Shown here: in pieces, positions 1 to 64,000 of the stretch
Layout of the letters: the number at the start of each line of letters is the position of its first letter
Position numbering within the stretch: the first letter of the stretch is position 1
DNA from: Bradyrhizobium erythrophlei
GTDB lineage: Bacteria > Pseudomonadota > Alphaproteobacteria > Rhizobiales > Xanthobacteraceae
DNA length: 64,000 nucleotides
Direction of reading: 5' to 3'
Assembly (NCBI RefSeq): GCF_900129505.1
Contig: NZ_LT670818.1
Span: 496,001 to 560,000, forward strand
The notes under the pieces: generated by a model
What the model saw: only the letters and a program-made list of their open reading frames with translations
Told to the model about the DNA's origin: nothing
Databases searched by the model: none
Program-made: the position numbers and the translations under genes

Positions 1-82
1 CGACCGCCGCAGCGGCCGCCTTTTCCCATGAATCCTTGCTGGTACCGATCAGCTCAATGACCTTGTAGACACTCTCAGTCAT
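1..82 (-). CDS. Dodecin (partial, runs off left edge)
   Basis: Only the first 27 codons lie in the window. The start MTESVYKVIELIGTS followed by SWEKAAAAAV matches the N-terminus of dodecins, cytoplasmic proteins of about 70 residues that form dodecamers and buffer flavins. A strong ribosome site (GGAGG, then ACGAT) stands directly before the ATG. The gene heads a run of small minus-strand genes that looks stress-related. The family call rests on this N-terminus alone, because the rest is missing. Confidence 0.85.
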   Translation of the reverse strand, partial: MTESVYKVIELIGTSKDSWEKAAAAAV

Positions 83-183
83 ATCGTCCTCCGTTCGGTA
101 TGCGGCAGGACGCAGGTGCTCCCGCCGCCGACAAGCCTAACATCGCGATATCCGCCGTAAAAGCCACAAGTCATCCAAAGCAG

Positions 184-216
184 AGCGCGCCCGGCAAAAC
201 CGGACGCGCTTTTTTT
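184..216. terminator. Hairpin with T-tract after the PRC-barrel gene
   Basis: AGCGCG and CGCGCT form the outer stem and CCGG/CCGG the inner stem, followed by seven T on the plus strand. It lies 18 bases beyond the stop of the minus-strand PRC-barrel gene. The T-tract favours plus-strand termination, so for the minus gene it may act only as a transcript-end hairpin. Confidence 0.5.
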
Positions 217-234
217 GAGGACCTGCACGCTATC

Positions 235-780
235 TTACGTCGAATATTTGAACTCAGGCATCGCCTTCAGCTCGTCCTTGGTGGCGTTGAACACGGCATG
301 ATCCGGATACCAAGGATTGGGCTTCGATGCCGTCGCCGAACTCGGCCCCACGTTGGTGGTTGCGGAACCCGTGGTGGTCGACGGCGGCGGCCGGGTACCC
401 GGCGCATTCGGCTGGTTCGATGCACCGGTGTAGGCGATGGGCTCATTGACGAATTTGATCTTCTCGAAGGGAACGGCGACCAGGTGCGAGCCGACGCCGA
501 GGAAGCCACCGACGCCGATGACGACCGCCTTGATGCTACCGTTCTTGTCGGTCAGGAGATCGTTGATCGAGCCGATGCTCTCATTGTTGTCGTTGTAGAC
601 GCTGAGGCCGACGACCTTCGACGCGCGCCAGTCACCCTGATACGATTCATTGGTCGTCGAGCTCGACGTCGCAGCCGGCGCCATGCGGTCGGTGGTTGTG
701 GTGGTCGGCGATTGCGCAACTGCAACGGTCGCAAGCAACGCGGACCCGGCCAGACCGGCCGTTATATATCTTCCTAACAT
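235..780 (-). CDS. Exported PRC-barrel domain protein
   Basis: The product has 181 residues. A signal peptide (MLGRYITAGLAGSALLATVA, cleavage near AQS) precedes a Thr/Ser-rich linker and a PRC-barrel domain at about residues 50-115, recognisable from SKVVGLSVYN, ESIGSINDLL and GGFLGVGSHLVAVP. A Pro/Thr-rich tail follows. PRC-barrels are small beta-barrels often found in stress or RNA/photosystem assembly proteins; this one should be periplasmic. I chose the ATG at 780 because a GGGAGAA ribosome site precedes it and the signal peptide begins there; longer upstream starts have neither. The next gene upstream is a second PRC-barrel protein. Confidence 0.85.
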   Translation of the reverse strand: MLGRYITAGLAGSALLATVAVAQSPTTTTTDRMAPAATSSSTTNESYQGDWRASKVVGLSVYNDNNESIGSINDLLTDKNGSIKAVVIGVGGFLGVGSHLVAVPFEKIKFVNEPIAYTGASNQPNAPGTRPPPSTTTGSATTNVGPSSATASKPNPWYPDHAVFNATKDELKAMPEFKYST

Positions 781-958
781 GCGGTTTCTCCCTGATCTGA
801 ATTGATAAGGAGAAAACCCGCCACTGCGCCGGCCGTTCCAACTGCCGCACATATTTTCAGCAGTTATGGCGTGCACGATCAGCGCGTTTGACGCAACGCC
901 GCCGCGTGCGCGCGTCCACTTCCGCTATTTTTCACGTTGCCCGATTTGCAAGGCGCGA

Positions 959-1336
959 TCAGAACCCGCCCCAATAGGGCGGGATGCCGTAGTAACGATG
1001 CAGTTCGGCTTCCTGCGAGCGATCGCCCCAGTCGAAATCCTTGTCGGCGCGGAACGACGGCGCGCGCCGCAATTCCTCCTCCTCGATGTCGAGTTCGTAG
1101 GCTTCGAATTTCGGATTGTATTTCAGGCGCGCCCAGGGCAGCGGCAGCAAATTGGTTCCCATGCCGAGGAACCCGCCGAAACTGAGAATGGCATAGGACA
1201 CCTGGCCAGTGATCTTGTCGATCATCAGCCGTTCGATATGGCCGAGCCGTTCCCCGCTTGGCTTTCGCACGGCGGTGCCTTCGACGCGATCGCTGGCAAT
1301 CAGCGGATGTGGTCTTTCGAGGACATCAGTCATCAT
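959..1336 (-). CDS. Cytoplasmic PRC-barrel domain protein
   Basis: The product has 125 residues and no signal peptide. The PRC-barrel covers about residues 15-75 (EGTAVRKPSGERLGHIERL, GGFLGMGTNLLPLPW) and is followed by an acidic stretch (ELDIEEEEL) and an aromatic tail ending PPYWGGF. The start is one of two adjacent ATGs after AGGAGGGTG; the second, at 1333, has slightly better spacing. It is a diverged paralogue of the exported PRC protein just downstream, sharing the GGFLGxGxxL core. The role is unknown, though such pairs are often stress-induced. Confidence 0.85.
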   Translation of the reverse strand: MMTDVLERPHPLIASDRVEGTAVRKPSGERLGHIERLMIDKITGQVSYAILSFGGFLGMGTNLLPLPWARLKYNPKFEAYELDIEEEELRRAPSFRADKDFDWGDRSQEAELHRYYGIPPYWGGF

Positions 1337-1406
1337 CACCCTCCTTGGGCCGATGAAGCCGAACCAACGTGCCGCCGTCGCAGGAGTTCCCTTCAGAAAA
1401 CAGGCT

Positions 1407-1604
1407 TCAGGCCGCGAGCGGCTCCGACGACTCCAACACGTCGAAGAACGCCACCGCCTCGAAACGGTAGTCGCAAGCCCGGCAGCGCCAGAGATAGGAG
1501 ATGCGTTTCGGGCCCTGCTCGATCCATTCCGGGGCAGCGATCGGCTTGCCGCATTGAGCACAGGGATTTCCTCGGGGCAGATACCCAACATCGATTCTTG
1601 CCAT
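1407..1604 (-). CDS. Small zinc-ribbon protein
   Basis: The product has 65 residues. Two Cys pairs, CAQC near residue 15 and CRAC near residue 42, form a probable four-Cys zinc ribbon; between them lies EWIEQGPKRISYLWR. A GGGAGAA ribosome site precedes the ATG. It lies upstream of the PRC-barrel gene on the same strand, with a gap of about 70 bases. I do not recognise a named family. A structural zinc-binding or nucleic-acid role is only a guess. Confidence 0.7.
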   Translation of the reverse strand: MARIDVGYLPRGNPCAQCGKPIAAPEWIEQGPKRISYLWRCRACDYRFEAVAFFDVLESSEPLAA

Positions 1605-1740
1605 GGCGCGTTCTCCCTATTTTTTTGGTTGGGGGCGAATGGGACAGGATTGCTGCCGGATACCTCCCCTCCGCCGCGCACTCGTTCTGCGAGCGCATTT
1701 TGGCTTTTGAGCGGCGAAGGGCCGTCGTTGCGGGAAACGC

Positions 1741-1850
1741 GTCATAGCGAGCGCCAGCGAAGCAATCCATCTTTGCAAAGCAAGCGTGGATTGCTTCGTC
1801 GCTTACGCTCCCTTGCGCAAGCGCTTCGCGTTTGTCGCAGGTAATGACGG
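1741..1850. repeat. Palindromic intergenic repeat, type C
   Basis: The unit begins GTCATAGCGAGCG, carries GAAGCAATCCA and its complement TGGATTGCTTCG around a short centre, and ends GTAATGAC. Related copies lie at 10711-10858 and 53731-53815. It folds as a long imperfect hairpin. The candidate gene at 1742-2104 reads into it. Confidence 0.75.
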
Positions 1851-2104
1851 CGGAGAGAACTACTTCGCGCTCTTTGCCAGCCGTCGATGTGGTCGAGCAG
1901 TTTGGTCGCGGCACTTTGCGTGCGCATCAGCGTGGCTTCGATCCTGTATTGCTCCAGCAGGCGGAACAAATTGTCCGGCTCCACCAGGCCGGAGGCCGCG
2001 TTGTGGTCGACGAAGAACTTCTCGCCATGGCGTTCGGTGCGGCCGTCGAACAGCCTGCGCATCGGGCTGGTCTGCTCGGCCGCATGGTTAACGAACAGGG
2101 TCAT
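1742..2104 (-). CDS. Possible hypothetical protein with repeat-derived C-terminus
   Basis: This is a 120-codon frame. Residues 1-75 look protein-like (MTLFVNHAAEQTSP, then FDGRTERHGEKFFVDHNAAS and LFRLLEQYRIEATLMRTQSA), with balanced composition. Residues after about 80 are Arg/Ser-rich and are simply a translation of the type C repeat. No convincing ribosome site precedes the ATG. It may be a genuine small gene whose 3' end was replaced by repeat insertion, or not a gene at all. The rest of 1605-2307 shows nothing else that I can support. Confidence 0.3.
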   Translation of the reverse strand: MTLFVNHAAEQTSPMRRLFDGRTERHGEKFFVDHNAASGLVEPDNLFRLLEQYRIEATLMRTQSAATKLLDHIDGWQRARSSSLRRHYLRQTRSACARERKRRSNPRLLCKDGLLRWRSL

Positions 2105-2307
2105 CGGCGTTTCAACGATTTGGCAAGGAATCGAACTGGCGCGATCGAGCCGCGCCGGGGCACAATTCCTGGAAAGCCGGGGCCGCAAATGAGGCCGAAA
2201 GCGCGGGAAAGCCGGATTTTGGCCATATCCTCGCCCGGCGAATGCAACAATCGGGTGGCCAAAGCATTCAATGGCCGGTTCCAACCGGCGTCGCAAAGGC
2301 ATACCCG

Positions 2308-2859
2308 ATGAAGCGTCCCTTATTCCTTGCATGTCTGGCGGCCCTCGCCGCGCTGCAATTCCCGCACGCCGCTTCGGCCCAGCGCGCCGACTACGAGGCA
2401 CTGGTCGCAAGCCACGCCAGCGCCAATGGCCTGCCGGCAGAGCTGGTGCATCGGGTGATCGTGCGCGAGAGCCGCTATCAGCCGAGACTGGTCGGCCGCG
2501 GCGGCACCATCGGCCTGATGCAGATCAAGCTCGCGACCGCGCGCGGCCTCGGCTATGGCGGCGACGCCGAAGGGCTGCGCGACCCCAACACCAATCTCAC
2601 CTATGGCGTGAAATATCTCGCCGGCGCCTATCGCGCCGCCAATGGCGACCACGCGCGCGCGATGCACTATTACGCCGCCGGCTATTACCTGGCCGCAAAA
2701 CGCCAACGGCTCGAACGCGTATCGTACGAGGGGTTCGAGAATTCCGGAAATCCGATGCCGGGGCTGGCCGGCGCAAGTCCCGCGGACGCCCGCGCAGAGG
2801 CTTCCGCTGCGCACCATCGCCATCACAGATCCAGGGCGGTTCCCGGCGAGATACGTTGA
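2308..2859 (+). CDS. Exported lytic transglycosylase (SLT domain)
   Basis: The product has 183 residues. A signal peptide (MKRPLFLACLAALAALQ, cleavage near ASA) precedes a compact SLT goose-lysozyme-like domain. The catalytic Glu is E54 in VRESRYQP, followed by GLMQIKLATA, the NLTYGVKYL helix and an AMHYYAAGY segment, all in canonical order. A His/Arg-rich tail ends the protein. It would cleave peptidoglycan glycan strands in the periplasm. The ATG at 2308 is the one that starts the signal peptide. Its TGA stop lies inside the probable -35 element of the thiamin operon. Confidence 0.88.
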   Translation: MKRPLFLACLAALAALQFPHAASAQRADYEALVASHASANGLPAELVHRVIVRESRYQPRLVGRGGTIGLMQIKLATARGLGYGGDAEGLRDPNTNLTYGVKYLAGAYRAANGDHARAMHYYAAGYYLAAKRQRLERVSYEGFENSGNPMPGLAGASPADARAEASAAHHRHHRSRAVPGEIR

Positions 2860-2883
2860 CACCCCTGCGCATCGGCCTACATT
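2856..2883 (+). promoter_or_regulatory. Probable sigma-70 promoter of the thi operon
   Basis: TTGACA at 2856-2861 and TACATT at 2878-2883 are separated by 16 bases. A start a few bases downstream would coincide with the 5' end of the TPP riboswitch. The -35 box contains the stop codon of the transglycosylase gene. Confidence 0.6.
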
Positions 2884-2890
2884 AGCCGTG

Positions 2891-3006
2891 TTCCGAGGGG
2901 AGCTCCGACGAGGAGCTGAGATACCGCAAGCTTGAGACCTCGCATTGAGGCCTAAAGACCGCGGTGACCCTTTGAACCTGATCCGGGTCATGCCGGCGAA
3001 GGGACA
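2891..3006 (+). promoter_or_regulatory. TPP riboswitch (THI element)
   Basis: The conserved THI-box parts are present in order: GAGGGGAGCTC at the 5' end, GAGCTGAGATACCGC, and then GACCCTTTGAACCTGATCCG with GTCATGCCGGCGAAGGGAC. These are the pyrimidine- and pyrophosphate-sensing arms of the TPP aptamer. The element ends three bases before the thiO ATG, and the purine-rich 3' end (GAAGGGACAGGG) is also the thiO ribosome site. Control is therefore likely translational: TPP binding closes the P1 stem and hides the ribosome site. Confidence 0.96.
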
Positions 3007-3009
3007 GGG

Positions 3010-4026
3010 ATGTACCAGAGTTCAAAAGCCCCGAAGGGGGATTCGCACGTATCCATCATCGGCGCAGGCATTGCCGGCGCCTGGCAGGCGCTGCTGTTCG
3101 CGCAGGCCGGCTACCCCGTTACGCTGCACGAGCGCAGCGACGAGGCGATGATGCTTTCCACCAGCCACTGGGCCGGCGGCATGCTGGCGCCGTATTGCGA
3201 GAGCGAGGTCGCCGAGCCGGTCATCAGCCGGCTTGGCTTGCACGCGCTCGATTTGTGGCGCCGCGAACTGCCGGATACCCCGTTCAACGGCTCGCTGGTG
3301 GTGGCGCATAGCCGCGACCGCAACGATTTCGAACGCTTTGCGCGGCGCACGTCAGACTACCAGCGCCTGGATGCCGAAGGCCTGGCTGAACTCGAGCCCT
3401 CGCTCGAAGACCGTTTCCGCGAGGGCCTGTTCTTCGCCGCCGAAGGTCATGTCGAGCCACGACGGGTACTGCCGAAGCTGCACGAACGCATCATCGCCGC
3501 CGGCGGCACCATCAAGTTCAACAGCGACGTGTGCTCCGAGGATCTCGACGGCATCGTGATCGACTGCCGCGGCCTTGCCGCGCGCGACATCCAGCCCGAG
3601 CTGCGCGGCGTCAAGGGCGAGATGATCCTGATCGAAACCTCTGAGGTCAAGCTGGCGCGTCCGGTGCGGCTGATCCATCCGCGCTGGCCGCTTTACGTGA
3701 TCCCGCGCGAGGACAATCTGTTCATGCTCGGCGCCACCTCGATCGAGGCCGAGGATTGGGGCGTCAGCGTCCGCTCGGCGCTGGAGCTGCTGGGCGCGGC
3801 CTATGCGGTGCATCCCGCCTTCGCCGAGGCGCGTATCGTCGAATTCGGCTCGGGCTTGCGGCCGGCGTTTCCCGACAATCTGCCGCGCATACGCATCGAG
3901 AAGAACAACATCGCGGTGAACGGCCTCTATCGCCACGGCTTCCTGATCGCGCCGGCGCTGGCGGAACTGACGCTCGGCTATGTCGAGCGCGGCCGGATCG
4001 ACAACGAGGTGATGCAATGCGTGTGA
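3010..4026 (+). CDS. thiO: ThiO, FAD-dependent glycine oxidase
   Basis: The product has 338 residues, normal for the family. It oxidises glycine to iminoglycine (dehydroglycine) for thiazole synthesis with ThiG and ThiS. The Rossmann FAD motif IIGAGIAGAWQ is at about residues 16-26, followed by VTLHERSDEAMM and the ACTSHWAGGMLAPY-type segment (here LSTSHWAGGMLAPY). The C-terminus has the DAO-family FGSGLRPAFPDNLP and GLYRHGFLIAPAL motifs. It is the first gene of the operon, directly after the TPP riboswitch, and overlaps thiS by 10 bases, so the two are probably translationally coupled. Confidence 0.96.
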   Translation: MYQSSKAPKGDSHVSIIGAGIAGAWQALLFAQAGYPVTLHERSDEAMMLSTSHWAGGMLAPYCESEVAEPVISRLGLHALDLWRRELPDTPFNGSLVVAHSRDRNDFERFARRTSDYQRLDAEGLAELEPSLEDRFREGLFFAAEGHVEPRRVLPKLHERIIAAGGTIKFNSDVCSEDLDGIVIDCRGLAARDIQPELRGVKGEMILIETSEVKLARPVRLIHPRWPLYVIPREDNLFMLGATSIEAEDWGVSVRSALELLGAAYAVHPAFAEARIVEFGSGLRPAFPDNLPRIRIEKNNIAVNGLYRHGFLIAPALAELTLGYVERGRIDNEVMQCV

Positions 4027-4214
4027 CCGTCAACGGCGAGCCGCGCGAGATCTCGTCGGCCAGCGTCGACGCGCTGCTGGCCGAGCTCGACTATGAGGGC
4101 AGCCATTTCGCGATCGCCGTGAATTACGACGTGCTGCCGAAGAGCCGCTGGGCCGAGACGCAACTGAAGACCGGCGACGAGATCGAAATCATCACGCCGC
4201 GGCAGGGAGGGTGA
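4017..4214 (+). CDS. thiS: ThiS, sulfur carrier protein
   Basis: The product has 65 residues with a ubiquitin-like beta-grasp sequence (MRVTVNGEPREI, FAIAVNYDVLPKS, GDEIEIITPRQGG). The C-terminal Gly-Gly is the site that becomes the thiocarboxylate donating sulfur to the ThiG reaction. The ATG lies inside the last codons of thiO. A repeat-filled gap of about 300 bases separates it from thiG, which is unusual because these two genes are normally adjacent. Confidence 0.96.
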   Translation: MRVTVNGEPREISSASVDALLAELDYEGSHFAIAVNYDVLPKSRWAETQLKTGDEIEIITPRQGG

Positions 4215-4243
4215 GATGAGCGTTCGCGCAAACTCTCTCCCCA

Positions 4244-4363
4244 CGTCGTCCCGGCGAAAGCCGGGACCCATAACCGCCGGCCGTCGTGGTTGCGAAAGGT
4301 CTCTGCCCAAGTGCCCAACCGAAAGGGCACGGCGTATGGGTCCCGGCTTTCGCCGGGACGACG
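4244..4363. repeat. Palindromic repeat inside the thi operon, type B, copy 1
   Basis: Arms 4244-4272 and 4335-4363 are a perfect 29-base inverted repeat beginning CGTCGTCCCGGCGAAAGCCG. Each arm is itself palindromic (CCCGGC-GAAA-GCCGGG), so the RNA can fold either as two small hairpins or as one long one. It lies in the thiS-thiG spacer. Confidence 0.9.
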
Positions 4364-4397
4364 GGTTGAGGCGTGGTCGCTCGGATCACACTCCACT

Positions 4398-4497
4398 GTC
4401 ATCGCCCGGCTTGACCGGGCGACCCAGTACGCCGCGGCGTCTCGACTCTATCGCACGGCCTCTGGAATACTGGATCCCCGCTTTCGCGGGGACGACA
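4398..4497. repeat. Palindromic repeat inside the thi operon, type B, copy 2
   Basis: The left part (GTCATCGCCCGGCTTGACCG, then GGCGACCCAGTA) faces an imperfectly complementary right part (TACTGGATCCCCGC, TTTCGCGGGGACGAC). With copy 1 it fills nearly all of the gap between thiS and thiG. Confidence 0.85.
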
Positions 4498-4522
4498 ACC
4501 GTGTGTGCGGAAACATAACGCC

Positions 4523-5305
4523 ATGCCAAAATTCTACGATCGCGAATTTTCCTCCCGCCTCTTGATCGGCAGCGCGCTGTATCCGTCGCCGGCGATCATG
4601 CAGAACGCGATTCGAGCGTCCGGCGCCGATATCGTCACGGTGTCGCTGCGGCGCGAAGCCGCCGGCGGCAAGACCGGGGACGCGTTCTGGTCGCTGATCC
4701 GCGAGCTCGACGTCACGGTGCTGCCGAACACCGCCGGCTGCCGCACCGTGCGCGAGGCGGTGACGACGGCAAAACTGGCGCGCGAATTGTTCGCCACCTC
4801 CTGGATCAAGCTCGAGGTGATCGCCGACAACGACACGCTGCAGCCCGATGCGGTCGGCCTGGTCGAGGCCGCCGCGATCCTGATCAAGGACGGTTTTGAG
4901 GTATTTCCCTATTGCACCGAAGATCTCAGTGTCGCGATGCGGCTGGTCGATGCCGGCTGCAAGGTGGTGATGCCGTGGGCGGCGCCGATCGGCAGCGCCA
5001 GGGGCATCACCAACCGCGACGCGCTGAAGCTTTTGCGCGATCGCCTGCCCGACATTACGCTGGTGGTCGACGCCGGATTGGGCGCGCCGAGCCATGCCGC
5101 CGACGCCATGGAGCTTGGCTATGACGCCGTGCTGCTCAACACCGCCATTGCAAAAGCCGCCGATCCCGTCGCGATGGCCAAGGCGTTTCGCATGGGCGTC
5201 GAGGCCGGCCGCACGGCTTTCGAAGCGGGCCTGATGGACGCCCGCGATTTCGCCTCCCCTTCAACCCCTGTCGTCGGGACACCGTTCTGGCATGCCGTAT
5301 CCTGA
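4523..5305 (+). CDS. thiG: ThiG, thiazole synthase
   Basis: The product has 260 residues, the usual length. ThiG forms the thiazole phosphate from DXP, dehydroglycine and ThiS thiocarboxylate. Landmarks are [14 protein letters not shown] near the start, [19 protein letters not shown] with the Schiff-base Lys that binds [26 protein letters not shown] and [18 protein letters not shown] chose the ATG at 4523 (MPKFYDREF); the ribosome site is weak, and an in-frame GTG lies 18 bases upstream. It overlaps thiE by 14 bases. Confidence 0.96.
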
Positions 5306-5909
5306 TCGATTCTATCCCGTGGTCGACAGCGTCGCCTGGGTCGCGCGGCTGGCGCTGCTCGGCGTCGGCACGATCCAGTTGCGCGCCAAGGGCCTCAACG
5401 ATGCCGACGCGCTGCAGACCGTTACCGACGCGCTGGAGATGACAAGAGGCACGGCGGCAAAGCTCGTGGTCAACGACTATTGGCGCGCCGCGATCGTTGC
5501 GCGCGCAAAACATCTGCATCTCGGCCAAGAAGATTTAGCTGACCTTGCCGACGCCGACCTCAAGGCGATCCGCGCCGCAGGTCTGACGCTTGGGCTTTCC
5601 ACCCATGACGACGCAGAGCTGGAGACCGCGCTACAGGCAAAACCCGACTACATCGCGCTGGGGCCGATCTTTCCGACCACGCTGAAATCGATGCGGTTCG
5701 CGCCGCAGGGCATTCCGAAAATCACCGAGTGGAAGAAGCGCATCGGCACCATCCCGCTGGTCGCGATCGGCGGCATCAAGCTCGAACATGCGCCGGAGAT
5801 TTACGCCGCCGGCGCCGATTCCATCGCGGTGGTCAGCGACATCACCCAACATCCCGAGCCCGACGCCCGCGTGCGCGCCTGGCTCGGCCTGCACGCGGAG
5901 ACCGCGTGA
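5292..5909 (+). CDS. thiE: ThiE, thiamine-phosphate synthase
   Basis: The product has 205 residues and a TIM-barrel. It joins the pyrimidine diphosphate and thiazole phosphate into thiamin phosphate. Recognisable parts are [58 protein letters not shown] and [11 protein letters not shown]. The substrate-binding segments are a diverged form of the standard QLREK/VNDR pattern, and it is shorter at the N-terminus than the E. coli protein. The start overlaps the end of thiG, which supports translational coupling. Confidence 0.93.
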
Positions 5910-5932
5910 TGATGAGAGAGACGATCCACCAG

Positions 5933-6031
5933 CGTCATTCCGGGGCGATGCGAAGCATCGAACCCGGAATCTCGCGCCGCAATGTCGAGATTCCGGATCG
6001 GTCCGCGTTCCGCGGCCCGTCCGGAATGACA
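5933..6031. repeat. Palindromic repeat type A, copy 1 (thiE-thiC gap)
   Basis: The unit runs from GTCATTCCGGGGCG to CCGTCCGGAATGAC, with inner arms AACCCGGAATCTCG and CGAGATTCCGGATC. The same family occurs at 33439-33537, 33988-34105 and 61096-61203. It fills the spacer before thiC. Confidence 0.9.
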
Positions 6032-6050
6032 ACAAGATAAAGGAGGATAG

Positions 6051-7952
<1,902 letters not shown>

Positions 7953-8008
7953 ACGCCTTCTCTTTGTCGTGCCCGGGCTTGACCCGGGCATCCATCGGAA
8001 AGCGAAGG

Positions 8009-8031
8009 GCCGGGCGAAAGCCCGGCTTTTT
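8009..8031 (+). terminator. Rho-independent terminator of the thi operon
   Basis: GCCGGGC, a GAAA loop and GCCCGGC form a 7-bp stem followed by five T. It lies 57 bases after the thiC stop. Confidence 0.85.
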
Positions 8032-8235
8032 GCACTTCTGAGGGTTGCTATTCTACTACCGCGCAATCTAAACTCGAGGGTACGGAAGCGGGCGGAAAAT
8101 TCTTAGAGCGCGTTCATTTGGAGCTTAAGTTTAGCCTTGGAAATTTATCAACGGCCACGTCGGAGGTTTCTTCTCAACTCACACGGATTTGCACTTACCA
8201 ACGAATTGCGCGGCTGGACCCAACTGCGTCAGCTC

Positions 8236-8316
8236 GTAGGGCGGGTTAGCGAAGCGTAACCCGCCGCTCCGCGACCGAAACAAAGTGGCGGATTACGCTC
8301 CGCTAATCCGCCCTAC
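8236..8316. repeat. Palindromic repeat type D, copy 1
   Basis: GTAGGGCGGGTTAGCGAAGC faces its complement GCTCCGCTAATCCGCCCTAC. Copies or relatives lie at 9031-9114 and 11342-11442. The last bases read on the minus strand (GTAGGG) supply the TAG stop of the DUF6429 gene. The rest of 8032-8235 shows nothing. Confidence 0.85.
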
Positions 8317-8537
8317 TTCCTGAACATCGTCTCGAACAATTCCTTCGCCCGTTCCAGCCCCTCTGGCGTGAAGACCACCGATTTCACTTTGCCGACGGGA
8401 TCGTCGATCATGCCCTTGTCGTGCAGACGGCCGAGCACGCCCCAGTCAAAGCCTTTCCAGGCCCTGTCGCCGTCATGCAGGGTCAGATAGAGCAGCGCCA
8501 GCGCTGCGTCGTCGATCTTGTCGGTATTGAGGGCCAT
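8313..8537 (-). CDS. DUF6429 family protein
   Basis: The product has 74 residues. Landmarks are DKIDDAALALLYLTLHD, RAWKGFDWGVLGRLHDKGMI, DPVGKVKSVVFTPEG and a C-terminal amphipathic helix (LERAKELFETMF). This is a small, apparently soluble family common in proteobacteria and of unknown function; the arrangement resembles a winged-helix-like fold. An AGAGG ribosome site precedes the ATG. The stop codon is provided by the palindromic repeat downstream. Confidence 0.85.
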   Translation of the reverse strand: MALNTDKIDDAALALLYLTLHDGDRAWKGFDWGVLGRLHDKGMIDDPVGKVKSVVFTPEGLERAKELFETMFRK

Positions 8538-8779
8538 CGCGAACCTCTTGCCGCCAGCCGGTCTACGCTATCCTATTCAGGATCGCGCCGGGTGCAACCG
8601 GTTCGAACGAGACCGAGAATGGCGGGTTTCGCTTTCCGCCTTCGCTCTTCGAGCTTCGGCGGACAAGACGCTCAACCCGTCCTGCGAACTATGGTGAACA
8701 GCTCTATCACCGCGCCTTCATATGAGCCGGGCGTCATCAGCATCTCGACAAATCACCCCTCCGCCATTATTCTTCTGTC

Positions 8780-9034
8780 ATGAACATCATCCGCCGGACA
8801 CTGGATATCGACGCTGACACCGATGCGCGTCTGCGCGCGATGGCTGACGAGCGCGGTCAGGATGTCGCGGCGGTGCTCGCGGAAGCGGTGGCGCTGCTCG
8901 ATTCCGTGGTCGATATCGCCGGACCCGATATCGGCGAGGACCGCCGGCGGCTCGACGCTTTCAAGCGAACCCGCGCCGCCGTGCCGCTGGATGAAGTGAA
9001 GAGCTGGGTGGCAAGCTGGGGTTCAGGTCGGTAG
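8780..9034 (+). CDS. Ribbon-helix-helix protein, orphan antitoxin-like
   Basis: The product has 84 residues. The N-terminus (IIRRTLDIDADTDARLRAMA, then DERGQDVAAVLAEAVALLD) has the RHH pattern of a DNA-binding strand followed by two helices. The C-terminus (RRLDAFKRTRAAVPLDEVKSW) resembles the toxin-binding tail of ParD/CopG-type antitoxins. No toxin gene follows: the reading frame ends in the TAG of a type D repeat and the next gene is on the other strand. The ribosome site is weak. Confidence 0.75.
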   Translation: MNIIRRTLDIDADTDARLRAMADERGQDVAAVLAEAVALLDSVVDIAGPDIGEDRRRLDAFKRTRAAVPLDEVKSWVASWGSGR

Positions 9035-9114
9035 GGTGGGTTAGCGGAGCGTAACCCACCAACTTTTGTTGCCACATCAACGGTGGGTTACGGCTTACGC
9101 CTAATCCACCCTAC
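9031..9114. repeat. Palindromic repeat type D, copy 2
   Basis: GTAGGGTGGGTTAGCGGAGC, then GTAACCCACC, faces GGTGGGTTACGGC, then CTAATCCACCCTAC. Its first bases contain the TAG stop of the RHH gene. It sits where a toxin gene would be expected. Confidence 0.88.
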
Positions 9115-9124
9115 GAACCGCGAG

Positions 9125-9961
9125 CTACGCTGACTCGGCATCCGACTCAGCATGCGGATGATTCGACAATCGCAGAAGCGCCGGCCGATAGGGCGGGTAA
9201 GGGTCGTCGTCATCCGGGATGGCGCAATAGCCGAATTCTTGCTGGATACGCTGAATCTCGGTGATGCGACCATATAAACGGTGCAAATGCTCGGGCGACC
9301 TGGCCTTCCAGTAGCGGAACGTTTCGGCGGCGACAGGCAGGAATGCGGTGCCGAACAGCGTGGGCTCGGGGACAATGGTTCGCCCGAGCAGGAGGAACTT
9401 GTCAGGACCGGAGACGATGAGGGTGGCATAGCTGCGGTTTCCGTTCATCCGGATGCCGTTGAGCGACCACTCGCACAACTTGCTGAAATACGGCTCCTGC
9501 CGCCACCGGTCGGGATAACCGGGATCGACCTGCACGTTGACGGCGTCCTGGCTGAAATGCACCACCATGCGCGCCCGCTCGGGAAACCACTCGTCGGCGA
9601 GATGACCTTGCAGCCAGGCGCAGTTGAACGACCGGCACATCTGCGGACGATCGTCGTAGATGGTGCATCCCTTGTCCACGTCGCAATGCTTGCACCACTC
9701 ATTCACGGATTTCCCGACTTCCGTCACTTCGAGCAGCGTGCAGCAGCGGGAGCACGATCCACATTGCCGGACCTGTGGCGTCGCCAGCATGCCAGGTGCC
9801 GTGAAACCCCGGCTATCGCGAAGGAGCAGCTTCTGCTTCTCCAGCGCGTGTAATGCACGTTCGACTTTGAGGCGGGACAACCCGGTTGCGTCGACAATAC
9901 CCCTGATCGTCGTCGCGCCGCTCTCGACGGCGCGAGCGACGTTCGACATCGCTTGATCCAT
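9125..9961 (-). CDS. HTH-YkgJ fusion: winged-helix plus cysteine-cluster protein
   Basis: The product has 278 residues. Residues 10-50 (ATTIRGIVDATGLSRLKVERA) look like a winged-helix/MarR-type DNA-binding unit. Residues 70-130 carry the YkgJ-type metal-binding cluster CGSCSRCC, then CKHC, GCTIYDDRPQMCR and FNCAWLQG. The rest is an uncharacterised alpha/beta region ending in an acidic tail. YkgJ-type Cys clusters bind zinc or iron-sulfur centres. The fusion suggests a metal- or redox-sensing regulator, which is an inference. I chose the ATG at 9961 because the upstream extension is low-complexity Lys/Asn; a start at 9949 is also possible. Confidence 0.8.
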   Translation of the reverse strand: MDQAMSNVARAVESGATTIRGIVDATGLSRLKVERALHALEKQKLLLRDSRGFTAPGMLATPQVRQCGSCSRCCTLLEVTEVGKSVNEWCKHCDVDKGCTIYDDRPQMCRSFNCAWLQGHLADEWFPERARMVVHFSQDAVNVQVDPGYPDRWRQEPYFSKLCEWSLNGIRMNGNRSYATLIVSGPDKFLLLGRTIVPEPTLFGTAFLPVAAETFRYWKARSPEHLHRLYGRITEIQRIQQEFGYCAIPDDDDPYPPYRPALLRLSNHPHAESDAESA

Positions 9962-10154
9962 TTTTTTCTTCTTCTTGTTCTTGTTGTTCTTGGCAGTGTT
10001 TGAACGCACTATCCCCAGCTTCGAGAAGCAATCAACGTCGCGTCGAGCCGCCCCCCTCTGCCGCGATTGCATGTTCACCTTCGCGTGATCCGCGCGCTGC
10101 AGGTTGCTTCGCCGCGCGCGCAAGGGCGATGTGGACGTGACGCCTGCGACACAA

Positions 10155-10580
10155 CAACCCGACGGGCAAATCACCGAAACGCTGTCCAGCCCCGCCGCAA
10201 AAAATATTCCGCTTAACGCGTCGGGCAAATCAGTGCTTTAGCTCCGCGCGTCTCATCCGAATGAGGGGCGGGTCGCGATCGTCACGAACGTTGCGGTGAG
10301 ATGCGGTGGACGCAAAGCGCGCGCGAGACGAGCGCGCGCGATGCGGACGGCGAAGTCGCGTGGTCCTGACGCCCCGACGCTGGCGTCAAGTTTCGCAGGT
10401 GCAGATCTGCGGAGCGACGGTGGCAAGAAAGCCCGGTCACCGGGGAGAGCGCGAAGTAAGCCGTAAACCATCGCGCAGGGAAAGCCGGATGTTTCCGGTT
10501 GAACCTGTGGTCCTACCCCCGTGCTTTTTTTGCACGGGACCCACGGGTGCAATCGGCACCCGGCTTTCCCTGCGCCCTCT
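10155..10580 (+). repeat. Composite structured repeat, copy A
   Basis: The element starts with a segment around GACGGGCAAATCA and AAATATTCCG, continues through GATGCGGTGGACG, GTGGTCCTGACGCCCCGACG, GGTGGCAAGAAAGCCCGGTC and AGCCGTAAA, and ends in a long hairpin. The perfect 16-base arms are 10473-10488 and 10560-10575, and an inner hairpin (CCCGTGC, seven T, GCACGGG) lies at 10518-10538. A second copy in the opposite orientation lies at 36860-37395. Open frames here are not credible proteins. The rest of 9962-11078 holds only this and a type C repeat. Confidence 0.8.
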
Positions 10581-10710
10581 CTTCACGAGGTGGGCGAAAA
10601 CAGACACAAAGCTCGGACGCATCGCGCCGCGAGAACGCGGAGGCATGTCCGCAGGCTGTTTGACAATTGAATCGGAAGTTCACGCCGTTGAATCGGAGGG
10701 TCTCACCCCC

Positions 10711-10858
10711 GTCATGGCCTGCGACAAACGCGAAGCGTTTGCGCAAGGGGAGCGACAGCGACGAAGCAATCCATTACTTCAGCGAGCGGAAAAATGGATT
10801 GCTTCGCGGAGCCTGTCATCGGGCGCGCATACGCGCGACCCGTTGGCTCGCAATGACG
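10711..10858. repeat. Palindromic intergenic repeat, type C, copy 2
   Basis: GTCATGGCCTGCGAC, ACGAAGCAATCCAT and ATGGATTGCTTCGCGG, then GGCTCGCAATGACG. This is the same family as 1741-1850 and 53731-53815, here with a longer centre. Confidence 0.8.
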
Positions 10859-11078
10859 CCGATGGTGATGCGGGAAGTGTGACATCGGCGACACGATGCC
10901 GGCCCTATATTCGCTCATGCGGGTGACATGCGCGTGAAAGGTCGCGGCGTCGACTTGCAACCATCGCGCTTTTGCCGCACCACTTGCAGGCTGGTCCATT
11001 GCAACGATGGGCACCGCCTCGGCAGAGGACACGCCGGGCGGCGTGGGTAACGTTTTGCAACAGGAGAGGAGATTCGTC

Positions 11079-11336
11079 ATGCGTAGCGCTACCGCCCTCT
11101 GTGCCGCCGCCGGCATCGCTGCCTCATGCCTCGCGGTCGCCGCTCCCGCACAGGCCGATTATTATGTGATTCGCTGGGACAACACCGGCATCTGCCAGAT
11201 CTGGAACGAGGACCTGAGATACAAGCCATTGCAATGGCCCTCGGACTACAAGGTCGTCGGCAAGCCGGTTCCGACCCTCTCTGCCGCGATGGCCGTGCAG
11301 GCGACAATGCGGCAGCAGCGCCACTGCACGCTCTAG
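11079..11336 (+). CDS. Small secreted protein
   Basis: The product has 85 residues. A signal peptide (MRSATALCAAAGIAASCLAV, cleavage after AQA) leaves a mature part of about 58 residues beginning DYYVIRWDNTGICQIW, with KVVGKPVPTLSAA and a single later Cys (QRHCTL), so one disulfide is possible. A GGAGAGGAG ribosome site precedes the ATG. I know similar short periplasmic proteins from this group but no function. It is followed by a type D-like repeat. Confidence 0.75.
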   Translation: MRSATALCAAAGIAASCLAVAAPAQADYYVIRWDNTGICQIWNEDLRYKPLQWPSDYKVVGKPVPTLSAAMAVQATMRQQRHCTL

Positions 11337-11341
11337 AAATC

Positions 11342-11442
11342 GTAAGGCGGGTTAGCCGCACTTGTCCGCCGTAGCTCGAAGAGCGAAGGCGGAAGGCGTA
11401 ACCCACCGCTTTCGTGCAAGAATGGTGGGTTACGCGGAGTTT
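11342..11442. repeat. Type D-like degenerate repeat
   Basis: AGGCGGGTTAGCCG, then CGAAGGCGGAAGGCGTAACC and GGTGGGTTACG. It is a mosaic of the type D palindrome and a TCCGCC/GGCGGA module also seen near 8635-8680 and 13177-13225. Confidence 0.6.
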
Positions 11443-11494
11443 ATCATCGGGTGCGCATGCGCGCGACCGGTGGCTAACCGAGCCTGCGCAGTCG

Positions 11495-11935
11495 CTACTT
11501 CAACGTGATCGCCAGCCCGCTGAGATCGACGTTCGCCATCAGCCCGACCTGCCGGCCGGACAGTTCCAGCACCGCGCCCTTCTGGTTGCTCAATACGATC
11601 GCGCGGGCGCCGCCGCCGACGGCGAGCCCCGCGCCGGCAGCACCATAGACGCCGGCGACGTCGGAGGGACGGTAGATGTTGCTGACGCGGCCGCGCAGCA
11701 CCGTCTTCGATCCGCCGAACACGAGGCCATAGTCGAGCCCGCCGGCGGACAGCGGGTAGCTTCGTCCGTGGAAGGTCAGCGACCCGCCGCCGCCGGAGCC
11801 GCCGATGATCCATCCCGCCTTGTAGATCGTCAGCGCGACAAAGCCTTCGTCGGCATGGGCGGCCGAGGACAGCACGGCACCGGCGAAAGCGGACAGGGCG
11901 ATGAGCGCAGCACGAATGGCGGATGACATCTTCAT
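11495..11935 (-). CDS. Exported Gly-rich beta protein, EipA/DUF1134-like
   Basis: The product has 146 residues. A signal peptide (to about AAHA, residue 28) precedes a Gly-rich repeating pattern: GWIIGGSGGGGSLTFHGRSY, PLSAGGLDYGLVFGGSK, VAGVYGAAGAGLAVGGGARA and a final VLELSGRQVGLMANVDLSG. This alternation resembles the periplasmic EipA/DUF1134 proteins, where a GGGSG...L.F.G.xYPF..GG motif recurs. The resemblance is by pattern only. It is probably periplasmic and envelope-related. The ATG at 11935 has GGGGAA upstream. Confidence 0.65.
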   Translation of the reverse strand: MKMSSAIRAALIALSAFAGAVLSSAAHADEGFVALTIYKAGWIIGGSGGGGSLTFHGRSYPLSAGGLDYGLVFGGSKTVLRGRVSNIYRPSDVAGVYGAAGAGLAVGGGARAIVLSNQKGAVLELSGRQVGLMANVDLSGLAITLK

Positions 11936-12130
11936 TGGTAAAGTTCCCCAGGCGGTTTTGTGAGCAGGCGTCGCGACGCAGAGCGATTCGCGCTGCCGCG
12001 AGTGTAGCCGATGGACGGGATCGGCAAAGCGTATTCCGCTTCTCCGCCCGGCTTCGCGATGCGACCCCACCATCGTCTATGCGGACCTCCGGGGTTGAGG
12101 TAGCCTTATCCTAATCTCGGGGGTCTCCAC

Positions 12131-12829
12131 ATGCTCACGCTCTACTCCTACCCGACGTTGTTCGGCGTCGCCGACAACAACGGCTACGGCCTGAAGGTAT
12201 TTGCGTTCCTGCGGCTTGCGGGAGTTCCGTTCCGGCACGAACATATTTTCGACGCCTCGAAGGCGCCGCGCGGCCAGCTTCCCTATATCGTCGATGGCGA
12301 CGACACGGTCGGCGACAGCGATACCATCCTGCATTTTGTCACGCGAAGATACGCGGTGACGATCGACGCCGCGCTTACACCTGCGCAGCGAACCACGAAC
12401 CTGCTGGTCGCGCGCATGCTCGACGATCTCTATTGGGTGATGTCGTATTCGCGCTGGCAGGACGAGCGCTTCTGGCCGGCGTTCCAGGCTGCGCTCAAGC
12501 GCGAGCATCCGAACCTGTCCGAGGACGGCCTCGCCAAGGCCAAGGCGTTCAACCATCAGCGCTACTACTACCAGGGCATCGGCCGCTTCGATCCCGATGC
12601 CGCCATGGCGCGCGGGCTTGCCGATCTCGGCGCCCTCGCCGCGCTGATCCCCGCGCAGGGCTATGTCCATGGCGGGAAGCCGACCAGCATCGATGCCGCC
12701 ATCTACGGCTTCGTCGCCAACATCTATTTCTACGATATCGATACGCCGCTGAAGCAATTCGTCGTCGCCCACAAGAATATCGTCCGGCATTGCGGTGCGA
12801 TTCATGAAGCGGTCAGCGGGGCGGTATGA
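12131..12829 (+). CDS. Glutathione S-transferase-like protein (metaxin-type)
   Basis: The product has 232 residues. The N-terminal thioredoxin-like half (MLTLYSYPTLFGVADNN, LKVFAFLRLAGVPFRHEHIF, GQLPYIVDGDDTVGDSDTIL) is the GST pattern with the Pro-Tyr-Ile and acidic-Ser glutathione-site features. The all-helical C-terminal half includes YYYQGIGRFDPD and GGKPTSIDAAIYGFVANI. This subgroup resembles Tom37/metaxin-like GSTs of proteobacteria. It is presumably cytoplasmic with unknown substrate. The start is the only ATG before the conserved beta strand. Confidence 0.82.
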   Translation: MLTLYSYPTLFGVADNNGYGLKVFAFLRLAGVPFRHEHIFDASKAPRGQLPYIVDGDDTVGDSDTILHFVTRRYAVTIDAALTPAQRTTNLLVARMLDDLYWVMSYSRWQDERFWPAFQAALKREHPNLSEDGLAKAKAFNHQRYYYQGIGRFDPDAAMARGLADLGALAALIPAQGYVHGGKPTSIDAAIYGFVANIYFYDIDTPLKQFVVAHKNIVRHCGAIHEAVSGAV

Positions 12830-12964
12830 TGCGGTGGCCCCGCCCGATTTGAACCTCATCAGGGTTCCCGGTACTAACCCATGGCCGGATACTTCCACCG
12901 GGCGTCACACCCCGCAGACCGCGCGGAGACGACGTGACATTTTTCCTGCAGGAGCCATCATTTC

Positions 12965-13069
12965 ATGCATCGAATTTTCCAAAAGTCCGTGGGCGCGAAG
13001 GTGCCGACTCTGGTCGAGGCGCTCGCCGTCAAGGAGCATCTCCTGCGCAAGCGCGTCTGCGCGTTCTGA
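12965..13069 (+). CDS. Candidate 34-residue protein or RNA gene
   Basis: This short frame, MHRIFQKSVGAKVP and then EALAVKEHLLRKRVCAF, is preceded by AGGAG at good spacing and followed 22 bases later by a strong hairpin terminator. The peptide is basic and helical and could be amphipathic. It may encode a small protein, or the transcript may be a small RNA. No family is recognised. Apart from this unit and its terminator, 12830-13262 shows only a fragment of the TCCGCC/GGCGGA repeat near 13180. Confidence 0.4.
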   Translation: MHRIFQKSVGAKVPTLVEALAVKEHLLRKRVCAF

Positions 13070-13091
13070 ACACCGATCGATCGGCGGATCG

Positions 13092-13131
13092 GGTGGGCAC
13101 GTGCGCGGTTGCGCCGTGCCCACCGTTTTTT
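13092..13131 (+). terminator. Rho-independent terminator after the small gene
   Basis: GGTGGGCAC (13092-13100) pairs with GTGCCCACC (13116-13124), extended by one G-C pair, followed by G and six T. It is well formed and oriented on the plus strand. Confidence 0.8.
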
Positions 13132-13262
13132 CATCGCGAGGAAAACGCGTCGCGCAAAATTCCGCTGCAATGCCGGGTTACCGCTTTCCGCCTTCGCTTT
13201 TCGCTACGGCGGACAAACCGCCCGACTCACCCTGCGCTTTGCTCAACCGACAGGCCGTTCGC

Positions 13263-13901
13263 ATGCGCTCAGCTTTGCCAACACTCGTCGCGATCGGCCT
13301 GCTCTGCGATTCGGCCGCGCCGTCATACGCGGAAGTCCCGCAGGCGTCGCTTACGGTGATCTCGCCGGTGTTCGGGCAATTGGTGCGGTTTTCGATGCCG
13401 GCGAACTTCATCGCCGTGTCGCAGAGTACCAAGGAGGCGTTCTATATCCGCGAGGCCGTGCTGAAGGGCGAGACGGCCACGCAATGGTCGCAGATGATCA
13501 CGATCACCGGCGCCAGGGGACAGGCAAGTGCGGCGAATTTCTCGCCGCAGGGACTAGCCGGCGTGATCGCGGGCGGCTTCAAGCGGGCCTGTCCCGACAG
13601 TTTTGTCGCCAAGGGACTCGGCGCGACAAGATTCGGCGATCGCGACGCCTATGCGGCGGTGGCAGGCTGCGGCAAGGTCGGCGCCGATGGGCACAGCGAA
13701 ACCGTGCTGATCATCGCGGTGCAGGGAAGTTCCGATGCCTATACGATCCAGTGGGCCGAGCGCGCGGCGACGGCGTCATCGAATCCCGACATCGATGAGG
13801 CAAAATGGCAGGGGAGGCTGCGCGAGCTGATGCCGATCCGGCTTTGCGCGATCGTGCCGGGCGAGGCCGCGCCCTATCCGAGCTGCCTGCAGCAGAAGTG
13901 A
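13263..13901 (+). CDS. Exported hypothetical protein
   Basis: The product has 212 residues. A signal peptide (MRSALPTLVAIGLLCDSAAP, cleavage near SYA) is followed by a single alpha/beta region: ASLTVISPVFGQLVRFSMP, ATQWSQMITITGARG, FSPQGLAGVIAGGFKRACP, a Cys (CGKVG) and QWAERAA. The C-terminus has two Cys (RLCAIVPG, YPSCLQQK). I do not recognise a family. It is probably periplasmic with one or two disulfides. The ATG at 13263 is chosen because the signal peptide begins there; the ribosome site is weak. Confidence 0.7.
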   Translation: MRSALPTLVAIGLLCDSAAPSYAEVPQASLTVISPVFGQLVRFSMPANFIAVSQSTKEAFYIREAVLKGETATQWSQMITITGARGQASAANFSPQGLAGVIAGGFKRACPDSFVAKGLGATRFGDRDAYAAVAGCGKVGADGHSETVLIIAVQGSSDAYTIQWAERAATASSNPDIDEAKWQGRLRELMPIRLCAIVPGEAAPYPSCLQQK

Positions 13902-13935
13902 CCCGTAGGGTGGCGCGCAGGACAGGGAGATTTCG

Positions 13936-14277
13936 ATGATCGACGAATTTTCCACGCCCGACATCGCGTTCGTCGGCGAACAGGACGGTCCGGCCGAGCG
14001 GCGCCTGAAGGAGGCGCTCGCGGTCGTGCTCGATCTCGACCCAAGCGTGAGCCGGGCCTATCTCGCGCGCGTGCTCTACGACGGGACAATCTCCGGTGTG
14101 ATGCTGGCGCTATTGACCGACGGCGAACAAGACAGCGAGAAACTGGTGGCGCAGGCCGGCCGGACCTTTGCGGCGCTGTTCAACGCCAAGGCCAGTCTGG
14201 AAGTCATTTTTCTCGACGGAAAGAAAGATGTTGAAATCAGGAAAGTGTGCGCGCCGTTTTTTGAGCGGGAGGGATGA
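13936..14277 (+). CDS. SseB C-terminal-like domain protein
   Basis: The product has 113 residues. Helix ERRLKEALAVVLDLDPSVSR precedes AYLARVLYDGTISGVMLALL, then AGRTFAALFNAKASLEVIFL and a short tail ending APFFEREG. The order resembles the SseB C-terminal domain, found alone in many proteobacteria. A CAGGGAG ribosome site precedes the ATG. It is cytoplasmic and of unknown function. It follows the exported hypothetical gene with only 34 bases between and may share its transcript. Confidence 0.6.
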   Translation: MIDEFSTPDIAFVGEQDGPAERRLKEALAVVLDLDPSVSRAYLARVLYDGTISGVMLALLTDGEQDSEKLVAQAGRTFAALFNAKASLEVIFLDGKKDVEIRKVCAPFFEREG

Positions 14278-14322
14278 GATGGCCGGGACAAGCGCGGCCA
14301 TGAAAGAAAAGGCCAACACGCC

Positions 14323-14667
14323 CTACGGCACGTTGAACTGTTTCCTGTTCGAGGCGCCGATCACCTCGATGCCCTTGGTGCCGAGCAGATGCGTGATATC
14401 GAGCGCGACGTGATAGGGCGCCGTCTGCGGCAGCCCGATGCCCTGCTGGCAGGCGACCACCTCGATGCCGCAATATTCCGGCCGCGCGATATTGATCAGC
14501 GGATGCAGTTCGACCTTCATCGTCAGCCAGGGCTTGGTTCCTGCCACGATCAGGAAAAACGTCTTCGAGACGAAACCCGGCACCACGTCCGCCTTGTCGA
14601 AATCGATCAGGCGGCAGGTCGAGGAATGCGGCAAAGCCTCGAACGCCTTCAAATACATTTCTTCCAT
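14323..14667 (-). CDS. Conserved hypothetical protein
   Basis: The product has 114 residues with no signal peptide. It is a compact alpha/beta sequence: EMYLKAFEALPHSSTC, PGFVSKTFFLIVAGTKPWL, TMKVELHPLINIARPEYCG, IEVVACQQGIG and YHVALDITHLLGTKGIEV. Three Cys are present without a metal-site pattern. An AAAGAG ribosome site precedes the ATG. Not recognised. It is convergent with the SseB-like gene, and only 45 bases separate the stops. Confidence 0.7.
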   Translation of the reverse strand: MEEMYLKAFEALPHSSTCRLIDFDKADVVPGFVSKTFFLIVAGTKPWLTMKVELHPLINIARPEYCGIEVVACQQGIGLPQTAPYHVALDITHLLGTKGIEVIGASNRKQFNVP

Positions 14668-14816
14668 GACAAACTCTTTTTGCGAAACCCGAAACCGTGA
14701 CGACTGATGAAGTGTTATCTTAATGCAATCTAAAATTGTTAACAAGCGCTGGGGAGTTGTGCCTTCAGGCGCGCGTTGGCGCGAACCGTCGGCGGAACCA
14801 CGCCTTGCAAAATAAT

Positions 14817-15341
14817 CTACCTCTTCTTCATCAACGCATCGCGCGCCGCGGAGAGTTCCAGGAATTCGCGCGCGCTGCCGCCGGCATCCGGATGCACGCG
14901 CTTGGCGACATGCTTCCACGCCCGGTGGATCTCGGGAACGGACAGGCGACGATCGAGCGGCAATCCGAGCATCTGCCGATAGCGCTCCTCCGCCGTCAGC
15001 GACTTCATGCTGCTCTGGCGCCTGCCGAACTGCGGAGTGGTCAGCGTGTGCAGGGCTTCGCGAACAATGCCGAGGCGGCGGCGCGCGGCGTCCTGGATGC
15101 TGCGATCGGCAGTTCCAGCCGCGGCGCTGCGCAGAATCGGCAGCGCCTGCGTCGCCGCTTGGCGAAGCATCGGCTGTTCGCTGAATCGCGCGATATCGTC
15201 CGCAAGGCAGGCGGCCTCTTGGTAGTCGGGCGCGGCCGCCGACCAGATCCGCTCGATGCCGAGTTTCCATTCCGCGATTCGCCTGTCCATGGCCACGCCA
15301 TACAACCCACCGGTAAAGCTTTTCGTTTCCGCGTCGGCCAT
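14817..15341 (-). CDS. J-domain protein with N-terminal helical region
   Basis: The product has 174 residues. The C-terminal 55 residues form a J domain: RYRQMLGLPLDRRLSVPEI, HRAWKHVAKRVHPDAGGS and a closing helix, with the HPD tripeptide that stimulates DnaK/Hsp70 ATPase. The N-terminal region of about 110 residues is helical (EWKLGIERIWSAAAPDY, RQAATQALPILRSAA) and may bind a client. It is cytoplasmic. It is divergent from the SDR gene, and the two 5' ends are about 50 bases apart. Confidence 0.8.
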   Translation of the reverse strand: MADAETKSFTGGLYGVAMDRRIAEWKLGIERIWSAAAPDYQEAACLADDIARFSEQPMLRQAATQALPILRSAAAGTADRSIQDAARRRLGIVREALHTLTTPQFGRRQSSMKSLTAEERYRQMLGLPLDRRLSVPEIHRAWKHVAKRVHPDAGGSAREFLELSAARDALMKKR

Positions 15342-15392
15342 TTTGAATTAGTTTGTATCGAACGATTAAAAACAAAAGCAGAGGAAATCCCG

Positions 15393-16160
15393 ATGGCCCT
15401 TCTCCAGAACCATATCGCTGTTGTCACCGGCGCCGGCTCCGGCATTGGGCAAGCGATCGCATCGGGCTATGCGCGCGAGGGCGCGAAAGTGGTGCTGCTC
15501 GACGTCAACGCGCAGGCCGCGGCCGAGGCGGCGCGGGAGATCAGCCAAAGTGGCGGCAAGGCGGAGAGCTTTGCGCTCGATGTCACCAGCCGCGAAGACT
15601 GCGTCGCGGTGGCAAAGCAGGTCGCCGACAAGGTCGGCCACGTCTCGATCCTGGTCAACAACGCCGGCATCGCCCGCCGCAACGGCATGCTGGGTGCGCT
15701 CGAGACCGTGATCGAGGATTGGGAAGACATCATCGCCATCAACCTCACCGGCGTCTTCAATGTCACGCATGCATTTCTCGGCGCCTTGCGCGCCGCCAAG
15801 GGGCGCATCGTCAATATCGGTTCGATCCAGTCCTTCGTGCATGTGCGCACGCCGAGTTCGCCCGCCTACACCGCCTCCAAGCACGGCGTGCTCGGCTTCA
15901 CCAAGGCGCTGGCCGCGGAACTCGGCAAGGACGGCGTGCGCGTCAATGCGATCGGGCCGGGGTTCATCGAAACGCCGCTGAACGAGAAGGTGCGCGCCAG
16001 CGATCCTTCGCTCGTCAAGATCTTCCTCGACCATACCCCGCTCGGCCGCGCCGGAAAGCCCGAGGACATCGTGGGGCCCGCGCTGTTCCTGGCGTCCGAT
16101 CTATCCGGCTACGTCACGGGATCGATCGTGATGGCCGATGGCGGCTACCGGACGATCTGA
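15393..16160 (+). CDS. SDR-family oxidoreductase (FabG-like)
   Basis: The product has 255 residues, a classical short-chain dehydrogenase. The cofactor motif TGAGSGIG is at 12-19, NNAG at 89-92, the catalytic Ser in NIGSIQS near 144-147, and Tyr159/Lys163 in YTASK. The C-terminal LASDLSGYVTG and MADGGY are typical of the FabG/glucose dehydrogenase group. Asp37 at the end of strand 2 (LLDVNA) suggests NAD rather than NADP. The substrate is unknown. An AGAGGAAA ribosome site precedes the ATG. Confidence 0.9.
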   Translation: MALLQNHIAVVTGAGSGIGQAIASGYAREGAKVVLLDVNAQAAAEAAREISQSGGKAESFALDVTSREDCVAVAKQVADKVGHVSILVNNAGIARRNGMLGALETVIEDWEDIIAINLTGVFNVTHAFLGALRAAKGRIVNIGSIQSFVHVRTPSSPAYTASKHGVLGFTKALAAELGKDGVRVNAIGPGFIETPLNEKVRASDPSLVKIFLDHTPLGRAGKPEDIVGPALFLASDLSGYVTGSIVMADGGYRTI

Positions 16161-16347
16161 ACCGATGGTTCCACAGTCATATTGCGAGGAGTGTCAGCGA
16201 CGAAGCCAGCCGGCCGGCCTCGCCCGCGCAGTTCCGCCCTCGTGTTAGGGATTTATTAACCGACTCCCCCCACGGTCCCCATGCTGGGGGTAGTTGGTTC
16301 TCGATGTTTCCGCTCCGGGATGGGCGGGCGTTGATCGGGAGGTGTCC

Positions 16348-16599
16348 ATGACCCATGAGTCCGCTGTACCAGCGCCGGAAATGCCGGCTCTTTTGCTGGC
16401 CCCAAGTGAAATCGTGCCCCTGCTGATCGGATCGACAATCGGCGAGGTCGAACGGGAGCTGGTGCTGCATACCCTTCGCCGCTGCGACGGCAACCGGACC
16501 CGCGCCGCGCGCGTGCTCGGATTATCCGTGCGCACCATGCGCAACAAGATCCGTCAATATTCGGCCGACGGGATCGACGTGCCCGCGCATCACGACTAA
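16348..16599 (+). CDS. Stand-alone Fis-type HTH protein, FlbD-like
   Basis: The product has 83 residues. After a Pro-rich leader, LIGSTIGEVERELVLHTLRR, then CDGNRTRAARVLGLSVRTMR and NKIRQYSADG, is the Fis/NtrC C-terminal helix-turn-helix as seen in the flagellar regulator FlbD. There is no receiver or AAA+ domain. It is therefore a DNA-binding protein without its own sigma-54 activation module. A GGGAGGTG ribosome site precedes the ATG. No flagellar genes are nearby. Confidence 0.82.
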   Translation: MTHESAVPAPEMPALLLAPSEIVPLLIGSTIGEVERELVLHTLRRCDGNRTRAARVLGLSVRTMRNKIRQYSADGIDVPAHHD

Positions 16600-16725
16600 G
16601 GCGTTTTCAAGCGGGACCGGTTCGCGTCGAACCGAGAATCCGGAGCGCGCCGCGATCGGGGATTTGACAGTCCGGCAGCGCTTGGCCACCCTGTGCGTCA
16701 ACCGCCGCACCGGACGCCCCACGCC

Positions 16726-18240
16726 ATGTCCAACGCCCCGCATTTCGACATCGACGTCGCGTCGTTCTGGGCCGATCCCTATCCGGATCTGGCGCGAATG
16801 CGGCGCGAGGCGCCAATCGCGTTCGTGCCGCAGCTCGGTTCGACCGTCTTCACCCGGCGCGACGACATCTTCCGCCAAGAGAAACGCATCGACGTGTTCT
16901 CCTCGCATCAGCCGGCCGGACTGATGAACATCCTGATGGGCCACAACATGATGCGCAAGGACGGCGAGGCGCACATGGCCGAGCGCGCCGCGATGTTCCC
17001 CGCGGTGTCGCCGCGCGCGGTGCGCGACACCTGGAGCCGGCAGTTCAATGCCCATGCCGACCGCATCCTCGACGAACTCGCCCCTGCCGGCCATGCCGAC
17101 CTCTGCAAGGCGTTCGCGTTGCCGCTGTCGGCCGAATGCCTGAAGGACATCACCGGGCTGACCAACATGCACTTTGCCGACATGGACGCCTGGTCGCAGG
17201 CCATGATCGACGGCATCGCCAATTACATCGGCAACAAGGAGGTCGAGGCGCGCTGCCACGCCGCCACGTCGGGGATTGATGCGGCGATCGACGACATGAT
17301 CCCGGTGGTGACGAAACATCCCAACCATTCCATCCTCAGCGTGCTGCTCGCCGCCGGCATGAACATCGACAGCGTGCGCGCCAACGTCAAGCTGGCGATC
17401 TCGGGCGGACAGAACGAGCCGCGCGACGCCATCTCCGGCACGATCTGGGCGCTGCTGACGCATCCCGACCAGCTGGCATTGCTGCGCGATGGCAGCGCAA
17501 AATGGATCGACGTGTTCGAGGAATATGCGCGCTGGATCGCGCCGATCGGGATGTCGCCGCGGCGGGTGGCGAAACCCTGGTCGTATGGCGGCGTCGATTT
17601 CGAGCCGGAGGATCGCGTGTTCTTCATGTTCGGCTCGGCCAACCGCGACGAGGCCTGTTTCGAGAACCCCGATTGCTTCGACATCACCCGCAACACCCAG
17701 AAGAGCATCGCCTTCGGCGCCGGCCCGCATTATTGCGCCGGCGCCTTTGCCTCGCGCGCGATGGTCGCCGACGTGGCGCTGCCCGGTATTTTTGCAGCAT
17801 TGAAGGGCCTGCGGCTCGACGCGCGCGAGCAGGTTAAGATCGGCGGCTGGGCGTTTCGCGGGCTATTGAATCTGCCGGTGGTGTGGGATGGGGGTAAGCC
17901 GTTGGTCAAAGTGCGCCGCGCCGCAGCCGGCCTCTCGCCCACGTCCCAAGCAACAGGACCAGCGCGAGAAGCGCAACGATGGCCGTCATCAATTCCATGC
18001 TTCGCAACAGGAACGCGAGCTGAACCGCCCACCCCGGCTGCGGTTCCTCGGCGAATGCAATCGGCACGATATCGGGGACGAACAACCGCTCCGCGCCGAG
18101 CGCTATACCGAAAACGACGAGCCACAGCCAGAACACTTTCCATCCCGCATTCATCGGTCGCCCCTGTGCCACGCTGGCCGCTGACTTGCTTGATGGCACG
18201 AAATCGCCGGCCACGATTGATGTTGATCAATGCCACCTGA
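16726..18240 (+). CDS. Cytochrome P450 with abnormal C-terminal extension
   Basis: The frame has 504 codons. Residues 1-400 are a complete P450. The I-helix is [14 protein letters not shown] (near 226-239), of the type with Asn-Glu-Pro-Arg-Asp instead of the usual acid-Thr pair. The K-helix ExxR lies in EEYARW, and the heme loop [10 protein letters not shown] at 330-339 has Cys337 as ligand. Homologues normally end near [13 protein letters not shown]. The last 100 or so codons are Arg/Pro/Thr-rich and lie antisense to the next gene, so an ancestral stop has probably been lost. The redox partner and substrate are unknown. Confidence 0.9.
17906..18154 (-). CDS. Small membrane protein, two TM segments
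   Basis: The product has 82 residues. The first TM is [19 protein letters not shown]; a short loop ([16 protein letters not shown]) follows; the second TM is [20 protein letters not shown], then a basic end RGRLRRG. I chose the ATG at 18154 because AGGGGCGACCG precedes it; an in-frame start 60 bases upstream would add a non-hydrophobic leader. It is entirely overlapped, antisense, by the extended tail of the P450 frame. It looks the more credible coding strand here. Function unknown. Confidence 0.65.
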
Positions 18241-18312
18241 AGCTTCGGCGCAATTGATGCCGTCATCGAACGTCTGCTAAGGAAGAGTCTGCAGTTGATC
18301 GGGAGTGCGCGC

Positions 18313-19098
18313 GTGGCGGACGAGATTCGGCAAGGACGGCAGGGGCCGCAAGGCGCACGCGGCGAGCCGGGTCGTTCGGGTCCGCAAGGCCATCCCGGAC
18401 GGCCCGGACCGGAAGGTCCGCGCGGCAAGCCGGGTCCGCAAGGCAAGGCCGGGGCGCAAGGCCCGCGCGGCGAGCCTGGCGCGCAAGGCAAGCCCGGCCC
18501 GCAAGGCCCGGCCGGCCCGCGCGGCGAACCCGGTGCGCGCGGGCCGCTGCCGTCGATCGAGCAGGTGATGCCGTGGCTGCATCTCGTGTTCGATGCCTAC
18601 GAGGATTACAAGCGATTGCGCGAGCGCGAAGCCGCCGAGCGTGAAGCCGTCGAACGCGCCGTGCTGGAGGCGGGCGAGCACGGCGAAGGGTCCGAAGACG
18701 ACGACGATGACGAGCACACAAGGACAAGAAAAAGAAACGACACAAGGACAAGAAGAAGTAGTCAAGTGCACTTCGTCCTGTTCCGGCCTTCCTCTCACCC
18801 GAACCGCAGCTTCGATCGCTCCCTGGCCTTTTCGGCCTCGATTTCCCGGTCTCGCGCCGGCGCTTGCGTATGCAGCGATGTGAGGAGGCGCCGGGCGGCG
18901 GCGGCGACCTCGGCGACCGCGCGATCGAACGCCTCGGCGTTGGCCTGCGACGGCCTGTTGAAGCCCGACAGCTTGCGCACGAACTGCAGCGCCGAGGCCT
19001 GTATTTCATCCTCGGTCGCGGGCGGCTCGAAATTGAACAGCGTCTTGATGTTCCGGCACATTGGTTGTCTCCTTAATCCCGCCCGGGCCTGCTCCTAA
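18313..19098 (+). CDS. Collagen-like (Gly-X-Y) protein, probably frameshifted at 3' end
   Basis: After DEIRQ the protein has 23 uninterrupted Gly-X-Y triplets ([18 protein letters not shown] ...), rich in Pro, Gln, Lys and Arg. It continues into a helix ([20 protein letters not shown], then [11 protein letters not shown]) and an acidic run (SEDDDDDE). At about 18714-18720 the sequence CACACA appears to carry two extra bases. In the shifted frame it would end [14 protein letters not shown] at a TAG at 18759-18761; as it stands the frame runs on antisense to DUF2277. The start is GTG with GGGAG upstream; a TTG at 18295 is the alternative. There is no signal peptide. Confidence 0.65.
18795..19061 (-). 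CDS. DUF2277 family protein
   Basis: The product has 88 residues. [20 protein letters not shown], then [18 protein letters not shown] and [17 protein letters not shown], is the characteristic DUF2277 sequence, a small helical protein common in alphaproteobacteria and actinobacteria and of unknown function. The length is normal. The downstream end lies about 30 bases beyond the expected end of the collagen-like gene, so convergent overlap arises only from the latter's frameshift. Confidence 0.9.
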
Positions 19099-19182
19099 AT
19101 ACCTGCATCAAATCCCATTTTGGCATAGAATGGCCGTGACGTTCACCCCCGCCGCTCCGGCAAATCCAGCGAGTTCCTAAGC

Positions 19183-19428
19183 ATGTCCCACGTCACCTAC
19201 AAGATCGTTCAGCACGATGGCGGCTGGGCCTATACCTCCAATGGCGTGTTCTCCGAGCCGTTTGCGACCCACGCCGCGGCCCTTGCCGCCGCCAGGCGCG
19301 CCGCCGCCGAGCAGCGCGTGCCCGGGCGGACCGAGGCGATCGAATACGAGACGCCCGATGGCAAATGGCATACCGAGACCGCCGCCGGCATCGACCGCCC
19401 CGAGACCGACGTCGAGGACGCGCCGTAA
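19183..19428 (+). CDS. DUF2188 family protein
   Basis: The product has 81 residues. VTYKIVQHDGGWAYTSNGVF, then SEPFATHAAALAAARRAAAE and IEYETPDGKWHTE, has the DUF2188 pattern: strands around a helix, with the closing W-H-x-E motif. It is a small cytoplasmic domain, sometimes linked to stress, with no fixed function. The length is normal. It is divergent from DUF2277. Confidence 0.85.
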   Translation: MSHVTYKIVQHDGGWAYTSNGVFSEPFATHAAALAAARRAAAEQRVPGRTEAIEYETPDGKWHTETAAGIDRPETDVEDAP

Positions 19429-19479
19429 TATTCCCGCTGCGCGGCGGATCACCGCCGATGCCAATGACTTCATCTAGCA

Positions 19480-19742
19480 ATGGGAAGCCTCGCACGATTC
19501 AATCCTTCTCCCGGGCTCGAGAAGATCGAGGCGACGGTGCTCGCGATCAATGCCGACGACGACGAACGCAATCTGCCGGAGACCGGCGTCACCGACGCCG
19601 CGTTGAAGCGCATTAGAAATGCAAAACTCTATCTGATCCCGGCTTCGACCGAGACCCGCGGTCATCTCACCACCGGCAACGCCAGGTTCTACCGGCAGCA
19701 TTGCAGGAATTGCTGGCGACCGCGCCGCAGCGAACGATGTGA
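19480..19742 (+). pseudogene. C-terminal remnant of a MetX-like alpha/beta hydrolase
   Basis: LEKIEATVLAINADDDERNL, PETGVTDAALKRIRNAKLYL and IPASTETRGHLTTGNARFYR are the Asp- and His-bearing C-terminal end of homoserine O-acetyltransferase-like hydrolases (usual form DDERNPPE ... RGHGTTG). The first 250 or so residues, with the nucleophile Ser, are absent. After FYRQ the frame is lost; shifting it restores LQELLATAPQRTM and a stop at 19740-19742. It is dead and probably recent, because the residues remain well preserved. Confidence 0.78.
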
Positions 19743-19909
19743 CCAGCTGATTTCGCACTGCATCAATCTCGCAGGCGCGAGATGTCAGCATATTTTTTGA
19801 GCATGCATCCGCGGCTTGGCTCAGGCTTAATCGCGTTCGATTGCTCAGGAGATTCGTGGCGCGCAAAAGCGGCCCGCCACGATGCGGATGCAACGCTGTG
19901 GAGGATCGC

Positions 19910-20263
19910 ATGCGAAGGTTCGCGCAGATCGCGCTGCTGGCGTGCCTGCCCATGCTCGCGGGCGCGGCTTTCGCCTTCGACAACGGGCAATACGAAAACG
20001 TCCCTGCTGACATCCGCGCCTGGTTCAAGGGCGTGATGGCGCCGAACGGCGTGCCCTGCTGCGACATTGCCGACGGTCACCGCACCGAATATGATTTCCG
20101 GGAGGGCGCCTATTGGGTGCCGATCGAGGGCCAGTGGATGCAGGTTCCGGCGCACGCCATCATTCGCGACCGCGGCAACCCGGTCGGCGAAGCCGTGGTG
20201 TGGTACGTGCATCACCGCGGCAGCATCATCATCAGCTGTTTTGTTCCCGCCGACGCGGTGTGA
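19910..20263 (+). CDS. Exported hypothetical protein
   Basis: The product has 117 residues. A signal peptide (MRRFAQIALLACLPMLAG, cleavage near AFA) leaves a mature region NGQYENVPADIRAWFKGVMA, then PNGVPCCDIADGH with a vicinal Cys pair, REGAYWVPIEGQWMQVPAHA and VVWYVHHRGSIIISCFVP. The pattern is widespread in Bradyrhizobium-type genomes as a small periplasmic protein of unknown function. GGAGGATCGC precedes the ATG. Confidence 0.8.
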   Translation: MRRFAQIALLACLPMLAGAAFAFDNGQYENVPADIRAWFKGVMAPNGVPCCDIADGHRTEYDFREGAYWVPIEGQWMQVPAHAIIRDRGNPVGEAVVWYVHHRGSIIISCFVPADAV

Positions 20264-20318
20264 GTGCATTAACGAGCCCTTGCTGATATTATCGCCGAAA
20301 CCTGACCGGAGAGACCCC

Positions 20319-20924
20319 TTGACCGAACTCGCCGCATGCGATCTCGAGAAGATCTATCAGAAGCCCACGCCGCGCGTGCTTGCAAAGGCGCGTCCGGAGA
20401 TCGACGCGCATGCCAGGAAATTCATCGCGATGTCGCCGTTCTGCGTGCTCGCCACCTCGGGCTCCGACGGCAGCGTCGACGCCTCGCCGCGCGGCGGCAA
20501 TCCCGGTTTTGTCCATGTCGCTGGGCCGAACCGGCTATTGATGCCCGATCGCTCCGGCAACAACCGGATCGACAGTTTTCGCAATATCGTTGAGGGGTCG
20601 GGCTTCGTGCAGCTGATCTTCTTCGTGCCCGGCATCGACGAGACGCTGCGCGTGGGCGGCACCGGCACGCTGTCGGCGGAACCGGAACTGCTGGCTTCGA
20701 TGGAGGAGTTCGGCAAGCCGCCCCGCGCGGTGCTGAGCATCAGCGTGCGGGAGGCCTATTTCCATTGCGGCAAGGCGCTGATGCGCTCGAAACTGTGGTC
20801 GGCGGACACGCGCGTCGAACGCGGCGTGATGCCGAGCATCAGCGAAGTCATTCACGACCAGACCGGCCTGGGCGAGCCGGAGAACCAGGCCGTGGTCGAG
20901 GCGCGCTACAGGACGCAGCTCTGA
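20319..20924 (+). CDS. PPOX-class flavin-dependent oxidoreductase
   Basis: The product has 201 residues. It has a split-barrel FMN-binding fold of the pyridoxamine phosphate oxidase class: FIAMSPFCVLATSGSDGSVD, ASPRGGNPGFVH, LLMPDRSGNNRIDSFRNIVE, and later RAVLSISVREAYFHCGKALM. This order is typical of the MSMEG_1061-type subgroup. I chose the TTG at 20319 because GGAGAG lies seven bases upstream and no ATG fits. The substrate is unknown. Confidence 0.83.
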   Translation: MTELAACDLEKIYQKPTPRVLAKARPEIDAHARKFIAMSPFCVLATSGSDGSVDASPRGGNPGFVHVAGPNRLLMPDRSGNNRIDSFRNIVEGSGFVQLIFFVPGIDETLRVGGTGTLSAEPELLASMEEFGKPPRAVLSISVREAYFHCGKALMRSKLWSADTRVERGVMPSISEVIHDQTGLGEPENQAVVEARYRTQL

Positions 20925-20957
20925 GCCGCTTGCATGACGCTGATACAAGGTCGGTTG

Positions 20958-21022
20958 TCATCATCCGCCACCACCGGGTCTCGCCTTCGACGAGCCCGAT
21001 GACAGGCTCCGGCGGATGATCG
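20958..21022. repeat. Short inverted repeat (ATCATCCGCC module)
   Basis: ATCATCCGCC at 20960-20969 and GGCGGATGAT at 21011-21020 enclose a GC-rich centre with GAGCCCGATGACAGGCTC. It resembles the other dispersed palindromes of the window. Confidence 0.6.
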
Positions 21023-21131
21023 CGTACGCCGCGACCTCTCGGCTCAATCGCTGACGCTGGTGGAATACGCCTCGCCGGCGATGAGGGCTGTGGGTGTCGG
21101 TCGCGACGCGGGCTCACCGCGAGCGCGCGTC

Positions 21132-21617
21132 CTAATGCTCGCTCTCGAGCCCGCCGACGTGCTTCTGGGTATAAAGCTCAAGTCCGATCCGCCCGATCAG
21201 ATCGAGCTGGGTTTCGAGGAAGTCGATGTGATGCTCCTCGTCCTTCATCAGGCGTTCGAACAGGTCGCGCGAGACGTAGTCCTTGACGCCGTGGCAGTAG
21301 GTCGCCGCTTCCTGGTAAAGCGTTCGCGCCGCGACCTCGGTGGCCAGATCGCATTCGATGATTTCCTTGACGTTCTGGCCGATCCGCAAGGGGTCGAGCA
21401 CCTGCATGTTGGGAAAGCCGTCAAGGAACAGGATGCGGTCGGTGAACTTGTCGGCGTGCTCCATCTCCTCGATGGATTCCTTGCGCCAGGTCTTGGCCAT
21501 CTCCAGCAGGCCCCAGTTGTTCAGTATCCGGTAATGCAGCCAATACTGGTTGATGGCGGTGAGCTCGCTGCGCAGGCCCTTGTTGAGATAATCGATGACC
21601 TTGGGATCGCCCTGCAT
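21132..21617 (-). CDS. bfr: Bacterioferritin
   Basis: The product has 161 residues, the standard length. It is a 24-subunit iron-storage protein with heme at dimer interfaces. All canonical ligands are present at their usual positions: ferroxidase Glu18, Glu51, His54, Glu94, Glu127 and His130, and heme-binding Met52. The C-terminus ends GLESEH. It follows bfd on the same strand, 103 bases away, and the pair is probably co-transcribed. Confidence 0.97.
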
Positions 21618-21720
21618 GATGCTCTCTCGCTGTCGTGACGTGATGGCGAAAGCTAGGTCACATTTCCGGCAAGAGCAACCCTCTGCCGGCGGCGACGCGG
21701 AGGCGCATAAGATTGATCAC

Positions 21721-21996
21721 TCAGGATGCAGCGAGCGAGAACTCGGCGTACACGTCGTCGTGCGCATGAGAATGCGCCTCGCCCCTGCTGTGCCGACATC
21801 CGGGCTGGCAGGTTTTCGCGCAGTCACCCAGCGCCGTTTCAACGATGCTCTTTACGGTGCTGGCACAGCGACCGCATTCAACACTGCAACCGAGGCAGCC
21901 GTAGACCTGCCTCGCATTGCGTGGAAGATCCTGCGCCGAATTCACGGCACTGCGGACATCGTGGTCGCTAAGGACATTGCAGGAACAAACAATCAT
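21721..21996 (-). CDS. bfd: Bacterioferritin-associated ferredoxin
   Basis: The product has 91 residues. The start MIVCSCNVLSDHDV has the Cys-X-Cys of the Bfd [2Fe-2S] fold, and the second pair is CGRC (Cys41, Cys44). Two extra Cys (GCLGC) lie just before it. The C-terminal His/Cys-rich tail (CQPGCRHSRGEAHSHAHDD) is longer than in E. coli Bfd and could bind metal. Bfd reduces the bacterioferritin iron core so that iron is released. The start is the ATG before MIVCSC; a TTG ten codons upstream is possible and has a similar weak ribosome site. Confidence 0.92.
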   Translation of the reverse strand: MIVCSCNVLSDHDVRSAVNSAQDLPRNARQVYGCLGCSVECGRCASTVKSIVETALGDCAKTCQPGCRHSRGEAHSHAHDDVYAEFSLAAS

Positions 21997-22175
21997 GAGA
22001 ACGGAATTACCTTCGCTGATGCTCAACCATCAGATATTTAAGACCGAGGCGCGAAGCAAAAGGAAAAACCCCACTTTCAAGCAATTCCAAACTGCCCGCG
22101 AGAACACTTTGGATCGAGTCTAAAAAGGCTGTTGCGGTAGATCAAAATCCCGATGTTTTACGGGGTCCGCGAGCA

Positions 22176-22439
22176 TCAATCGCCGCCGCCGCCTCCTCCC
22201 CCGCTATCGGCGCCGCCGAAATCGCTCGGGTTGCCCGAACTATCCGTCGTCGAGTGATCGCCGCCAAACCAGCTGACGACAGCCCAGCCCTCGCCGCCCG
22301 AAGTGCTGGCGCCGTCGATCGAGGTGTCGCCGACCGAGCGGCGATTACGCTTGCCCCTGTCGGCGCGCGTCATCAGCGCGTAGCAGATCATCGAAGTGCC
22401 AGCGACCGCGACTCCAAACGCCACCATCGCACCGGTCAT
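22176..22439 (-). CDS. Small single-pass membrane protein with Gly-rich tail
   Basis: The product has 87 residues. One N-terminal TM segment (MVAFGVAVAGTSMICYALM) is followed by a basic patch (RADRGKRNRRS), a Ser/Gly/Asp-rich region (EGWAVVSWFGGDHSTTDSSG) and a run of seven Gly before the last Asp. This layout is common for short rhizobial membrane proteins of unknown function. AAGGGGAAAACG precedes the ATG at 22439. Confidence 0.7.
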   Translation of the reverse strand: MTGAMVAFGVAVAGTSMICYALMTRADRGKRNRRSVGDTSIDGASTSGGEGWAVVSWFGGDHSTTDSSGNPSDFGGADSGGGGGGGD

Positions 22440-22606
22440 CGTTTTCCCCTTCTGCCCAAACCCCCATACACCGTACATTGTGCGCCGCAACATGATACCT
22501 GCGAGCGGCTATTCGTCGCCAAATGTGGCGGCGCCGTTCATTGATCATTCAAGGGAAATATGGAAGTTTCGTCGCAACGGATGTGCTCGATGAGAAAGGT
22601 GAAGTC

Positions 22607-22924
22607 ATGAGGAAGACTTTGATGGCGCTGGCTGCGATGGCCACGCTGGCGGTTTCAGCGGTGGCGTCCCCCGCCAACGCCCAACGCGGTTTCGGCGCTG
22701 GTTTGGCTGCTGGCGTGATCGGCGGCGCCATCGTCGGCGGCGCGCTGGCCGGCCCCGGCTACGGCTATTATTACGGCCCCGGCTACTACCCTGGCCCCCG
22801 TTACGGCTATTACGCTCCGGGCTATGAAGCCGGCGACTATTATTATGGCGGCTGCGTCTGGCAGCGGCAGCGGTTCTGGGACGGCTATGGCTGGCGGATT
22901 CGCCGCGTACGGGTCTGCGGCTGA
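22607..22924 (+). CDS. Exported Gly/Tyr-rich protein with glycine zipper (paralogue 1)
   Basis: The product has 105 residues. A signal peptide (to about ANA, residue 25) is followed by a glycine zipper (GAGLAAGVIGGAIVGGALAG), a Gly-Tyr-Pro-rich segment, and a conserved end CVWQRQRFWDGYGWRIRRVR with the final VCG. The C-terminal RFWDGYGWR motif with two flanking Cys recurs in the next gene. It probably sits in the periplasm or outer membrane. Function unknown. Confidence 0.8.
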   Translation: MRKTLMALAAMATLAVSAVASPANAQRGFGAGLAAGVIGGAIVGGALAGPGYGYYYGPGYYPGPRYGYYAPGYEAGDYYYGGCVWQRQRFWDGYGWRIRRVRVCG

Positions 22925-23163
22925 TCGGCGTTCATCTTCGTTAAAACAGCGCCGGTTCCCGGCAAACCGGCCGTTTTCCCGGGCTATCGAAAAAAGTGGC
23001 CTGAAAAAGCCTTCTTTTTCAGTCCAGTAGCCAACAGGGACGTTACGTCGCCTTGGGTAGACGGTTGGCCGCTTGCTAGCTAGACGACCAGCTTCCGAAC
23101 ACGGCATTTTGAGTTACCTTAACCCCGGCGCCTGAAGGCGCCACCTGCAGGAGAGCCCACGAC

Positions 23164-23448
23164 ATGAAGAAGACAGTTACCGCTCTGCTGGCCGCCGCAA
23201 CGGTTGCCGGCTCCCTAGTGTCGGTTATACCAGCCGCCAGGGCCGGGGATGGCCAGATCGCCGCGGGCGTTGCCGGCGGTTTGATCGGTGGTGCGCTGCT
23301 TGGCGGGGCGATCGCGGCAAGCCGCCCGGCCCCGGTATATGTTGCACCCGCCCCGGTCTATGTCGAAGAGGCCCCCTGCCGCTTGGTCCGCGAGCGCTTC
23401 TGGGATGGTTACGGCTGGCGCTTCCGCCGCGTCCAGGTCTGCGATTGA
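23164..23448 (+). CDS. Exported protein with glycine zipper (paralogue 2)
   Basis: The product has 94 residues. Signal peptide to about ARA (residue 27), glycine zipper GVAGGLIGGALLGGAIA, a short Pro/Val repeat (APVYVAPAPVYVEE) and the end CRLVRERFWDGYGWRFRRVQ with VCD. It is clearly a paralogue of the gene 240 bases upstream, differing mainly in the middle. A CAGGAGAG ribosome site precedes the ATG, and a terminator follows. Confidence 0.82.
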   Translation: MKKTVTALLAAATVAGSLVSVIPAARAGDGQIAAGVAGGLIGGALLGGAIAASRPAPVYVAPAPVYVEEAPCRLVRERFWDGYGWRFRRVQVCD

Positions 23449-23486
23449 TCTGATCGGCGCCGAATTTACAGCGCCTTGATTTCGAA

Positions 23487-23514
23487 ACCCGGCCAATGCT
23501 TCGGCCGGGTTTTT
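23487..23514 (+). terminator. Rho-independent terminator
   Basis: ACCCGGCC and GGCCGGGT form an 8-bp stem with loop AATGCTTC, followed by TTTTC. It lies 38 bases after the second glycine-zipper gene. Confidence 0.85.
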
Positions 23515-23573
23515 CTTGCGAAATGCATTGTGTATCGGTCGCTTGGTCGAAGCCTGGTCTCAATGTTGACGCG

Positions 23574-23694
23574 AAGGCAGTGCGCTCCGTCTCTCATAGG
23601 GAGAGGGTTGGGGGTGGGGGCGTACGGTCTATCGTTAGTGCGCCCCCTCACCCGCTTCGCGTCGATCTCTCCCAATGGGAGAGGTGGAAGAACG
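23574..23694. repeat. Imperfect inverted repeat of the CTCTCCC class
   Basis: CTCATAGGGAGAGGGTTGGG and then GTGGGGGCG face CGCCCCCTCACCCGCTTCGC and TCTCCCAATGGGAGAGG. A related, longer element occurs at 36657-36858. Confidence 0.65.
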
Positions 23695-23706
23695 ACGATT
23701 CGGTGT

Positions 23707-24957
23707 CTACCGCGCCGCACCAAGCGAGCGCAGCGCCGCTTCGCTCGGCCAGCAGTCCACCTTGAGACCGGCCTTTTTCTGGTAGGCGCCGAGCGCCGCG
23801 CGCGTCTGCATCCCGGCCTTGCCGTCGACCTTGTCGGCATAGAGACCGATGCGCGTGAGGCCGCGCTGCATGGCTTCGACGTCGGCGGTGCGCAACTGCG
23901 TTGAAGCCGACCACGGCGTCGCGAATGGAAGCGGGCTTGTCATGCGGTCGGAGAGGTGGCCGACGAACAGCACGTAGAGGTCCGAAAAATTGTACTCCTT
24001 GATCACGAAGTAGTTCTTCGTGGTCAGGAAGGCCGGACCATAGATGCCCTCGGGCTGCAGCAGTGAGGCCGGCTCGGCTTTCTCGGCGCCGCCGAGCTGT
24101 TGTCCGCGCACGGGGACAAAACCCCCGCGCAGCCATTCGCCGATCGGCTTCGTCACCTCCGGCACGCCGATGCTGCAATCGACGTTGGCCGGCGCGCGCA
24201 CCTCATAGGCCCAGCGCACGCCCTTCTGCCAGCCCTTGTTGACGAGCTGCTGCGCAGCGGAGGCGAGCGCGTCCGGCACCGAATGCCAAATGTCCCTGCG
24301 GCCATCTCCGTCGAAATCAACGCCGTGCTGATAAAATTCCGATGGCAGGAATTGCGTGAGCCCGGTGGCGCCGGCCCACGACGCGCGCAGATCCTTGCGC
24401 GTCACCTCGCCGTCGCTGATCATCTTCAGCGCCAGGATGAACTCGTTGCGATACTGGTCCTTGCGCCGGCCGACATAGGCCTGCGTCGCCAGCACCCGCA
24501 AGCCGTCGTAAGGCAGCGTATAGCGGCCGTAATCGGTCTCGCGGCCCCAGATCGCGAGCACGATGGTGGCGGGCACGCCGAAGCGGGCTTCGATCGCTGT
24601 CAGCGAAGGACGGTATTTTTGGAGCAGCCGCTGGCCCTCCTCCGCCAGCCGCGCGATGCTCGCCTCCTTGAGGTAATCGGCCGGCACCTGCACGAACTCG
24701 GCCTGCGACGGCGCGCCAGCGGCGGGACGTCCGGGCAGGATCAAATCGGGCAATTTGTAATCCGGCTCGAGGCCGCGCGTCTCGGCATCGAAGGTCGCGC
24801 GCGACACGCCGGCGGCCTGCGCTTCCGGCCACAGCGAGGCGATGAATTGGGTGAAGCCTGAGTCGGCGGCAAGGGCGGGGCGCGGCGACAGCAGAAATGA
24901 TAGCAAGAGGCCGAGCGCCAACGATCGGCCAATATCCAACCGACCCAACCCCGTCAC
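23707..24957 (-). CDS. Exported lytic murein transglycosylase (MltB type) with PG-binding domain
   Basis: The product has 416 residues. A signal peptide (to about ALA, residue 30) precedes an MltB-type SLT domain: FTQFIASLWPEAQAAGVSR, the catalytic Glu140 in IWGRETDYGRY, ATQAYVGRRKDQYRNEF and ASWAGATGLTQFLPSEFY. The last 65 residues are a PG_binding_1 domain (TADVEAMQRGLTRIGLYAD, RAALGAYQKKAGL). It would cut peptidoglycan in the periplasm. It overlaps the upstream coiled-coil gene by four bases. Confidence 0.92.
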   Translation of the reverse strand: MTGLGRLDIGRSLALGLLLSFLLSPRPALAADSGFTQFIASLWPEAQAAGVSRATFDAETRGLEPDYKLPDLILPGRPAAGAPSQAEFVQVPADYLKEASIARLAEEGQRLLQKYRPSLTAIEARFGVPATIVLAIWGRETDYGRYTLPYDGLRVLATQAYVGRRKDQYRNEFILALKMISDGEVTRKDLRASWAGATGLTQFLPSEFYQHGVDFDGDGRRDIWHSVPDALASAAQQLVNKGWQKGVRWAYEVRAPANVDCSIGVPEVTKPIGEWLRGGFVPVRGQQLGGAEKAEPASLLQPEGIYGPAFLTTKNYFVIKEYNFSDLYVLFVGHLSDRMTSPLPFATPWSASTQLRTADVEAMQRGLTRIGLYADKVDGKAGMQTRAALGAYQKKAGLKVDCWPSEAALRSLGAAR

Positions 24958-25154
24958 GCGTCGGTCAGATCGAGACGACGTTCGATGCGCTCGATGCGGA
25001 CGTCCATCCGATCAAGCCGGTTGGACATATTGGCGTGCTGGTTCTCAAGATTGCCGACGCGCTGTTTCATTTCGCGGATATCGTCGCGAACGTCATCGAT
25101 CGCGCCGCGGATGTGGCGCGAATGCTCAAGAACGATGCTTTCCATTTCAGCCAT
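24954..25154 (-). CDS. Small coiled-coil protein
   Basis: The product has 66 residues and is almost entirely a charged heptad coiled coil: IVLEHSRHIRGAIDDVRDD, IREMKQRVGNLENQHANMS and NRLDRMDVRIERIERRLDL. It has no signal peptide. The stop overlaps the transglycosylase start by four bases, so the two genes are translationally coupled. It may be a trimerising adaptor; the function is unknown. Confidence 0.72.
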   Translation of the reverse strand: MAEMESIVLEHSRHIRGAIDDVRDDIREMKQRVGNLENQHANMSNRLDRMDVRIERIERRLDLTDA

Positions 25155-25226
25155 GGTCCAAAATTATCACAATACCAGACCGTTGTGAACCATGATCCCG
25201 GGAGCGCTGTTCGCCTCCCGGCCCAA

Positions 25227-26879
<1,653 letters not shown>

Positions 26880-27130
26880 CGAGGTCCCTGAAATCGAGAG
26901 GATTTATGGAAATTTGCTGCCGCTGATGTAGCGGCGCGGACCCCAAAGGGCAACCGCGCGCCCCTGTTTTCCATCCGTTCACCACGGATCATTACGGGAT
27001 CGATACCATGCTGACGCCGGATCCGGACAATTGAAACCTTCTTTTAACAAATCAGCCCAAAACTGGCTTTCGACGCCTCAAAAGGCGTTCCCCGCGACAG
27101 AAGTCGCCGGCGAAAACAGCGGGCCGCGTC

Positions 27131-27373
27131 ATGGCAACCATCACGTCAGACTCCCTTTCCTCCGCTACCCAGCGGGGAAAACGCGAACCCGCAATCCGGG
27201 GCTTTTGGCGCCAGTTCTTCCTCAGGGCATTCGACCCCTATCGCCCGGAACTGCACTATATGCGCGGTCCGGGCCCGGCCTGGCGCGCCAAGCACAAGGC
27301 ACTGTCGCCCGCGGTCCAGTCGATGGTCGTCGAAATCCGGGCCGCCAAGGCGGTCGGGTCGCCGCGCACCTAA
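27131..27373 (+). CDS. Small hypothetical protein
   Basis: The product has 80 residues. The middle is PAIRGFWRQFFLRAFDPYRP, then ELHYMRGPGPAWRAKHKALS and PAVQSMVVEIRAAKAVG. It is basic and soluble, with no signal peptide or TM. It has the composition of a real protein, but I do not recognise a family. It is divergent from ettA, about 250 bases upstream of it. Confidence 0.55.
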   Translation: MATITSDSLSSATQRGKREPAIRGFWRQFFLRAFDPYRPELHYMRGPGPAWRAKHKALSPAVQSMVVEIRAAKAVGSPRT

Positions 27374-27591
27374 CGCCTTTCCGTTTCGATAGAATTGGAA
27401 CGGGCTTCTGGATTCTTCACCTGGACGGGTCTTCTTGACGCGAACCGGTCTCCGCTTCGCTTGAAAACGCTCCCACGCCAAAATCCATTTTTGAGCGGCA
27501 GGCGCTTGCGCGCGCGGGTTTTGCGCGCGACGATGGCCGCACTCCTGACGGCACATTCCGCGCCGTCATCCTCGCTGAGACGGACCTTCCC

Positions 27592-28551
27592 ATGACGCGG
27601 CTGCGCTGTGCGATTCTCGATGACTACATGGACCTGACGTTGCGGATGGCGGACTGGTCGAAGATCAGCGATCGCGTCGATGTCAAGGTATTCACCGAAC
27701 CGTTTGCCTCGCCTGAAGCCGCAGCTGCGGCGCTTGCGGATTTCGAGATTGTCTGTGCGATGCGCGAGCGCACGCCGTTTCCGCGCGCGCTGTTCGCGGC
27801 CTTGCCCAAGCTGAAGCTCCTGATCACCTCGGGCATGCGCAACGCCTCGTTCGATCTGGAGGCCGCCAAGGACCATCACGTGGTGGTCTGCGGAACCCAA
27901 TGGGGCCGCGACCCCACCGCGGCCCTGACCATGGGCCTGATCCTGGAGCTGACCCGCAACATTGGCCGCGAGAGCGCGCGCATGCATGCCGGCGAGTTCT
28001 GGCAGAAATTCATCGGCATCGAGATCGAAGGCAGGACGCTGGGCGTGGTCGGGCTCGGCAAGCTGGGCGCCAAGGTTTCGGGGCTTGCGAAAGCCTTCGG
28101 CATGAACGTGATCGCCTGGAGCCCGAACCTGACGCCGGAGCGGTGCAAGGAAGTCGGCGTCGGTTACGCGACCAAGGAGGAACTGTTCGCGGCCGCCGAC
28201 ATCATCACCATTCACATGGTGCTGAGCCAGCGCTCGCGCGGCCTGGTCGGAACCGCCGATTTCGCGCGCATGAAGCCGACCAGCTACCTCGTCAATACCG
28301 CGCGCGGACCGATCGTCGACGAAACCGCGCTGTTGGAAACCCTGAAAGCACGCAAGATCGCCGGCGCCGCGATCGACGTGTTCTCGGTCGAGCCGCTGCC
28401 GCTCGATCATCCCTTCCGCAAGCTCGACAACCTCGTGCTGACGCCGCATCTCGGCTACGTCACCGAGGAGAGTTTTGGAGCGCATTACGGCCAGATGGTC
28501 GATGGCATCGACGCCTGGTTCATGGGCGAGCCGCTGCGGCGGCTGGCTTGA
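27592..28551 (+). CDS. D-2-hydroxyacid dehydrogenase family protein
   Basis: The product has 319 residues. The NAD-binding domain has GRTLGVVGLGKLGAKVSGLA (GxGxxG), and the active-site region has SYLVNTARGPIVDETALLE (catalytic Arg), AAIDVFSVEPLP (Glu) and VLTPHLGYVT (His). This is the complete Arg-Glu-His set of the D-isomer-specific 2-hydroxyacid dehydrogenases. The substrate cannot be told from sequence. It is cytoplasmic and not in an obvious operon. Confidence 0.92.
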   Translation: MTRLRCAILDDYMDLTLRMADWSKISDRVDVKVFTEPFASPEAAAAALADFEIVCAMRERTPFPRALFAALPKLKLLITSGMRNASFDLEAAKDHHVVVCGTQWGRDPTAALTMGLILELTRNIGRESARMHAGEFWQKFIGIEIEGRTLGVVGLGKLGAKVSGLAKAFGMNVIAWSPNLTPERCKEVGVGYATKEELFAAADIITIHMVLSQRSRGLVGTADFARMKPTSYLVNTARGPIVDETALLETLKARKIAGAAIDVFSVEPLPLDHPFRKLDNLVLTPHLGYVTEESFGAHYGQMVDGIDAWFMGEPLRRLA

Positions 28552-28579
28552 GCCGCGAGCGGCGCGCCTGACCTGCCGA

Positions 28580-29548
28580 TCACGCGGCCGCCCTGTGCGC
28601 CATGGTTTGCCGTGCGATCACCGCGAAGCCTTCGCGCCATGACGGATGAACCGGCTCCCAATCGAGCTCACGTTTGGCCTTGACGTTCGAGCCGGCCCGC
28701 ACCTGCGTCATCATGGAAACCATGTGTTCACCCGCCACCAGGCGGGCGATCCAGGCCGGCAGATGAAACGGCGGCTTTGCGCCTAACATCTGCGCCAGCG
28801 CGGGCAGCCACTCGCTGACCTCGGCGGGTTCGTCGTCCACGATATTGTAGATGTTGCCGGGCTTGCCGCGTTCGACCGCCCTGACGGTAGCGGCAGCGGC
28901 GTCGTCGACATGCACGAACGACCACCAGCCGCCGCCGTCGCCGATCAGCGGCACGCGGCGGTGACGGATCTGCTCGATCATGGCATGATCCAGCGTCCCG
29001 GTGTCCGGCCCGTAAAACGTGCCGTAGCGCAGCACGATGCCTTCGGGCTGCGACGAGGTGGTGACGTCGTGCTCGAGATGCCGGATCGCCTCCAGGCTCG
29101 GGCGGAGCTCTTCCGGCGGATCGGGATCGAGTTCATCGGCTTCGGTTTTGACGGCAACGCCGCTGCGGACATAGGGCCAACCGCAGTAGCTCTGGGCGAT
29201 GAAGCGCTGGACGCCGGACTCGCGCGCGGCCGCCAGCAGGTAATCGGTGCCCAGCGTCCGCAGCCGGTTGCTGGCGGCGAAGGCGCGATTGAAATGCCTG
29301 AGGTCGGTTGCGCCGGTCAGATCGGTCATTTCGTGAATGATGACGTCCGGCTTTGCGGCGGCGACCGCCGCGCGGATCGCCGCCGCGTCGAGGCCGTCGG
29401 CGACGACGGGCTCCGCGCCCATCCGTCGGATGAAATCGGCCTTGGAAGCCGTGCGGGTCAACCCTACGACGGAATGGCCTGCCGTGATCAGGGCCGGAAC
29501 GAGCGGACGGCCGACGGCGCCGGTAGCGCCTGCAACAAAGATTCGCAT
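28580..29548 (-). CDS. NAD-dependent epimerase/dehydratase family protein
   Basis: The product has 322 residues of extended-SDR type. The cofactor loop is VAGATGAVGRPLV (GxxGxxG), followed by VIIHEMTDLTGATD and QSYCGWPY. The usual YxxxK active site is replaced or shifted (SYCGWPYVRSGVAVK), as in atypical SDRs. The C-terminal half has NIYNIVDDEPAEVSEW. I chose the ATG at 29548 because AGAGGAACTC precedes it and the Rossmann strand starts there. A dead TetR gene lies divergently, 70 bases away, and was probably once its regulator. Confidence 0.85.
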   Translation of the reverse strand: MRIFVAGATGAVGRPLVPALITAGHSVVGLTRTASKADFIRRMGAEPVVADGLDAAAIRAAVAAAKPDVIIHEMTDLTGATDLRHFNRAFAASNRLRTLGTDYLLAAARESGVQRFIAQSYCGWPYVRSGVAVKTEADELDPDPPEELRPSLEAIRHLEHDVTTSSQPEGIVLRYGTFYGPDTGTLDHAMIEQIRHRRVPLIGDGGGWWSFVHVDDAAAATVRAVERGKPGNIYNIVDDEPAEVSEWLPALAQMLGAKPPFHLPAWIARLVAGEHMVSMMTQVRAGSNVKAKRELDWEPVHPSWREGFAVIARQTMAHRAAA

Positions 29549-29617
29549 GGCTGAGTTCCTCTCAATCGTTGCATTGGACGCGATCGCCAAGCCTGCGGGC
29601 AATATCAAACGCTGCCG

Positions 29618-29935
29618 TGCTCGATACGCGACGATCTGCTGGCGAAACGTCAGATGATCGGAACGTCTTCGACGACCGAAGAACACAAGTTCCGCGCCAC
29701 GGTCGAAGTATTCTTCGCCTTCGTGGAAGAGCAGTCCGACTGAGTCAGAATCCTCCTGATCGCGCCGCAAGGAAATCCCGTCACAGTCAAATTGTCGCGA
29801 TGCGTCCAGCAGGGCGCGACAGGCGCAATTTCACGGTTCCTGAAATCCTATCTGCCGGATGGCGCAACCAGGCAGCCCGCGGCCGCCGGCGAGTTCCTCA
29901 AGCAGGACTGCACGCGCTTGCAATTGCAGAACACA
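29618..29935 (+). pseudogene. TetR-family regulator remnant with in-frame stop
   Basis: One frame reads RDDLLAKRQMIGTSSTTEEH, then KFRATVEVFFAFVEEQSD, a TGA at 29741-29743, and directly on VRILLIAPQGNPVTVKLSR, CVQQGATGAISRFLKSYLP and AGEFLKQ. This is the ligand-binding C-terminal part of a TetR regulator, interrupted by one nonsense codon. The N-terminal HTH is missing or unreadable upstream. It lies divergent to the epimerase gene. The preservation of the frame on both sides of the stop suggests recent death. Confidence 0.7.
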
Positions 29936-29936
29936 A

Positions 29937-29967
29937 CAAAAAAGGCGCGCTCGGCGCGCGCCTTTTT
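29937..29967. terminator. Bidirectional rho-independent terminator
   Basis: AAAAAA-GGCGCGC, a short loop and GCGCGCC-TTTTT. It serves convergent transcripts: the TetR remnant on plus and the YkuD transpeptidase gene on minus. Confidence 0.85.
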
Positions 29968-29998
29968 CCATGATGTCTGTTTGGCTCGATCGAAGCGG

Positions 29999-31312
29999 CT
30001 AGCGCACCGTCACCGGCGCGGGCAGCGGCGGCACCACGGTCGGCTGCGTGCCGCCAACCGGGCCGGCGTTCGGTCCGGGGATCGGCGCGGCTGAGGCGGT
30101 GGTGGTCGAAGCCGGCGGGGCGCCGCCGGGCAGCACGACCACGCGGGTGCCGACCTTGACGCGATCGAACAGGTCCGAGACGTCCTCGTTCAGCATCCCG
30201 ATGCAGCCCGACGAAACGAATTTGCCGATGGTCGAGGGCTGGTTGGTGCCATGGATGCGATAGACCGTATTGCCGAGATACATCGCACGCGCGCCCAGGG
30301 GATTGCCGGGGCCGCCGGCCATGAAGCGCGGCAGATAGGGCTGACGATCGATCATCTCCGGCGGCGGATGCCAATCCGGCCACTCGGCCTTGCGGGTGAT
30401 CTTCTGCACGCCGGTCCAGGTAAAGCCGTCGCGGCCGACGCGGACTCCGTAGCGAATCGCGCGTCCGCCACCCAGCACGTAGTAGAGATAGGTGTTCGGG
30501 GTATCGACGATCAGCGTTCCCGCGGGTTCCTTGGTGGCGAAAGTGACTTCCTGCCGGCGCAGCTTCGGCGCGAGTTCGGCCGGACCGGCCTCCGGTTGCT
30601 CGTCCGGTGGCAGCGCGGACAGCACCATTGGCTTGCCGTCGGCGCCGATCGGCGCCGGCTGCACCGAGCCTGTGACGCTGTTGGGAGCCGGCGCCGCGAT
30701 GACCTCGGGCGGACGCAGGCCGCGGTCGTCATTGGGATTTCCGGCTCCAGGAGCGCGGTCCGAATAGATCACCGCCGGCGGACCATTGGGCCGACCGTAA
30801 CGGGGGTCATCGGGCGACATGACCGGGCCGGTCGGCACCGCGCGGTCGGAATAGACCGGCGGCGCGCCGGCCGGACGGCCGTAACGCGGATCGTCCGGCG
30901 ACATCACCGGGCCGGTCGGCACCGCGCGGTCGGAATAAACCGGCGGAGCGCCAGTCGGACGACCGTAACGCGGATCGTCGGGCGACATCACCGGGCCGGC
31001 CGGCGCGCCACGATCGGTGTAGATCGGCCGGGCGTTTTCGGGATGGGCGTAACGCGGATCATCCGGCGACAGGATCGGGCCGGGCGGCGGCAGCGCGTTC
31101 GGCGCCTCGTCATCTTCCAGCGAATCAAAATCCGGCGCACCGGGGCCACGGCGATAATCGGCCGGATAGCCGCCAGGAGGATAAGGCTGCGGCGCCGTCG
31201 TATAGACCGGACCCGGCGGGGAGACCGGATACCCTTGCGCCAGCGCGAGCGAGGTTCCCGCCGCACCCGCCATCAGGGCAGCACAAATCGTCAGAATGCG
31301 TTTGCTCATCAT
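29999..31312 (-). CDS. Exported L,D-transpeptidase (YkuD) with tandem Pro/Asp repeats
   Basis: The product has 437 residues. A signal peptide (to about ALA, residue 25) is followed by a disordered Pro-rich region with four near-identical 28-residue repeats at about 78-190 (unit GPVMSPDDPRYGRP, then APPVYSDRAVPT). The YkuD domain starts near residue 265 (AGTLIVDTPNTYLYYVLGGG); catalytic His354 is in IHGTNQP and Cys370 in FVSSGCIGM. Most YkuD proteins have Arg after the Cys-Ile, here Gly. It would form 3-3 crosslinks or anchor proteins to peptidoglycan. The start is one of two adjacent ATGs. Confidence 0.92.
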   Translation of the reverse strand: MMSKRILTICAALMAGAAGTSLALAQGYPVSPPGPVYTTAPQPYPPGGYPADYRRGPGAPDFDSLEDDEAPNALPPPGPILSPDDPRYAHPENARPIYTDRGAPAGPVMSPDDPRYGRPTGAPPVYSDRAVPTGPVMSPDDPRYGRPAGAPPVYSDRAVPTGPVMSPDDPRYGRPNGPPAVIYSDRAPGAGNPNDDRGLRPPEVIAAPAPNSVTGSVQPAPIGADGKPMVLSALPPDEQPEAGPAELAPKLRRQEVTFATKEPAGTLIVDTPNTYLYYVLGGGRAIRYGVRVGRDGFTWTGVQKITRKAEWPDWHPPPEMIDRQPYLPRFMAGGPGNPLGARAMYLGNTVYRIHGTNQPSTIGKFVSSGCIGMLNEDVSDLFDRVKVGTRVVVLPGGAPPASTTTASAAPIPGPNAGPVGGTQPTVVPPLPAPVTVR

Positions 31313-31670
31313 CGCTGTTGTATAGTCCCCAAGCAGACACCGTACGGTTAATGGGCAGATGGCCGAAGATAGCGGCGCATTCAAGACAAATCCGCTAACT
31401 CGCGCCCGTTTCGGCATTTTGTGATCCGCAGCAGCACCGTTGCAGCTAAGCCTCACCGGGTGAGGAAACGACTGTCGGGCCTTCCCGAGGGCTTTATTCC
31501 GCCGAATTGTACCAACCGCCACGGCAACCTTGCGGTATCCTTGAACCAGCCTGATTCGCTGCGCGCTGGGTGCCCGATGCGTCGCGAACACGGCCAATTC
31601 AGTGGTCACCGCGTTCCCAGATGCTCATAGGCCTTCGCAAATCTCAAGCGAAGGCGGAATTTGCCTGTCC

Positions 31671-32552
31671 ATGCTGCCCGGCTTCCGTTTTTTGTTCGCG
31701 GCGACGTTGTTTACGATGTCGATACTGGTCTTCGGGCTTGGCGCAACGGCGCTACTGCGGGCGGCCCATGAGCAGTTCGCCAGCAACCCCTCCTGGCACG
31801 CCGCCCCGGAGGCCACGTTCGCGCAACAAGCCGAAGCCCCAAGGGACGCCTCGAGAGACGCCTCAAGAGAAGCGTCTAGGCCTGTGCTCGCGATGCTGCG
31901 ATTCGAGCCGCCGGCCACGGAGCAAAAGGCATCGGACGGTACACGGGCAATCGATCCTTCCGCGATTCCGCCACCAGTAGAGCCTGACGGCAACGCCGCG
32001 CTGGCGCAGGACTCGGCAGCGCCGCCAGCCGCTGCAAAGCCCGACATGCCGGCCGCGGAAAATCCGGCACCAGACCAGGTTGCGGCAGTGCCAAGCGATA
32101 CGCCCATGGCTGACGCCACGAAGGCGGCATCCCTCAGCGATGCCAAGGTCGCGTCCACCGAGCAGGCCGCAACCGAACCGGTCTCGCAGCCGGCGAACGA
32201 CGCCATCCCAACTGCAGGCGTAACCGATGCGGCGGCGTCTTCGCAAGCCGCCGCGCCTGGAGCCGACGTCGCCTCGGTGAAAGTCGCCGCGCTCGACAAT
32301 CCGTCCGCCACCATCGAGCCGAAACCGCCGGCCAAACCCATCGGCGCCATGCCGGACCAAGCCAAGCCCGACCAAAGCGCGATCAAGAAGCGTCTGCGGG
32401 CGCGGCGGGCGGCGCAGCGGCGCCGAATGGCGGCGCGCGCGGCGCGGGAGGCATTGCTCCTGGCGCAACGGCAGCAGTCGGTTAACCCTTTCATTCAATC
32501 CTTCCCTCAGCCGCAGCCGGCGCCGATAGGCGCAGCGGCGCGCACCCGCTGA
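31671..32552 (+). CDS. Membrane-anchored Ala/Pro-rich protein
   Basis: The product has 293 residues. One N-terminal TM (FLFAATLFTMSILVFGLGAT) is followed by a low-complexity Ala/Pro/Asp/Ser linker of about 190 residues and a strongly basic end (KKRLRARRAAQRRRMAARAA). The layout suggests an envelope protein that spans the periplasm with a basic tip. I do not recognise a family; similar proteins are common in Bradyrhizobium. A start 23 codons upstream is possible, but the TM favours this ATG. Confidence 0.65.
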   Translation: MLPGFRFLFAATLFTMSILVFGLGATALLRAAHEQFASNPSWHAAPEATFAQQAEAPRDASRDASREASRPVLAMLRFEPPATEQKASDGTRAIDPSAIPPPVEPDGNAALAQDSAAPPAAAKPDMPAAENPAPDQVAAVPSDTPMADATKAASLSDAKVASTEQAATEPVSQPANDAIPTAGVTDAAASSQAAAPGADVASVKVAALDNPSATIEPKPPAKPIGAMPDQAKPDQSAIKKRLRARRAAQRRRMAARAAREALLLAQRQQSVNPFIQSFPQPQPAPIGAAARTR

Positions 32553-32555
32553 GTT

Positions 32556-33419
32556 TCAGGCCGGACCAGTCGCCACCGGCGGACCGTCGGGCAGGCCCCA
32601 TTCGGCCCACGAGCCATCGTACAGCGCGGTGCCGCGCACGCCGAGCCGATACAGCGCGAGCGTCAGCACCAGCGCGGAAACGCCGGAGCCGCAGCTCGTC
32701 ACGATTGGTTTTGCCAAGTCGACGCCGGCGCCGGTGAAGGCCTTGCGCAGTTCCTCGAGCGGCTTCATGGCGCCGGTCGCGGCGTCGAACAATTCGGCAT
32801 AGGGCACGTTGCGGCTGCCCGGAATGTGGCCGGAGCGGCGGCCCGGCCACGGCTCGGCGACCGTGCCCTCGAACCGCGCCCGCGGCCGCGCATCGACCAG
32901 TTGCTCACGCCGGCTGTCGAGATTGCCGAGCAATTGCTGCTGGCTGCGTACGAAGCTGGAATCGAGGGTGGCCTGGAATTTTCCGGGCTTTGTCGGGGTG
33001 ACCTTTCCGGAATGGGTCGGGCGCCCCTCGCGCAGCCATTTCTTCAGGCCGCCGTCGAGCACCTTCACCTTGGGATGGCCGAACGACAGGAACATCCACC
33101 ACGCCCGGGGGGCTGCGACCCAGCCGCCGGAATCATAGGCCACCACGGTATCGTCACTGGAAATCCCGAGTGCTGCGACGTCGCGCGCGAACTGCTCGGC
33201 ACTCGGATACATATGCGGTCTCGGGTCATCGGGGTCGGCGATGGTGTTGACGTTGAAGAACACCGCGCCCGGAATGTGTCCGGACAGATAATCATCCGAT
33301 GGCAGCGGCAGCACGCCGGGCATCTTGTAGGACGCATCGATGATTTTCACCTTGGGATCGTCGAGACGGGCGGCAAGCCAGTCGGTGGTAACAAGCGGAT
33401 CGTCGGTGGATGATGTCAT
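32556..33419 (-). CDS. sseA: 3-mercaptopyruvate sulfurtransferase
   Basis: The product has 287 residues: two rhodanese domains in tandem, the second active. The catalytic loop is TSCGSGVSA with Cys243; the CGSGVS form is typical of mercaptopyruvate rather than thiosulfate specificity. N-domain landmarks are SGHIPGAVFFNVNTIADP and VVAYDSGGWVAAPRAWWMF. The reaction moves sulfur from 3-mercaptopyruvate to thiols or cyanide in the cytoplasm. A single-domain rhodanese gene lies just upstream on the same strand, separated by a repeat. Confidence 0.93.
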   Translation of the reverse strand: MTSSTDDPLVTTDWLAARLDDPKVKIIDASYKMPGVLPLPSDDYLSGHIPGAVFFNVNTIADPDDPRPHMYPSAEQFARDVAALGISSDDTVVAYDSGGWVAAPRAWWMFLSFGHPKVKVLDGGLKKWLREGRPTHSGKVTPTKPGKFQATLDSSFVRSQQQLLGNLDSRREQLVDARPRARFEGTVAEPWPGRRSGHIPGSRNVPYAELFDAATGAMKPLEELRKAFTGAGVDLAKPIVTSCGSGVSALVLTLALYRLGVRGTALYDGSWAEWGLPDGPPVATGPA

Positions 33420-33438
33420 TGGATGCAAAATCCTTGTT

Positions 33439-33537
33439 GTCATTCCGGGGCGCGCCGAAAGGTGCGAACCCGGAATCCAGAAGTCGTTATCTCGATCTCG
33501 AGATTCCGGGTTCGCGCTGCGCGCGCCCCGGAATGAC
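33439..33537. repeat. Palindromic repeat type A, copy 2
   Basis: GTCATTCCGGGGCGCGCCG and AACCCGGAATCCAG face CGAGATTCCGGGTTCGC and GCGCGCCCCGGAATGAC. It fills the gap between sseA and the rhodanese gene. Confidence 0.92.
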
Positions 33538-33547
33538 GAAGGAAACG

Positions 33548-33961
33548 TCAGTCCTTCTTCTTCGGCTCCCACTTCTCCACCGGGCCGCCGGCGTCGCGCC
33601 AGGCGGCAAAGCCGCCAGCCATATGCGCGACCGGCTTCAGCCCCATGTCCTGCGCGGTCTTCGCCGCCAGCGCCGAGCGCATGCCGCCGGCGCAATGAAA
33701 GATGAATTTCTTATCCTCCTGGAAGATCGGCTTGGCATAGGGGCTCGCCGGATCGATCCAGAATTCCAGCATGCCGCGGGTGCAGGAGAACGCGCCCGGT
33801 ATTTTGCCGTCGCGCTCGATCTCGCGGGGATCGCGGATGTCGACGATCACGACGTCGTCGTTATGCGCGATCCTGATGGCGTCGGTGGCGCTGACGGTTT
33901 CGATCTCGGCATTGGCCTCGTCGATCAGCGACTTGATACCGCGGTGAATGGTCTGGGGCAT
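33548..33961 (-). CDS. Single-domain rhodanese
   Basis: The product has 137 residues. The rhodanese fold begins ISAT-like ETVSATDAIRIAHNDDVVIV, then DIRDPREIERDGKIPGAFSC. The active Cys is in FIFHCAGGMRSALAAKTAQD, and the end is AHMAGGFAAWRDAGGPVEKW. HCAGGMRS is a common catalytic loop of this class. It is cytoplasmic; the sulfur acceptor is unknown. I chose the ATG at 33961 because GGAGG lies eight bases upstream; the GTG nine bases earlier is too close to that site. Confidence 0.9.
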   Translation of the reverse strand: MPQTIHRGIKSLIDEANAEIETVSATDAIRIAHNDDVVIVDIRDPREIERDGKIPGAFSCTRGMLEFWIDPASPYAKPIFQEDKKFIFHCAGGMRSALAAKTAQDMGLKPVAHMAGGFAAWRDAGGPVEKWEPKKKD

Positions 33962-33987
33962 TGCTTGCACCTCCGTTATTTACTCCC

Positions 33988-34105
33988 GTCATTCCGGGGC
34001 GATGCGAAGCATCGAACTATGGTGCGCAATTGCGCACCTGAGAATCTCGATCGAATTCCATCATCTCCAGATTCCGGATCGGTCCTTCGGACCGTCCGGA
34101 ATGAC
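33988..34105. repeat. Palindromic repeat type A, copy 3
   Basis: GTCATTCCGGGGCGATGC at one end and ACCGTCCGGAATGAC at the other, with an extra TTGCGCAC module inside. It lies between the rhodanese and VWA genes, 12 bases after the VWA stop. Confidence 0.9.
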
Positions 34106-34116
34106 GACAGGACGTT

Positions 34117-35292
34117 CTACCGTACCAGTTCCTTCATCGCGCCTTCGAGACCTTCGATGGTGATCGGGAACATGCGCTCCGAAAACAGCCGGCGGATCAG
34201 GGTGGTAGATTCCGAATAGTCCCAGTGCCGCTGCGCCACCGGGTTGAGCCAGACCGCGTGCTGATAGGTGCGAATGATACGATCGAGCCAGACCGAGCCC
34301 GCCTCTTCATTGACATGCTCGACCGAGCCGCCGGGCACCATGATCTCGTAAGGCGACATCGAGGCATCGCCGACGAACACCACCTTGTAGTCGTGCGGAT
34401 ATTTATGCAGCACGTCCCAGGTCGGCGTGCGATCGGTGAAGCGCCGCTTGTTCTGCTTCCACACGCCCTCGTAGAGGCAGTTGTGGAAGTAGAAATATTC
34501 CATGTGCTTGAATTCGCTCTTCGCCGCCGAGAACAGCTCCTCGACCTGCTCGATATGGGAATCCATCGAGCCGCCGATGTCGAAGAATACCAGAACCTTG
34601 ACCGCGTTGCGCCGTTCGGGGCGCATATGCACGTCGAGATAGCCATGGTTGGCGGTCTCCTTGATCGTGGTGTCGAGGTCGAGTTCGTCCGGCGCCCCGG
34701 TGCGGGCGAACTTGCGCAACCGCCGCAGCGCGATCTTGATGTTGCGGATGCCGAGCTCGACATTGCCGTCGAGATCCCTGAACTCGCGCTTGTCCCACAC
34801 CTTCACCGCGCGGTTGTTGCGGTTCTTCTCCTGGCCGATCCGCACCCCTTCGGGGTTGTAGCCGTGGGCGCCGAACGGCGAGGTGCCGGCGGTGCCGATC
34901 CACTTGTTGCCACCCTGGTGGCGACCCTGCTGCTCCTTCAGGCGCTGGCGCAGGGTCTCCATGAGCTTGTCCCAGCCCATCGCCTCGATCTGCTTCTTCT
35001 CCTCCTCGGTGAGGTATTTCTCCGCGAGCTTCTTCAGCCATTCGGCCGGAATGTCCGCCTTCTCCATGGCGTCGAGCAGGCTTTCCAGCCCCTTGAACAC
35101 GGTACCGAACACGCGGTCGAACTTGTCGAGATTACGCTCGTCCTTTACCAGGGTCGCGCGCGACAGATAGTAGAAATTCTCCACCGTCTGCTCGGCGAGG
35201 TCGGCGTCGAGCGCCTCCATCAGCGTCAGATATTCGCGCAAGGTGACCGGGACCTGGGCGTCGCGCAGCGATGTGAAGAATTGCAGGAACAT
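34117..35292 (-). CDS. CoxE-like VWA domain protein
   Basis: The product has 391 residues. The N-terminal helical half (FFTSLRDAQVPVTLREYLTL, RATLVKDERNLDKFDRVFGT) is followed by a Gly/Asn-rich joint (GTSPFGAHGYNPEGVRIGQE). The C-terminal half is a von Willebrand A domain with the metal site DIGGSMDSH (DxGxS). This is the CoxE/YehP-type partner of MoxR ATPases, which together act as a metal-dependent chaperone or assembly system. The MoxR gene lies 475 bases away on the other strand. Confidence 0.9.
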   Translation of the reverse strand: MFLQFFTSLRDAQVPVTLREYLTLMEALDADLAEQTVENFYYLSRATLVKDERNLDKFDRVFGTVFKGLESLLDAMEKADIPAEWLKKLAEKYLTEEEKKQIEAMGWDKLMETLRQRLKEQQGRHQGGNKWIGTAGTSPFGAHGYNPEGVRIGQEKNRNNRAVKVWDKREFRDLDGNVELGIRNIKIALRRLRKFARTGAPDELDLDTTIKETANHGYLDVHMRPERRNAVKVLVFFDIGGSMDSHIEQVEELFSAAKSEFKHMEYFYFHNCLYEGVWKQNKRRFTDRTPTWDVLHKYPHDYKVVFVGDASMSPYEIMVPGGSVEHVNEEAGSVWLDRIIRTYQHAVWLNPVAQRHWDYSESTTLIRRLFSERMFPITIEGLEGAMKELVR

Positions 35293-35402
35293 GGATCACA
35301 GATTGCCCGCCGCACCGTGGACGTCAAGGGCAGAGGGGCCTAGACCTGCCCGGTTTTTCAACTAGAATTGAGGTTACAGGGCTTTTCAGCGGGGCATTTT
35401 CG

Positions 35403-35648
35403 ATGGGTATCTTGGCGGCACTCGTGATCGGCGCGATCGCCGGCTGGCTCGCCGGCGTGATCGTGCGCGGCGCCGGTTTCGGGCTGATCGGCAACATCGT
35501 GGTCGGCATCATCGGCGCGCTGGTCGCGGGCTGGCTGTTGCCGCAGCTGCATGTCGAACTCGCCTCCGGCACGCTCGGCTCGATCCTCGACGCCACGATC
35601 GGCGCGGTCGTCGTGCTCGTGATCCTCTCGCTGATCAAACGCGTTTGA
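35403..35648 (+). CDS. GlsB/YeaQ/YmgE-type membrane protein
   Basis: The product has 81 residues and three TM segments: ILAALVIGAIAGWLAGVIV, GFGLIGNIVVGIIGALVAGW and IGAVVVLVILSLI. The GxIAGWLA and GNIVVGIIGA motifs define the stress-responsive transglycosylase-associated family of inner-membrane proteins. It does not itself carry a catalytic domain. It sits between the VWA and MoxR genes and may be co-expressed with the latter. Confidence 0.88.
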   Translation: MGILAALVIGAIAGWLAGVIVRGAGFGLIGNIVVGIIGALVAGWLLPQLHVELASGTLGSILDATIGAVVVLVILSLIKRV

Positions 35649-35767
35649 CAAATTCCTTTGATCCCCGCATCCAGCGCACAGGCGGCGGTTTCCCGTTCAG
35701 GCAACGGCGCGGAGTCTTTGCTCAAGAAAGATCCGCGCTCAAGAACAAGCAACAAGGCAACGACTAG

Positions 35768-36610
35768 ATGAAATTTACCGGCACCAAGAACTACGTCGCC
35801 ACCGACGACCTCAAGGTCGCCGTCAACGCCTCGATCGTGCTCGAGCGCCCGCTGCTGATCAAGGGTGAGCCCGGCACCGGCAAGACCGTGCTGGCCGAGG
35901 AAGTCGCCAAGGCGCTCGGCGCGCCGCTGTTGACCTGGCATATCAAGTCCACCACCAAGGCCCAGCAGGGCCTTTACGAATACGACGCGGTGTCGCGCCT
36001 GCGCGACAGCCAGCTCGGCGACTCCCGGGTTTCCGATATTTCGAATTACATCAAGCGCGGCAAATTGTGGGAGGCCTTCACCCACGAGAAGCGCCCGGTG
36101 CTCCTGATCGACGAAATCGACAAGGCCGACATCGAGTTTCCCAACGACCTGTTGCTCGAACTCGATCGCATGGAGTTCTTCGTCTACGAGACCGGCGAGA
36201 ACATCAAGGCGAGCCTGCGCCCGATCGTGATGATCACCTCGAACAACGAGAAAGAATTGCCGGACGCCTTCCTGCGCCGCTGCTTCTTCCACTACATCAA
36301 GTTTCCCGACGCCGACACCATGAACAAGATCGTCGACGTGCATTTCCCCGGCATCAAGAAGCGCCTGGTGGAAGAAGCGCTGCGGATCTTCTTCGAGGTG
36401 CGCGACGTGCCGGGCCTGAAGAAGAAGCCGTCGACCTCGGAATTGCTGGATTGGCTGAAACTCCTGCTCAACGAAGACATCACGCCGGAGATGCTCAGGG
36501 AGCGCGACCCGCGCAAGCTGATCCCGCCGCTGCATGGCGCGCTGTTGAAGAACGAACAGGACGTGCATTTGTTCGAGCGGCTGGCGTTTCTGAGCCGAAG
36601 AGAAGTGTGA
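35768..36610 (+). CDS. MoxR-family AAA+ ATPase
   Basis: The product has 280 residues. Walker A is GEPGTGKT at 33-40; Walker B is VLLIDEID at 111-118; sensor 1 is VMITSNNEKELPDAF with the LRRC arginine-finger region. MoxR proteins act with VWA-domain partners in assembling or activating enzyme complexes. The partner VWA gene is nearby but divergent, so the pair is not a simple operon. It is cytoplasmic. Confidence 0.93.
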   Translation: MKFTGTKNYVATDDLKVAVNASIVLERPLLIKGEPGTGKTVLAEEVAKALGAPLLTWHIKSTTKAQQGLYEYDAVSRLRDSQLGDSRVSDISNYIKRGKLWEAFTHEKRPVLLIDEIDKADIEFPNDLLLELDRMEFFVYETGENIKASLRPIVMITSNNEKELPDAFLRRCFFHYIKFPDADTMNKIVDVHFPGIKKRLVEEALRIFFEVRDVPGLKKKPSTSELLDWLKLLLNEDITPEMLRERDPRKLIPPLHGALLKNEQDVHLFERLAFLSRREV

Positions 36611-36656
36611 GCGGGATTTCGTTTTCAAACGGCCTGCCATCGCAGAAGAACGCCTC

Positions 36657-36858
36657 GCCTCTCCTCTTCTCCCCTCCCACCCGCGAAGCGGCGGGGTCGA
36701 GACGAGCGAAGCTCGCTCTTAGGGGTCGGGGGCGGGGGGTGCCTCGGCAAACTCTTTGCCAGAGAAGTAAACTGATAGACCCCCCACCCCCTACCTCGAG
36801 AGCGAGCTTTGCTCGCCTCGGACCCCGCCACGCGCAAGGGCGCGTGGTGGGAGGGGAG
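36657..36858. repeat. Long inverted repeat (CTCCC-rich)
   Basis: The left arm (CCCCTCCCACCCGCGAAGC, GGCGGGGTCGAGACGAGC, GAAGCTCGCTCT) faces the right arm (AGAGCGAGCTTTGCTCGCCT, CGGACCCCGCCACG, GTGGTGGGAGGGGAG) around a purine/pyrimidine-biased centre. The whole unit can form a hairpin of about 200 bases. Confidence 0.8.
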
Positions 36859-36859
36859 A

Positions 36860-37395
36860 TCACCGCGCACGGCTTCGCGATCTCGCCGCGCGTTTCGCGC
36901 GAGGTTTTACCGGTTCGTTCCGCCCTCCCGCATCAGAGGGCGCAGGGAATGCCGGGCGCCCGATGCGCCCGATAGCCGCGTGTGCAAGGATAGTGGTAGA
37001 ACGCACACGCGTTAGTCAGGTCACACCGGAATCACCCGGCATTCCCCGCGCAATGGTTTTACGGCTTATAACGCGCTCTCCCCGGTGACCGGGCTTTCTT
37101 GCCACCGTCGCCCCTGAGAAATTTGCACCTCAGGAACTTGACGCCAGCGTCGGGGCGTCAGGACCACACGCCTTCGCCGTCCGCCAGCCGCATCGCCCGT
37201 CAAGCGCGCACCCAGCGTCCACCGCATCCCGCTCCGCGTTTCGTGACGTTGCGCAACGCCCCTCTGAGGAGCGGGACGGCGAGGGTTATAAAGGTGATTT
37301 GCCATTTCTGAAAATCCGAATATTTTCCCGAAAGGGGCTAGACAGCAAATTCGATAAACGGACTGATTTGCCCGTCGGGTCACATTCGCCAACCA
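36860..37395 (-). repeat. Composite structured repeat, copy B
   Basis: Read on the minus strand this matches copy A (10155-10580) over its whole length: the GACGGGCAAATCA segment, GGGATGCGGTGGACGC, GTGGTCCTGACGCCCCGACG, GGTGGCAAGAAAGCCCGGTC and the terminal hairpin. The hairpin arms are 37035-37051 and 36940-36956, and an inner 9-bp stem is 36977-36985 with 37003-37011. The arms differ from copy A by one compensatory change and one G-U-tolerated change. The rest of 36611-37476 holds no gene that I can support. Confidence 0.78.
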
Positions 37396-37476
37396 CTTCC
37401 GCTCTATGCCGAGAAGCGGACATCTTCGGTGCCGGTTGGCAGTTCCGAAAAGTGCCCAGAAGCGGACTCACGAAAG

Positions 37477-37860
37477 TCATCTCGGTAAACGGGCCTGCCA
37501 CCAGATGAAGAAGGGCGCACCAATGATTTCCAAAACTGTGAACCCAATGAATGGTAGCGGCGGCAGAGCGAGAAAGAGCATCGACGCCAGGCGGCCTATT
37601 CCACCCAGAAAAATCATGCCCCACAACACACGAAATAAAAGTGTTTGCTTTTCTATATTTGGAATGAGCAGGTAAAGTGAAAATCCCAGGCCCAACCATA
37701 CGCCGCCAAAGAAGCGAAGATTGCTATCGAGCACCGCGTTTGCGGGAATTCCAACCGAAGCGTAGAGCGGATCGCTGAGGCCAAACATGCCAATGATCCC
37801 GGTAAGAACAGGGATGGCACCTAATAGCGCCATTGCGATCTGTAGCCCACGCTTGTTCAT
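37477..37860 (-). CDS. DUF4345 family membrane protein
   Basis: The product has 127 residues and four TM segments: IAMALLGAIPVLTGIIGMFG, FFGGVWLGLGFSLYLLIPNI, LFRVLWGMIFLGGIGRLASM and FIGFTVLEIIGAPFFIWWQ. The second segment and the loop NLRFFGGVW are typical of DUF4345. Function unknown. The ATG at 37860 is chosen by length and TM position; the ribosome site is poor. Repeat debris surrounds the gene on both sides. Confidence 0.82.
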   Translation of the reverse strand: MNKRGLQIAMALLGAIPVLTGIIGMFGLSDPLYASVGIPANAVLDSNLRFFGGVWLGLGFSLYLLIPNIEKQTLLFRVLWGMIFLGGIGRLASMLFLALPPLPFIGFTVLEIIGAPFFIWWQARLPR

Positions 37861-38030
37861 GTCGCTGCTGCCGGCTTTATCAGGCGCGAATAGCTTTCCG
37901 CTGTATCTGGCCAACATTGTGACGCGGGGTGCCGACGCGTAGGGGTGTTTCGCCACATCGCTTCACGCAAAAACGACCATGGACCTTCGTAGCGCCACTA
38001 CAGGGCCTTGCAGCGGCAAGAATGTCCAAG

Positions 38031-38100
38031 AATCAACTTTCGCGAGATGTTCGGAGCAGCTCGATTTTCGACTTTTGCAACAATATCTGCCAAAACCAGA
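38031..38100 (+). repeat. Degenerate dispersed repeat (CTTTCGCGAGAT class), copy 1
   Basis: AACTTTCGCGAGATGTTC, then GCTCGATTTTCGACTTTTGC and AACAATATCTGCC. A reverse-orientation relative is at 46748-46803, and the tail recurs at 46926-46975. The rest of 37861-38186 shows nothing else. Confidence 0.65.
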
Positions 38101-38186
38101 AGTCAGCATATTACTTCTCGGAGAACCGGCTCCATCGGTTTCGACAGAGCGATGTCTTTTTGCCCGGGAGCGGGTGCGAGCCTACG

Positions 38187-39035
38187 TCAGCCGGCGTGGG
38201 GTGGAGGAGAAGGCGGCATATCGCGCAGGAACTGATAGCGGCCGTGCCCCTTGATTGCGGCCAGGTCGTGCGAGACCAGCTCACGTGGCCGTTCGATTGT
38301 GACCTCGACATTGTTTTGAGAGAAGTCGAGTACCGTGACGCCGCAACGGCCATCGCCGCCACGCGCCTGCGCGGCGGCAAAGGCGACGGCAGGTACCCAT
38401 AGATGCCGCTGGCCGCCGAACGTGCGGTCGCGATGTTGATGCAGGTGACCGCTGACGATCAGACGCACGTCGGACCGATCGAGCCTGTCGAGCAGTCGTG
38501 CCCGCGCCGACGGCACCATGCATGAGGGACTCAAGACATCGTCGATTGGACCTTCGAGGAAGACCGGCTTGTGCAGGAACAGCGCGGTGGGCCGCCCGGC
38601 GGCGCTCAACTGCTCGTCGAGCCACTGATCCTGTGATTGTTCCCGCGCGAGGCCGGAGCCGAAGAGCTGCGCGTTGACACCGACCAGGCGCCAATCTCCG
38701 GCGTCCAGGACCCAGCGATCGGTGGCAAAAGAGCCGTCCCATCGTGCGAGCCGGTCTGCATTGATGATCTGGTCAGGGTCCTGGCCGGGTGGCTCGTCGC
38801 CGACGTCGTGGTTGCCAGGCAGGGCCATGACACGCGCGCGCAGGTTCCCCAGCGCGGTGGCTGCGAAGGCGATCTCGGCGTCACTGTCAGGTCCGTTGAT
38901 CGCCAGGTCGCCATTGACGATCACCGCATCAGCCTTGGCGCCGTCGGCAAACTCGCGCGCCACGCACCAGTTCTCCCAGAAGAAACCGTGTGTCGGCGAA
39001 AGGTGGATGTCCGATAGAACGACGATGCGGGCCAT
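38187..39035 (-). CDS. Calcineurin-like metallophosphoesterase
   Basis: The product has 282 residues. All metal motifs are present: LSDIHLSPTHGF, VNGDLAINGPDSD, LPGNHDVGDEP, ALFLHKPVFL and VSGHLHQHRD. The substrate of this cAMP phosphodiesterase-like subgroup could be a cyclic nucleotide or phospholipid and is not resolved. It has no signal peptide. It stands alone between repeat-rich gaps. Confidence 0.9.
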   Translation of the reverse strand: MARIVVLSDIHLSPTHGFFWENWCVAREFADGAKADAVIVNGDLAINGPDSDAEIAFAATALGNLRARVMALPGNHDVGDEPPGQDPDQIINADRLARWDGSFATDRWVLDAGDWRLVGVNAQLFGSGLAREQSQDQWLDEQLSAAGRPTALFLHKPVFLEGPIDDVLSPSCMVPSARARLLDRLDRSDVRLIVSGHLHQHRDRTFGGQRHLWVPAVAFAAAQARGGDGRCGVTVLDFSQNNVEVTIERPRELVSHDLAAIKGHGRYQFLRDMPPSPPPHAG

Positions 39036-39466
39036 GCCGGCTCCCTAACCCTGTGCGGGCAGGCTAGAACACCGAGACAACAGTGATGTGAACGCTTTCG
39101 CCGGTGAGGTCGGCCTCGGGTCAAAAGCGCCGTTTTGGCAATCGGTCGACGGCTTCCGTTCTAACCCTATGACCGACAAGCTCCGAGTGCGCGGGGATGC
39201 CTCGAGAGCGCCAATACGAGCACACGCCTTCACCAGCGATGGACCCGGCCGCCTCCGCATCGGCTCCGGCGATTGTTAGACCGAGTACCGGCGCGCGCAA
39301 ATCGCGAGAATCGAAATCCCGCATCGTTTCATCACAAGAACCGATCAGATCGATCCAAAAATTGCGTTGGAACCACTTCCGCAAGTCCTTACCTCACAGG
39401 TTGAAGACGGGCTCGCTGGAGAAACGCTCCATTTGTCCGCCGCACACGCAGCTTGAGGAGGCACGA
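39036..39466. other. Gap with repeat fragments only
   Basis: The gap contains a fragment TCAAAAGCGCCGTTTTGGC (39120-39138) that is nearly identical to one at 46651-46669. I see no coding sequence, and no clear promoter for the following cluster. Confidence 0.5.
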
Positions 39467-40249
39467 ATGACGATCGATAACTCACGGCGCAGCGCTCTTG
39501 TCGGCTTTGGAGCGCTGGCGGTCGGCGCCGCGGCACTTGCCGCTGGTCCCTCGCGCGCCGCTACGACCGAGCGCATCATCCCGCCCGGCGCCCGGGAGCT
39601 CTCCGATTTGATGGACCGGTTGCGCCGCGCGCCTCGCCGACGCGATTTCAAGACCACGCCGATGATTCTCCAGCATCCTGATTTCTGGGATGACGAAGCG
39701 CTCAAGGAGATCATCGCCTATCGCGGCACGCGGAAGCAGGTGTGGAACAACACCGCTCTCGCGAGTCCCTGGCTCAACCTGATGCGCAACTCGATCAATG
39801 CGCAGATCTTTTCCTTCGGACACACGGATTTTCTTGCCGTCTCCGCCACACACGGCACGGCTCACCTCGCATTGTTCGACCAGGCGACGTGGGACAAGTA
39901 CGAACTCGCGGCGCTTGCCGAGGCCAAGTTCAAGACCAACACGCTGGCGGTACCCAAGCCGGCCCCAACTGCTTTCGCGCAAAGCGAGGATCCCGAAAGC
40001 GTGTTCGGGCCGGACGGCGACACCATCCCCGCGCTGCAGGACCGCGGCGTCGTCTTCATGGCTTGCCACAACGCGATCTGGGAGGTGACCGCCAAGCTCA
40101 TCGCCTCCGGCAACAATCCGGATCACGCCTCGCACGAGGCGGTGGCGGCCGAACTGACCAACCATCTCATCGACGGCGTGGTGCTGACCCCCGGAATCGT
40201 CGCAACGATTCCGGAACTGCAGCAAGCCGGCTTTCACTACGCGGCGTGA
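39467..40249 (+). CDS. Tat-exported DsrE-like protein
   Basis: The product has 260 residues. A twin-arginine signal (NSRRSALVGFGALAVGAAAL) is followed by the cleavage region PSRAAT. The mature part ends with a DsrE/sulfur-relay-like region: DRGVVFMACHNAIWEVTAKL, with one Cys, then HLIDGVVLTPGIVATIPELQ and AGFHYA. DsrE-type domains bind or transfer sulfur through this kind of Cys. GAGGAGGCACGA precedes the ATG. It is first of three genes packed closely with a periplasmic binding protein and a DoxD protein. Confidence 0.8.
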   Translation: MTIDNSRRSALVGFGALAVGAAALAAGPSRAATTERIIPPGARELSDLMDRLRRAPRRRDFKTTPMILQHPDFWDDEALKEIIAYRGTRKQVWNNTALASPWLNLMRNSINAQIFSFGHTDFLAVSATHGTAHLALFDQATWDKYELAALAEAKFKTNTLAVPKPAPTAFAQSEDPESVFGPDGDTIPALQDRGVVFMACHNAIWEVTAKLIASGNNPDHASHEAVAAELTNHLIDGVVLTPGIVATIPELQQAGFHYAA

Positions 40250-40260
40250 GGGAGGCTCAC

Positions 40261-41244
40261 ATGCGCAAGACAGCCTTTTGCACCGCGGTGCTGGCCGCCG
40301 CCATCGTTCTGCCGCTCGCCGCACACGCCGCGGAACCGGTCCGGCACGATCCGATCTTTCCACCCTGGCAGCACGGAGAGAACAACGACACGACACAGCG
40401 CGGCCTCTCATTTACAGTTCCTGAGGTAGACGACCTTGCCGATTTCCATGGCAACGTGTCTGACCCGAAGCTCGTGCTCTATGTCGGTGGCAATTACTTC
40501 TTCGCCATGGCACCGCTGGTTGCGGCCTTCGAGCAACAGCATCCCGAATTCAAGGGAAGGATCTACTGGGAAACCCTTCCGCCCGGCCTGCTCGAGAAGC
40601 AGATCGAGGCCGGCGGTACCGTCACCTCGGGCAACATGACCTGGACGGCGAAGCCGGATGCCTATTTGGCAGGCCTCAAGAAGGTTCAGGGCCTGATCGA
40701 TCAGGGCGTGCTGACCGGTGCGGCCGTCCCTTACGTCACCAATTCCCTGACGATCATGGTGCCGGCGGGCAATCCGGGCCATGTCAAAGGTCTCTCCGAC
40801 CTGGCGCGGCCCGGCCTTCATGTGGCGATGCCGAATCCCGAGTTCGAAGGTATCGCCCGGCAGATCGAGGCCTCGCTGAAGGAAGCCGGCGGTGACGCGC
40901 TAGACACGACCGTTTACAGGACGAAGGTTGCCCACGGCAGCACGGTTCTGACCCGGATCCATCATCGACAAACGCCTCTCTTCCTGATGCAGGGACGCGC
41001 ACAGGCCGGCGTAACCTGGCAATCAGAGGCGATCTTCCAGGAGCAGATCGGTAATCCGATCACCCATGTCGACATCCCGTCCGCGCAGAACTCAATCGCG
41101 ATCTATGCCGGCGCGGAGGTGAAGGGTGCGGCGCATGCGGAGGCGGCTCGGCTCTGGTTGTCGTTCGTCCGTTCGCCCACCGCCCTTTCGATCTTCGAAC
41201 GCTACGGATTCAAGCCCTACACGCGCGCCGCGTCGGCCGATTGA
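40261..41244 (+). CDS. Periplasmic substrate-binding protein (ModA/SBP-like)
   Basis: The product has 327 residues. A signal peptide (to about AHA, residue 22) is followed by a two-lobe binding protein: LVLYVGGNYFFAMAPLVAAF, TNSLTIMVPAGNPGHVKGLS, DLARPGLHVAMPNPEFEGIA and SIAIYAGAEVKGAAHAEAAR. This is the ModA/TupA-like class that binds oxyanions or small anions. No ABC permease or ATPase lies beside it. It is only 11 bases after the DsrE-like gene, so co-transcription is very likely. Confidence 0.82.
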   Translation: MRKTAFCTAVLAAAIVLPLAAHAAEPVRHDPIFPPWQHGENNDTTQRGLSFTVPEVDDLADFHGNVSDPKLVLYVGGNYFFAMAPLVAAFEQQHPEFKGRIYWETLPPGLLEKQIEAGGTVTSGNMTWTAKPDAYLAGLKKVQGLIDQGVLTGAAVPYVTNSLTIMVPAGNPGHVKGLSDLARPGLHVAMPNPEFEGIARQIEASLKEAGGDALDTTVYRTKVAHGSTVLTRIHHRQTPLFLMQGRAQAGVTWQSEAIFQEQIGNPITHVDIPSAQNSIAIYAGAEVKGAAHAEAARLWLSFVRSPTALSIFERYGFKPYTRAASAD

Positions 41245-41271
41245 TCGCGCGCCACTTCAGGAGATGCACTC

Positions 41272-42381
41272 ATGTCTACTCTTTCTTTTACATCCGCACC
41301 CGGTGTGGCGCGATCGACCGACAATGCCCATCGTTTGACCGAAGGCCAGCGCATGTGGCGAACGGCGGCACTTGCCTTGCTTTCGGTCCGCGTCATCCAG
41401 GGCTTCATCTACTGGGGCGGCGGCTCCCGGCGCTTCATCTACGCGCCCTCGAAGCTGAACCCGGACGCGCCCACCTGGATGGCGAACAAGTTTCAGACCG
41501 CAATGCCCGGTGCGCTGTTCGGCACCGACCACGTTATCAGTTTCATGCTGCACCACTTCTGGCTGCTCTATGCCGGCGTGATCCTGTTCAGTGCCGCCGA
41601 ACTGATCGTCGGCGCGATGCTGATGGCGGGAGCCCTGACCCGCGTCGCCGCTCTGGTATCGATAGGTTTTTCCGTGCTGCTGATGGCGATGTTCGGCTGG
41701 CAGGGCGCGACCTGCATCGATGAATGGACAATGGCCGCCTGCAATCTCGCTATGGGCGCAACGCTGCTGCTTGGCGGCAGCGGCGCTTGCTCGATCGACA
41801 ACGTCTTGATTCGTCGCAATCCCACGCTGGCAGAAAAACCCTGGTTCCGCTGGATGGCCGGAAGCCTGCCGTTGCCGCTCAAGGATATCGCCTTCCGCAA
41901 CCTGACGTTCGCGGTGCTCGGCTTCGTATTGGTGTTCGATATCGGGACCTACAGCTACTATCGTGGCTCGGTAGTGACGCCGTTCCATGGCGGACCGGTC
42001 AGCCCGACGAAGCATCATCTCACGCTCAGCGACGCCAGATTGCTGCCGGATGGCTCGGTTCGCTTTCACGTCTATCTCGATGCCGGTACGCCCGAAGCGC
42101 CGGTGCATGTCGTCGCAGCCGATCTGCGCGACGCCAACAACCAGCCACTCGCGCATTACGACGCCGCCGCGCTCTCCGCGTTGCCAAAGACCGCCTTCAT
42201 GAACGATTACGCCTACAACAAATTCGCGCCCGGTCCTTTCGGGGTCCGAGCGCCGATGGGAGCTGCCGCCACCGTGACACTGCCCCCGCCTGCCTCCGGT
42301 GCCACTCCCCAGGCGAGATTCATTCGGCTCACGGATGTGGACGGCCGGACCTTCGCGACAACGCTGGACGGCAAACCTTAG
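41272..42381 (+). CDS. doxD: DoxD/DoxA-type thiosulfate:quinone oxidoreductase-like membrane protein
   Basis: The product has 369 residues. The N-terminal half has four TM helices in the DoxD pattern (LALLSVRVIQGFIYWGGGSR, RFIYAPSKLNPDAP, FMLHHFWLLYAGVILFSAAE, LMAMFGWQGATCIDEWTMAA). After a fifth TM (FAVLGFVLVFDIGTYSYYRG) the C-terminal domain, with SPTKHHLTLSDARLLPDG and FHVYLDAG, resembles DoxA. A DoxD-DoxA fusion would oxidise thiosulfate and reduce quinone. GGAGATGCACTC precedes the ATG, 27 bases after the binding protein. Confidence 0.85.
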   Translation: MSTLSFTSAPGVARSTDNAHRLTEGQRMWRTAALALLSVRVIQGFIYWGGGSRRFIYAPSKLNPDAPTWMANKFQTAMPGALFGTDHVISFMLHHFWLLYAGVILFSAAELIVGAMLMAGALTRVAALVSIGFSVLLMAMFGWQGATCIDEWTMAACNLAMGATLLLGGSGACSIDNVLIRRNPTLAEKPWFRWMAGSLPLPLKDIAFRNLTFAVLGFVLVFDIGTYSYYRGSVVTPFHGGPVSPTKHHLTLSDARLLPDGSVRFHVYLDAGTPEAPVHVVAADLRDANNQPLAHYDAAALSALPKTAFMNDYAYNKFAPGPFGVRAPMGAAATVTLPPPASGATPQARFIRLTDVDGRTFATTLDGKP

Positions 42382-42617
42382 GCCAAAGGCCGGGCTGGAT
42401 ACCGGACAGCGGCATCCGCCCGGTCGCCGATCGGCCATTGGGTGCGGGCGTTGGCGGTGGGCAAAGTATCCGCATATCGCTGATGAGCACCGGGCCGTCG
42501 AAGCGCGGCAAGTCATCGCCCATACACCAAAAAACTGAAACGATGACTTTCAATTATTTCTGTTTCGCTGGTTGAGCCAGCAACCATATCATCGCGCCAC
42601 AGACAAGGAGTGCTCCG

Positions 42618-43031
42618 ATGAACCAACATGCCAGCAAGGATAGCGTCGCGCCATCGGTGGGCGTAGATGTGAGTGGTATCGAGACGCTGCTCAACCGCAA
42701 TCTTCCGGAAGTATTCGGTGAAGGTGATCCGGCTCGCCGAAGGAGCGCAATTCAGGAACTTTATACCGAGGACTGTGTGCTGTACGCGCCGCCCGGCACC
42801 TTCGTCGGTCACGACGCACTGGACAAGTTCGCCGGCGATCTCCGAGCGACGCATCCACACTATGTTTATACGCCTCATGGCTCGCCGCAGGTTCTGCACA
42901 ATTCGGGACGCCTGGCATGGGGCTCGGGGCCGAAAGGCGAAACGCCCGCGTACACCGGTGTGGATTTCATTATCGCACACGGCGGCAAGATCGCGGCTCT
43001 TTATGTTTACCTCGACTCGCCGCCCACATAA
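42618..43031 (+). CDS. SnoaL/NTF2-like protein
   Basis: The product has 137 residues. IETLLNRNLPEVFGEGDPAR, SAIQELYTEDCVLYAPPGTF, VGHDALDKFAGDLRATHP and YTGVDFIIAHGGKIAALYVY form the NTF2-like cone with the typical VGHDAL helix. It could bind or isomerise a small molecule, or act as a dehydratase or carrier; the substrate is unknown. AAGGAGTGCTCCG precedes the ATG. The group II intron remnant begins 70 bases downstream. Confidence 0.85.
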   Translation: MNQHASKDSVAPSVGVDVSGIETLLNRNLPEVFGEGDPARRRSAIQELYTEDCVLYAPPGTFVGHDALDKFAGDLRATHPHYVYTPHGSPQVLHNSGRLAWGSGPKGETPAYTGVDFIIAHGGKIAALYVYLDSPPT

Positions 43032-43100
43032 TGCGCGAGCAGAACCTTGCATGGGTCTGCTGGTCAATCGCGTCGTTTTGACCGGCTACCAACCACTTTC

Positions 43101-43759
43101 GCGGTAGGGACGCGAGTTACCTCCCCCTCCCGCACAGATCCGTACGAGCCCAATTCGGGCATACGGCTGCCGCCTCGGCTGTGTAACGGCGCGTCGTGAT
43201 TCTCACGAGATTCCGTATGCGCTTCAGCGCCTGTGACACGATTCCCCGGTACTGTGCCCGGCCCGTGCTTTGCTGACTCACATTCCCCTCGGCCCCCGCC
43301 CTTGGCTCCACCAACTCCGCAGCCGGTTGCCCGGCCTTGTTCGTCGGCTTCACAGCTACTATGGCGGGGTCAGACTTCTCACGATCGTACATCATCGGCT
43401 ACGGCTCCTCGCCTTCCCGACACGGACCAGTGCTAAACGCATGTGGCGCTGGCCGACCATGAGATCTCCCGGTTCCCGAGCAAAGAGCGTCCGCACATGC
43501 CAGTGTCTAAGACCACGCCGGGTCGTCTTGGGCGCTCGCACCATCGCGCCCATCCGTGTTGCCTTCCGTCACCGGAACGACGTCGGCGCGCAGGATGAGG
43601 GGTACTATCGCGGCTCAATGGCTGGCCTATGCGCTCCCCTGTCAACGCTTCGCCGATGCCCTCGCGGCTATCTGCGCATGACTCGGGGCCGATGCGGTTC
43701 GCTACTCCTTCATCGTGATGGACTTGCACCATCTACTCCTTGCCGGTCTCCCGGCGCAC
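43101..43759 (-). mobile_element. Group II intron lacking most of its reverse transcriptase ORF
   Basis: On the minus strand the element begins GTGCGCCGGGAGACCGGC, then AAGGAGTAGATGGTGCAAGTC, the expected 5' end of a bacterial group II intron. It ends with a domain V-like hairpin (CAGCCGTATGCCC ... GGGCTCGTACGGATC) and a 3' end GTCCCTACCGCGA. In between, only the N-terminal part of the intron-encoded protein remains, giving a total of about 660 bases instead of 2-2.5 kb. It lies between the SnoaL-like and TPR genes and interrupts no recognisable gene. A direct repeat (TACCCC, then GTCAACGGACA or GATCAACGGACA) flanks the 5' side at 43767-43784 and 43859-43877. Confidence 0.72.
43213..43395 (-). 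pseudogene. Intron-encoded reverse transcriptase, N-terminal fragment
   Basis: MMYDREKSDPAIVAVKPTNK, AGQPAAELVEPRAGAEGNVS and QQSTGRAQYRGIVSQALKRI is the N-terminus of the group II intron reverse transcriptase/maturase family. After Arg61 the frame runs straight into intron 3' sequence. The RT palm, maturase and DNA-binding domains, about 400 residues, are gone. The sequence implies one clean internal deletion near 43213. Confidence 0.75.
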
Positions 43760-43969
43760 TCCGAAATACCCCGATCAACGGACATTGTGAGACCGGCACG
43801 GTTCGTCCGGTTCGTGGTCAAACTCGGACGTCGAGCTGCGCAATCCGGAAGACCGCTTTACCCCCCGTCAACGGACATGCAGCGACTGCTTGGGCAGGTC
43901 CGTTAATGAGATCGACCGGCGGCTTCCCCCAGCGGAACACCAGGTGGATTTGGTTTGTAGTGAAAGAGC

Positions 43970-44545
43970 TCAGCGCGTGGCCAGCCTTCTGTACGCCGCA
44001 ATGGCTCGCTTGAGGTCGTCGTATTCCTCGCAGGGAATGAGGCAGAGATTTTCCAGCGCCGCCAGCAGTTGCTGCGCTTTGGCCGGCTCCCCAAGCACCA
44101 GATAAGCTTCACCGAGATGCTCATGCGCGCTGCGGTGGCGGGGATTTAACATCAACGCCTGCTGATAATGGCTCATGGCCGGACCCATCTGATGCAGCCG
44201 CCGATAGGCATAGCCAATGTAGTTCTGAATATCGGCACTAGTTGGGTCGCGCAGCGCGGCGAACTCGAATGCTGCGACTGCAGCGTTCCAATTCTCTGCG
44301 CCTAGCGCCTTCTTGCCGGCCTTGAAATCGGGGTCGAGTTGCGCCCAGTCGGCATTCGATACGACCGCCGCCATGGTGGTGCAGATCGGCCATGCTTCGG
44401 CCGCGATGGCCGTCTCGCCCCGACGGTCGAGTCCGCCGAACTGCGGTGTAATCCCGTTCCGCCAGCCGGGCGAGGTTATGGTGTAGACGGCCACGCTGGC
44501 CACCAGCGCGCCGAGCATTGTAGCCAATGCGATCGCGCGGATCAT
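43970..44545 (-). CDS. Membrane-anchored TPR protein
   Basis: The product has 191 residues. An N-terminal hydrophobic segment (IRAIALATMLGALVASVAVY) acts as anchor or uncleaved signal. The second half has three TPR-like repeats: AVAAFEFAALRDPTSADIQN, YIGYAYRRLHQMGPAMSHYQ and HLGEAYLVLGEPAKAQQLLA. It probably works in the periplasm as an adaptor. It follows the larger TPR gene on the same strand with a 53-base gap, so the two may form an operon. Confidence 0.82.
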   Translation of the reverse strand: MIRAIALATMLGALVASVAVYTITSPGWRNGITPQFGGLDRRGETAIAAEAWPICTTMAAVVSNADWAQLDPDFKAGKKALGAENWNAAVAAFEFAALRDPTSADIQNYIGYAYRRLHQMGPAMSHYQQALMLNPRHRSAHEHLGEAYLVLGEPAKAQQLLAALENLCLIPCEEYDDLKRAIAAYRRLATR

Positions 44546-44598
44546 CGTTGTCTTCTCGAATTGACGGCTGCCGGGCGCTCAGTCCGACAACCGAGGAG

Positions 44599-46200
44599 TT
44601 ATTTTCGTACACCACCTATCGTATCATCTCGGCGCGAGTATGCCTTGGCCTCACGGATTTCCTGCCGCTCCGTATCAGCGTTCTTGGCCAAGTCCACCAG
44701 CTTGCCGAAGTACTCGGATGCCTTCTGGCGGTCACCCGCGCTGTCGGCAGCGCGGGCGGCTCCCCAGAACGCGCGGAAGCGGTTGGGCGTCTGCTTGAGC
44801 GCGGTCTCGAACTCGTTCAGCGCTGCTGCTGGCTGCCCTGTCTCAAGAAGCAATTCCGCCAGTAGTTCGCGGAACGGATAGAGCCGATTCTCCATTGCCA
44901 CGTGCTTGAGGCTACCGTCTTCGCTGTCAGCTGCTGCTCGCATGAACCGCAGTGCCTGATCGCCCGCACCTTCCTTCAGTGCGACCCAAGCCGAAACGGC
45001 AAGCATTTGCTCCTCGGTACGATCGGCCCAGTAGGACTGGTCGGCGCGCTGCAGTGTCGTGCGCAACGCCTTCATCGCTTCGATCTCTTCTTTAGCCCCT
45101 GCGAGATCGCCAGTGCGCGCCATGCCGAGACCGCGCGTGAAGCGGATCAACGAATCCGCCATGGGATATTGGGTGGGGGTCATCGGCAACGCCGCAGCGC
45201 CGGCCCAGTCCGCCCGTTCCAGGACGTAACGCGCCGGCATTGCGGCCTTCGCGGTGAAATTGACGAAATTGATCGGACGATCGCCGCGGTCGGCCGTGGC
45301 GAGCGATTTCTTGATCATGGCATCGGCTTTGGCGTCCTGCGCGAGCTGCAGATGGGCGTAGACCGTAAAATCCGACGCGTGATAGTAGTCGGGCTGGACC
45401 TCAAGCGCCGTCGCGTTCGAGGCGATGGATTCTTCCCAAAGTCCGACCATGGAGTAGATGTGCGAAGGCATGTGCCGCGCATGTGGTACGGCCGGCGCAA
45501 TGCTGGCATAGCGTCGCGCCGACGCAATTCCCTTCTCGGCAAGCGGCGCAAAGTCGTAGGCGTGAATCAGGTAGTGCGTTACACCCGGATGCTGTGGGTT
45601 CTGCTCGAAAAGCTTCTCCAGAAGCGTCGCCGATTTGATCTGGTTGGCGTAGGTGAGGTCATTTTTCGGCGCCGAGGCCTGAAGCGTCAGCGCATAAAAG
45701 ACCTGTATCTCGTAGTCGTTAGGATAACTTTGCGCCATCCGCTCCATCGCGGCATTGTAGGCCGCCAGTCGGGCATCCACGGCGACTTTGTCATAGTCAC
45801 GGAAATACGCGCTGAGTGCCTCGATCCAGTCGCGCTCGCGCTGCGTCTTCGCCCCGGTCACCCGCGCTTTTTCGAGTGCGTCCCAAGCCGCCTGCGCGTC
45901 GGTCCGCGTCGGCGTTGTTGCCAGGGTGTTGCCGAGGAAGTCCATCGCCACACCCCAATGTGCCATCGCGCAGGTGGGATCCTGCTGTAGAATCCCTTCG
46001 AACGTCCGGCGAGCCTTTAGGAACCAGTACGAATGCAGCATGGCGACGCCGCGATCGAATTCGGCCTGCACATTGGGATCGCAAGAGGTAGGGAAGACCA
46101 CCTTGCCGAGCTTTTCGTCTTGCTGGGCGATTGCGCCGCTTGTGAGCGCCGCGGCGATCAGGCCAGCCGCAAATGAGATTCGCCACGATTGCGTGTTCAT
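44599..46200 (-). CDS. Exported TPR-rich protein
   Basis: The product has 533 residues. A signal peptide (to about AIA, residue 25) is followed by a Cys-bearing start (FPTSCDPNVQAEFDRGVAML) and many TPR-like helix pairs: SYWFLKARRTFEGILQQDPT, MAHWGVAMDFLGN, DWIEALSAYFRDYDKVAVDA, HARHMPSHIYSMVGLWEESI and AALNEFETALKQTPNRFRAF. HxxHMPSHI is a recurring motif of this large exported family. It is probably a periplasmic scaffold. It is the upstream gene of the TPR pair. Confidence 0.85.
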   Translation of the reverse strand: MNTQSWRISFAAGLIAAALTSGAIAQQDEKLGKVVFPTSCDPNVQAEFDRGVAMLHSYWFLKARRTFEGILQQDPTCAMAHWGVAMDFLGNTLATTPTRTDAQAAWDALEKARVTGAKTQRERDWIEALSAYFRDYDKVAVDARLAAYNAAMERMAQSYPNDYEIQVFYALTLQASAPKNDLTYANQIKSATLLEKLFEQNPQHPGVTHYLIHAYDFAPLAEKGIASARRYASIAPAVPHARHMPSHIYSMVGLWEESIASNATALEVQPDYYHASDFTVYAHLQLAQDAKADAMIKKSLATADRGDRPINFVNFTAKAAMPARYVLERADWAGAAALPMTPTQYPMADSLIRFTRGLGMARTGDLAGAKEEIEAMKALRTTLQRADQSYWADRTEEQMLAVSAWVALKEGAGDQALRFMRAAADSEDGSLKHVAMENRLYPFRELLAELLLETGQPAAALNEFETALKQTPNRFRAFWGAARAADSAGDRQKASEYFGKLVDLAKNADTERQEIREAKAYSRRDDTIGGVRK

Positions 46201-46437
46201 CGTAAGTCTCCTCTCTGGCTGGCGCGAGCGATGGTCTGTGAGCTTGCTCCATTGGTCGCGTAGGGCTCCGTCTATTCCTCTGGCTCCAGATTTTGACTGT
46301 TGCCCGGGTGTCCTGCCAAGGGCTTACGATCCGGACAAACGCATCGGTCCAAGGCGCGCCATTCGCCTGATGTTCGCCTCGCGACGCAGGAGCACAACGC
46401 TCTCAGCCACCAAAAACATCAGGGGCGGGCGATGATC

Positions 46438-46467
46438 GATTCACTGTGCGCTTTCGCACAGTGAATC
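46438..46467. repeat. Perfect 13-bp inverted repeat
   Basis: GATTCACTGTGCG and CGCACAGTGAATC are separated by CTTT. No T-tract follows, so it is not a normal terminator. It lies about 240 bases upstream of the exported TPR gene start. Confidence 0.8.
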
Positions 46468-46649
46468 ACTAGTCAAATTAAAACACTGCGGGAGATCAAA
46501 AGGGTCAGGCGACCTTGCCCATTTCAGGTAGTGGCCTTCCCCGGAACATGCCGATTTTGTTCGTCGGTCTAGCCAGTGCCTTCAGACCTAGTCCAGGACG
46601 GCGCTTCCTATGCCGTAGGGAGTGCGGTAAGAGTCCACGGAAGTCAGCA

Positions 46650-46975
46650 TTGGGTCAGAAGCGCCGTTTTGGCCGTGCACCAATCACTTCCGATCTCCCC
46701 CGAGAAACAGACATTTGCCCAGCTGGTCGGCAGGTCTCAAACGTCCCGATATTGTTGCAAAAGTCGAAAATCGAACAGCCCTAAAAATCTCGCGAAAGTC
46801 GATCTCTGCTGCTGCGTCGCTTTTCAATGCCACTACGGAGCCCCGTGATCGATTTTGGATGACGCAACGTCGCCGCGCGTAAAACGCATCAGCGGCTCTA
46901 AGAATTTTCCTTCGCCACCCCAAAAAGACTTTTGCAACGATATCGGCCAAAGCCGGAAGTCGCTTCCGCCTGACG
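46650..46975. repeat. Degenerate dispersed repeat debris
   Basis: The block contains TCAGAAGCGCCGTTTTGGC (relative at 39120), an ATATTGTTGCAAAAGTCG, AAAATCGAACAG, TCTCGCGAAAGTCGATC block (reverse relative of 38031-38100) and ACTTTTGCAACGATATCGGC (46926-46945). No gene is visible. Confidence 0.6.
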
Positions 46976-47459
46976 TTACCTGCTGGTGACATTAGAAACT
47001 TCTTTGAAGATGGGGCGGACCACCATTCAGAAACTCGTTTTCGGCGGCGAGCGCTCCGCGGGCGCTCACGGCAGATTGCATTTTACGCGTGAGTCCATCT
47101 CAGCTCTTGACGTCGGGCTCGTTTCATGGTCGCATGAACTATAATGCAGAATAAATAGCTGGGGGAGGCTCCTGCGGTCGAAAACCGCGTGCTTTCGAAG
47201 GCGGCCGGCTGCGCGAAATCTTCGGACCTTCCCGCAGGCATGCATTTTATTTCCAATCACCTGAATTCACAACGCGTTGCGCCGCCGTGGTGACGACGTT
47301 CTCAGCAACAGTGTTGACCAAGGCCGAGGGGATACGCCGCTCTTTGTCGATCCGTTCTGTCGCGCTGTACGGCAGTTATGGCCACGGATCTCTCGTGCGA
47401 CCACGCTGATTGGTTAGACGCAGCAATGAGTGAAGAAGAGTCAAAAAGGGAGGAAGATC
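46976..47459. other. Gap upstream of the esterase, no gene seen
   Basis: The gap is relatively AT-rich for this window. I see no credible reading frame, promoter pair or hairpin that I would defend. Confidence 0.4.
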
Positions 47460-49199
47460 ATGGTGAGTGGATTGAGAGTGTTGTCGTGCTCAGCGGTTCT
47501 GCTGGGCGCAGTCGTCGCTGTACCAAGCGTTTCAGCCGCAGCGAACTGCGAGAGTTTAGCAAGCTTGGAGATTCCAGATGTTACCTCGATAACAGCCAGG
47601 TCTTTCCCTGGAGGTACGTTCCAGCCGCCTGACCCGGTGGGCTTTGTCCCGACGGCTGCGCGCGCCCATGCATCTCCGCCAATACCCAATCTGCCGGCGT
47701 TTTGCGAAGTCTCGGTCGTGGTCGAGCCGGCCATCAATATCGAGATTTGGCTTCCGCTTCCCAGTGCATGGACCAATCGGTTCCAGGGGGTTGGCGGCGG
47801 CGGCTACGCCGGCACGATTACCTGGACGTCGCTAGCCAGTGCGATCGCGGCAGGATACGTGACGGCTACCACCGATACCGGCCACTCTGCTTTCGCGCCC
47901 AACAATGGCCTGGGTGGTGGCGGATTTGGGTTGAAGCAGCCCGCCGATACACTGAATGCCGGCCTCATCCAGGACTTTGCCGAGCGCTCCGAATTGGAGC
48001 TCGCTCGAAAAGGCAAAGCGATCACGCGAGCCTTCTATGGAACGGGTCCGCGCTTTAGCTACTGGACCGGATGCTCGACCGGAGGGCGACAGGGCTGGAT
48101 TATGGCCCAACGCCACCCCGAGGAATATGACGGATACCTCACCGGCTCACCGGCCTTCAACTGGGATCGTTTCATCCCGGCGGAATTATGGGGGCAGGTG
48201 GTCATGAACAATGAAGTGGGCGCGCCCATCTCAGCTGCGAAATTGAACGCGGTCACCAACGCGGCGGTCGCTGCCTGTACCGGGAAATCCGGTGATGGCA
48301 CCCGCGCCAGCGACGCCTTTCTCGCCGATCCGCGGCTATGCACGTACGACCCTGCCCAAATGAGCTGTTCGGCTCAGCCGGCAAATCCAAATTGTTTGAC
48401 CTCGAAAGAAGTCGGTGCGGTCAGTAAAATCTGGGATGGCCCGCGCGACCCGCATGGCCGCCGGCTGTGGTTCGGACTCGATCGTGGCGCGAGTCTGGCC
48501 GGGCTCGACGGATCGTTCCCATTCCCCATCAGCACGGATCATTTTGCCTACTGGTTGCACCAGAATCCGAGCTTTGACTGGCACACCATCACGGAAGCGT
48601 CCTTCGTTACGGACTTCCTCAATTCCGAATTCAAGTTCGAGAATGTGATCGGAACAGACAGTACCGATCTGGATAGTTTCATCGAGCACAAAGCCAAGGA
48701 TATCACCTATCACGGCACTGCGGATCAGCTGATCTTCTCACGTGGTACGACCAACTACTTTGAACGCTTGCGAAAAAGGTACGGAGCGCAAAACGTGGAC
48801 AAGTTCGCCCGATTGTTCATGGCGCCCGGAATGGGACACTGCCTTGGGGGCGCTGGCGCCAACGCCTTCGGCAATGTTTTCGGACCACCGGTGTCGTCAG
48901 ATCCGCAGCACGACATCCTCAAAGCGCTTGTCGATTGGGTAGAGGCCGGGATTCCGCCGGATCGAATCACCGCAACCAAGTTCATAAACGACAATCCCGC
49001 CAGCGGCGTCGCATTCACGCGCCCGCTATGCGTATTCCCGAAACTCGCGGCGTACAAAGGCTCCGGCGATCCCACCGACGCTGGAAACTGGACTTGCGCG
49101 AACGGGATCGTGAATGACACGACCAGGGATGCTGACGCGGTACTTCCTGACCGTGGCAATCGCGAAACCAATGATCGCGAGGGCGACGATCACGACTAG
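47460..49199 (+). CDS. Tannase/feruloyl esterase family protein, exported
   Basis: The product has 579 residues. A signal peptide (to about VSA, residue 26) is followed by the tannase-family fold: EIWLPLPSAWTNRFQGVGGG, VTATTDTGHSAFAP, the nucleophile in YWTGCSTGGRQGWIMAQRHP and EYDGYLTGSPAFNW. The acid/His part is ITYHGTADQLI and FMAPGMGHCLGGAGANAF. The Cys next to the catalytic Ser and the Cys near His form the family's characteristic CS-D-HC disulfide arrangement. It should release phenolic acids from plant esters outside the cytoplasm. GGAGGAAGATC precedes the ATG. Confidence 0.9.
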   Translation: MVSGLRVLSCSAVLLGAVVAVPSVSAAANCESLASLEIPDVTSITARSFPGGTFQPPDPVGFVPTAARAHASPPIPNLPAFCEVSVVVEPAINIEIWLPLPSAWTNRFQGVGGGGYAGTITWTSLASAIAAGYVTATTDTGHSAFAPNNGLGGGGFGLKQPADTLNAGLIQDFAERSELELARKGKAITRAFYGTGPRFSYWTGCSTGGRQGWIMAQRHPEEYDGYLTGSPAFNWDRFIPAELWGQVVMNNEVGAPISAAKLNAVTNAAVAACTGKSGDGTRASDAFLADPRLCTYDPAQMSCSAQPANPNCLTSKEVGAVSKIWDGPRDPHGRRLWFGLDRGASLAGLDGSFPFPISTDHFAYWLHQNPSFDWHTITEASFVTDFLNSEFKFENVIGTDSTDLDSFIEHKAKDITYHGTADQLIFSRGTTNYFERLRKRYGAQNVDKFARLFMAPGMGHCLGGAGANAFGNVFGPPVSSDPQHDILKALVDWVEAGIPPDRITATKFINDNPASGVAFTRPLCVFPKLAAYKGSGDPTDAGNWTCANGIVNDTTRDADAVLPDRGNRETNDREGDDHD

Positions 49200-49216
49200 T
49201 TCTCTGACATGCGACG

Positions 49217-49262
49217 GGCGCGGGGCATTGCTTGCGAGCGGCCCCGCGCCCTTCACGTTTTC
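49217..49262 (+). terminator. Likely terminator after the tannase gene
   Basis: GGGCGCGGGGC and GCCCCGCGCCC form an 11-bp perfect stem with a 14-base loop, followed by TTCACGTTTTC. It starts 18 bases after the stop. Confidence 0.7.
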
Positions 49263-49314
49263 GCGGCTGGCGCTCCTCAGCCGCCGCGAGGTGTGAGGCA
49301 GCGGCGCGAGCGCG

Positions 49315-50550
49315 TCAGCGCGCCATCCAGAGCGAAGCCATCATGGACATGAGGGCAAGCAAGATGATGGCGGCGCCGTAAAGGTAGGCGGCGGCGGAAA
49401 GTCCGATCAGCGGGACCGACAGGCCCGCCGCGACCGCCGGCAGGCTGAAGGCCAGATAGGACTGCACGTAGAACGCGGAAAGCAGCCCGGCCCGCTGGTG
49501 CGGCTCCGCCGTCGGCAGCAACGCGCGCAATGTTCCAGAGAAGGTCGACCCAAATCCCGCGCCGGCGATCACGGTCCCGGCCAGCAATGCCGCCACCTGC
49601 TGCGCGTGGATTCCGAACATCGACACTGCCACCCCCAGCGACAAGGTGCTCGTGCCGGTCACGATCAGGCGCCGGGCCGGCCAGTGCCTGAATGTCGCCA
49701 CCGCGATCGCCGCCGTCAGCATCAGCGCCGACACCACGACGCCACCGACCCAGGGCGAAGCAACCCCCATCGCCGTCGCCACCACGGTCGGCATCAGCGA
49801 CAGGTAAAGCCCGCCGAGCGCCCAGGACGCGATGTTGGCCGGTGTGAGCCTGACGAGGACTGACCTCGATTGACTGGGCACGCTGACATGCGGCCGCAGC
49901 GACGCCAGCGCGCCGGCCTTGCGCGAAATACTCTCGGGCATCACCCAGAGCAGCGCGATCATCAGTACCGTAAGCCCGAGCAGGACCTGGTAGACCATGT
50001 GCAGCGGGTCCGGCGCGAACGCGATCAGTGCCGCCGCCCCCAGCGAACCCGCCGTCATACCCAGAAACGCAGTGACGCTGTTGAGCAGCGGGCCACGCGC
50101 GCGGTCGGTATCGAGGATGGCAGCGCCGAGCGCTGTCGTGCCGGTGCCGACGCAAAGTCCCTGGGTTGCCCGCGCCAGGATCAATTGTCCGACATCCCGC
50201 GCCTCGGCAAAAAAGATCATCGCCGCGGCGTTGAGGAGCAGCGCCGCGAAGATCACCGGCCGGCGTCCCACATAGTCGGATAATCCGCCGACCGTCAGCA
50301 AGGCGACGAGCAGGCTCGCGACATAGACCGCAAAGACGACCGTGATCCAGAACGGCGTGAGGTGCATGGACTGCTGATAGAGCCGATACAGCGGCGTCGC
50401 GGCGCTGCTGCTGGCGGCGACCAGAAGCGCGCCTGCGAAGCTGAACAGCGTCATGGCAGCCGGGGGCAGCAAGCGGGTCGAGGTTTGCGACGGGACGGGG
50501 AGCGCTGCGGCGCGAACTTCGCAGGGCGGACTGGCCGGACAGGCTTGCAT
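49315..50550 (-). CDS. MFS transporter
   Basis: The product has 411 residues and about 12 TM segments. Motif A is GGLSDYVGRRPV between TM2 and TM3. Other landmarks are ATPLYRLYQQSMHLTPFWIT, RATQGLCVGTGTTALGAAIL and GAGFGSTFSGTLRALLPTA. It is a drug/metabolite exporter type (DHA-like). It is divergent from a TetR gene, the usual arrangement for a substrate-induced efflux pump. AGGAGCCCCC precedes the ATG. Confidence 0.9.
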   Translation of the reverse strand: MQACPASPPCEVRAAALPVPSQTSTRLLPPAAMTLFSFAGALLVAASSSAATPLYRLYQQSMHLTPFWITVVFAVYVASLLVALLTVGGLSDYVGRRPVIFAALLLNAAAMIFFAEARDVGQLILARATQGLCVGTGTTALGAAILDTDRARGPLLNSVTAFLGMTAGSLGAAALIAFAPDPLHMVYQVLLGLTVLMIALLWVMPESISRKAGALASLRPHVSVPSQSRSVLVRLTPANIASWALGGLYLSLMPTVVATAMGVASPWVGGVVVSALMLTAAIAVATFRHWPARRLIVTGTSTLSLGVAVSMFGIHAQQVAALLAGTVIAGAGFGSTFSGTLRALLPTAEPHQRAGLLSAFYVQSYLAFSLPAVAAGLSVPLIGLSAAAYLYGAAIILLALMSMMASLWMAR

Positions 50551-50560
50551 GGGGGCTCCT

Positions 50561-50579
50561 AAAGCTAATATATAGCCTT
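50561..50579. promoter_or_regulatory. Candidate TetR operator between MFS and tetR
   Basis: AAAGCTA and TAGCCTT (complement AAGGCTA, one mismatch) flank ATATA. This is a 19-base imperfect palindrome, immediately upstream of the MFS ribosome site in the divergent spacer. The spacing and symmetry fit a TetR dimer site; this is an inference. Confidence 0.45.
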
Positions 50580-50672
50580 AGTCATATAGGCGACCTGGAC
50601 CTTAACGCAACTTATTTGCTTTAAGGGAGACCGCCGTTTCGGCATGGCAAGGTTGCAGGAGCTAAGGAAAAC

Positions 50673-51386
50673 GTGGCGGTCAAGGAACGCATCCGCGTCG
50701 GGGGGCGCAGCGCCCGGATCCAGAGCGCGGTGCATGAGGCGGTGAAACGCCTCGGCGCCGTGACCGATCGCGAGCAACTGACGGTGCCCCAGATCGCGGC
50801 CGAGGCCGGCGTGACACCGTCGACGATCTACCGGCGCTGGGGCGATCTTGGCTCGCTGCTGGCGGACGTCGCTGTCGCGCGGCTAAGGCCGATCGCGGAG
50901 CCCGAGGATACCGGCGCAACGGCGTCGGATCTGCGCGCCTTCATCGAACAATTCATGGAAGAGATGTCCTCGCCGGTCGGCCGCGCGCTGATCCGGGATG
51001 TGTTTTCCGCGCCGGGGGAGACCTACCCGGTGCAATGCGCGGGTTTCACCCCTGAACATCTGACGACGATCGCTTCGCGCGCGATAGCGCGCGGCGAGAC
51101 GCCGTTCGATATCGATGAGGTCCTCGATCACGTCGTGGCACCGATCATCTATCACATTCTCTATGGCGATCGGGAGCCAACGCTGGACTACTGCCATGCG
51201 CTGCTGGACCGCCTTCAATCGCTGCCGGCGACAGCGGTGCGGTCCGCGCCAAGCGATCCCGCCGTTGCCCGGCGCGCTGCAAAGAAACCGGCTGAACGCG
51301 CGTCGGTTCGAGCGCCTCGCGTTGCGCCGCCGAAGCGAGGTGCGGGTCGCAAATCGACGGGCTCGAAGTCGCCGGGCCGCCGTTAG
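50673..51386 (+). CDS. TetR/AcrR-family regulator
   Basis: The product has 237 residues. The N-terminal HTH is ARIQSAVHEAVKRLG, LTVPQIAAEAGVTPSTIYRR and WGDLGSLLADVAVAR. The C-terminal domain has TetR_C-like helices (FIEQFMEEMSSPVGRALIRD, DHVVAPIIYHILYGDR). An unusual basic Ala/Pro/Lys tail of about 40 residues (KKPAERASVRAPRVAPPKRG) may add DNA affinity. The start is GTG with AAGGAAA upstream. It probably represses the divergent MFS gene. Confidence 0.88.
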   Translation: MAVKERIRVGGRSARIQSAVHEAVKRLGAVTDREQLTVPQIAAEAGVTPSTIYRRWGDLGSLLADVAVARLRPIAEPEDTGATASDLRAFIEQFMEEMSSPVGRALIRDVFSAPGETYPVQCAGFTPEHLTTIASRAIARGETPFDIDEVLDHVVAPIIYHILYGDREPTLDYCHALLDRLQSLPATAVRSAPSDPAVARRAAKKPAERASVRAPRVAPPKRGAGRKSTGSKSPGRR

Positions 51387-51411
51387 GCTCAAGCCTTCCT
51401 GCGGCGCGCGT

Positions 51412-53034
51412 TCAGCTCGCCGGCGCACTCTTGCCGCGGATAAGATCCGACGCCTTGTCGGCGATCATCATGGTCGAGGCGTTGAGGTTAGCCGAGATCA
51501 TCCGCGGCATGATCGAGGCGTCGATTACACGCAGGCCCTGCAGGCCATGCACGCGCAGCTGGTCGTCGACCACGGCCCAGCTAGCGTCGGCCGGGCCCAT
51601 GCGGCAGGTGCAACCGGGATGGAAGGTGGTGGTGCCGCGCTGGGTGGCGGCGCCAAGGAATTCGTCGTCGCTCTCCACACCGGGCCCGGGAAAGTCTTCA
51701 TAGGCGTAATAGGGCGCCAGCGGCGAGGACTTGAGCAGCCGCCGCGCCAGCTTCATGCCGGCGACGATGACGCGGCGGTCGAGCTCGGCGGTGAGATAAT
51801 TGGTCTGGATGATCGGCGGCGCAAAAGGATCGGCCGAACGGAGACGGACGTAGCCGCGGCTCTCGGGGCGCTGCTGCCAGGACGCAACCGTCATGCCGGG
51901 CTCGTCCTCGAGCTGGCCCTGCACGCCCTCCTTGTAGCTCGCGGGCGTAAAGGTCAGCTGCAGGTCGGAGCTCTCCATGGTCTCGCCGGAGTGCCAGAAG
52001 CAATAGACCATGGTCGGCGACAGCGACAGCAGACCGCGCCGCGTCGTCGCCCATTTCAGCGCTTCCCAGGCCAGGCTGAGGCCCTGGCGGCGCTCGTTGA
52101 TGGTCCTGATGTTCTTGACGCGCGCGACCGTGCGCGGCGCGTAATGGTCCTGCAATCCCTCGCCGACGCCCGGCAGTGCGTGCCGTACCTCGATGCCGTG
52201 CGAGGCCAGCAGATCGGGGGACCCTATGCCGGACAATTGCAGCAGTTGCGGCGAGTTGTAGGTGCCGCCGGCCAGGATCACCTCCTTGTTGGCTCGCACC
52301 TCGAACGGCGTGCCGCCCTTGCCGCCCTTGACGTAGCGCACGCCGACCGCGCGCTTGCCTTCGAAGATGATGTCGGTGGCGTGTGCGTGGGTGCGCACAT
52401 GGACGTTCGGCCGTTTCCGCGCAGGATGCAGGAACGCGGTCGCGGCACTGACGCGCAGGCCGTTCTTTATGGTGCGCTGGGCGTAGGATACGCCCTCCTG
52501 GATCGCGCCGTTGTAATCGGGGTTTTTCGGGATGCCGAGGCTCATCGCACCCGCCATGAACGCCTCGCACAAAGGATCCTGCCAGTCCATGGTGGTGACG
52601 GTGAGATTGCCGTCGCGTCCGCGATAGGCGTCCTCGCCCTCCCCGACGCGGCGCTCCAGCCGCCTGAAATAGGGCAGCACATCCGGATAGCCCCAGCCGC
52701 GATTGCCGAGCTGCGCCCAGGTGTCGAAATCCTGGCGCTGGCCGCGGTTGTAGATGTGGCCGTTGATCGAGGACGAGCCGCCGAGCGTCTTGCCGCGCGG
52801 CGCGTAGATGCTGCGGCCGCCAGTCCAGGGCCCCGGTTCCTGCTGGTAGGCCCAGTTGATGCTCTTCATGTGAAAGGTTTTGATGAAGCCCGCCGGCAGA
52901 TGGATGTAGGGATGCCAATCCTTAGGCCCCGCTTCCAGCACGCAGATGCTGTTGCCGGGGTCTTCGCTGAGCCGGTTGGTCAGCACCGAGCCGGCGGAGC
53001 CCGCGCCCACGATCACGTAATCGAATGCGTCCAT
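51412..53034 (-). CDS. GMC-family oxidoreductase (choline dehydrogenase-like)
   Basis: The product has 540 residues. The FAD motif VIVGAGSAGSVLTNRLSED is at 7-25, followed by YAPRGKTLGGSSSINGHIYN (GMC signature 1), GGTYNSPQLLQLSGIG (signature 2) and the C-terminal FHPGCTCRMGP with the catalytic His, then NLNASTMMIADKASD. The substrate is an unknown alcohol. It lies upstream of an acetyltransferase on the same strand of a mixed minus-strand cluster. Confidence 0.93.
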   Translation of the reverse strand: MDAFDYVIVGAGSAGSVLTNRLSEDPGNSICVLEAGPKDWHPYIHLPAGFIKTFHMKSINWAYQQEPGPWTGGRSIYAPRGKTLGGSSSINGHIYNRGQRQDFDTWAQLGNRGWGYPDVLPYFRRLERRVGEGEDAYRGRDGNLTVTTMDWQDPLCEAFMAGAMSLGIPKNPDYNGAIQEGVSYAQRTIKNGLRVSAATAFLHPARKRPNVHVRTHAHATDIIFEGKRAVGVRYVKGGKGGTPFEVRANKEVILAGGTYNSPQLLQLSGIGSPDLLASHGIEVRHALPGVGEGLQDHYAPRTVARVKNIRTINERRQGLSLAWEALKWATTRRGLLSLSPTMVYCFWHSGETMESSDLQLTFTPASYKEGVQGQLEDEPGMTVASWQQRPESRGYVRLRSADPFAPPIIQTNYLTAELDRRVIVAGMKLARRLLKSSPLAPYYAYEDFPGPGVESDDEFLGAATQRGTTTFHPGCTCRMGPADASWAVVDDQLRVHGLQGLRVIDASIMPRMISANLNASTMMIADKASDLIRGKSAPAS

Positions 53035-53093
53035 CGTTTTCCGTCCCCGGCGTCTTTATTTTTTTGACGCGTTTTCTTCACGCGAACCGGTAC

Positions 53094-53690
53094 TTACGCA
53101 CGCGGCTTCTCGTTCAGCTGATAGTTCAGATGTGCCTTCACCGTCGGCCATTCGCTGGCGATGATGCTGTAGACCACGGTGTCGCGCAGCGTCCCGTTGG
53201 GCGCGATCTGGTGGCTGCGCAGGATGCCGTCCTGCTTGGCGCCCAGCCGCTCGATGCCGCGGCGGCTCTGATTGTTGAAAAAGTGGGTGCGGAATTCGAC
53301 CGCGATACAGTCGAGTTTTTCGAACGCATGGCCGAGCAGCAGCAATTTGCACTGGGTATTGAGCCCGCTGCGCTGCACGCGTTTGGCGTACCAGGTCGAG
53401 CCGATCTCGACCCGCCGGTTCGGCGTATCGACATTCATGTAGGTCGACATGCCCGCGATCCTGCCGTCGGCATCGAACACCGTGAACGGCAGCATCGCGC
53501 CTGCCGCCTGCAGCCCCAACCGGCGGTCGATCTCCTTGCCCATGCCTTCAGGCGTGGGGACGGAGGTATACCAGAGCTTCCACAGCTCGCCGTCCTTCAC
53601 CGCCTCCGTCAGCCCGTCGACATGATCGTGCGACAGCGGTTTGAGTTGCGCATGGGGACCGCTCAGCGTTACCGGTTCAAGCCAGGGCAT
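53094..53690 (-). CDS. GNAT-family N-acetyltransferase
   Basis: The product has 198 residues of RimJ/RimL type: LSGPHAQLKPLSHDHVDGLT, the beta-bulge NRRVEIGSTWYAKRVQRSGL and the acetyl-CoA region LNTQCKLLLLGHAFEKLDCI. The FRTHFFNNQSRRGIERLGAK motif is typical. It acetylates an amine or a protein N-terminus; the substrate is unknown. It is followed by a palindromic repeat. Confidence 0.9.
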   Translation of the reverse strand: MPWLEPVTLSGPHAQLKPLSHDHVDGLTEAVKDGELWKLWYTSVPTPEGMGKEIDRRLGLQAAGAMLPFTVFDADGRIAGMSTYMNVDTPNRRVEIGSTWYAKRVQRSGLNTQCKLLLLGHAFEKLDCIAVEFRTHFFNNQSRRGIERLGAKQDGILRSHQIAPNGTLRDTVVYSIIASEWPTVKAHLNYQLNEKPRA

Positions 53691-53730
53691 TTTGTCTTCC
53701 TTCCGTCATCATGCCGATGAACTCCACGTC

Positions 53731-53815
53731 CGTCATTGCGAGCGAAGCGAAGCAATCCATAAAGGCGCAAACTCGAAGAATGGATTGCTTCGTCGCTTCG
53801 CTTCTCGCAATGACG
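53731..53815. repeat. Palindromic intergenic repeat, type C, copy 3
   Basis: CGTCATTGCGAGCGAAGCG and AAGCAATCCAT face ATGGATTGCTTCGTCGC and TTCTCGCAATGACG. This is the most regular copy. It ends eight bases from the SMP-30 gene's stop. Confidence 0.9.
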
Positions 53816-53822
53816 ACAGTCG

Positions 53823-54752
53823 TCACTTGTTCAAAAAATTCAGCGGCAGGCCGGGCCGCGCCCAGTCCATCGCGATCAGTTCGCCCTTGCCGGACAGCGT
53901 GATGTAGGCGGTCTTCAGTTCCGGTCCGCCGAAGGCGATGTTGGTGGTGACGCGGTCGCCGGTCGGCACCTGCTCCACCAGCGTGCCGTCGGGCGCGATC
54001 ACGGAAATGCAGCCCGAGATCAGGGTCGCCACGCAGACGTTGCCATCAGCCTCCACCGCCAGCGAATCGAACATCTGGTAACCGCCGAGCCCCACGATCG
54101 GCTTGCCGCGCTCGCCGCGATAGATCACGTCGCGCGGCCTGACTTCACCGGGCGCCGACAGGTCGAACGCCCACAGCCGCGCCGTCGGCGTCTCCGCCAC
54201 ATAGACCGTGTTCTCGTCCGGCGACAGCCCGATGCCGTTGGCCGGCAGCATGCCGAAGCTGCCTTCGACGGTCTCCTTCATGCCGGGCTTGATGTAGTAG
54301 AACGCGCCGACATCCATGTCGCGGGGGCGGCGCTTGCCGAGATCGGTGAACCATAGCCCGCCGTGCCTGTCGAACACCAGGTCGTTCGGTCCCTTCAGCG
54401 GATGCTCGCCACACTTGTCGGCCACGGTTTCGATCCCGCCGGTCGAAAGGTCGACGCGCTGGATCGAGCCGCCGATATATTCATGGGGCGCCGGCGCGCC
54501 CGGCATCATGGTGCCGCGCGAGGCGACCCAGCCGAAGCCGCCATTGTTGCAGACATACATCTTGCCGTCGGGCCCGAGTGCTGCGCCATTGGGGCCGCCG
54601 GGAATCTGCGCCACCACTTCCTTGCGCCCGTCGGGCCACACCCGGGTCAGCCGCTGGCCGCGAATTTCGACCAGCACCACCGAGCCGTCCGGCATCACCA
54701 CCGGCCCTTCCGGAAATTCGAGGTCGGTGGCGAGTACGCGGACATTGGGCAT
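53823..54752 (-). CDS. SMP-30/gluconolactonase family protein
   Basis: The product has 309 residues, a six-bladed propeller. Recurrent motifs are LEFPEGPVVMPDGSVVLVEI, NGAALGPDGKMYVCNNGGFG, GPNDLVFDRHGGLWFTDLGK and ANGIGLSPDENTVYVAETPT. Metal-site Glu, Asn and Asp residues are in place. It would hydrolyse a sugar lactone or related ester. The ATG at 54752 follows GGGAGGATCCG. Confidence 0.92.
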   Translation of the reverse strand: MPNVRVLATDLEFPEGPVVMPDGSVVLVEIRGQRLTRVWPDGRKEVVAQIPGGPNGAALGPDGKMYVCNNGGFGWVASRGTMMPGAPAPHEYIGGSIQRVDLSTGGIETVADKCGEHPLKGPNDLVFDRHGGLWFTDLGKRRPRDMDVGAFYYIKPGMKETVEGSFGMLPANGIGLSPDENTVYVAETPTARLWAFDLSAPGEVRPRDVIYRGERGKPIVGLGGYQMFDSLAVEADGNVCVATLISGCISVIAPDGTLVEQVPTGDRVTTNIAFGGPELKTAYITLSGKGELIAMDWARPGLPLNFLNK

Positions 54753-54905
54753 CGGATCCTCCCGGCTTTTTCTTAAAGGCGAGGCGGATTTCAGGCTCAT
54801 TCCGCACGCGCAACGATTTCGTTGCGCCGTGTTATGGCAAAGTCGATATCGCTTGCCAAGCAATCACGGGGCTTCTGACGGCGCAGGGCAGCCCCGCGCG
54901 GGGGA

Positions 54906-55739
54906 TTACTCCCTGACCGGCACCCAGATCTCGAGCCCGCCATTGCCCGTGAGCGGATCGAAATTCTCGTCGTAGCGCTCGAAGCTCGGCGCATCCGCGG
55001 CCTTCAGGCCAGAGGCCGGCAGCCAGTGATTCCAGATCGTGTTGACGGTGCGGCGAATGGTCGAGATGTGGTCGGCATGGGTGAAAACCGCATACCGCTG
55101 TTCGGGAATCCTCACCTTGGCAAATTCGCGCGGCAGGTCGGAAAAATCACGCACTTCGACGCCGGCGATGTAGTCGAAATTGCCGGCGTCGTCGCCGTTG
55201 CAGCAGACGCCGTAAGCCACCTTCCCGATCCGTCCGGGAATGTCGTCCATCGCCTGATGAAAGCGCCGCCACTGGCCGGGAATGCCGGCGCCGCTCTCGT
55301 GATTGTAGCGCTCGCCGAGACCGGCGACCAGCAAAGGCGTGCTGGTTTCAAAACGCGGCGGCTGGAGATTATCGGTAAGGGTTGAATCCATCTGGATCGG
55401 CTCCTGAAGTTTGAGGTGGTCGAGGTGCGCCGAGGCGCGGACCACTTCGGGCGTGAGCCCAAAATGGTCGCGGAACGCGCGGGTGAATGCTTCGTGAGAG
55501 CCATAGTCCGCATCCAGCGCCAGCGTGAGGATATCGGGCGCGCCAGCGGCCAGCGCCCGGGCCGCCTCGCTGAGGCGGCGGGCGCGTACATAGCGCATCA
55601 CCGACAGCCCGGTTGCGGCGGCAAACGCCCGGACCATGTGAAAGCGCGAGACGCCGGCGACGCCTGCGATCTCGTCCAGCGTCAGCGCACCGGCAAGATG
55701 GCTTTCGATGAACCAGAGCGCCTTCTGGGCAGGATTCAT
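54906..55739 (-). CDS. AraC-family regulator with GyrI-like effector domain
   Basis: The product has 277 residues. The N-terminal AraC double HTH is LTLDEIAGVAGVSRFHMVRA, FAAATGLSVMRYVRARRLSE and LALDADYGSHEAFTRAFRDH. The C-terminal GyrI/BmrR-like ligand domain has LLVAGLGERYNHESGAGIPG, YGVCCNGDDAGNFDYIAGVE and RYAVFTHADHISTIRRTVNT. This Rob-type layout senses a small molecule. A start within 50 codons upstream is possible, but the helix with QKALWFIESHL marks the usual beginning. Confidence 0.9.
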   Translation of the reverse strand: MNPAQKALWFIESHLAGALTLDEIAGVAGVSRFHMVRAFAAATGLSVMRYVRARRLSEAARALAAGAPDILTLALDADYGSHEAFTRAFRDHFGLTPEVVRASAHLDHLKLQEPIQMDSTLTDNLQPPRFETSTPLLVAGLGERYNHESGAGIPGQWRRFHQAMDDIPGRIGKVAYGVCCNGDDAGNFDYIAGVEVRDFSDLPREFAKVRIPEQRYAVFTHADHISTIRRTVNTIWNHWLPASGLKAADAPSFERYDENFDPLTGNGGLEIWVPVRE

Positions 55740-55957
55740 GGACGACGAGCCCTCGTTCGAAGCCCTGCAATCATGATCGCCTCGCGCGCACCGCGCTTGA
55801 CAGTCCTTGCTCTCGTTCGCATCTTGGCGAACCGTTTCGCGTCGTCGCGGAACCGTTCGCATGTTGGCGAGCCGCTCGCATATCTGCAAAAACGTCTCGG
55901 CTTTCGAAATGAAACCGCCAGATGCCTTGGCGGCCAGCGACGTTCACTCACGTCGAT

Positions 55958-56341
55958 TTATTTTGTACCATCTTTGGCTGCCGCCGGCGCATCCTTCGCC
56001 ACGGCCGGCGGTTCGGCTTTTTTCTTCTGCTCCTCGGCCGCCTTCTTCTGCGAAGCCTGCAGATCGTCGACGGTCTTCTGCAAGGAGGCGACGGTAGCCT
56101 TCAGCGCCTCGATCTGCGCCTTGGCCGCGTCGAGCTTCTGCTGATGCTCGCCGGCGAGTTTCGTTACCGTCTTCTGCAGGAAATCGACGTTGCTCTGCAG
56201 GCAGCTGGTGCGCCGCTCCATGGTCTTTTCGACGGTGCAGATCTCGATGCCGGGAACGTCCTGCGCGCCTACGCGACCGCCGGCAAGCCAGCACGGCGCT
56301 ACAACCATCGACGCGACGAGAGCGATCCGGCCGATCATCAA
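55958..56341 (-). CDS. Exported coiled-coil protein
   Basis: The product has 127 residues. A signal peptide (to about GAQ, residue 27) precedes two Cys (EICTVEKTMERRTSCLQSNV), then a long coiled coil (FLQKTVTKLAGEHQQKLDAA, KAQIEALKATVASLQKTVDD) and a Lys/Ala-rich tail. It is probably periplasmic; the Cys pair may form a disulfide within or between chains. Function unknown. Two adjacent ATGs serve as start. Confidence 0.75.
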   Translation of the reverse strand: MMIGRIALVASMVVAPCWLAGGRVGAQDVPGIEICTVEKTMERRTSCLQSNVDFLQKTVTKLAGEHQQKLDAAKAQIEALKATVASLQKTVDDLQASQKKAAEEQKKKAEPPAVAKDAPAAAKDGTK

Positions 56342-56530
56342 AATCCCCGTTCATGGTAATGCGCGCACGGTCAATTTGTTGCGAGCCAGCGGTGAGACGT
56401 CCAAGATATCACACCGAAACCTCATTCGCGCGTTGAGCTTTTGCGGTGGGAACCCCAGTTATGGGTGTAAGACGGGGCGCAAGGGGTGGAGCGCAAGAAG
56501 GTGCTTGCGCGTCTTACGGAGATTAGCGGC

Positions 56531-56755
56531 ATGGCAACGCGCGAACGACGATTGGCTGAATTCAATGGCGAGGGGCAACCGCCGCCGGATCAGCCGGTCC
56601 AGGTGTTATGCGAGGACCATAGCGGCACCTACCAATTGCCGTTTGCTTGCCGCTTTGTCGATGGCGAATGGCGCAACAACGAATCCGGCGGCACCGTCGA
56701 GGCGACCGTTGTCGGCTGGCGCCTGCGGCGCGACGCTGATCTCAAGAGGCCTTGA
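56531..56755 (+). CDS. Small hypothetical protein
   Basis: The product has 74 residues: TRERRLAEFNGEGQPPPDQP, VQVLCEDHSGTYQLPFACRF and EATVVGWRLRRDADLKR. It is soluble, with two Cys, and seems to have a beta-rich middle. The ATG at 56531 has GGAG nine bases upstream; a GTG 45 bases earlier is the alternative. Similar proteins are common in this group, but I cannot name the family. Confidence 0.6.
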   Translation: MATRERRLAEFNGEGQPPPDQPVQVLCEDHSGTYQLPFACRFVDGEWRNNESGGTVEATVVGWRLRRDADLKRP

Positions 56756-57061
56756 TTCAAGAGACCACCTTGATTGAAGAGGTCTGGGATTGAAGTGGTC
56801 TGGCCGCCAGGACAGGCCGGAACCGGCGCCGGTTGTGCCAAAATGCAACGGGAACCGGCGAAATTTTAAGGTTCGGAACGCGGCCGGAACGAACCGCGTC
56901 CGAATCAGCGGCCGGGCTCCGTACTCGCCTGTTCACGGCTAGATATCGGCACTACCCCGATACGCCGCGCTACATCCAGAACCACCGCGATCGGCCGCAG
57001 CCAGCAGCCAACCACAAAGGTTAATTCCTCCGGGGAGGACATTGGTTACTTCCAGGGCGCG
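56756..57061. other. Gap with short tandem repeats
   Basis: At 56751-56803 a unit like CTTGATTCAAGAGACCAC recurs imperfectly (CTTGATTGAAGAGGTCTGG, GATTGAAGTGGTCTGG). The rest shows nothing. Confidence 0.4.
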
Positions 57062-57445
57062 TTACTTCCAGGGCGTCACTGGCGGCACGTTGTCGGTGGC
57101 CGGCGGCATGTCGACGGTCTTGAAGTCCGCCGGGCTGACGATTTCGAGGTACTCCATGTCGGGGGAGTAATCGAACAGGTAGTGCACGATGCCCGGCCGC
57201 TGATGCACGACGTCGCCGGCCTGCACCAGGGTCGGCTTGTCTTCGTACATGAAGCGGGCCCAGCCCTTGGTCATGATCACGATCTGGAAGTCGCATTCAT
57301 GCTTGTGCCAGCCGGTGCCGTCTTCCGGCGGCATGTCGGGATTGGCCTTGACGAGATGGCAGATCACCTGGCCGCCGGTGGCGCCCGCGATGCCGAGATC
57401 GCGATACAAGAAGAAGTCGCGCAGCCCCCTCCCTTGCTCACTCAT
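57062..57445 (-). CDS. Cupin-domain protein
   Basis: The product has 127 residues, one cupin barrel: RDFFLYRDLGIAGATGGQVI, TGWHKHECDFQIVIMTKGWA (metal motif with His-x-His-x4-Gln instead of the usual Glu spacing), VQAGDVVHQRPGIVHYLFDY (second His motif). The metal site looks intact. It overlaps the end of the bicupin gene by eight bases, so the two are coupled. The reaction is unknown. Confidence 0.87.
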   Translation of the reverse strand: MSEQGRGLRDFFLYRDLGIAGATGGQVICHLVKANPDMPPEDGTGWHKHECDFQIVIMTKGWARFMYEDKPTLVQAGDVVHQRPGIVHYLFDYSPDMEYLEIVSPADFKTVDMPPATDNVPPVTPWK

Positions 57446-58580
57446 ACAGATACCCGACCGGCTTTCCTTCGGTACGCAGCGGGCGAATGTCTTTCCGCAT
57501 AATGATCTGACCGGCAAGGCCGTCAATTTCGTCGCGCTGCGTCGGCGTCCAACTGCGCAGGTTCTCCATGCCTTTGAGCAAGCCCAGCCGCAGGACCTGG
57601 GTATTTTCGCCTACCCCGATGAGATTGATCGCGTTCTTGCCCGCCGTAACCGTATCGCCGGTCGCAAGTTCAAAATTCTCACCCGCGCTATTCTCGAATT
57701 CGGCCGTGCCGCGAATGACGCGATAGATCACAACCTCGCCTTTCTCGAGAAAGCCGGTATCCGCCGCTGCCGATGTGCTCTTCGGCAACAGCGACTGGCC
57801 ACTGGGGTCGGTTGCGATGATGTGTCCGGTTGTCAGACGACCGCTCGGAATCTCGATTCCCATATCGCGCACATAGACAGGCCCGGCAGCCTTGATGGGT
57901 GCACCGGCCGCCAGCGGCTTGTAGAGCGCTTGCAGCTCCAGCGGATCCTGCAGCCAAAAGCCGGCATCCGATGGGCGATCGTGCAGCGGGTGGCTCCAGG
58001 CCACTCGCGGCGTTTCCGCCTCGTCGATCTGATCCGGACCGACCACCGTCGGGTTGGGGAAGGTCGTCGGATCGGTAATGAAGGCTTCGAGAAACTTGCC
58101 GGAATAGCCCATGGCAATCGGATCCGGCGCCACCGACTGCGGCGTTTTCAAATTCTCTTCGGTTGATAACCCCGACCAGGTGTAGAACAGCTGGCGATGA
58201 ACGATCGCGCTCTGCAGCATCACCGCGCCAGGGCCGACAGAATAGAACCTTCCATCGTAATCGAAGGTGAACATGCCCGACGTCACCAGCACGAGCTGGT
58301 AACCGCCCGGTGGAAGGTGAAGATGGAAATCGGTGGGGCCGGTATCGGCGCGGTAAATCGGCAGATTTGTCGAAACCTCGTGGAGCAGGAAGGTCTCGTT
58401 GTTGGCATGAAAGCCTTCGTTGACGCGGTTGTAGAGCGCCTGCGGGCGATAAGTCGCCTCGTATGAAGCATCCCGATCGCGATCGATCGCCACGAAATTC
58501 TTGTTATTCAGGCGGAGGGGATCCCCGTTCGGGCGAGTAAGGCCAGGCCATTTGAGATCGACCGCGGCATGCATATTCAT
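57438..58580 (-). CDS. Bicupin-like protein
   Basis: The product has 380 residues. Two beta-barrel regions are suggested: DFHLHLPPGGYQLVLVTSGM, then FTFDYDGRFYSVGPGAVMLQ near residue 90-130, and EKGEVVIYRVIRGTAEFENS, then FELATGDTVTAGKNAINLIG near 290-330. The usual double-His metal motifs are weak or missing in both, so binding rather than catalysis is possible. I chose the ATG at 58580 because GGAGGGTGTC precedes it. A degenerate cupin leader frame ends overlapping this ATG. Confidence 0.75.
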   Translation of the reverse strand: MNMHAAVDLKWPGLTRPNGDPLRLNNKNFVAIDRDRDASYEATYRPQALYNRVNEGFHANNETFLLHEVSTNLPIYRADTGPTDFHLHLPPGGYQLVLVTSGMFTFDYDGRFYSVGPGAVMLQSAIVHRQLFYTWSGLSTEENLKTPQSVAPDPIAMGYSGKFLEAFITDPTTFPNPTVVGPDQIDEAETPRVAWSHPLHDRPSDAGFWLQDPLELQALYKPLAAGAPIKAAGPVYVRDMGIEIPSGRLTTGHIIATDPSGQSLLPKSTSAAADTGFLEKGEVVIYRVIRGTAEFENSAGENFELATGDTVTAGKNAINLIGVGENTQVLRLGLLKGMENLRSWTPTQRDEIDGLAGQIIMRKDIRPLRTEGKPVGYLYE

Positions 58581-58717
58581 GACACCCTCCATCCGAGTAC
58601 TTCAAACGGGATCCCGAGATCGCGATGCCGGAAAGAAGTCGCGCAGACCCCCTCCCGTGAATTCGGTATCGTCCGGTTTGACCTGTGAAATTTGTCGGCG
58701 ACAGCGTCCTCATTCAT
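58577..58717 (-). pseudogene. Degenerate cupin N-terminus, possible leader peptide
   Basis: A good ribosome site (GCGGAGGCCCAC) precedes an ATG opening a 46-codon frame (MNEDAVADKFHRSN). In a shifted frame the middle reads DTEFTGGGLRDFF, and back in the first frame RHRDLGI, matching RGLRDFFLYRDLGI of the cupin downstream. Two frameshifts have therefore destroyed a cupin. The frame's TGA overlaps the ATG of the bicupin gene, so it could still act in translational coupling. Confidence 0.6.
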
Positions 58718-59039
58718 GTGGGCCTCCGCTGGTCTTGATCCTGCTGTTGGCACAATGCCCGACCAATAATTTGGCAGCGCTTGGTCGCCTTGCTGTGAGC
58801 TTGGGTGTGCCATGCGAAAATCAAGCCAGCCGCGCTGCAGTGCGGCGAACCAGCCAGCCGCGACTTTAAAAGGCGCCGAAGCTGCTGGCGGCAGAACCGA
58901 ATTTGGGGTGGGCGAGAAGCGGCGCATCGCCGATGGCTAAGCGGTTCAGGCGCGTGCGGCCGTCCCAGATGGCACCAAGTTAAGCAAACGGTGCCCGCGG
59001 CTTGGGCCCTGCAAACAGGCAGCGGGCCGCGCGCGCTGC
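58718..59039. other. Gap, no gene seen
   Basis: Frames here have low-complexity, shadow-like composition. I see no promoter or hairpin that I would defend, although the promoter of the cupin operon should lie here. Confidence 0.4.
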
Positions 59040-59693
59040 CTAATATTCGACCTCAAGCTCCTCGATGTCGGCCGGCTCGGCCTTCGCCGCCTCGATCCAT
59101 TCCTGCATCTCCGGCAGCGCCATGATCATGGCGGCGTAGGTCTTCAGAAGGGGCTCCAGCTTGACGTCGTAGGTCATGAAGCGGGTCACGACCGGCGCAT
59201 ACATGGCGTCGGCCATCGAGCGTTCGCCGAACAGGAACGGCCCGCCCGATTTGGCGAGACACTCGCGCCAGATCGTGCACACCCGGTCGATATCGGCCTG
59301 CGCACGCGACCAGATCTTGAAGCCCGGGAAATGTCCCTTGAGGTTGACCGGCAGCGAGGCGCGAAGCGTCGTGAAGCCCGAATGGATTTCCCCGCAGATG
59401 GAGCGGCAATGCGCCCGCAATATGCGGTCCGCAGGCAACAAGCCGGCGTCCGGCATGACCTCGTTGAGATATTCTGCGATCGCCAGCGTGTCCCAGACGG
59501 TAGCACCCTCGTGCCGCAGGCACGGCACCAGGATCGATGACGACAACAGCAGGATTTCCGCCCGCGCCGAGGCGTCGTCCGGCGCGGTGATGACCTCGTC
59601 GAACGGAAGCCCCGAGAATTTGGTCAACAGCCAGCCGCGCAGCGACCAGGAGGAATAGTTCTTGCTGCTGATGGTCAGTGTCGCTTTCGCCAT
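59040..59693 (-). CDS. Glutathione S-transferase family protein
   Basis: The product has 217 residues. The N-terminal thioredoxin-like domain is LTISSKNYSSWSLRGWLLTK, then SSSILVPCLRHEGATVWDTL with the cis-Pro and ATVWDTLAIAEYLNE glutathione-site region (usual ES replaced by WD). The C-terminal helical domain has GGPFLFGERSMADAMYAPVV. The SSWSLR start is typical of a group often linked to maleylacetoacetate or stress. AGGGAAGAGCC precedes the ATG. Confidence 0.88.
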   Translation of the reverse strand: MAKATLTISSKNYSSWSLRGWLLTKFSGLPFDEVITAPDDASARAEILLLSSSILVPCLRHEGATVWDTLAIAEYLNEVMPDAGLLPADRILRAHCRSICGEIHSGFTTLRASLPVNLKGHFPGFKIWSRAQADIDRVCTIWRECLAKSGGPFLFGERSMADAMYAPVVTRFMTYDVKLEPLLKTYAAMIMALPEMQEWIEAAKAEPADIEELEVEY

Positions 59694-59866
59694 ATGGGCT
59701 CTTCCCTTTAACGCCAAACGCCCGTCCGGGCCCTCGTAGAGTGCCTATTGTTTATGCTTCAACGCATTTTCACCAGCTTTAACAGCAAGCGACGTGCCAG
59801 TTTACGAGGCGTTTGACTCCGCTTTGGCTTCGATATTGCATAGCAACGGGCAGGGGCGGAATCCGG

Positions 59867-61090
59867 ATGATGTCGATGTTATATCAAGCCTATCAGAACC
59901 ACATGGACCTGACGGCACCGTGGCGGAATGGGGCTTCGCATGCGCTGAAATACCTCAACCTGGTCCCGCAAGGCGTCTCCGACAGACTGGTCGGCCGGCT
60001 CGCTGCCGCGCTGGAGCTGATCTCGCGCACCTCGCTCACCTATACGCGGCCGCCTTACGGCATCGACAAGATTCTGGTCGGCAACCAGGAACTGGGGGTG
60101 ACCGAAGAGGTCGTCTATTCGACGCCATTCGGTTCGCTGCTGCATTTCAAGAAGGAGAATTCGCCGGAGCAGCCGCGGATGCTGCTGGTGGCGCCGATGT
60201 CCGGTCATTTCGCCACGCTGTTGCGCGGCACCGTGAAGACGCTGCTGCAGGACCACGACGTCTACATCACCGACTGGCATAACCCGCGCGAGATTCCGCT
60301 CGGCGCCGGCCGGTTCGGTCTGGAGGATTACACCGATCATCTGATCGCCTTCCTGAACCAGCTCGGCCCGCGCGCGCACATGGTGGCGATCTGCCAGCCG
60401 TCGGTGTCGGCGCTCGCGGCAGCCGCCGTCATGTCGGAGAACGATCATCCGGCCCGGCCGGCGACGCTGACCCTGATGGCGGGCCCGATCGACACCCGAA
60501 TCCAGCCGACCAAGGTCAACGAATTCGCCAAGAGCAAGCCGATCAAATGGTTCGAGGAGAACCTGATCAATTACGTGCCGTTTCAATGCAAGGGCGCGTT
60601 CAGGCAGGTCTATCCCGGCTTCGTGCAGCTCACCGCCTTCGTCTCGATGAATCTGGAGCGCCACATCAAGTCGCATATCGATCTCGCCGATCATCTCGCC
60701 AAGGGCGAGACCGAGAAGGCGGAGATCATCAAGACCTTCTACGACGAATATTTCGCGGTGATGGACCTGCCGGCGGATTTTTACATCGAGACCGTGCGCG
60801 ACGTATTCCAGGAGCATCTGTTGCCGCAGGGCAAGCTGATGCATCGCGGCCGCCCGGTGAACCCCGCCGCGATCAAGCGCATGGGCCTGATGACGGTCGA
60901 AGGCGAAAAGGACGACATCTGCTCGATCGGCCAGACACTGGCCGCGCAGGACCTCTGCACCGGCGTACGCGCCTATCGCAAGGTGCACCACATGCAGGCG
61001 GGCGTCGGTCATTACGGCGTGTTCTCGGGCCGCCGCTGGAACAACGAGATCTATCCGCTGCTGCGCGACTTCGTGCACGTCAATTCGTGA
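59867..61090 (+). CDS. phaZ: Intracellular polyhydroxybutyrate depolymerase
   Basis: The product has 407 residues, normal for the intracellular PhaZ family. Landmarks are LYQAYQNHMDLTAPWRNGAS, RMLLVAPMSGHFATLLRGTV, VYITDWHNPREIPLGAGRFG and the nucleophile loop MVAICQPSVSALAA with Cys177, the residue that family knowledge assigns as nucleophile. The C-terminal part has GLMTVEGEKDDICSIGQT (Asp) and AGVGHYGVFSGRRW (His). It degrades stored PHB granules. Three nearby in-frame ATGs are possible starts. Confidence 0.95.
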   Translation: MMSMLYQAYQNHMDLTAPWRNGASHALKYLNLVPQGVSDRLVGRLAAALELISRTSLTYTRPPYGIDKILVGNQELGVTEEVVYSTPFGSLLHFKKENSPEQPRMLLVAPMSGHFATLLRGTVKTLLQDHDVYITDWHNPREIPLGAGRFGLEDYTDHLIAFLNQLGPRAHMVAICQPSVSALAAAAVMSENDHPARPATLTLMAGPIDTRIQPTKVNEFAKSKPIKWFEENLINYVPFQCKGAFRQVYPGFVQLTAFVSMNLERHIKSHIDLADHLAKGETEKAEIIKTFYDEYFAVMDLPADFYIETVRDVFQEHLLPQGKLMHRGRPVNPAAIKRMGLMTVEGEKDDICSIGQTLAAQDLCTGVRAYRKVHHMQAGVGHYGVFSGRRWNNEIYPLLRDFVHVNS

Positions 61091-61095
61091 GCCCT

Positions 61096-61203
61096 GTCAT
61101 TCCGGGGCGCGCGCAAAGCGCGCGAACCCGGAATCTCGAAGAAGCAAGCGCACATCATTTCGAGATTCCGGATCGGTCCGCTTCGCGAACCGTCCGGAAT
61201 GAC
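61096..61203. repeat. Palindromic repeat type A, copy 4
   Basis: GTCATTCCGGGGCGCGC and GAACCCGGAATCTCG face CGAGATTCCGGATCGG and ACCGTCCGGAATGAC. It begins five bases after the phaZ stop and could act as its transcript-end hairpin. Confidence 0.92.
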
Positions 61204-61255
61204 GCAGAAGCGCGCATGTAATACGAGCGGATCGCCGTTACCGAAACGACCCGCG

Positions 61256-62056
61256 TCACTTCACCCGGATCGGCGCGTCCTTCAATCCGTTGTCGTCGTA
61301 GACTTTGCGCAGCGTGCCGTTCGCAGTGGCCTCCGTCATGAACTTGGTCACGAACGCCAGCGCCAGCGGACGATTGAGCGGCACCGCCACCGCGGTAATG
61401 GCCTGCCTGAAGGTTTGGTCCAGCACCCGCGTTCCCGGAATCTTCGTCGCCATGGCGTTGAGCTGGTCGCGCGACAGCGCAAAGGCGTCGATCTCGCCGT
61501 TCTTGAGCAACGCGAAAATCTGGTCATAGGTCTGATAGCCGGTGACCCTGGCGTTCTTCAGATGCGCGATCGCGCCGCGCATGGTGGTGGTATTATTGAC
61601 GGCGGCTACCTTGACGCCGGGCTGATCCAGGGTCGCGAAATTCGTCGCCAATGAGCCAGCCTTGACGATGTAGGTCTCGTCGGACACGTTGTAAACGGGC
61701 CCGAACGACATCCGCGCCTCGCGCTCCCTGTCCTTCGGCAGGAAGCTGACGTCCCAGGCTCCCGTCGCCACGGCGTCGGCGATCTGCCCGGAATTCTGGT
61801 ACGCGACATACTCCACGGGCACGCCGAGTTGCGCCGCCATTTCCCTGCCGAGATCGACCGGCACGCCAGCATAACCGCCGGCCTCATTCCTGGTCGACCA
61901 GAACGCGCCGCCGGCTGGGCTGATCGCGATCGCCACGCGCAGCTTTCCGGTCGGCGCGATTTCGTCTTTCAGGGCATCGGCGCTCGCTGGAGCCGGCATC
62001 AAGGCCGAGGCAACCAGAACGAGACCGGCGAGGCGCGATAAATGTTGATTGAACAT
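61256..62056 (-). CDS. ABC transporter substrate-binding protein, family 3
   Basis: The product has 266 residues. A signal peptide (to about ASA, residue 26) is followed by KLRVAIAISPAGGAFWSTRN, GVPVDLGREMAAQLGVPVEY, ATGAWDVSFLPKDREREARM and the second lobe VAAVNNTTTMRGAIAHLKNA. This is the amino-acid/polar solute class of periplasmic binding proteins. No permease or ATPase is in the window beside it. The ligand is unknown. Confidence 0.92.
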   Translation of the reverse strand: MFNQHLSRLAGLVLVASALMPAPASADALKDEIAPTGKLRVAIAISPAGGAFWSTRNEAGGYAGVPVDLGREMAAQLGVPVEYVAYQNSGQIADAVATGAWDVSFLPKDREREARMSFGPVYNVSDETYIVKAGSLATNFATLDQPGVKVAAVNNTTTMRGAIAHLKNARVTGYQTYDQIFALLKNGEIDAFALSRDQLNAMATKIPGTRVLDQTFRQAITAVAVPLNRPLALAFVTKFMTEATANGTLRKVYDDNGLKDAPIRVK

Positions 62057-62206
62057 CGGATACTCCCTCTCCCTGGCTCGTTATTTCGATCGAGCCTTTG
62101 CCGGCCATTTTGATCGATTATGACAGGCGTCGAAACTCAAATTCCTGTTGGCGCCGGTCTTGCTGCCGGTACGCGCGGCTCGCATATGTGGGCTGCGCAT
62201 TGTGAC

Positions 62207-62249
62207 TGTCCAAAATTAATTGTCCAAATTTTAGTCGACGTTTGTCGAC
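62207..62249. promoter_or_regulatory. Candidate operator: direct repeat plus GTCGAC palindromes
   Basis: Two 14-base units, TGTCCAAAATTAAT and TGTCCAAATTTTAG, stand head to tail, followed by GTCGAC-GTTT-GTCGAC. The segment is AT-rich inside GC-rich DNA, in the divergent gap between two solute-binding-protein genes. The rest of 62057-62401 shows nothing else. Confidence 0.4.
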
Positions 62250-62401
62250 AGTTTCATCTTGTGGCGAGGATTGGCCTCATGTGAGCTTCGCCCCGACATG
62301 GATTTCGATTGCCCAAAGCCCGCACCCCCGTGCCTCGCCATGGCTTGCCGCGCCAGCGTTCGCGGATCGAAACATCGGATCAAGCCATCAGAAGGTAAGC
62401 C

Positions 62402-63949
62402 ATGCTGAAGAAAATCGTCCTCGGCCTCGTTTTGATCTGCGCCACCGGCGCCGCGCTCGCGCAGGAGCCGAAATTGGGAGGCGTCATCAACGCCGTGATC
62501 CAGCCCGAGCCGCCCAGCCTGATGCTCGCCATGATCCAGAACGGGCCGACCCAGATGGTGTCCGGCAACATCTTCGAAGGTCTGCTGCGCTACAGTCCGA
62601 AACTCGAACCCCTGCCCGGCCTCGCCGAGAGCTGGACCGTCAGCGACGATGCCAAGGTCTATACGTTCAAGCTCAAGCCCGGTGTGACCTGGCACGACGG
62701 CAAGCCGTTCACCTCAGCCGACGTGCTGTTCTCGATCGAGATGCTGAAAGAGACTCATGCGCGCGCGCGCAACAATTTGCTGCAGGTCGAAAAAGTCGAA
62801 GCGCCCGACGATCTGACGGTCGTCTTCACGCTCAAGCAGCCGTTCGGCCCGTTCCTCGGCATTTTCGAGGTTGGTTCGATGCCGATGGTTCCGAAACACC
62901 TCTATGCCGGCACCGACTTCAAGACCAATCCCTACAACAATGCCCCGATCGGAACCGGCCCGTTCATGTTCAAGGAATGGCAGAAGGGCTCGTTCATCCA
63001 TCTCGTCAAGAACCCGAACTACCACGAAAAGGGCAAGCCCTATATCGACGAAATCTACTGGCAGATCATTCCGGACGCCGCGGCCCGCTCGGTGGCGTTC
63101 GAAACCGGCAAGGTCGACGTCCTGCCCGGCGGCTCGGTGGAGAATTTCGACGTTCCGCGGCTGACCAAGCTCAAGGACACCTGCGTCACCGGCGCCGGCT
63201 GGGAGTTCTTCAGTCCGCTGGCGTGGCTGTGGCTCAACAACCGCTCCGGGCCGACCGCCAACAAGAAGGTGCGCCAGGCGATCATGTACGCCATCGATCG
63301 CAACTTCGCCAAGGACGTGATCTGGAATGGGCTCGGCAAGGTGGCCACCGGCCCATCAGCCTCCTCGATCAAGTTCTATACCGACGACGTGCCGAAATAC
63401 GATTACGACCCGGCCAAGGCCAAGGCGCTGCTGAAGGAAGCCGGCTACAATGGCGAAAAAATCCGCCTGCTGCCGCTTGCCTATGGCGAGACCTGGCAGC
63501 GCTGGGGCGAAGCCGTGAAGCAGAACCTGCAGGACGTCGGCATGAACATCGAGACCATCGCCACCGATGTGCCCGGGGGCAACCAGAAGATCGGCGACTG
63601 GGATTACGATATCGCCTTCACCTATCTCTACCAGTACGGCGATCCCGCGCTCGGCGTCGGGCGCAACTACGTCTCGAGCGCGATCGCCAAGGGCCAGATC
63701 TTCAACAATGTCGAGGGCTACTCCAACCCCGAGATCGATAAACTGTTCGCCGACGGCGCGGTCGCCACGCCGGATTCCAAGCGCCAGGAGATCTACGAGA
63801 AGGCGCAGAAGATCCTGGTGGAAGACGTGCCGGTGGCGTGGATGCTCGAACTGCAGTTTCCGACCATTACCCGTTGCAAGATCAAGAATCTGATCACCAC
63901 AGGCATCGGCGTCAATGACGGCTTCCGGGACGCCTGGATCGACAAGTGA
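62402..63949 (+). CDS. ABC transporter substrate-binding protein, family 5 (peptide/nickel type)
   Basis: The product has 515 residues. A signal peptide (to about ALA, residue 20) is followed by family-5 landmarks: GLAESWTVSDDAKVYTFKLK, PGVTWHDGKPFTSADVLFSI, GTGPFMFKEWQKGSFIHLVK, NPNYHEKGKPYIDEIYWQI and KVRQAIMYAIDRNFAKDVIW. It binds peptides or similar solutes in the periplasm for a DppBCDF-type transporter, whose permease genes would be expected beyond the right edge. AAGGTAAGCC precedes the ATG. Confidence 0.95.
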   Translation: MLKKIVLGLVLICATGAALAQEPKLGGVINAVIQPEPPSLMLAMIQNGPTQMVSGNIFEGLLRYSPKLEPLPGLAESWTVSDDAKVYTFKLKPGVTWHDGKPFTSADVLFSIEMLKETHARARNNLLQVEKVEAPDDLTVVFTLKQPFGPFLGIFEVGSMPMVPKHLYAGTDFKTNPYNNAPIGTGPFMFKEWQKGSFIHLVKNPNYHEKGKPYIDEIYWQIIPDAAARSVAFETGKVDVLPGGSVENFDVPRLTKLKDTCVTGAGWEFFSPLAWLWLNNRSGPTANKKVRQAIMYAIDRNFAKDVIWNGLGKVATGPSASSIKFYTDDVPKYDYDPAKAKALLKEAGYNGEKIRLLPLAYGETWQRWGEAVKQNLQDVGMNIETIATDVPGGNQKIGDWDYDIAFTYLYQYGDPALGVGRNYVSSAIAKGQIFNNVEGYSNPEIDKLFADGAVATPDSKRQEIYEKAQKILVEDVPVAWMLELQFPTITRCKIKNLITTGIGVNDGFRDAWIDK

Positions 63950-64000
63950 GCGCGTGCGACATTGCGGCGGCGATGCTATGCCTGGCACCGGTTCCCCTTC

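Follow-up and report, generated by a model that had tools for sequence, protein, structure and literature searches.

About 80 dispersed elements of about 500 bases, found in the 9.18-Mb host chromosome that contains the window (the whole 64-kb stretch of DNA analysed here), probably constitute a multicopy family of structured noncoding RNA genes. Two of these elements, designated copies A and B, lie in the window itself, and about 77 additional copies were detected in the same chromosome beyond the pair described in an earlier, sequence-only reading of the window. If this interpretation is correct, many genomes of the host's taxonomic family carry a conserved RNA gene that is absent from Rfam, that reaches dozens of copies per genome in one genus in the genomes scored most fully, and that has been miscalled as hypothetical proteins by gene callers. 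The element would be a new RNA or, alternatively, a long-lived mobile RNA element of a new kind, and the family offers a test system for the concerted evolution of dispersed bacterial genes.

Architecture of the two copies in the window

Copies A and B are 74% alike over approximately 400 nt in pairwise alignment, in agreement with the sequence-only reading, which had described two copies sharing some 400 bases in the same order. Both fold far below dinucleotide shuffles (z -6.90 for copy A and -7.01 for copy B). The features of the two copies are given below in window coordinates, together with scores obtained with R1, a covariance model that was built from copies of the host chromosome and describes the core with 176 positions and 44 pairs.

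~10158-10660, + strand: copy A, whole element
10158..10249, + strand: copy A, upstream module with CGGGCAAATCA repeats, CTGTCC (10182) and AAAAATATTC (10200), a candidate promoter region of the host-genus type; a similar block occurs in the consensus of the host copies
10250..10302, + strand: copy A, proposed first helix P1, from alignment, with arms 10250-10256 / 10296-10302 around a conserved GAGGGGCG..TCGCGATCGTCACG module
10303..10474, + strand: copy A, domain I, the multi-branched core, from model R1 (170.7 bits, E 5.3e-32) and covariation
10367-10388, + strand: copy A, TGACGCC/GGCGTCA hairpin of domain I
~10390-10416, + strand: copy A, hypervariable hairpin of domain I
10473..10575, + strand: copy A, long 3' hairpin, arms 10473-10488 / 10560-10575, loop of 71 nt with a nested variable stem
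10574..10660, + strand: copy A, 3' tail with two short potential hairpins, ~10574-10595 and 10612-10634
~36860-37395, - strand: copy B, whole element
37226..37395, - strand: copy B, upstream module and most of the proposed P1, from sequence, alignment and fold
37050..37225, - strand: copy B, domain I, from model R1 (189.4 bits, E 6.6e-36)
36940..37051, - strand: copy B, long 3' hairpin, arms 37051-37036 / 36955-36940, loop of 80 nt

Similarity between the host copies mostly stops inside the 3' tail (10574..10660 in copy A), at a point that differs from one pair of copies to the next. The long 3' hairpin had been described as having arms of 16-17 bases and a loop of 71-78 bases; the arms and the 71-nt loop of copy A are as described, but the loop of copy B is 80 nt long. 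The changes from A-U to U-A and from A-U to G-U noted between the arms of the two copies are present, and the first of these pairs occurs as UA in 53, GU in 7, AU in 6 and GC in 2 of 68 copies of the host genome, i.e. as four standard types. Many arm changes without compensation were looked for among the host copies and were not found, and the 11-bp arm of the 3' hairpin shows a single unpaired cell in 63 distinct rows from the host genome.

Number and condition of copies in the host chromosome

Searching the host chromosome with R1 gave 80 matches, of which 79 reach E 6.1e-19 or better and span the whole model; 150 of 5744 first-look candidates were scored in this search, and weak copies may have been missed. 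An earlier DNA query had yielded 40 scored matches among 151 candidates, and the core motif, allowing for up to 3 mismatches, matched 69 times in the host genome and not at all in the control. Seven of the copies form a longer subfamily with approximately 200 nt in the R1 region. The alignment of host copies comprises 68 of them and leaves out L077, a separate locus that is 96.5% like L076 and has an identical 104-base core. Nearest-neighbour and rank figures cover all 79 copies; the counts for fold, covariation, GU:AC ratio, broken pairs, neighbours, promoters and frames were made without L077, L002 and L087, and mostly without L118-L125.

The copies are not recent and are mostly intact. Nearest-neighbour identity among the 79 copies has a median of 92.1% and a maximum of 96.8%, with none at or above 97%. 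None of the 44 pairs of domain I is broken in 32 of 67 copies, one is broken in 28 and more than one in 7, and the 3' hairpin has no broken pair in 64 of 68 copies. Two damaged copies were noted, one with a deviating 5' half of domain I and 7 broken pairs (L040:1431-1612), the other with approximately 150 nt extra within domain I (L071:1367-1689). With up to 2 mismatches allowed, 3 of 53 5' modules and 1 of 77 3' modules lie away from an R1 match; since the module patterns reach only part of the 79 copies (the 5' pattern about 50), relics may be undercounted in this way. The three lone 5' modules, the first with a weak R1 match, and the lone 3' module are located at positions 6128378, 8304912, 3188925 and 1007720 of the chromosome (G000:C1).

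Two positional roles were considered and set aside. For chromosome organisation, the spacing of the 79 copies is random (CV 0.91, compared to a random mean of 0.98), and the leading-strand bias (49/79, p 0.04) is too weak, with origin and terminus only estimated from sampled GC skew. For a 3'-UTR or terminator function, the orientations of neighbouring genes are mixed and no single arrangement is favoured: +/- occurs 21 times, -/- 14 times, -/+ 13 times and +/+ 12 times among the 60 classified out of 76 copies, these orientations being approximate because the genes called account for 71% of the window and overlap 4 of the 76 copies.

Fold and covariation

RNAalifold applied to 67 host copies predicted a multi-branched domain followed by the long 3' hairpin. 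Domain I is made up of a closing helix, an inner helix, the TGACGCC/GGCGTCA hairpin, the hypervariable hairpin and a conserved hairpin. Among the copies of the host genome, 98.2% of cells are paired in domain I and 99.7% in the 3' hairpin. Across genera, 94.2% of cells in 53 distinct rows are paired, changes on both sides occur at 35 of the 44 pairs, and the covariation score is 0.374, compared to 0.037-0.097 for slid partners; these figures are favoured by the fitting of the cross-genus alignment to R1. In domain I, base pairing has thus been kept by compensatory change both within the host genome and across genera. The corresponding signal is weaker for the 3' hairpin alone, in which 4 pairs have changed on both sides. 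This number is attained in 37 of 500 shuffles, since 11 of the 21 pairs of the hairpin are invariant; its remaining measures exceed nearly all shuffles.

A further helix, P1, may exist upstream of domain I. At least 9 bp can be formed by its own arms in 93 of 101 cases and by swapped arms in 405 of 500, and in the minimum-energy fold P1 is formed in copy B and not in copy A.

Upstream sequences and coding potential

Of 29 copies from other genera, 25 have a consensus sigma70 promoter ahead of the first helix, compared to a mean of 0.15 in base-shuffled sequences. This promoter consists of a TTGACA-like box, a spacer of 16-18 nt and a TATAAT-like box at a fixed distance 5' of GAGGGGCG, and because of this fixed distance a transcription start is predicted near P1. 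The same positional test was passed by 3 of 72 host copies and by 2 of 24 copies from other genomes of the genus, the -10 box alone being found in 24 of 72 and 0 of 24 copies, respectively. In copies of the host genus the conserved block upstream is another one, containing AAAAATATTC and CAAATCA repeats, and it may serve as their promoter. General promoter scoring (score at least 8) separated the sequences poorly from shuffles, with 50 of 72 host copies against 178 of 360 shuffles and 38 of 53 other copies against 117 of 265 shuffles, and the positional test was used instead. Each copy is likely to be an expressed gene. It would be a self-contained noncoding RNA gene some 0.5 kb long, comprising promoter, P1, multi-branched domain, long 3' hairpin and short tail.

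A conserved reading frame in the element is unlikely. Core lengths fall into all three classes modulo 3 (26, 25 and 16 of 67 copies), and the three sense frames lack stops in only 0, 3 and 1 of 68 copies, which argues against a protein-coding reading and agrees with the initial impression that the frames are not protein-like. The suspicion that spurious proteins have been called from the element also gains support, as the frame of copy B used as a query matched 128 proteins, many of those listed being named "hypothetical protein", and no Pfam domain was found among the 120 listed of these 128 proteins.

Distribution across genomes

Matches were found in 36 of the 149 genomes sampled from the host's taxonomic family, representing 12 of 47 genera; these counts are lower bounds because only 18 candidates per genome were scored and strict filters were applied. 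Genomes of other genera contain 1 to 8 copies each, on the basis of the same 18 scored candidates per genome, and two relatives that were scored more fully contain 24 and 35. In the host's order, matches were found in 9 of 297 genomes, all belonging to the host genus, and in the host's class in 3 of 385 genomes, one of them outside the host's taxonomic family. The latter (G817:C208 and C245, locus L292) stems from a 270-contig assembly with 5% contamination, and this lone match is possibly due to contamination. One exact pattern not of the host type occurs in 21 stretches of named records, whose carriers include Rhodopseudomonas pentothenatexigens, Rhodopseudomonas sp. B29, a Rhodopseudomonas MAG and Hyphomicrobiales MAGs.

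No match to copy A was obtained by blastn at 1e-5 in 72,556 plasmids and 50,697 phages. The 5' module does occur on two viral contigs (L260 9930-9953 and L261 8983-9006), near one contig end, with ordinary genes alongside and no R1 match; these stretches are probably host flank, and a link to prophages was discarded.

Genomic sites and probable homogenisation of copies

Element sites have been gained or lost between genomes. A MoxR-type gene adjoins copy B, and 3' of this gene the element is found in the same orientation and at similar spacing in 9 of 24 other genomes, the MoxR loci of the remaining 15 having no R1 match. Likewise, no R1 match is present beside the gene to the left of copy A in 22 other genomes that have this gene (one locus, L166, is incomplete); in one genome (G154) the element lies beside a gene that is found further right of copy A.

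A flank shared with a host copy was found for 12 of 30 copies examined in the two relatives, and on both sides for 3 of them. This comparison covered 30 loci among the 59 copies of the two relatives against 76 host copies, and three further host copies added none. In all 12 cases the host counterpart with the shared flank is never the most similar host copy, its rank ranging from 5th to 63rd of 79. Shared flanks with a counterpart that is never the closest copy suggest that the copies evolve in concert, like rRNA genes, or else that elements have inserted repeatedly at the same positions. With both flanks matching at just 3 of these 12 sites, a preference of repeated insertions for certain positions could give the appearance of concerted evolution. 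The tree, calculated for 58 copies, places copy B with a paralog from its own genome (99/95) and unites the nine copies found at MoxR sites of other genomes in a single clade (100/100); some host copies have copies from other genera beside them. A test for mosaic copies found 64 pairs with a similar 3' hairpin and a dissimilar 5' domain, and 1 pair showing the opposite, a signal that is ambiguous since a slower-evolving 3' hairpin would yield the same pattern.

Homogenisation of the copies by gene conversion is likely. The RNA genes would be dispersed over intergenic chromosomal sites in both orientations, many of these sites being old and inherited, with the copies within a genome homogenised by gene conversion much like rRNA operons. 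Ribosomal RNA operons are likewise structured RNA genes present in several copies and homogenised within a genome; unlike them, the element occurs as about 80 dispersed single units and is not universal.

An alternative, unlikely in our judgement but deserving serious consideration, is that the element is a non-autonomous mobile element (MITE-like or bacterial SINE-like), whose RNA fold serves its own mobilisation and does nothing for the cell, and whose copies simply persist as insertions. The dispersal of the copies, with neighbours in all four arrangements, speaks for this view, as do the variation in copy number (79, 35 and 24, and 1 to 8 in other genera), the location of several draft-genome matches at contig ends and the emptiness of some sites in relatives (left gene of copy A, MoxR loci). 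However, none of the 79 host copies has a neighbour at or above 97% identity, lone modules are few, and flanks are common to different species. The upstream block has been copied as well, which argues against simple retroposition. Copies within each of eight genomes share approximately 0.1-0.9 kb, and inspection of 1.5-2.5 kb around copies revealed no common partner gene, either by Pfam for 19 neighbouring ORFs or by ORF comparison among the matches listed. A nucleotidyltransferase-like gene and a 211-aa ORF adjoin the element in two genera (L149:2568-4288 and L129:3187-4802). The idea of a parent element was nevertheless abandoned, the search for the nucleotidyltransferase-like gene having found it in only 2 of 36 genomes. 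Of the options first raised for this sequence, a MITE-like element or a relic of a larger mobile element is thus weaker than a structured RNA; descent of the RNA genes from a formerly mobile element is conceivable.

Selection on RNA rather than on duplex DNA

The ratio of GU/UG to AC/CA at paired positions is 502:11 in domain I, 79:0 in the 3' hairpin and 206:42 across genera. Omission of pairs that are mostly G-U leaves 184:10, 34:0 and 123:31, respectively, and by column pairs the direction is 23 to 5, 9 to 0 and 27 to 5 with 3 equal; related rows in these counts are not independent. Selection on a duplex would make G-U and its complement A-C equally common, and as G-U is far commoner, it is the RNA and not a cruciform that has been selected. 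The evidence that RNA structure is under selection in this large multicopy family is therefore strong, and the folded transcript would be the target of this selection. The proposal of a structured RNA family is supported by this asymmetry together with the covariation in the host genome and across genera; in the original suggestion of selection on "RNA (or cruciform) structure", the first part is supported and the second disfavoured. A DNA-level structure (a cruciform or REP-like protein site) working as double-stranded DNA would fit the long inverted repeat and its intergenic position, but a palindrome would treat G-T and A-C alike, contrary to the three ratios above, and this explanation is highly improbable.

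Relation to known families

Comparison with Rfam 15, which had been recommended on the basis of the window sequence, revealed no family reaching its gathering cut-off at either copy in the window or in ten related loci. In a permissive scan of copy A, the best hit was MIR8670, with 27.6 bits against a cut-off of 150, and the others were weaker. The published consensus sequences of Br-REP1 and Br-REP2 were found in 0 of 68 host copies. That the element is a relic of a known element (an insertion-sequence end, a HEARO-type RNA, a piece of a group II intron or a known REP family) is favoured by its repetitiveness alone and, given that no Rfam gathering match, no Br-REP1/Br-REP2 match and no blastn match in plasmids or phages was obtained, is even more improbable than a DNA-level structure.

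OLE, GOLLD and HEARO are large ornate bacterial RNAs with a complex fold and a restricted phylogeny; unlike these, the element has no Rfam match and its copy number is much higher. The NfeR1 sRNAs of Sinorhizobium meliloti are shorter than the ~500-nt element, and differ from it in having far fewer copies and belonging to another lineage. By description, the two are alike in being multicopy, with hypervariable stems and a kept fold, NfeR1 having six genomic copies and three hairpins according to the available text of PMC7143759. The GTAG and CGTC REP families are also dispersed palindromic repeats, some of them in Bradyrhizobium and R. palustris, with units of 20-40 bp in the accessible description (PMC3733652), from which the element is set apart by its ~500 nt and its multi-branched form. 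Br-REP1 and Br-REP2, described in Bradyrhizobium japonicum USDA 110 in the available portion of Hahn et al. 2016 (PMC5082802), resemble the element as intergenic repeats that occur in high copy number in Bradyrhizobium and Rhodopseudomonas and have RNA stem-loops, but are palindromes of 20-40 nt with another sequence. Searches of the open-licence literature by word or sequence string, as far as its searchable text extends, found no description of the element family, and the accessible parts of PMC4842269 and PMC3091675 contain nothing on it.

Possible function and neighbouring sequences

As a family of RNA genes, the elements would most likely provide a structural or protein-binding RNA that acts in trans and whose dose is determined by the number of copies. 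It is tempting to speculate further that they encode a large RNA machine of a new class, perhaps catalytic or a lineage-specific RNP scaffold, with about 80 concertedly evolving copies taking up approximately 0.4% of the chromosome; we hold this to be doubtful, and somewhat less probable than the mobile-element explanation.

Both copies in the window are adjoined by GC-rich palindromic repeats of other kinds (36640-36860 and 10700-10870), among them GAAGCAATCCAT-type repeats 3' of copy A. Elsewhere in the window, a TPP riboswitch (RF00059, 70.9 bits) was detected at 2886-3022 on the + strand, and a match to a group II intron domain (RF02005, 159.9 bits) at 43503-43726 on the - strand.
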